Shown piece after piece: positions 1 through 64,000 of a stretch of 64,000 bases of DNA. A program made the translations under genes and the position numbers. Positions within the stretch are counted from its first letter, which is position 1, and the number at the start of each line of letters is the position of its first letter. The notes under the pieces are model-generated. The model ran no database searches. It was not told where the DNA came from and saw only the letters and a list, made by a program, of their open reading frames with translations. Source of the DNA: Arbacia lixula (lineage: Eukaryota; Echinodermata; Echinoidea; Arbacioida; Arbaciidae); the NCBI GenBank assembly GCA_963669155.1, contig OZ022581.1:1018968-1082967 (forward strand), read 5' to 3'.

Positions 1-32652
<32,652 letters not shown>

Positions 32653-34980
32653 GCAAGGCAAGCAAGCCCTATCAACACTGTCTTTGTGCCTCTCAAGCTC
32701 ACAGCTTGGAAACTCTCTCCTAACACAATGTCTGTTTTCTCTGAGGTCAAAGAGTGTAAGGACATTGAGATACTTCCCTTTATAAGGTCATGATTTAACT
32801 CCCTCATTTGTGTGATGACTTAATGAATGAGCATGTGCTGTGATTATATGAACACATCCCCTGACTGTATTGATGGCTTTGTGGGAGCAGATCTAGCTGT
32901 ATTTGTGAAAAGGGGGAATGATTGGAAACACACCTTTGCATCTTCCCTTCCCATTGATTCCCCTGGAAACAAAAGACAATGGTTGTGTGGAAGTCACAGT
33001 GGGAGAAGCAACATGGATATAAGGAACATGGCTATAATCACATATGTGTAGACATATATTGTGACTTGCTTAATGCCATTGGCAGTTGACCATGATTTCA
33101 ATGTGTTCCCCTTGATTAAGAAGATAGAATCCCCTTTGTCCCCTCTAGGTCTACAAATATTCCTCCATTCTAAAAAATTCTATGTAAACTGAAAATATTC
33201 ATCGCCCTAGTATGAGAAACCCACACACGTATGCAGGTGCTAAGCAAATATTTTTTTTTCAATGTGCCTTGTATTTTATGTAGTTTTTAAGAAACTTGCT
33301 AACTCGTAATAAAACAGTAAAATGCTGTGTTGTCAGACTACTTGGAACTGATATGAGAATTGTTTTTGTCTTTGTATTTTTCATAAGTATACCTCTGCCT
33401 GTTTTGTTGCACCCACACCATTTAATTTCCTCCAGAGCTCTACCAATACCACACTGTGAGAAGCATGAACCGTGTATGTTTGTTGTTTCAAGAAGATCCT
33501 TAATGAGATCTACATGTGGTTGTTCATTTCATGAAAATGATGTAATCTTAAGAACAAAAATCAATGACACTTGCGATGCTTAGTCATTTCATGCCAAGCT
33601 CAGGAATGAACAAATAGGTTCGCAATATGATATCAAGTTAGAATTTTTCATTTTTTTTTGCTATTTATTGTTCATATCCTGAAAGACATACCAACATTAT
33701 TACTCTCTATATATCTGCTGATGAATGCTCATGTCTGTATCACCTGATCTAATGCAATGCAAACATACTGGAGCAGCACACTCCTGTTTCCACAGGCTTA
33801 ATTTCAATTTTCAGTGATCATGATATGTTGATAGTTTTGATGATTTGTAAGCCCAAACTTGAAACATATCCAAACCATTTTGCATTATATTAGCAGAGGG
33901 AAAACGTCTTGAGTGTTGATGAGATTGGGAAGGTAGATGTCAAAAAAAGAGAAATTTACCATTTTTTTGTGTGTAATACCATACTGTAACTCTCCGTTAA
34001 TACTGTAAAAAGCTTTCACTTTGTAGACTGCAGTTTATTTATTTTGAGCTTGAGTGTACAGATAGGTTGCACCTACAGACTTCAGCTGTGCTGGTCATGT
34101 AGTTGCATGCCCTTCTGTAAACTCTTGTTTCTATTTTCAAATTGACTCTCTCTGAAAGAATCTTATTTGGAGATGTTCAAGTGAGAGTCAACCAGTTTGG
34201 AAAAGTATAATATTAAAAATGTTGCATCATGAATGAAAGACATCCGTTTCTTAAAAAAAAAAAATATATATAACCTGTTGGCTGCAATGTGAAATCTGCA
34301 TATTGTGTAAGTTTTCAGCCCTTCATACAAAAGTGACCCAAGTGTAGCATTCCCTTGACTGAAGTCAAGTTGCCATGCAACTAATTTATTTATAACCTTA
34401 TATTGGTTTTGTTGGAATACATTCATGATGAGAATAGTTTGCTAATCAGTGTTAATGTTAATTTTTTTTTTGTAGTGATATCTGCAATGATCAAGTTAGG
34501 TGCAAAATCACATTATACATGTGATTTGAAATAACAGTGCAGCTATGATCTATGACCCAGTTTGCATGACTGTAATGATAATTGTCCTCACTGTACCCTT
34601 TCTCTCTTCATCCATAATTATCTTTCTTCATTCTTCTGTTCAAAAAGTGCTGTCCAAAATAGAAATAAGCACATTCTGGAGCAAGATGCACTTGATCAGC
34701 TTCTTTAATTGAGCTTTATTGAGGTTGTATATAATACTATATGGAGAAGAAAGATGCACTTGTTGGAGAACAATGGAAGGAGGCCCATGTTATTTCAGCG
34801 AGTGGCAGACTTTCTAGCGTATGTGTTGTACTTTGTCTTTGATGTAAATGAAGGTCTTTGATTGAATTAAGGGAAAGAAGTACCGTAGATAGGAAAATTG
34901 TAAATTCTTGTACCTATGTCTCAACTGTCTTTTCTGCAAATATTTGAAATAAATAAAGGCATGTATATGGAACATGTAGC
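32653..34980 (+). other. CNOT1: CNOT1 3' UTR (probable)
   Basis: After the CNOT1 stop codon there is about 2.3 kb of AT-rich sequence with no coding potential. Two overlapping AATAAA signals occur at 34948-34957 and are the first strong polyadenylation signals before the convergent gene. The UTR end is inferred from these signals; no transcript evidence is available. Confidence 0.6.
34948..34957 (+). terminator. CNOT1: Candidate CNOT1 polyadenylation signals (two overlapping AATAAA)
   Basis: AATAAA is present at 34948-34953 and again at 34952-34957. A GT-rich stretch (about 34985-35030, ...tgtgtgctctgt...) follows downstream, as expected for a cleavage and polyadenylation site. Confidence 0.55.
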
Positions 34981-35376
34981 AAAAGGTGTTTAGTAGATTT
35001 CTTTATTAATGTGTGCTCTGTATGATGTTCCTTTCTTGAGCTGAAGTTGAGAGGGGTAGGAGAGGGAGAGAGCTTGTTGGTGTGTGTTCATGTTATGCCT
35101 CCGCCATGAAGTGACTGGATGGCATCATGTTTCTGGGTTGTGTGGGATCTCGTTTACTCGATAATTCAAGTCAAATTTGTCTAGTTCTTTGTATTATAAA
35201 TACTGGAATAGGATGTAATTCCTAGTTTATTACAACAAGTTGTATTTCAACTCATATGGTCAATGCCTACAAAATATTGAAGAGAAAAATCATCCTCTGT
35301 ACCAACAATTAATCACATTAATTTCACCAACACAAATGATCAAAACAATCAATGCACATATAAATTAATCTTATAG

Positions 35377-35388
35377 TTTATTTTTATT
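35377..35388 (-). terminator. Candidate polyadenylation signals of the oxidase gene
   Basis: TTTATT occurs twice on the + strand (35377-35382 and 35383-35388), that is, two AATAAA on the minus strand. This implies a 3' UTR of about 1.5 kb including the G-run element. Nearer non-canonical signals cannot be excluded. Confidence 0.35.
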
Positions 35389-35724
35389 TTAGTGATCATT
35401 TCCATACAAGTGTCATAGAAAATGTACACAATATGATAACAATTAGAGAAATATATGAATTCTTAATTCAGCTATTATGATTTCAGTATCAAACCCTATA
35501 CATGTACTAGTAACAAGAAAATTCACCCAACATGATTCAAAATGTTCTTCTGAAATTAAAGAAATGCAGTTTGTTTTTCTTCACTTAACTATGGTACATG
35601 TACATGTATCTAATAGTTTGCTTCATACACATACAATATCCCATATATAAATCTTCACTCAAATAACAGGCTCTAAAAATATCTGAGGGTACATGTACAT
35701 GGTCATTATTACTCAGGGGAAACA

Positions 35725-35882
35725 AATACACAGGGGCTTCGGGTGGTTTCGCCCCTGAAATGCTTCAAAGAGCCCTGGAAAAAGAGCCCCCCAAATTCCC
35801 ATAGACACAATGTAAAATTGTAGACAAATTGGCCAATGTGCTCAAAGGGTAGCCCCCGAAAATGTTGAATTCATTTTTTCCC
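35725..35882. repeat. Dispersed repeat, copy 1 (cacaggggcttcggg...)
   Basis: Shares tagacacaatgtaaaa(t/c)tgtag, gccctg, cc(c)cgaaatgctt and tgctcaaa with 44755-44890 in the same orientation. Confidence 0.8.
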
Positions 35883-36470
35883 TGTTATTACTGTACTGAA
35901 ACAGATGTCTAACTCCCATAGATTTCAGAAAGTACTGGGAAACATTCAAAAAGCCCATATGTGATGTAAACATTGACGAGACATGTAAGAAAAAGTGCCA
36001 TCATTGAATGTGGCCTTGCAGCGAATCACAGAAATGGAAATTGCCCGTACCACACTGAAAGACATACAGCACTCCTTTCCAAAGGTTGCCACCAAATCAA
36101 CTAAATGTAATCTTATTGCACAGCTTTTGCATGTGGCAAGTTGCCAAGCCAGACTATAATTATACTAGGATATCTAGGCAGCATAGTACTTTCCCAAATA
36201 CTGTAATATATTGCTCTTTGCCATCTGTATGCAAAATACTACATGTATTATGGTAGTCAAGTCACAGACAATGATATCTTTATCAAGAATATGCATGTAT
36301 ATATATTTTCAGTCTTAAAATGTCAAGACAATAGAGTTAACAGTTATTATTTGAGTACTATATGTGCCTTTTTTGAATACAAGTAACACACACAAATTCC
36401 AGATTTTATCCCATAGGATAGATACAGAGAACTTATTGATAAGGAGTTGGCAGTGCTCCGTACTGAGAGG

Positions 36471-36810
36471 GTTAACCCAGTCAGTCCCATAGGGGGGGGG
36501 GGGGGGGTCGCGTCCCCCCCACCATTTGGAAAGGGGGGGGGGACACAATATCAAATGTCCCCCCCACTATTTTCGGTCGGATTAAATTTTTTTCGAAAAA
36601 CATCATACCCCCCCCTCCCCCCCCCCCTTCCCCCCCCCCCCCCCACTGAGAACATTTTCAGAGACTGGGCGGGATAAAAAAAAATGAAGGAAAAAAAAAC
36701 ACCTCCCCAAAATACCATCACTACCCCCCCCCCCCCCCCCCCCCCCCCCTCAGCTACTTCTTGAGGAAAAACATGTCCCCTCCACCTTCGGGGAGCGATT
36801 TCCGCCCATG
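36471..36810. mobile_element. hAT-like MITE with long G/C homopolymers, copy 1
   Basis: Right end gatttccgcccatg is followed by ctgagagg (36811-36818), and the same ctgagagg occurs at 36463-36470 on the left, an 8-bp target duplication. The left terminus is altered relative to copy 2. The interior carries runs of 16 G (36492-36507) and 26 C (36724-36749). The right end is about 34 bp from the oxidase stop codon. Confidence 0.8.
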
Positions 36811-36851
36811 CTGAGAGGGTGAAATGAGAAGCCTGATATGCCGCCAGGGCC

Positions 36852-38679
36852 CTAGAGCTTAGAGGTGGTTTGTGGGGCATCTTCTGGCAGACCTAGCTGG
36901 AAGCACTTAGGGAAGTTTGGATCTCTGATGGCTTCCCGCTCCATGGTAAACGGAGCGATGTTGAAGCTGGTCTTTCCCTCGATGGCTAGCTCACTCAGGA
37001 TCTGACCCAGCACAGCTGCAAACCTACATACACATGGAAAAAAGTAAAGTCACTTGGTTTCCCTTTTTTTGCTGTTATTTAACATGCTTAAATGAACAAT
37101 CGCCCGTGAGGATAGACCCTGTTGCATAAAACTTACCATTGATGGTAACTTTGCTATCAACGACAACTTCTATGGAAACCTTGCATTTGATTGGATGTTG
37201 AACGATGTTACCACAGTAGTTACCATTGATGACAAAGTTACCATTAATGTCAAGTTTTATGCAGCGGGGCCCTGAAGTCCACAACTAATATAGACACAAA
37301 GGGCATTATAAAGAATCCATATGGCCCAATCAATGATTCACAGCAGCTAAAGACACAAATTGAGTCAAGGGTTCAAGAGCATCAAAAGATATCTGTCACC
37401 TTGCTCTTGAAGGAAGGGGTGCCATCCACCCATACTTGTTGTGCACCATTGATGTATCTTTGCACAACTCAGTCATTCGCATAATCCCCATAGACAGATT
37501 TTTTGTAAGTTACACAATATGTTTAAGGACATGTATGTAACCTGACATAGGTAGCTTGAACTCGCCTCAATAGACGTTGAATTTTTATTACAACAGTTGA
37601 AGTTTATTGAAATTCTAATCTCATTCTTTTTGTCGTCAATAGATTGCAGGTAATATATCAATCGTTACCTTCCATCCAAATGGCTTTCACCCAATACATG
37701 TATTAGGTTGAAACAGTATAGAGTGTGGCTCTTCCATTTCCTACACGAGGGATGGAGTGTTTGCCAACTAAAGGGGGAAGTGCAAAAACGCACAAGGCTG
37801 GCTCGATACCTGGCAAGGACTTGTGTGGGACTCAAACCCACGACCTTTCCATTTAGAGACAAACTCTCTACCAACTGAGCCATGCTGCTCCCTAACGTGC
37901 ACTACTCACTTGTAGGCTGCTCCCAGCTCGATCACTCAATGTGAATTAGGGACCGCATGATCGTTACCAAAATCGCGGAATAAGGGGTCAATTCCAAGCA
38001 ATGTCCGCGGACAACCACGGACAAAATAATCCTTGAAATGTAGAAAATAGGGGGGCACAGGTGTCCTCAAAATTGATAAAATAGTGGTCATGAAAAGGGA
38101 AAGGAGAAAACTTAACCGGGAAGAAAAATTCTCGGAGCGCAGTCGCGATTCAGAAGAGCGCGCCCCGCGCCTGCTTTTATCAATCTTACACCCGGTTCAT
38201 GCCCAAAGAAAAAGTCCTCCACATTGCAAATCAACAGAACGCGTGCAGAACACCCGTACTGTACTAACGTATATTAACTAATAAAAAAAGGTATAAATGT
38301 CTTGTCCTTGAAATATGGTAATAGGGATAAATTTGCGAAAGTGTCCTTACAATCTTAAAAATAGGGGTATTAGAAAGTATGATTTTGTCCTTGTTTTGAC
38401 GTAAAAAAGGGGTTAGAATTCACAGAATGTCCTTGAAATTTACCGCGAAAGGGGGTTATTTGCAGTTGTGGTAACGGTCATATGCGTCACCCTCTACGGG
38501 GGAGTGACGGCCCTAACGTGCAATAGTACCCGAAGTGGTACTCACTTGTATGCGTGGCCAGCACCACAGCAGAAGAAGACGTTGGGGAAGCCTTGTTTCC
38601 GGCAGTCATCGATGACGAAGTTTCTGTCCGAAGTCATAGCATACAGACATGTCTTGGTGTACAGTATGGGGCCGAGCGC
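36852..38679 (-). CDS. Oxidase exons 7-8: flavin-attachment and C-terminal segment with SKL
   Basis: Exon 7, 38679-38546 ([20 protein letters not shown] ... [10 protein letters not shown], ends phase 2). Exon 8, 37023-36852 ([20 protein letters not shown] ... SKL, TAG at 36854-36852). TKTC carries the Cys that forms the covalent FAD link in MSOX. GHAYK carries the Lys matching MSOX K348, split across the exon 7/8 junction. The C-terminal SKL is a canonical PTS1, so import into peroxisomes is expected. Confidence 0.93.
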
Positions 38680-41600
38680 CTGAAAAATAAGACACAACAA
38701 ACTTGATATGAAATGTGACCCATCCCCCCCTGCAAAACCATAATAATGTCATTATTCATTGCAGTTTCCATATCTTTAAACTATCAGCATTCATATGAAA
38801 TATCCAGGTGTAATTATAGTTCATGTGGTATGCCCTTTGGCAAAAGTCAGAAAACTTGGCAGGAACCTGCAGTATACCATAACGATAGCGTGTATGAAAT
38901 GTCATAGTCAAAGCTTCATGAACCTTCTAATAAAAAGAAAAATGATCATTGTTGACATTTGAAACATAGCGATCTACATTCATAACACATTGCAGCAGCC
39001 AGTGATACAGGTTCACAGTACCTGCTCTCCTCACATTACCGCAGACAATTTGGAGCAGATCGACATCCGAGATTGCAGTCTCTGAGGTTTAGGACGACCC
39101 GCCCAAAACGTACTATAAATCTAAAAGTCTGTATCATTCTGCTCAATGTCACTTCCCCAGTTCTATATTATTGGGAGGGAAGTTCGTATACATTTCCTTC
39201 TTTTTTTTTTAATTTCGTGTTTTACCAAATTGATTTTTTTTTTTATCTGCAAAAGGGGATCTTTACGGCCCCCTTGCCCCCATTAAATCTAAACCGTCAA
39301 TTTAATGAACATTGTTGGTGATAGGTCACAAATAATCAATATGTTGACTCTCAACATCAAAATACATTCCAGACAACCCACATTGTTACCAGCAAAAGTC
39401 TTCTCCAGGTATTAACTCATCATGTGCAATGGGTGAATTTTGCTTCTCTAGAAATGTGCACAAATGCCATCGTCTACCACTTGCCTGGCATTGATTGGAG
39501 CTGAAGTTGCTGCTGCAATGTTTGTTCAGCCCGGTGCACAGAAATAGACATAGGCTAGGCACGATGTAGCAAGAATAAGTACCGGTATGGTGAATTTGTT
39601 GTAATATCTCTTAAAAACAGAAGCGCGCAGTAATAATGATCTACCCCATCATCAACTCCCTGACTGACATACCTGCAGCACAACACCTCAACCTAGTCAC
39701 TACTTATCTGCATGGCCATCCACATGCTCAAACATCTAACTACTAAAGATCTTTCTTCCCGGACTCAACCAAACTTTGGGATGCTCTGCCAGCAAAAGCC
39801 TGCATCTGCAACTCAATAGCCAGTTTCAATCTGTGTTGCAGGAAATAAAACTGCGCTTAGTGACATATCCCATATGCTTAAACATCTAACTACCAATAAA
39901 GGTCTTTCTTCCCGGACTCAACCAAACTTTGGAATGCAGTGCCAGCCAAAGCCATCATCTGCAACTCGGTAGCCAGTTTCAAAACTGAGTTGCAGGAAAT
40001 AAAACTGCGCTAGGATTGAGCCTGTATTTTTAATTGCACAAAGATTAGAATTTCCACAGCACTTAACATAAACTGCACAACACAAAGTACGACAATACAC
40101 TGACAGCAAGGTGAACTGTACTTCAATGGAAGAAGAAATCCCTATTCTTCACAACGGATGCTCAATAATCTAAAAGTTGATGCAAAAAAGCCTAAAGTAA
40201 TAAACTTGGTGACACCATTTCATTCTCTTACAACAAACTCAAATATGATCCATTTGTTTTATATATACCAAATTAAACAATAATGTACGAGTAAAATATC
40301 TTGAGCCTACAACCATTTAATATGATTTGTATAGAGCAGAACTCTACTTTATTTTCATCAGTCAACAACGTAAGTTGATGATAGATTGTATAGTACGTAA
40401 TCAACTAATAAGAAACTCTATTTAAAAAGACACATTTCCTTTTTAGAAGAACCAATAACACACATTGTGTAACTGTTCAGTCTGCCTGATATGTTTGCAG
40501 GAACAAATAGTGGACAGCTCTTAGTGACAATTGGAGGCATGGGCGGAAATCCCGGGGGGACGGGGGGGGGGGGGGTCGTGTCCCCCCCACCATTTCGAAG
40601 GGGGGGGGGGACACAATATCAAATGTCCCCCCCACTATTTTCGTCCGTGTATAAAATTTGTTAGAAAAACGTCATAACCCCCCCACACCATTTCGAAATG
40701 GGGGGGACACAATATGAAATTTCCCCCCCCCCACTATTTTCGTTCGTGTATATATATATATATTTTTCGGAAAACGTCATTCCCCCCCCCCCCCATCTGA
40801 GAGCATTTTCAGAGACTGGCCGGGATAAAAATGAAATGAAGGAAAAAAAACACCTCCCCAAAATCCTATCACTACCCCCCCCCCCTCCCCCCCTTCCCAC
40901 TGAGAGCATTTTCAGACTGGCCGGGATAAAATAAAATGAAATAAGACTGGCCGGGATAAAAATAAAATGAAGGAAAAAAAAACACCTCCCAAAAATCCCA
41001 TCACTACCCCCCCATCTCCCGCTCAGCTACCTCTTGAGGAAAAACATGTTCCCTCCACCTTCGGGGAGCGATTTCCGCCCATGATTGGAGGTACCTATAT
41101 AGGCCGGTTCCTAAGGCCTGTAACTATAGAACTAGTTTAAAACATTTTGTTTTCCACAATTGGTGCTGCCATATTTTGCTTTGTGGGCACAATTCTCCGT
41201 AAATTCCAAATTACTTGCTATCCCACTCTGATGGTCCACTCGCAAGTTCAAGTTATCGCGATGCTTAAATTACATGTTGACTTCAATAGATTCAGTCCCC
41301 GTGAATCAGTAGTTCCACTCACCCTCTTACAAATCTTAGCCAGCAACTTTTCTACTTCGTATTCCCTGTAAGGATCAGGCATGAAGGTTCTGGTCTTGGG
41401 ACTAACTGCAGGACCCGCAGCATCGATGCCCACCTTGACTCCTGTGGTCCCATGAATGGGCACACCGTACACCGAATGATTGCCAGAATGATTGTCGTAA
41501 GAAAAATAGCTAAATGTGGGGAATCTACATAAGGAAGTATAAAACAAAAACATGAAAAGTACTTGGCTATACCCTCTCCAGCAATCCATCGATTTATGAT

Positions 41601-43614
41601 CAAGTCTTTGAAAGAAATGTTCACACTATGTGTAATCAAAGTTAACAACGAGAACTCTAACTTGTCATTGCCCTCCTGAGGCAACATATTTCTTGGTTTC
41701 TGAAATAATAACATATAGTGTGGACATTTCTTTCAGGGTAGACAAATGTGTGTTTTTTTGGTTGATTCTGGCAAATCTGACATAGCAATCATTTGTGACC
41801 CATTACCATTAAGCCATTGCTCTTTCGTTACCCGTGGACACAACTCGGTGATAACGTTTGCCGCCCTCTTTTCCCTCTTCGGGTCAGGGATGTAAGTTCT
41901 GGTCCCGGGGGTGACCGCTGGTCCCGCGGCATCCATTCCGATTTTGAACCCGGAGTTGCCGTGGATGGGAAGAGCATACGGTACTTTTCCCTGCCCGGTG
42001 TGATATATGAACACCGGGAATCTGCAATGTGGGAAATGGCAAGGGGGCACATGCAAGCCAAGGAGTCAAGCAAGAAGCAGTAGTAGGAGAGACAGGTGCA
42101 TGGGGGATTCCAGGGAGAGGTACAAACAGGAATGGGTGACCAGGATGAGAGGTTAAGGAGTGAGGAGAAAAATAGATGGAGGGAGGTAAGAAGAGCATGG
42201 GATAAATAAGGCAAGTTGTTAACTTGGACATGGGATCACAGTGGGTGAGGGGTGTGTTGATGCACCGGGCACCAGGCATGGGGTGAAGCATGGTGAGAAT
42301 ATTCCAAGGGGTATGAAGGACAGGTGCAAAAGGGGAGGGGCAATCATGCAGGATATCAGGGTTAAAGAAGGAGTAGATTAGATGGGAATAAAGAGGGGGG
42401 AAAGGGAGTAGAAGGGTCAAGGGGGTAGAAGGGTCAAGGGGATAGAAGTGGTAAGGGGGTAGAAGGGGGCAAGCTAGGGGGCAAGGGGGTAGAAGGGGCC
42501 AAGTGGGTAGAGGCAAGAGGTAAGTGGATGAATCAATGACAAGGGGTATTATGGGGGGAGGTACGAAGAGGAAGGGGTACACCAGGACAAGACGTATAAA
42601 CCAGAAGAAGTAAATTAGATCAGAATTAAGAAGGTGGTAAGGCGGTAGAAGGCCAAGGGGGTAGAAGGGCCATGGGGGTAGAAAGGGGCAAGAGGTGACA
42701 GTGTGAATGGGCTCAAAATGGATGGATCAATGGTGAGGGGCATGATGGGGGAGAGGAAGGGAAAGGAAGGCGTGACCAGGATGAGAGGGTTGAAGTGATA
42801 GGAGACAAATGATAGGGGAGTTAAAGAAAGCAAGGAGACAAAAGAGGCAGGAGTTGGTTTTGAGAATGGGTTCACCAGCATGGCTAAATCTAAAACGTGT
42901 ACAAACAAACAACAGCAAGCATGCGCAGGCATAGGCTGAAAGGCCATTATAGAAAAGGTGGTTATTGTGGCATGCGGCATCAACAAACTGCCTCTGTGGC
43001 GACGTTAATCAAAAACTCTTGTCACACTGAAAGCATGAGAGACCATGATAGCTAGAATAAAACAAAATTCATTATCTGCATGCAAGTTATGATGGGTTAT
43101 GTATGTTAGCTCACTAATTGCAAATCAATTATAGATTAAGCCAAGCGAAGCTGTGTCTTAAATTTGAGCATTGTAAATTTGATCGAGCACTGCGAAATAT
43201 GTAGCCATTATTTGGGGAACAAAGGTTGTTTACAAGTACAAGACTACAAACGTAGACTGTAAAGTTACAGTTTTTATTCATTGCACATGAATTTTAGACT
43301 TATATCCAAGCATGGCATCGTATCATGAGCATTACAGCGTTAAATCTAACTCTGACGGTAAATAATAGCCATTATTTGGGGATCAAAGGTTATTTACGAG
43401 CACAGCACTGACTATTGGACTTTGGACAGTAGAAACTAGAAGGAACACATCAGAGTCATGTCTGGTACAATGGCATTGTATGTATATGAGTACATGGTGA
43501 TGGCTCATGACTACATTGTATTCGTTTCCACGTTCATATTTATCTCCCTTTTGACCTATTCATCTTATCCAAATCTGGTTTTACATTGATCAGTAAAGAT
43601 TGATTTTTCTATCC

Positions 43615-43666
<52 letters not shown>

Positions 43667-43671
43667 CTCTT

Positions 43672-43707
<36 letters not shown>

Positions 43708-43727
43708 CCTCTCTATCTCTCTCTCTA

Positions 43728-43778
<51 letters not shown>

Positions 43779-43779
43779 T

Positions 43780-43850
<71 letters not shown>

Positions 43851-46800
43851 TAATCTACCTACCTACCTACCTATCTATCTATATATCCATCCATCCATCA
43901 TACCTACCTATCTTTGGTGAACTCCTTCATGTGCGGAGTTGCAAAGTATGTGACCTGTTCCTGGGTGACTGTAAGCGGTATGTTGACCCCAACGGATGCC
44001 AGGACATCGTTCATCCAAGCACCGGCCGTTACTATCACCTTCCTGCACAGGAAGTCCCCTTGGCTAGTACACACCTAGGGTCATGGGCAGGAGCAAAGTA
44101 TTCACATTTGACATCCAGAACAACACAAACATAAAGCTCCGCTAAGGTTGATATAAAAAACAAAGGCCCTACTAAACACTTATATCTTGTAATTAAATTG
44201 TTTCAATTTTGCTTTACATCTTACTTTCCTGCGCTATTTGTAGTATAAACAACAGACCATCATTTATCCTTTGTGTGTCATATTTATGACAAAGCAATTA
44301 AATACTTATTAGCATGCTACTAATTATAATAGGGTAACGTAACGTTTTCAAATCTTTCTTACTCTCACTCTCGACAAGTTTACAAACTTACCATTTCATT
44401 TTGAAAATATTCTTTGTTCTATATATTCATCAAGGTCAGAGTAGTTTGCCCTATTTTTCTAATACTTTTCCTGATGTCTTCAGAAATGTTTCAGTTCTTG
44501 TCAGTTCTTGTTTTGGCGATACAACAGGCTTTCATGCATTGCCATATTGTGCTAAGTGAGGATCAGGCTGATGTTTTGATATGTCTAAGGTAACAAAGAT
44601 CGCAGAATTAATGGATGGATACGGGGGCAGATAAATGTGCAATCAATGCAAAGGGACATAGGCTGGTCATGTCACCAGAAGGAGAGATGGAAGATGGGCA
44701 CTCAAACTGCTGAATGGACACTGCTAAACTGAAAAGGCCACAGAGCAGGGAAAAAGTACACAGGGGTTTGGGGTGATTCTGCCCCCGAAATGCTTAAAAG
44801 AGCCCTGATAAGCGTTAAATAGAGCCCCCAGTAGACACAATGTAAAACTGTAGCCAAATGGCCAGTGTGCTCAAACAGTAGCCCCCCCCCAAAAAAAATA
44901 AAAATAAAAATAAAAATAAAAATAAAAATGAACTATTTCCCCCCTAGTACAGAGGTTGGCAAAGTAGTCAAAGAGCGAGAGAAGAAATACAACAATTCTG
45001 GAATGAAACCAACTGATATAGATATGCGAGGGAAAGAGAGAATTAAAGAGATCATGCTGAGGCCTTTATCCAGCAGCGGATTGACAATGAATGAAGAAAA
45101 ATATAACTTATAGTATAATTTTTACTTTGTAAATTGGACAAGTGTCAGACTGTATGTTTGATGATATTTGTATTGATCAATATCAACATCAAGACAGAAA
45201 AGGGCAATGAAGATCTCAAAACCAAACGATGGAAAAGGGAGCAGGCCTTTATTCAGCAGTGGTCATTGTAACATCCCACTCAATTCAGTCTCGGTCTCTG
45301 ATCTCCGGTCTTCGGACTGTGAAATTGGAAAGACCCTCTAAACCACAAAAAAAGAAAAAAAAAAGAAGAAATGATGGCATACCCTTGTGAATGTGCCCTG
45401 TTTCTCCATCCTGATCACCGCCGCGTTCTCCACGATGGTTGCCCCGTTCTTGCGGGCCAGCTGGATATGGACTGCGTTGCCCATGGCAGCATCCACTAGC
45501 CCGGAGTCTTTCTGGTACAGGCAGACCCAGTCAGGGGTCGGGTCAAACTGCGGGAACTTCCGACGGAGGCTCTCTCCCACTAACCTCTCATAGCTGCATA
45601 GATGATCAAAGGCAAAGAGGCAATGAATATAAACAAAGAGAGGTTGAACACTCTTATTTCCTTGTTTGCCAGACTCCATAAGGCCATATGAGAAATTGGT
45701 GTATTACCAGTGCAAAATGCCTCAATGGCGCATAAAGAGTTAAAGACAGCCCGTCCCTTTTTCAGATCACCACAAAACCATCGAAACATTGGCAAAACAT
45801 ATAAATAAATGTTAGCAAGCTGTATATTCATAATTTGAAACTGATATAGGTAGTGTAAAATTCAAATAATGCACGTAAACAACGTCTGATTAATAGTCTT
45901 TACCTCAGGCTCTTGGCAGTTTGTGTTGAAATAATTGCTTTATTGATTAATCTGTTTATTAAATTATGAAACGCATTATGAAAAAAAATGTTCTATAGAA
46001 GAAATCATCTCCAAAGTTTGGTAATTACTCATAAAATTAGGATTACACACATGCATAATAACCACATGGATACTGTAACAAAGACTAATACTTTTTTCGT
46101 AGTACGAAAAAAGTCGGTTTGAAATTTAACGGCTGAAATTTTTACATATACAGAAAGCTTAAACATGCCATATTCTTTTCAATGGTCTTGAATCACACTT
46201 TCTTCAATTTGCGATCGTGATAGACGATTTCAAATTTTAAGCTTGCAAAAGGGACGGACAATCTTTAAGTCCCATAGGCATTAACAATTGTTGTAATTGT
46301 TGCTTATACTGTTAGATTTTCTGGTTTTGTGGACCCTGGTCCAGTTTCGATATTAACAGTTTTAGTGCCATGGAATTGCAGTAACCATAAGGTTGAGGAT
46401 TAATTGTGTCCTATAATGTATTTGAAGTTTGTCCATAGCCTATATTGTCTTCTTTTTTTCAATACCACTTCATATTATCAAGTTTGCGGTCATTACTTCA
46501 TTGCCATAGCGATTATCTGTTCACAACTCAACTCAAAAAAGAGATCAAAATTATGAATAACAAGGCAATTCAGATGACTGATCATAATGTATTCTAGAAT
46601 TCTAGCTGTAGCGTCTACTATACAGAAAAAAATTGGTAATAAATACAACATCAGGAAGTTTCGGGGGGCGATTTTCTGATTGGAAGATGAGAGAGAGAAG
46701 CAAACGTACACTACAGCTCAGAGGAATTAGCATAGGGAAAGGGAAAGGGAAGAAAGGGAAGGAGCCGCAGTTTTGAACCGCTGTATATTTTGTCCAGTTC

Positions 46801-49800
46801 AGCATGAAACATGATAAATTTTTGGCTAAAGCATCGTGTTTCATGCTGAATGGGACAAAATATACCGCGGTTTAAAACTGCGACTCCTTCCCTTTCTTCC
46901 CTTTCCCTTTCCCTCTGCCAATTCCTTTGAGCTGGAGTGTACAGTAACAATCTACACTATAGTTTAACTGATCAGTGAATCAACTGAATCTACTCAGATT
47001 TCAATTTTCACAAAAAACAACAAACCAGCAAAGCATGATAAGTGAAATACTATAACAAGGCATTAGCAATATTGTGTCTCGCCCACTTGCGAAAATAACC
47101 AGAAATATCGCGATCTCCGTTGCTACGCAAAAGAATTGTATCCCTGGCTGATTGTGAAATATCTGCCACAGAATGTAACATTCCATAAATGAGAAGGGCT
47201 ATTTCACGCAATGCTACTTCCTCTATCTACTCCCCCTCCCCCACCTTCCCCCTTCTTTGAGATGGAATATAAAGCCTCCACCAAGTTCTATTAGATTAGA
47301 CAAAGACAAAACAGGATGATAATCAGTTGCACAATAGAGGAGGTACCCCCAGTGCATCTATGACCCAAGTTAGGTTGTAATCCAAGCAACCTATGTGAAG
47401 TTATTTGTCAAAAGAGAGTCTTGCAGGTAAACTTTAACGTATGACCTCAAATGACCTTTGACCTTATCCTGTGACCTCCAACAGCACCATAACATGAAGG
47501 TACCCCCAGTGCATCTATGACCCAAGTTAGGTTGTAATCCAAGCAACCTATGTGAAGTTATTTGTCAAAAGAGAGTCTTGCAGGTAAACTTTAACGTATG
47601 ACCTCAAATGACCTTTGACCTTATCCTGTGACCTCCAACGGCACCATAACATGAAGGTACACCCAGTGCACCTATGACCCAAGTTAGGTTGTAATCCAAG
47701 CAACCTATGTGAAGTTATTTGTCAAAAGAGAGTCTTGCAGGTAAACTTTAACGTATGACCTCAAATGACCTTTGACCTTATCCTGTGACCTCCAACGGCA
47801 CCATAACATGAAGGTACCCCCAGTGCATCTATGACCCAAGTTAGGTTGTAATCCAAGGAACCCATGTGAAGTTATTTGTCAAAAGAGAGTCTTGCAGGTA
47901 AACTTTAACGTATGATCTCAAATGACCTTTGACCTTATCCTGTGACCTCCAACGGTACCATAACATGAAGGTACCCCCAGTGCATCTGTGACCCAAGTTA
48001 GGTTGTAATCCAAGCAATCCATGTGAAGTTATTTGTCAAAAGAGAGTCTTGCAGGTAAACTTTAACGTATGACCTCAAATGACCTTTGACCTTATCCTGT
48101 GACCTCCAACGGTACCATAACATGAAGGTACCCCTAGTGCATCTATGACCCAAGTTAGGTTGTAATCCAAGCAACCTATGTGAAGTTATTTGTCAAAAGA
48201 GAGTCTTGCAGGTAAACTTTAACGTATGACCTCAAATGACCTTTGACCTTATCCTGTGACCTCCAACGGCACCATAACATGAAGGTACCCCCAGTGCATC
48301 TATGACCCAAGTTAGGTTGTAATCCAAGCAATCCATGTGAAGTTATTTGTCAAAAGAGAGTCTTGCAGGTAAACTTTAACGTATGACCTCAAATGACCTT
48401 TGACCTTATCCTGTGACCTCTAACGGTACCATAACATGAAGGTATCCCCAGTGCATCTATGACCCAAGTTGGGTTGTAATCCAAGCAACCTATGTGAAGT
48501 TATTTGTCAAAAGAGAGTCTTGCAGGTAAACTTTAACATTTGTGACGGACGACGGGCGACGGACGACGGACGACGGACGGACGACGGACGACGGACGGAC
48601 GACGGACGGACGACGGACGGACGACGGACGGACGACGGACGGACGCCATTTGGATCCCTTAGTCTCGCCTTCACCTCCGGTGGGCGAGACAAAAAGCACA
48701 CACAGGATAAGTGAAATTGGCACACATATAAAATAGTGGATAGCTGATCTATATAATTGAATACATAATGTGTACATATGTACTCTGTATCAAGAACAAT
48801 ATCCTTCAACTCAATAAATGTACCATAATTTGTACATCTATTGTATTCTGCTTGCATTTCCCTAGATTCTCTGGATTGATTTATCATACACGAAAAATAA
48901 GGAGACTAGCATTTTGATAGTGTGTGTTACCATTTCATGAAGAAGACATAGATACCATAAACTGCGAGATAAGTTCCTAATGTACTGAAGACCATTCAAA
49001 GGCCTTCATTGTGTCTGGATCTGTCTATGCACGTGAGCTGCTATCACCCACAATATACCACATTATACATGCAACCAAAAGGGTAAATCCCCCCTGGCAT
49101 TTTTTCACGTATCGGAGCATTTAATAGATTCTGATCATTGTCAATTATGAGATTTCCCTAAGCACAAATTGAATGGTATATGTTGCTGCCAATTGATGGC
49201 TTTGTTGGTGGGAAATCATGCATTTTGTGACAAAAATGGGTGATTTTTTTGTGTCAGCTTCTATACACAAATAACAACCTTATCAAGACAACAACATGGT
49301 GTAGGAGGGTATAACTCTTTGGAGAAATTCCAGCCTAGTTTGCAGTGGTCCTGGGCCATATCCTAGATCAACATCGCATACAAACTTTGATTATGTGCCA
49401 GGTATTTTTTCACATGCAAAGCACACAAATTCCCTACAGAAACATTTTATCTCACACATGAGGGGTTTCATAGAATTGCTTTGTATTTCTTTGGCCATAA
49501 GACGGCGTTCACATTTATCTCTGGTAATGCTGTGTGTCTTTTTCAGAAGCAATGCACAATCAAACATCCCAGGAAAGAGTACCATTTTTGACCTTGCATC
49601 AAGGGTTAACAATTAAGTCTCATGGGTACAGATACAAACCTGTGTAACAATTTAACCAGAATGGTTTGTTACACATATGTGATATAATCAACATAGTGTT
49701 ACTATCGAAACCATATATGGTTAAACCATGGTTAAAATAAACATGGTTTTACAACGGTTTTCATTGTTCAACCATCATTCAAAACATGGTTAAAAACACT

Positions 49801-49831
49801 ATGGTTTTACCATCAAACCATATGGTTCATT

Positions 49832-49874
<43 letters not shown>

Positions 49875-52800
49875 GGCCTTAATTGTTCAACCATTGTTGA
49901 ATGAAGACCTCGTCAATCAACCATATGGTTAAACCATGGTTAAAAAAATATGGTATGAGCATTGCTTAAATGATGGTTTTGATTGTAAAACCATCATTCA
50001 AGCTATGTTTAAACCATGTTGTTGTTGTTGTTTCTGACAAGGGTTAGCGGAAGCTTACGGCACGTTCTGTTCCTCCATGGCTTGGGCATAGTTCTCAAGG
50101 ATCCCGGCCCCTACAGTGCCCTTCTTAGCGATGTCCAGACCCCCCGTCTTGTAAACCAGCTGGATCCCCGACTCCTTCTCCGCCTCCCCCCATGCCTTGT
50201 ATGTTCCCTTGGCCAGCTGCACGTAGTCACTGCAGTTGTAGGACAGTCGTCTGAAAAGTTTGGGAAAAAAATGATTTTAACCCTTACATTACCAGGCTTT
50301 GAAAATCATATTGGCTTAATACCCATCTCCATGCTAATGATAATGAGAGAGTTAAAGTAGTTATCAAGTCACTGAAAATATAGGTAAATAGCAGAAGATA
50401 TGGGTGTGTTGGGAGGTGCATGGTGGGGGTGGGGGGTAGGGGTGCAGGGGGTATAGAAACCAAAATATATACACTCTACCAAGATTAAAGGTCAGTCCTC
50501 CCACACACACACACACACACACACACACCCCTTAGCATTTTTCATACATCCGAGGGAAGTTGTCTACAGATATTGATCACTAAAACCATTTACTGATATG
50601 GACTTTCTCAGGCCAACATGGTGGGAAATCATTAATTTTATGACAGAAGGTGAGCACATTAATCTTATCTTTTTGTGACTTGTCTCAGCTTCCACAAATG
50701 ATTAACAAGACAATCACGCAGTCCTACTGGTTCCAATTTACTTAACTGAGCTGGTGCCAAATATTATTTAAGGCGGGGCCAACTTCCAATAACCATAACA
50801 TTTTTATAACATATCTGACTAATTTGCTCAATTGATCTTTGACATATCGACTTTCAGGGTGAACTATGTACTGTACCCCTTTAAAGAAAAATCCCATGCA
50901 GTCATGATCCAGAGATTTTCCATTTGAAAAGCAGGGGAACAAACTTGAATTGAACTACTAAACCCATTGCATGTTTAAGGAAATACTAGCTATATATATG
51001 GCAGGGACCAATCAGCTACTGTATTATAATACTTTCATACAGCATCTATTATTGCCCCCCCCCCCCCTTCATCCCGGCTACTCCACACACACACACAGAA
51101 CAATACCCTAAATAAAACAACAACAACAACCCTTACAGAAATGCAGGCTGGGCTTATATACAGTAGACAGTAACCACATTGTCTATAATCCCCTTGGGCA
51201 ATCATCTATCGTAATAATTTCATGCAGCATCTATTTTTTATTTTTGGCCCACCATACCCCTCCACACAGACAGAACAATTAATACCCAAAATGGAATCCC
51301 CCCCCCTCCCCCACAAACATTGTTACAGGAATGCAGGCTAACTGGGGCAGGGTCAATATACTGTAACTACATTGTCTGTATATTCCCTCCCAGCATACAA
51401 CCTCAATTTATAATCTAATTCTTATATCATAACCCCATCTAATATCATTGAACCATTCTATACATGTATACACATGTATATATAAAAAATAAGACCCAAA
51501 ATCTATCTATCTGTCTCACTCATGCATATAGCAAGCACAAGTAGATTACACAAGTTGCAATGCAGCAGCTAGCTAGCATAAACATATATATATGCCTCAA
51601 TTATGTATCATATTATATTTAAGCTTCTCGAAGGGACACTTCACCCTGAAATCAAGTTAAGGAGACACATGAAAGAAACATATTAGTGAAGGTTTGATGA
51701 AAATCCGTCAAAGGATTAGAGAGTTATGATCTTTTAAAGTTTTGATTTTGTAATGTAACTTGCTTGGTGCTTTACCATATGTTGTGAACATTTTCTCAAA
51801 CAGACATGCATCCTTTTACCAATGCATTTGATGTATCTTTAGAAATACGTTTTTACACAGGCCTGTATGTACAATAAAAATCATTCCATTGTCAAAAACA
51901 GAAAAAGGGCAAGTTATGGAACTATTTGGTACAAAACATATGGCACCTCGCACATGACGTCACAAAATTTAGATTTCAAGAGATCATAACTTTCTTATCT
52001 TTTGACTGGTTCGTCCCGCGTAAAACCTTTCATCACTTATATGTTTCTTTCATGTTTCTGCTTTTATTGAAACCAACTTATCTTCGGGGTAAACTATATC
52101 CCTGTAAATCAATTAGCTTTGCAAAGTATTTACATGATTCTGGAATGATCCTGTGAACCTCCATGATCATGTCCAAGTTTAAACTGCTCCAGACCAAGAA
52201 CACCTGTGGTTGCACAAAATGACAATGACAATAATGATAACAGGATATGTAGTTTTTATGTAACGTTCATTGTATTATTCATTTTTCTCTTTTTCCTTTA
52301 GTAATGTTTTTAATTGTATACTTTTGATATATTGAATAATGAATATGCTGGTGTTTCTTTTCTTTTTCTGGTTTGTTAGGGTGTAAACTGTAAAACATAT
52401 GTTTTGAGTTTTGTATTTGTGCGCGTTTTAATGCAAATTAAGTTGAAATTGAATTGAAATTGGATACAAAGATGATAATAAGTACAATAACTTTAAGTAT
52501 AGGCATGTGATATAATTAATGAATCATATACTGATGTTAACATATACCAAACTATTATGTTAATGTCTCTCTTCCTGTCACAATTCTCCTATGCAATCAA
52601 ACCAATGGCACATGTGGCTGTAATTGTATTGCAAACAGAACGTTGATGTTTGGAGCTACTATATTTCACACACAAAAGCTATACGACACCAGATAGAGCA
52701 AATCTAGTGAGCCTCAACTTAGTACCATTTTAATAATTTTAAAAGTTAAAATTAACCTAATGCCAACAAATACCATTTGCCAAAGAAGCCATCAGCTTGC

Positions 52801-53065
52801 ATGGTCTGAGACTAACTTGACAAACAAAAAGAGACTATTCGCTTTAATTAGCGATAGAGACACTTTGCTCTGTTTTGGTATCTTTCTTTTCAATATGATT
52901 TGGAGGTACAGTGTATACACGGCTTTTGGCTACATAATATTTTAAAAAGCAAAGTTTCGACTTACGACGGCCAGCTTTCCTGGACAACCAGTACACGGCT
53001 GCGCTCCCGACCCCACCGCAGCCGATAACAACATAGTCGAATTGCTTGACGGCTTTTAACGACAT
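36852..53065 (-). CDS. Peroxisomal FAD-dependent amine oxidase, sarcosine/pipecolate oxidase family (complete; mutually exclusive exon 6)
   Basis: Flavoprotein of the monomeric sarcosine oxidase/PIPOX family, which oxidises secondary or N-methylated amino acids with O2, giving H2O2. Transcript order: 53065-52966, 52203-52134, 50250-50059, 45593-45383, 44074-43908, then either 42021-41832 (6a) or 41524-41323 (6b), 38679-38546 and 37023-36852 (TAG). All junctions are GT-AG with matching phases. The product is 411 aa with 6a or 415 aa with 6b, close to the family's usual ~390. Visible features: Rossmann motif GCGGVG (15-20), E39 after the second strand, SRIIR (R55/R58, matching MSOX R49/R52), a Lys matching O2-activating K265, TKTC with the Cys matching flavin-linked C315, a Lys matching K348, and C-terminal SKL (PTS1). 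The substrate is unknown. PIPOX is the nearest vertebrate name, but orthology is not proven. Confidence 0.93.
37083..37420. repeat. Dispersed repeat interrupted by a MITE
   Basis: The same repeat as 12548-12785 is split by the MITE at 37117-37273; the left part ends ...gtgaggatagac and the right part resumes gaagtccacaacta. Confidence 0.7.
37117..37273. mobile_element. MITE family TTACCATTAATGGTAA, copy 3 (nested insertion)
   Basis: Starts cctgttgcataaaacttacc and ends caagttttatgcagcggggc-cc, an imperfect inverted pair. It is inserted into another repeat whose uninterrupted copy is at 12548-12785, which fixes its borders. Oxidase intron 7. Confidence 0.82.
37760..37893 (-). mobile_element. 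tRNA-derived SINE fragment
   Basis: The minus strand has a perfect Pol III A box TGGCTCAGTTGG (37882-37871) and a B-box-like GGTTTGAGTCC (37838-37828) at normal tRNA spacing. The T stem pairs (GTGGG/CCCAC), but the anticodon and acceptor stems do not, so this is a tRNA-derived repeat, not a tRNA gene. Confidence 0.55.
39690..40016 (+). mobile_element. LINE 3' end, tandemly duplicated remnant
   Basis: A frame reads [18 protein letters not shown] and, about 195 bp later, [18 protein letters not shown], each followed by N-S-(I/V)-A-S-F. This resembles the (S/T).LWN.LP...SF ending of non-LTR retrotransposon ORF2. The DNA repeat tctttcttcccggactcaac is present at about 39750 and 39903. Oxidase intron between exons 7 and 6b. 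Confidence 0.5.
40538..41083. mobile_element. hAT-like MITE with long G/C homopolymers, copy 2
   Basis: Ends are catgggcggaaatc and gatttccgcccatg (inverted). Perfect 8-bp target duplications attggagg flank it at 40530-40537 and 41084-41091, diagnostic of the hAT superfamily. The interior is an expanded version of copy 1, with its block containing cgggataaaa repeated several times between G/C runs. In the oxidase intron between exon 7 and exon 6b. Confidence 0.9.
41323..41524 (-). CDS. Oxidase exon 6b, second of a mutually exclusive pair
   Basis: 202 nt (3n+1), acceptor atgtag, donor gtgagt. The entry and exit phases are the same as exon 6a. It encodes 67 codons, including [20 protein letters not shown] and [13 protein letters not shown], with a 4-residue insertion (SGNH area) just before the active-site Tyr. 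No frame damage. It sits 307 bp downstream of 6a. Using both or neither would shift the frame of exon 7. Confidence 0.9.
41832..42021 (-). CDS. Oxidase exon 6a, first of a mutually exclusive pair
   Basis: 190 nt (3n+1), acceptor ttgcag, donor gtaacg. It enters at phase 2 (completing Arg) and ends in phase 0. It encodes 63 full codons, including [20 protein letters not shown], then [13 protein letters not shown]. By spacing from the family, Tyr262 and Lys273 match MSOX Tyr254 and Lys265 (the O2-activating lysine), and Asp277 stands where MSOX has His269. About 48% identical to exon 6b in protein. Confidence 0.9.
42060..42800. repeat. Purine-rich low-complexity tract (about 740 bp)
   Basis: The + strand is dominated by A and G, with many degenerate ggggtagaaggg / gggtcaagggg units at 42400-42510. 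In the oxidase transcript (minus strand) this is a very long pyrimidine-rich tract just upstream of exon 6a. Open frames across it are compositional artefacts. Confidence 0.9.
43608..43907. repeat. (TATC)n microsatellite, about 300 bp, abutting the exon 5 donor
   Basis: Mostly (tatc)n, with short (tacc)n and (catc)n ends at 43855-43907. The donor of oxidase exon 5 (minus strand gtaggt at 43907-43902) is part of the terminal tacctacc units. Confidence 0.97.
43908..53065 (-). CDS. Oxidase exons 1-5: FAD-binding half
   Basis: Exon 1, 53065-52966 ([20 protein letters not shown]..., ends phase 1). Exon 2, 52203-52134 ([20 protein letters not shown], ends phase 2). Exon 3, 50250-50059 ([20 protein letters not shown] ... 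[11 protein letters not shown], ends phase 2). Exon 4, 45593-45383 ([20 protein letters not shown], ends phase 0). Exon 5, 44074-43908 ([14 protein letters not shown] ... [12 protein letters not shown], ends phase 2). The ATG is the first in-frame one, and the Rossmann strand begins 9 residues in, as in the family. The 70-nt exon 2 was found from the required family motif; it fits both flanking phases exactly. The exon 5 donor (gtaggtatg) is followed by (GATA)n within about 15 bp. Confidence 0.92.
44755..44935. repeat. Dispersed repeat, copy 2, with (AAAAAT)n run
   Basis: Second copy of the 35725-35882 repeat, followed directly by an (aaaaat)n run at about 44890-44928. Oxidase intron 4 region (between 43908 and 45383 it lies in the intron after exon 4). 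Confidence 0.8.
45740..46268 (-). mobile_element. TTAA-flanked 530-bp MITE (piggyBac-like), copy 2
   Basis: Same element as 24314-24843 in the opposite orientation, 529 bp, with TTAA at 45740-45743 and 46265-46268. The central hairpin is a perfect 25-nt palindrome at 46090-46114. It lies in intron 3 of the oxidase gene. Confidence 0.88.
46707..46941. mobile_element. Palindromic TA-flanked MITE, copy 1
   Basis: Two arms of about 100 bp (tacactacagctcagaggaa ... ; ... ttcctttgagctggagtgta) fold back, with inner pairs such as ccgctgtatattttgtcc/ggacaaaatataccgcgg and catgaaac/gtttcatg. TA at both ends suggests Tc1/mariner-type insertion. A second copy is at 58064-58290. Confidence 0.88.
47055..48695. 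mobile_element. Composite element with 157-bp tandem core (pearl/HINE-like), copy 1
   Basis: The left part carries tgtctcgcccac (47075); the right end carries gtgggcgagaca, its exact inverse. Inside are eight units at 47342, 47499, 47656, 47813, 47970, 48127, 48284 and 48441, each 157 bp (last one cut), then a (GACGGAC)n-type microsatellite at about 48542-48645 and a conserved 3' segment with its own hairpin (gtctcgcc ... gggcgagac). This layout resembles the bivalve pearl elements (about 160-bp core repeats plus an ACGG microsatellite). It lies in oxidase intron 3. Confidence 0.9.
48696..49640. other. Oxidase intron 3 segment, nothing recognised
   Basis: AT-rich, no coding potential and no clear repeat structure visible by eye. 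Confidence 0.5.
49640..50030. repeat. TGGTTAAACCAT-rich palindromic region with (ATC)n run
   Basis: Many overlapping copies of catggttaaac/aaccatggtt in both orientations, interrupted by an (atc)n run at about 49830-49874. It ends about 30 bp from the exon 3 donor at 50058. Probably stacked foldback elements. Confidence 0.75.
50500..50528. repeat. (CA)n microsatellite
   Basis: A run of cacaca dinucleotides in the intron upstream of exon 3. The rest of 50251-51630 is AT-rich with short C runs (51056-51067) and nothing else recognised. Confidence 0.9.
51632..52104. mobile_element. MITE-like element ending 30 bp from oxidase exon 2
   Basis: gggacacttcaccctgaaat at the left and gggtaaactatatcccta-like sequence at the right form a loose inverted pair; inner arms gaaagaaacatatt / tatgtttctttc and gagttatgatct / agatcataact also pair. 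A style common in marine invertebrate genomes. Confidence 0.6.
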
Positions 53066-53153
53066 GTTGTGGCAGAAGCGTTGTGGATGCCCAGAGTTTG
53101 CAAATCACGTACGACGTAAACAAAGCGCAACTGTTATAATGCCGATTGTGTCA

Positions 53154-53163
53154 CCTATATATC
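53154..53163 (-). promoter_or_regulatory. Candidate TATA box of the oxidase gene
   Basis: On the minus strand GATATATAGG lies about 90 bp upstream of the ATG at 53065, in the right place for a transcription start around 53125. The surrounding 53100-53240 region is CpG-richer than its neighbours. Position-based only. Confidence 0.4.
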
Positions 53164-53728
53164 ACGATTCTGCTACATACGTATGCGACCGCCACTAGCA
53201 CGCGAGCGCATCGCTTATCACACAGCAAATACGCCCACCGGAATGGTGGGCGTTTTGATGTATACAACCAGGGAGGTCTAGCTCTTACAACTCCCTGATA
53301 CCGTGCGTCTAAAAAAAAACAAACAAAAAAACATCACACTTATGACATGGCTGCAAATCAACAAAAAATAAAATTATTCTGAGGGGAAAAGTTTGTATGT
53401 ATATGAAAAGCTCACACACTCCACTTTTATGTAACATCAAAAAGTTTGACAAAAAAAAAATACTGCTGTAGGTGAGCACTGCTCAACGCACGTACAAGTA
53501 CTTAAGGTTGCGCAGGAATAATCTTTTTTGTGTGTCTGTATCATATAACTAATTTAGAACAGATCAATGTTCACTGAGCATAATCACTTCTGCCAACCCA
53601 CTACCAAATTCCATTCCATGTAGTGCGCTTCTAGCAGAAGAGACCTTGTGGGTTGACGTGATCAAACTATACAAAACAAGGTTAAATCTGATCAACATGG
53701 ACTGTACTTTGGGAGTAGAATAGTTTCA

Positions 53729-54380
53729 CCAGGGAGGCGTTAGGAAGGAGAAGAAACTCGAGCATAATTATTTTCAAACATCTGTATGGGTTCTAAAGCG
53801 TGCTCATGAATGTCAAAAGCATTCCATAATCATGACAATGCTTTGATCTACCATGTGCGGGGCCGACATTCAGTTGTTGTCAACTTGAAAAGAAATTTCT
53901 TTCATTGCTTAGGCCTATTTGTCTCTAAAAGCTTTCTTTTTGACAATTTTCTTTTGCTAACTATAAGGAAGTTTTAAAGGGCAGATTATGACAGATCCTT
54001 TACTTTACTTTTGTTTCGAAAAGTAATGAGGAATCACTAAAAAAATCGGACATGTAAGATATTTGTATTACTTACAAACTTGACTAATTTCTTCACTTTC
54101 AGACATCTTGTCCATTTGTGGAATTCAACCATTCTCAAAATGATATCATTAATGGTGTTTGTGTGCGTTTGCGTGCAGCGGAGATATTTTACTTAAAAAA
54201 TTGTTTATTTGTGTTTGCTGATACCTGTTATGCTCATGGAAGTATTGATGTCATTAACAGAACGGGACAAGCGAAACGCGACTCTAAATTTCTTTTGTTC
54301 TCTCTGAGAAACTGTGTTTGAAATTCAATGTTTAAGAATCATTATGCTCGAGTTTCTTCTCCCTCCTAACACCTCCCTGG
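53729..54380. mobile_element. 652-bp element with ~40-bp inverted ends
   Basis: ccagggaggcgttaggaagg at the left is inverted as cctcctaacacctccctgg at the right; the match continues through gaagaaactcgagcataat. The interior has no credible gene. It is upstream of the oxidase gene; 53236-53728 and 54381-55569 hold nothing else recognised. Confidence 0.85.
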
Positions 54381-55569
54381 ATAGACCATGAATTATAGCA
54401 ACAACGCGCTGGTTCTCCATTCATGATTACAAATAGGCTAATGCGTAGTCATATCCTTAATCCCGTACTTTCTCCCTTGTCAGCTAGAAGTTGATCCGAA
54501 CTTGCGTTGATTGAAGACAACACCTCCTTGCTTCAAGAAATCACGTCCCCTGTATTGTTTCTTGAAGATCTAATGGATTATATATATATTTTTTAAAAAC
54601 AGTGTAACGCTCTAATTGCAGATAATACAATTTATAAATGTCTTGGCATGTTTTGTGTATGCTATGCTGATATTTTAGAGATAATTATTAGTAGTAGTGG
54701 CGGGCGTTAGCTGAAAGTTCGGAATTGGAATAGTGTCAGTGACTGACCGAATAGCAATTGTCATGGAAACACTTTTCTATGAGTCAGACATAAGCTATAA
54801 GAGTGTAAGAAAAGAAAGATTAAGGGAAGGAAAGGGGAAAAACAGAGAAAAAGAATGTCACTCGTGATTTAATTTGTCTTTTCTTGGAAGGAATAAGACT
54901 GGGCTAGAAGCAATAGAAGCCAGGAAAGAGAAACAGGAAAGTTCAAAGAGAGAGCTTTTTTTTTGTTCTTTGTTTCTGTTCACCCCCCACCCCCCCTTCA
55001 CCCCTGAAACAAAAAATGTATACATGAACTTCGTAATCAAAACACCACTGAGGAAATAGAACAAGCCAGATATATCTCACTCAAAACACAGTATACCCTC
55101 AGAAACAAGATCATCTTGACTGAATGATAAATTTATTGAGTACTTCTTTGTTCCCTAATAAATACAATCTTTTCCAGACGATGCTCTGTCGCAAAGCTAA
55201 GTTGCTGAACTCTCCAACGTTGCACGCAATACAAAATGTTAATTTATCAGAACCTGCCACAAAGTTAACTCTTTGTGAGCTTACGTCTTTTTTTTTAATT
55301 AAATGATTTTGCCACAATAAAGTACCGAAGTGTGACGTCATATAACATATTGTAAAGACAAGTGGTTCTAAAGCTATGTGGTAGAGGAAGCAGCGGTGGT
55401 CATAGCAGGGACACTCATTGGGAGTGCCCGACACTGGCCCGCTAGACAATGTCAGACCAGTGAAAGTCTCATGATGTGATGTTGTTCACGACCACAAGCT
55501 GGCATTACAATGGATATGACGACACCATTTTGGTACTCGAAACATTTGAAATATGCCACATTTGATACA

Positions 55570-56655
55570 CAAGGCATTAGCAATATTGTGTCTCGCCCAC
55601 TTGCGAAAATAACCAGAAATATCGCGATCTCCGTTGCTACGCAAAAGAATTGTATCCCTCACACAATTCTGTGCACAAGTTAGGAAGCCTTCACTAAGAG
55701 TCTTGCAAGTAAACTTTAATGTATGACCTCAAATGACCTTTGACCTTATCATGTGACCTCTTACAGCACAATAACATGCAGGTGCCCCAAGTGCATCCAT
55801 CATCCAAGTTTGATTGCCATTGTAGCAACATGTGATGAGTTATGTGTGATAAGAGAGTCTTGCAAGTAAACTTTAACGTATGACCTCAAATGACCTTTGA
55901 CCTTATCCTGTGACCTCCAACAGTACCATAACATGAAGGTACCCCCAGTGCATCTATGACCCAAGTTAGGTTGTAATCCAAGCAACCTATGTGAAGTTAT
56001 TTGTCAAAAGAGAGTCTTGCAGGTAAACTTTAACGTATGACCTCAAATGACCTTTGACCTTATCCTGTGACCTCCAACGGTACCATAACATGAAGGTACC
56101 CCCAGTGCATCTATGACCCAAGTTAGGTTGTAATCCAAGCAACCTATGTGAAGTTATTTGTCAAAAGAGAGTCTTGCAGGTCAACTTTAACGTATGACCT
56201 CAAATGACCTTTGACCTCATCCTGTGACCTCTAACGGTACCATAACATGAAGGTACCCCCAGTGCATCTATGACCCAAGTTAGGTTGTAATCCAAGCAAC
56301 CTATGCGAAGTTATTTGTCAAAAGAGAGTCTTGCAGGTAAACTTTAACATAGAAAAAGAGAGTCTTGCACATACTCTTTAATATATGACCTCAAATGACC
56401 TTTGACCTCATCACATGACCTCTGACAACACCATAACATGAAGATACCCCTAGTGCTTCTATCAACCAAGTGTGGCTGCCATTGCTGTAACAGTTGCCAA
56501 GTTATGGATCATAAGAGAGTCTTGCAGGTAAACTTTAACATTTGTGACGGACGACGGACGACGGACGGACGACGGACGACGGACGGACGGACGACGGACG
56601 GACGCCATTTGGATCCCTTAGTCTCGCCTTCACCTCCGGTGGGCGAGACAAAAAT
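55570..56655. mobile_element. Composite element with 157-bp tandem core (pearl/HINE-like), copy 2
   Basis: The same ends as copy 1 (acaaggcattagcaatattg ... gtgggcgagacaaaaa) and the same orientation. Five core units (about 55781, 55938, 56095, 56252, 56441); the first and last are divergent and one carries a 32-bp insertion. A shorter ACGG-type tract lies at about 56545-56605. It is about 2.5 kb upstream of the oxidase ATG. Confidence 0.9.
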
Positions 56656-58063
56656 GACTATATGACCGTGTCCATCATTCAAGCAACGTTTATTGATTTA
56701 CCTTGAAAAATGAGTCCAGTATCAAGTTCATAGCAGCTAATAGGATAATTTTTTTAAAGCATTTCCCCCACCTACCATTACTAATGACACATGACAGTGT
56801 GTGTTGATAAGATGCTTACATACCTCATGTTGTTTGGATTGGAATTTACATCAGTGTGATGCATAAGGAGCCAATAATCAATGACATAATGGAGAAATGA
56901 GCAAAAAAAGGCTGCTTGTACATTCCCAGAAATGTTAGGCTTACAATGATAATATGTGTGTATATCTATGATATAGTGCTATCCTGTATACATAATTGGA
57001 ATCTAGTACATCTAGGCAAAATATGTCATTTCAAATCGTTGGCAACATACTTCTGTCCACCTATTAATATGATACATTGTATCAATTGTTACTTGGTTGG
57101 GCAACCGTTAAAAAATACCAACGACCAAACTGAAACATATGGCATATGCTTAGCTGCTTTAGTGTCATTGAATAATATCAAGCTATATCTAAAATCAATA
57201 GAGGATCATAAAAAAACAAAAGAACAAACATAATTAAATACATATGCTTCGGTATGCACTTTATTTGCTTACCGGTTTAATTAGCATTGAAATGAGTATT
57301 GATAATGGAAAACACCACCAGCATGCAATACCGAGCTCATGCAAGTCGATCATACATAACTGATGCAATCGTATGGCGCTATATCCCAGTATGACGGGCA
57401 TGTTTGAAATGTTTCCCCTTGCACAGTCTATCTGTCTGGTTAGAGAGGCAAATATCAGGGCGTTGGTGTCTGTTCAACAAACTCTAGGTCCATCATTGGG
57501 AACTTCTTTGAAAGAAATTACAATGTAATACATTGTTGCACTGCATAATTACAACATGAAAAGGTGTATTGCAAGTGAACTTACTCAATTAGTTAATATT
57601 CTGTACAAATCAGTAGAAATGAAAGTGCATATCAATACATTTCTTTGATATTTTATCATTATTGGCTGGTTTATTTAAGAGACAGAAAAAAATAATTGGA
57701 ATCTAAGACATTTATGCAAATGTTACAGGAAATGTATCAGAAATGTACTGTACACAGGCCCATATTTGATTGGAAGGCTTCATGTCAGACATTCAGGCCT
57801 TTAAAATTATTATGGTGCACGAATGAAAACAAACTAATCAAAGTAAAAAAAAATCCAGATCAATCAAGATATGGCTCTGCAAGAAATTGGGGAGAAAATA
57901 GCAACTATTTTCAAAAGTACTTCAATTATGTGAAATTACATAAATAGACAACAGTTAATATAACATCTCCAGCATAGAAGGTGTATGTTTTGGTTTGAAA
58001 AATATGTTTGGGGGCTCTGTGATTAATGTTTGTTCACTTTCCTTGTATGAGAAATAATACAGG
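56656..58063. other. Intergenic, nothing recognised
   Basis: AT-rich sequence between the composite element and the palindromic MITE, without coding potential or visible repeats. The flanking stretch 58291-60252 is similar, apart from a poly-C run near 58449-58468. Confidence 0.5.
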
Positions 58064-58290
58064 TACACTACAGCTCAAAGGAATTGGCATAGGGAAAGGG
58101 AAATGGAAGAAAGGGAAGGAGCTGCAGTTTTAAACCGCTGTATATTTTGTCCAGTTTAGCATGAAACACGATTACTTTAGCCTATAAAGCATCATGTTTC
58201 ATGCTGAACTGGACAAAATATACTGCGGTTTAAAACTGTGGGTCCTTCCCTTTCCCTTTCCCTATGCCAATTCCTTTGAGCTGGAGTGTA
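58064..58290. mobile_element. Palindromic TA-flanked MITE, copy 2
   Basis: Same element as 46707-46941: starts tacactacagctcaaaggaa, ends ttcctttgagctggagtgta. The arms contain aaaccgctgtatattttgtc and its inverse. Confidence 0.88.
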
Positions 58291-60252
58291 TGAGGGAATC
58301 AACTGTACTTGCTAAAGGAATAACTTGGTGTAATACTGTGTGTCACATGTATCTCCTTTCACAATACACAAATTTGCTATACAGCAGCAGTATATCTGGC
58401 AAACAAAGGGTTAACCATTAGCTCGCCCCAATGAACAGAGTCCAGTGCCACCCCCCCCCCCCCCCCCCGCCACAAATCCGCCCAGTGCCAAGTTTATTTT
58501 GAGGCCTATTCAGTTGCGCTTTATTTTCTGTGTTGGCACTTTCAAGCCACTAAATATTGCAATCTTTTACAGAAAAATTTGAATGTATAAAAGTTGTGGG
58601 AAATTTGATCAGCTTTATCATGGTATGAAGAATGTATGGCAAAGTTACGTTGTTTATCTATTTTAAACTAATAATAAACGTTAAGTTGCACAGGATCGGG
58701 CACAAGATCAGGGTCGCTGAAGCTACTCTGTTTCTTGCAAGGGGGAGGCATACTGATAATATATCAAATACACAACTCTTAATTACTTGAGGTCAAGAGC
58801 CAATCTGACAGGTGCAGACGAAGCTAAGTGACCGAAAGCCGATCATCTGGTGCACACAAAGCGATTCTGAACAATAGCGTGTGCGAATCATTCAGTAACA
58901 GTACAATAAGCATGAACAATGACTGCTATTACAAATGTGTGCAAGCACCGCACTTGGCAGCTTAGCAGTGGCTCGCTTGCGTGTACAAAGCAGCCGATCG
59001 ATAGCATGCTAGCGTGTATAAAGCACCATAACAATAGCGCACATGCAGCTCTATGGCACTATGAAAGTTAATGACTGAATGATAAATCATCTAAAATCAA
59101 TGACTTACCAAAAATATTCAGATCGTCATTATAACTAGTGAGCGAGCTGAGGTATAGAGAGCTTACACCTCTTGTAAAGAGATCCTTGATTCAACCCCGG
59201 CTTGGCTAGTAAACTCCTTATTTTTTGCTCATGTTTGTCCCTCTCAACCAAGGTGTCGTAATGGGTACCTGGCCAAATTCATTCTTTATCAGTAGTTAGA
59301 TAGCTAGTTACACAGCTGAAAATGGCTGCTTGGCTAAACCCAGGATAATAATCAAGTACTTAGGATGGTATTCTTCATACCAAAAAAGTGCTAGTTAAAA
59401 GACAAACTTGGACAAAACATGCCCAACTAGTGCATTTGTCATCTCTAGACACACATTTCTTAATTAAGACACAACATTAAACAAGCTTATCAATAAAAGT
59501 TTTGCAAGAATCTGACACTATATTTCTCATTCATAATTGACATAGTTGACTCCTTCCACAGATAGTCCCTTTCTGAAACATTTCTATTCATTGCAAACAC
59601 TAGGAATAATTACTGAAGTTGATTGAATTACGAGTTTTCACTTGTGACTAATTTTACCCCAAAACTCATTAACAGTTTGGTGACAAATGTACAGACATCC
59701 CAGAAATGTATTACTGCTGGCCCTTTTGTGCTGGAAGAATAAAAGAACTTTTTTCTCTGGGTCAATTTGAGAAGAAAACTTTCAAAGCTCATTCAGAACA
59801 ATGGGAGTGCCAAAATTGAACATCTTCAATTTACATTTTTTTAATTTTTTTTTTTTACAATATGTCCATTTCTGTTACTTGGCATCAGGTCTGTACCATG
59901 ACATCCTGACGTTGATGTTCTATGAAGAACAGGAAAATACAACTATTATGCAATCCGAGAAGCTTTTGATGAGATATGTACAGAAGGAATAAGGAGAGTA
60001 AATACTGGTAAGGCTCAATTTTGCAATTGCTTGCGCTGCTTGGGCGACATAAGCTTGCTTACTCAAGCCAAGTCTCTATGGAGTACACTTTCACGTCTTT
60101 GCTGGGATCAGCTCTGATCTCAAAAGTCCACAAAACATGAGGCCGGGAAGACAGTCACAGTCACAGTGCAAAGTCCACGCTGCTCACAGCAAATCGACAT
60201 TGAGAATGAATTTTATCCGCAGGAAAGGAAGAAAATAAAGAATGAGAGGGTG

Positions 60253-63200
60253 TCACTTTGACTCGCTCTTATGTCTGCAGCTTCCCTTGTGGAAGACCGT
60301 CTTCATGAGCTCGACTCCTTCCGAGTCGGTGCTGTCCAGATCGGAGTCATCGCTGCTGTTTGAATACGAGCCAATCCCAGGCAGCACGGCGATGCACTGC
60401 ACCCCCTGCGTCCCGTCACCACCACCCACACGCTCCTCCTCCTCGCTCTCACTTGTCCAATGTGCGTTACTATGGCGATCCCTACCAGCAGAATGTCCAT
60501 TGCTTGAGGAGACATCTGGCGCTGGTTTCGTTGATGGCGCAGCAGGCTCTGTGGATGGTGATGTGCTCTCGGATTTCTTGGGCTCGTCTTCAGTTGTTGG
60601 CCTGCGATTGCAATAATGGCAATGTTAGCACTAAGAACGTGAATGAGGAAGAGAACTCTGATCAACACATCTGGGCCCCATTGCATAAAACTTACCATTA
60701 ATGGTAATTCTGTCATCAATGGTAACACCAATCAACAGCCAATCAAGTTGAAGGTTTCCATAGAAGTTGCCAATGATAGCAAAGTTATTATCAATGGTAA
60801 GTTTTATGCAACAGGGCCCAGGTAGAGTAGTTTCTAGGTTGTAGAGTGAATGGACACAATTGAGTCTGATAACAACTAATGTCTGGTAACACAAGCCACG
60901 CCCTACTCCCGCTCTCTGGCCTGGCCTCATGTCTGAGGAGAGGCCAGGCCAGCAAGTGGGATTAGAGAATAGTCTGTGTTACCAGACATAGTTGGCTTCA
61001 CATCTGGTACAATGCCCTACTGCTCGAGGGCCACTCTGCATCTGAGCATCTTGGTCACATGTATGCCAGAGCTGTTCAGTCATGAACTTCATGCAGTACA
61101 ACAGATATGCTGGGAGAGATTTGCCTACACGCAACTATTCACCTGTGATTGCTGAAAAGTGCATCAAGAAATCACATTGTATTGATATCTAAAAAAAGAT
61201 ACTGTTTTTCTAATAAATTTAGTAATGTAGGCCAAACTTTTGCACGAGCTGCTATGATTTAGACCATGTTTTATGCCACAATTTAATCAAATTATTTAGA
61301 AAAAGATCGTGTAAACTGTATTAACTACCGTGAATTAAGCATCATTTCCTGACCTTTTTGAAGCATACTTATCTGCTTATATGCCACAAAATCTGCTTAA
61401 ACCATGGTTTAAATCCAAAACTCCTGTGTGAATTCAGGCCAATGACTAATACTATGTATTTATGTAATTCATTTGTTTGTGTTTTCTTTTTTCCCCCTTT
61501 TTTTTTTACTTGTGACTATCCCTGATTTTTTTTATTACCATGCTTCGTATTCTTAATAAATATCTTATTATCAAAAAATATTATAATGCCATCTGGCAAC
61601 GTGTCCTTCGTTGCTGAGGCATAAAACAGAAAGATGGATATTGTCTGCCCACCTCTTCCTCTTGACAGCTCCAGCAAGCAGGGCAGCCTGACTCCTCTTG
61701 CTGCCAGACGCTACAGCCTTCCTGCCCCCCAGCTGGCCCATTGAAGCCTTGGCACTCTCACTAGGAGCAGCAACAGCCACCGTCCTGTTCACTACAGATT
61801 CGTGGAAGGAAATCATTAAGGAAACAACTATATATACAAGTGCAGAAATGCAAGTAAAGTTGGAGTTCTTTGCCATTTGTCAACCCCGAAAAAGGACGTG
61901 CAATGACAGACGAGTGCTCTGCAATAAATATTTTCATAAGTGCAGTTCATGGTGCATGGCTGTTGAGACATATCAATGATCAATGATTGTTTATTTGTTT
62001 TGTTTGTTTGTTTATGGAACAACGTGCAGACAGCACCACTAACATAAACATGTAAATGCTTGTGAACACATTTGCAACTGTAAATGACCCATAAACATTT
62101 TTCAAACAAAAGAGAAAAGGAGTGAAGCAATGTTTTAGACAAATACAGTTCACTCTGAATGAGAGTTAATACTGGTGGAAGACAAGTGTCAGGCGTTACC
62201 TAAGTAGTCAAAGAAAAATGGCAATCTGACCCAAATCAACTGGCTGAAATTTAAAATTTGTCAAGAAATTCTTCACATCACTGAGGTACGTAACTAAGTC
62301 CTCTTAGATCAATAGATCTTCGATCCTCTTCTTTTGGGTTGGTAACTAGCAGAAGAAAAAAAGCTCAGAGCTCGTAGGAATAACACAGCTACTAAGCAAG
62401 CTCACATTGGAATATCAATGAAATGTTTCAGAATGAAATACATAAATGTCGCCGAAATATCATGTGATATAGAAATAACAACAAAGAAAGGATATTTTGT
62501 ATTCCCTGATCAGCTTTTTCTCTTCCGACATCCTCTCCATTTCAATCTTCATCTGCTTCTCTGCAACCTCATTGAGGAACTTGGACTCTTCATCATCAAT
62601 GCCCCGGACCATGTTTTCTGTAAGATAGAGGAACACAAAGAAAAGAAATGGTCATCATTTAAAGGGAAAGACCACCCTGAAGGTAAGTCGGTTTTGATAA
62701 AAGCAAGAATATTAAAGAAACAAAATATCATAAGTGGTGAAATAATATTGATTGTGACCCATCTTTGCCAGAAGAATTTCTAGCTTTTTGGAAACTATGA
62801 TATTTTGGTAAGTTTAAGCAGGTTCATTGACTTTTGACCTCTACCCAAAATGTCATCATGCTTGGATGGTATTGGATCTGATTTGTATTTATTGTGAATA
62901 AGATACATTTTCTTTCTGTAGTTTGTAGTCTGTTTGTTTGTCCTTAGTCAGATTTGATTCTAATCATACAGAGTTTATTGGTTTTATGAATTACATGTAC
63001 CAAGTTTGAAGCAAATCCCTTCAGCGGCTCTCAAAACATTGTCTAAACAGATTTCGGCCGGCCGGACGGTTCGACAACCCCAAAACATTCAAAATAATGC
63101 ACTCACTGTACAAGTGTACTGAAGAAATTCATTGCCCATGTTCATATGTACAGTTGACTTTGAACATAAGACGCAGTGAACCACTGAACTCACTGAATTT

Positions 63201-63292
63201 GAACTGCTCCTCAAAGTCTGACTGCTTCTTGTCTTTCTGGTCCTGCAGCTTCTCAAACAGAGTCCTTGGATCATACTCTTCTTCAGGGCATT
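60253..63292 (-). CDS. PSME3IP1: PSME3-interacting protein 1 (FAM192A/NIP30), 5'-partial
   Basis: Nuclear partner of the proteasome activator PA28-gamma (PSME3). Exons in transcript order: 63292-63194 ([20 protein letters not shown] ... EEQFKF), 62617-about 62483 ([20 protein letters not shown] ...), 61791-61653 ([16 protein letters not shown]) and 60601-60253 ([20 protein letters not shown], then [13 protein letters not shown] at 60255-60253). These match the NIP30 core and the AKLLAGAVK and acidic SSDSESSSDSEG blocks of the human protein. The visible part is 239 aa; human is about 254 aa in total, so roughly 50 N-terminal residues lie beyond the window. The acidic serine block is the kind of CK2 target used for PA28-gamma binding in human. 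Caveat: the donor of the second exon is weak (gttgtt at 62482, or gttatt at 62479); both keep phase. Confidence 0.92.
60673..60821. mobile_element. MITE family TTACCATTAATGGTAA, copy 4
   Basis: gggccccattgcataaaact at the left and gttttatgcaacagggccca at the right; the best-preserved copy of the family. PSME3IP1 last intron. Confidence 0.88.
60873..60995. repeat. Foldback element, ~50-bp arms
   Basis: caactaatgtctggtaacac and gtgttaccagacatagttgg are inverted ends; ggcctggcc also pairs near the centre. PSME3IP1 last intron. Confidence 0.8.
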
Positions 63293-63500
63293 CTGAAATA
63301 GCAAGGTTTACACATGTGTATGTGGGCCTGTCGACAGTAATGGGGTACATTTCTGTTACATTTACTGTAACATTTGCATAAATCTCTTAAATTCCAATTA
63401 TTCTTTTTGCCTCTTAAATAAACCAGCCAACAATAATAAAATATGAAAGAAATGTATTGATTTGCACTTTACAACGTTTTGTACACTTCAGAAAATTTGC

Positions 63501-63599
63501 CCTGTACAAATTTGCCACAGCACGTTGGTAACGGGACAGACGAGTTTGTAACACACTCGTCTGTCCTGTTACCACTGTGATATGGCAAATATGTACAGG
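63501..63599. repeat. Long hairpin, 45-nt arms and 9-nt loop
   Basis: Arms 63501-63545 and 63555-63599 pair along their whole length with about 7 mismatches (ends cctgtaca / tgtacagg; loop-proximal ggacagacgagt / actcgtctgtcc exact). Located in the PSME3IP1 5' intron or flank. Confidence 0.85.
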
Positions 63600-64000
63600 C
63601 TTAGTTTAGAAATATATAATAATGAACATTCACGGCAGGATTTTAGCTGAAGTTGTTAATTCAAAACTCTGTCATATTTTGGTGGTGCAAGGTGGTCATA
63701 ATTTCAAATGATTCAGTTATGCTAAATAATATCTGTTTAGTGTCGACAGACACATGTACATTTTCTCATGTAATCCATGCATCCATTCAGGTGATGTATC
63801 GTTTGACTTTGAAGATCATGTAATTCCACACCTCCCTGTTTCTAGCCTTTTCTATAAGTAGTACTCCTCGATCCTCTACTCCTCTCTCTTCAGGCTATTT
63901 CATCAAGCTTTCCATTCAATGACCTTATTTGAAAATTAGTTTCTGATTGACTGTTGTTCTTCTCAGTACTTCTTCATTGGCAATAAGATTAATTAATCAT

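Follow-up and report, generated by a model that had tools for sequence, protein, structure and literature searches.

The Arbacia lixula DNA analyzed here, a 64-kb stretch that we call the window, contains an eight-exon minus-strand gene (53065–36852) for a peroxisomal FAD-dependent amine oxidase whose product has a C-terminal SKL. The explanation that we find best, and quite probable on the sequence evidence, is that this one gene is spliced to include either of two sixth exons, 6a or 6b, that the swap changes the substrate pocket of the enzyme, and that the exon pair goes back to a single duplication preceding the split from the Lytechinus lineage. The either/or use of the two exons by one gene, as proposed in the original prediction, is well supported by four observations: a reading frame that locks the choice, other exons that are single-copy in the window, coding constraint on both alternatives, and a run of 243 residues common to two products in Lytechinus pictus.

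All exons lie on the minus strand, and active-site positions are numbered by alignment with the Bacillus sarcosine oxidase. Exon 1 (52966–53065) carries the start ATG, the FAD-binding Rossmann motif and a GTC/GTAAGT donor; exon 2 (52134–52203) encodes GGSQDHSRI; and exon 3 (50059–50250) supplies the Arg52 and Tyr55 equivalents (residues 58 and 61). These are followed by exon 4 (45383–45593) and exon 5 (43908–44074), the latter exiting in phase 2 and showing the highest conservation of any exon against L. pictus (53/56). Exon 6a (41832–42021) has Ile at the Met245 position, Tyr254, Lys265 and Asp at 269, and exon 6b (41323–41524) has Ser at the Met245 position, the same Tyr, Lys and Asp, and additional residues preceding the Tyr. 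Exon 7 (38546–38679) contains the Cys315 and Tyr317 equivalents, the codon of the Lys348 equivalent is divided across exons 7 and 8, and exon 8 (36852–37023) encodes the terminal SKL, a peroxisomal signal, followed by the stop codon.

Both sixth exons were found where they had been predicted, with AG acceptors and GT donors, and their lengths (190 nt for 6a, 202 nt for 6b) are both 3n+1, with entry in phase 2 and exit in phase 0. The predicted frame lock held: when joined in silico, exons 1–5, 7 and 8 plus one exon 6 gave a single open frame, encoding 411 residues with 6a (isoform A) and 415 residues with 6b (isoform B), double inclusion gave a stop at codon 315, and skipping of both gave a stop at codon 262. 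The pair thus has the hallmarks of tandem-duplicated exons, namely adjacent homologous exons, compatible splice sites and phases, and a frame broken by both or neither. In a tblastn search of the 64-kb window (E up to 1), every other exon matched one place, so the doubling in the window is limited to exon 6; the sole additional match beyond the exon set (22032–22151) was at chance level (E 0.83). In Arbacia lixula, the splicing machinery would take 6a or 6b, one per transcript, and double or skipped transcripts, being out of frame, would be destroyed by nonsense-mediated decay.

A search of relatives for the same exon pair had been suggested, and protein records of L. pictus (P0002, P0004 and P0014) do show both types, their usage being known there from database annotation rather than reads. 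Isoform X1 (P0002) carries a 6b-type exon and X2 (P0014) a 6a-type exon, and their first 243 residues are identical. X2 is a 305-residue record that stops right after 6a, so that the 6a form is truncated there. A third record (P0004, nr) is of the 6a type, with a different start and without exon 1; it equals X1 from exon 2 up to exon 6, has two mismatches to it among the 102 residues of exons 7–8, and is the only one of the L. pictus records in which 6a is joined to exons 7–8.

Profile searches placed both isoforms in the FAD oxidoreductase family that includes the Bacillus monomeric sarcosine oxidase and the bacterial N-methyl-L-tryptophan oxidase (2uzz). The PF01266 domain was detected at 146.1 and 139.7 bits (cut-off, 27.9) over residues 10–367 and 10–371, and NCBIfam NF008425 (N-methyl-L-tryptophan oxidase) at 286.5 bits for isoform A and 279.1 bits for isoform B (cut-off, 257); the scores against soxA_mon (TIGR01377) were 230.8 and 227.2 bits, below its cut-off of 479.65. 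The original prediction spoke of the sarcosine oxidase/PIPOX family; the nearest curated bacterial family is N-methyl-L-tryptophan oxidase. Pairwise alignment showed that both isoforms have the equivalents of Arg52, Tyr55, Lys348, Cys315 (which we take to be the flavin link) and Lys265 (presumably the O2-activating residue), positions that the bacterial enzymes share. The bacterial enzymes differ in being without splice isoforms and at two pocket positions: Met245 is replaced by Ile/Leu or Ser in the urchins, and His269 by Asp, which is found in both isoforms and in 143 of 146 homologues. Sea urchins hold more than one gene of the N-methyl-L-tryptophan/monomeric sarcosine oxidase family, and the family matches listed for this SKL-tailed protein included no vertebrate-named record.

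By alignment, exon 6 contains three of the seven pocket residues of the Bacillus enzyme. The Met245 position, an experimentally established specificity position whose counterpart in MTOX is Thr239 (PMC12582975), is Ile or Leu in the 6a exons, and the 6b exon of each of the two urchins has Ser. Of the 146 homologues, 2 carry Ser here, including the L. pictus 6b form, and 1 carries Val at 256; Lys265 is present in all 146 that have a residue there. Within the ungapped core, five positions are constant within each type and different between the types across both urchins, four of which (256, 261, 264 and 268) fall in the stretch bearing Tyr254, Lys265 and the 269 position. The expectation that each exon would supply both the Tyr and the Lys was borne out by the two window exons, but the Tyr is Phe in L. 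pictus 6b; likewise, the extra residues before the Tyr are present in the window 6b and absent in its L. pictus counterpart. The residue mapping, made by sequence alignment, supports the predicted pocket swap, in which 6a and 6b would confer different substrate pockets.

The exon choice might instead tune stability, protein interaction or, through unproductive transcripts, expression level, leaving the substrate unchanged. Early stops arise from both double inclusion and skipping, as an output-lowering role would have it, and the strong divergence that extends into the C-terminal part of exon 6 and the truncated L. pictus X2 product are also in keeping with a function unrelated to substrate. 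Such a role does not account for the concentration of type-specific positions around Tyr254, Lys265 and 269 or for the change at 245, a known specificity position, and we regard it as unlikely. In our preferred reading, the two isoforms share the FAD domain, the cysteine that links the flavin, the Arg, Tyr and Lys that bind the substrate carboxylate, and the C-terminal SKL; the exchanged exon keeps the O2-activating lysine and alters the pocket wall, chiefly at 245 and also at 256, 261, 264 and 268. The 6b enzyme would then be expected to take N-methyl or cyclic imino acids that are larger or more polar than those taken by the 6a form. A more specific assignment, possible rather than probable, is that 6a serves small N-methyl amino acids, that N-methyl or cyclic imino acids that are bulky or polar fall to 6b, in which Ser replaces the hydrophobic residue at 245, and that the choice is specific to tissue or stage.

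Full alignment of the 6a and 6b peptides gave 34/63 identical residues (54%) with six gap positions; the predicted identity of about 48% agrees with the local BLAST value (48.6%) but not with this alignment. Searched with the 6a protein, the window gave a 72.4-bit match to 6b; among 500 shuffled versions of that protein the top score was 25.8 bits, so the match is not due to chance. Nucleotide comparison yielded a dN of 0.36 and a saturated dS of 3.98, for which YN00 returned no dN/dS value, and differences at the three codon positions numbered 20, 13 and 42 in 63 codons. These patterns indicate that coding function is retained by both exons. A leftover duplicate, rarely or never used, would reduce the gene to one working enzyme. 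Intact frames may survive for some time in such a remnant, but retention of 34/63 residues despite saturated synonymous sites argues against it, as do the retention of both types by two urchins with 280/344 identity over the remaining exons, their use in L. pictus records, and the 6b donor, which is nearer the consensus than that of 6a (8/9 versus 6/9, with C at +5 in 6a). We consider this highly improbable for either exon.

Comparison of the window with L. pictus gave identities of 37/63 for 6a–6a, 40/63 for 6b–6b and 30/63 for each cross pair. The two 6b exons clustered in the exon tree (support, 99/98), and the window and L. pictus proteins clustered in the tree of the rest of the protein (99/97). 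Species-specific duplication of exon 6 in each urchin was rejected (p-AU 0.0043 and 0.0118). A separate clade of the two 6a exons was absent from the tree and was not rejected (p-AU 0.204), and L. pictus 6a is less similar to the window 6a than is a Diadema exon (66%). The p-AU values bearing on whether 6b arose within this gene or before the echinoid paralogues separated were 0.19 for all four exons as one clade and 0.467 for all echinoid exons together. Among 109 protein pairs more than 80% identical outside exon 6, the loss of identity inside exon 6 was 0.56, 0.54 and 0.48 for the L. pictus and window pairs and 0.20–0.36 for pairs across the two species, with the next pair at 0.19. P0002 was the only one of 146 scored homologues with a clear preference for 6b over 6a (207 versus 159); 11 more favored 6b by 1–20 points, mostly at low scores, so that no third species with 6b is shown among the 146. 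The best explanation is that exon 6 was duplicated once, before the Arbacia lixula and Lytechinus lineages split. That 6b belongs to another transcript, through overlap of two genes or collapse of a tandem array, is scarcely credible: adjacent paralogues exist in relatives (three Diadema antillarum records come from contigs of the same length, 1274500) and Amphiura X3 and X4 have exons 1–2 in common while most others differ, but exon 6 alone is repeated in the window and the L. pictus products share flanking exons around both types.

Under one-gene splicing, the choice is probably set at 6a through a long upstream pyrimidine tract, with 6b as the default. This candidate control region (42022–42900, minus strand) reaches the 6a acceptor, is 75% C+T over 879 nt and consists in part of a degenerate 17-nt tandem repeat; the most pyrimidine-rich 200-nt windows of the minus strand in the 64 kb lie just upstream of 6a. 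The AG-free stretch is 201 nt before 6a versus 22–83 nt at the seven other acceptors (37 nt before 6b), a length accounted for by tract composition (reached in 207/1000 shuffles). For the duplicated exons of FYN, TPM1 and TPM2, pyrimidine tracts are given as 43, 67 and 106 nt for the U2AF-repressed copies and 11, 6 and 16 nt for the activated copies, with a longer AG-free zone at the repressed copy in FYN and TPM2 but not TPM1 (PMC5224494). In OGDH 4a/4b, the intron separating the two exons carries the long tract (PMC7969005), whereas the urchin tract precedes 6a.

Other switches fared less well. A weak 6a donor was supported only in part, as its 6/9 consensus match comes with mid-range U1 pairing (−7.3 kcal/mol; five of the gene's eight donors are weaker). 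The 307-nt intron between 6a and 6b (41525–41831, minus strand) contains a 28-nt inverted repeat with 89% complementary arms (41609–41636 and 41708–41735), a 19-nt piece of which occurs in the window just as this pair (2 matches versus 0.08 expected). A looping RNA structure gained no clear support, since the intron as a whole did not fold clearly better than shuffles (z −1.59; 8/100) and the repeat spans neither splice site. Steric exclusion was not favored, because with a 307-nt intron and a 37-nt 3′ AG-free stretch a conventionally positioned branch point would be far from the 6a donor; a distant branch point for 6b was not favored on the same grounds. Minor-spliceosome incompatibility was unsupported, the gene's donors and acceptors being GT and AG.

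Exon swaps in substrate pockets are already known. In human CYP4F3A/CYP4F3B, exon 4 or exon 3 encodes residues 67–114, and the swap, used tissue-specifically, shifts affinity between leukotriene B4 and arachidonic acid (PMC12380495). That case resembles ours in that a single oxidase gene has a pocket-affecting exon choice, but it concerns a biochemically proven P450, whereas the urchin flavin amine oxidase is known here from sequence alone. The mutually exclusive coq-2 exons 6a/6e of C. elegans and helminths lie, like the urchin pair, in sixth place between exons 5 and 7 (of exons 1–8), and their swap alters the enzyme core and substrate use (PMC7434440), two residues near the substrate site being peculiar to one form (PMC8659336); this enzyme, in contrast, is a prenyltransferase with equal exons (134 nt) whose requirement for one isoform was tested genetically. 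In human ACSL6/ACSL1, mutually exclusive exons exchange a short substrate-gate motif (Phe versus Tyr), but these are acyl-CoA synthetases, and an ACSL1 form having neither exon has also been reported (PMC1543647).

The matches listed included no paper on this oxidase exon pair, in line with the predicted lack of an earlier description, although the L. pictus isoforms already stand in the NCBI annotation. The printed exon-switched pockets among those matches belong to a P450, a prenyltransferase and an acyl-CoA synthetase, to which a flavin amine oxidase would be added if our reading is true. Sea urchins would then have a second way, beyond multiple genes, to broaden N-methyl amino acid metabolism, and the bacterial relatives with solved structures and mutants make the effect of the swapped residues predictable and testable. 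Judging from its protein records, Amphiura, a brittle star, may have arrived independently at the same Ile/Ser alternative at this position of the pocket, 245 (Ile in P0053, Ser in P0077).

The minus strand of the window carries a complete eight-exon gene for a peroxisomal FAD-dependent amine oxidase (53065-36852), with an ATG, GT donors, AG acceptors and a C-terminal SKL, and two homologous candidates for its sixth place, exon 6a (42021-41832, 190 nt) and exon 6b (41524-41323, 202 nt), spaced 307 nt apart. The frame was intact with either exon alone, giving isoform A (6a; 411 aa) or isoform B (6b; 415 aa), and ran into a stop when both were included (codon 315) or both omitted (codon 262), confirming the original prediction that two exons of these positions and lengths are held to either/or use by the frame. 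The 6a protein matched 6b at 72.4 bits, compared with at most 25.8 bits for 500 shuffled versions of 6a; the remaining exons had one location apiece within the window, the single extra match being at chance level (E 0.83). Over 63 aligned codons, 6a and 6b differed at 20 first, 13 second and 42 third positions, with a dN of 0.36 and a saturated dS of 3.98 (NG86), which shows that both copies have been maintained as coding. The gene is bracketed by Pfam-assigned exons of CCR4-Not Not1 on one side (29862-30164, plus strand) and FAM192A/Fyv6 on the other (62460-62651 and 63132-63386, minus strand). A 157-nt tandem repeat forms two arrays with similar units (47341-48537, 7.6 copies; 55697-56348, 4.2 copies), one within intron 3 and the other upstream of the gene.

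The top protein matches came from sea urchins, Lytechinus pictus (P0002, isoform X1; 78% over 96%) and Diadema, pointing to a probable echinoid origin of the window. In a tree of the protein minus exon 6, for which 27 of 120 homologues were selected in addition to the window gene, the window and L. pictus genes formed one clade (support 99/97) inside an echinoid group with Diadema genes and urchin paralogues. Scored with curated models, both isoforms exceeded the cut-off of 257 bits for N-methyl-L-tryptophan oxidase (286.5 and 279.1) and fell short of the 479.65 set for the monomeric sarcosine oxidase subfamily (230.8 and 227.2).

The same exon pair was found in the protein records of L. pictus (P0002, P0004 and P0014), and, judged from sequence comparison, the pair is old. 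Isoform X1 contains a 6b-type exon, and isoform X2 (P0014, 305 aa), whose first 243 residues equal those of X1, contains a 6a-type exon. The annotated P0014 stops right after 6a, although P0004 (from nr), in which another start replaces exon 1, equals X1 from exon 2 up to exon 6, carries 6a and runs on into exons 7-8 with 2 of 102 residues differing from X1. Between the window and L. pictus, identity was 37/63 for 6a-6a, 40/63 for 6b-6b and 30/63 for each cross pair, and the two 6b exons were joined in the exon-6 tree (29 rows; support 99/98). Separate duplication in each urchin was rejected in 24-row tests, both when the window 6a and 6b were forced together (p-AU 0.0043) and when those of L. 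pictus were (p-AU 0.0118). The two 6a exons had no clade of their own and the nearest to window 6a was a Diadema exon (66%), which counts against a simple picture of the pair's history; forcing the 6a exons together was not rejected (p-AU 0.204, 24 rows).

To survey how rare the pair is, both isoforms were aligned with all 147 homologues that two full-length searches, limited to the best 120 each, had listed. Among 109 pairs of these with >80% identity and >150 columns outside exon 6 and >40 columns inside, identity dropped most within exon 6 in two L. pictus pairs (0.56 and 0.54) and the window pair (0.48), followed after both urchins by a Batillaria pair (0.19); window-L. pictus cross-species pairs dropped by 0.20-0.36. 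Of the 146 listed homologues scorable against both exons, only P0002, a stand-in for 8 sequences, clearly preferred 6b (207 vs 159); 11 others scored 6b higher by 1-20 points and, scored against both exons, gave no sign of the 6b type. When the 6b region was used as the query by itself, the hits were 10 proteins, headed by P0002. Among the matches listed, therefore, two urchins are known to have the pair. In a gastropod gene model (Nucella lapillus P0012), most of the exon-6 segment occurs in two consecutive, near-identical copies, either a separate exon duplication or a gene-model artefact.

By alignment with Bacillus sarcosine oxidase, exon 6 encodes the equivalents of residues 245, 254 and 269 and of Lys265, whose role we take to be O2 activation; the remaining pocket equivalents fall in shared exons. 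The Bacillus pocket is described as Arg52, Tyr55, Phe100, Met245, Tyr254, His269 and Lys348, and changing the Met245 equivalent of N-methyltryptophan oxidase, Thr239, to Met reportedly raised sarcosine activity and lowered methyltryptophan activity (PMC12582975). Position 245 is Ile in window 6a and Leu in L. pictus 6a, and Ser in both 6b exons; among the listed homologues, Ser occupies it in 2 of the 146 that have a residue there (P0002 and Amphiura P0077). Five positions of the ungapped core were constant within each type and different between types in both urchins (given as 6a/6b: Leu/Val at 256, Asn/Thr at 261, Phe/Val at 264, Met/Ile at 268, and Pro/Lys at a position close to the end of the exon). 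The claim that each exon supplies Tyr254 and Lys265 held for window 6a and 6b, and Lys265 was present in 146/146 listed homologues, but L. pictus 6b has Phe at 254, the sole Phe among the 146. We infer from sequence that exchanging the exon would alter the substrate pocket while the chemistry stays, a sharp, testable prediction. Two records of the brittle star Amphiura filiformis, P0053 (X4) and P0077 (X3), have identical exons 1-2 and an almost identical exon 7 (44/45) and diverge more in the other exons, most in exon 8 (21/56); at 245 one has Ile and the other (P0077) Ser, as in 6a/6b.

Pocket-swapping exon pairs, which the window gene would resemble, are already described in CYP4F3 (PMC12380495), coq-2 (PMC7434440) and ACSL6 (PMC1543647). 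For this oxidase family none was found: titles and abstract starts of the open-access matches listed, which for some queries were the first 15-20 of 51-1,619 papers, held no relevant report linking it to alternative splicing, to exons that are duplicated or mutually exclusive, or to sea urchins.

The 879 nt upstream of 6a are 75% pyrimidine, and when the whole 64 kb was scanned on the gene's strand (200-nt segments, 50-nt steps), the 15 most pyrimidine-rich segments all had upper ends within 42200-42950. At the 6a acceptor the AG-free stretch was 201 nt long, compared with 22-83 nt for the seven remaining acceptors of the gene; since 207 of 1000 shuffles equalled it, its length is attributable to tract composition. 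In the FYN, TPM1 and TPM2 pairs, longer pyrimidine tracts are reported to mark the U2AF-repressed copies (PMC5224494); in OGDH a long tract lies between the two exons (PMC7969005), whereas here it precedes 6a. The 6b donor matched the consensus better (8/9 vs 6/9) and paired more strongly with U1 (-11.2 vs -7.3 kcal/mol), but five of the gene's eight donors paired more weakly than that of 6a. Exon 6b may be the default and 6a the regulated exon. The 6a-6b intron also contains a 28-nt inverted repeat (41609-41636/41708-41735, 89% complementary), a candidate MITE-like element or regulatory hairpin. A TCTA microsatellite of ~77 units (43608-43913) extends to the exon 5 donor, and its length could influence splicing.
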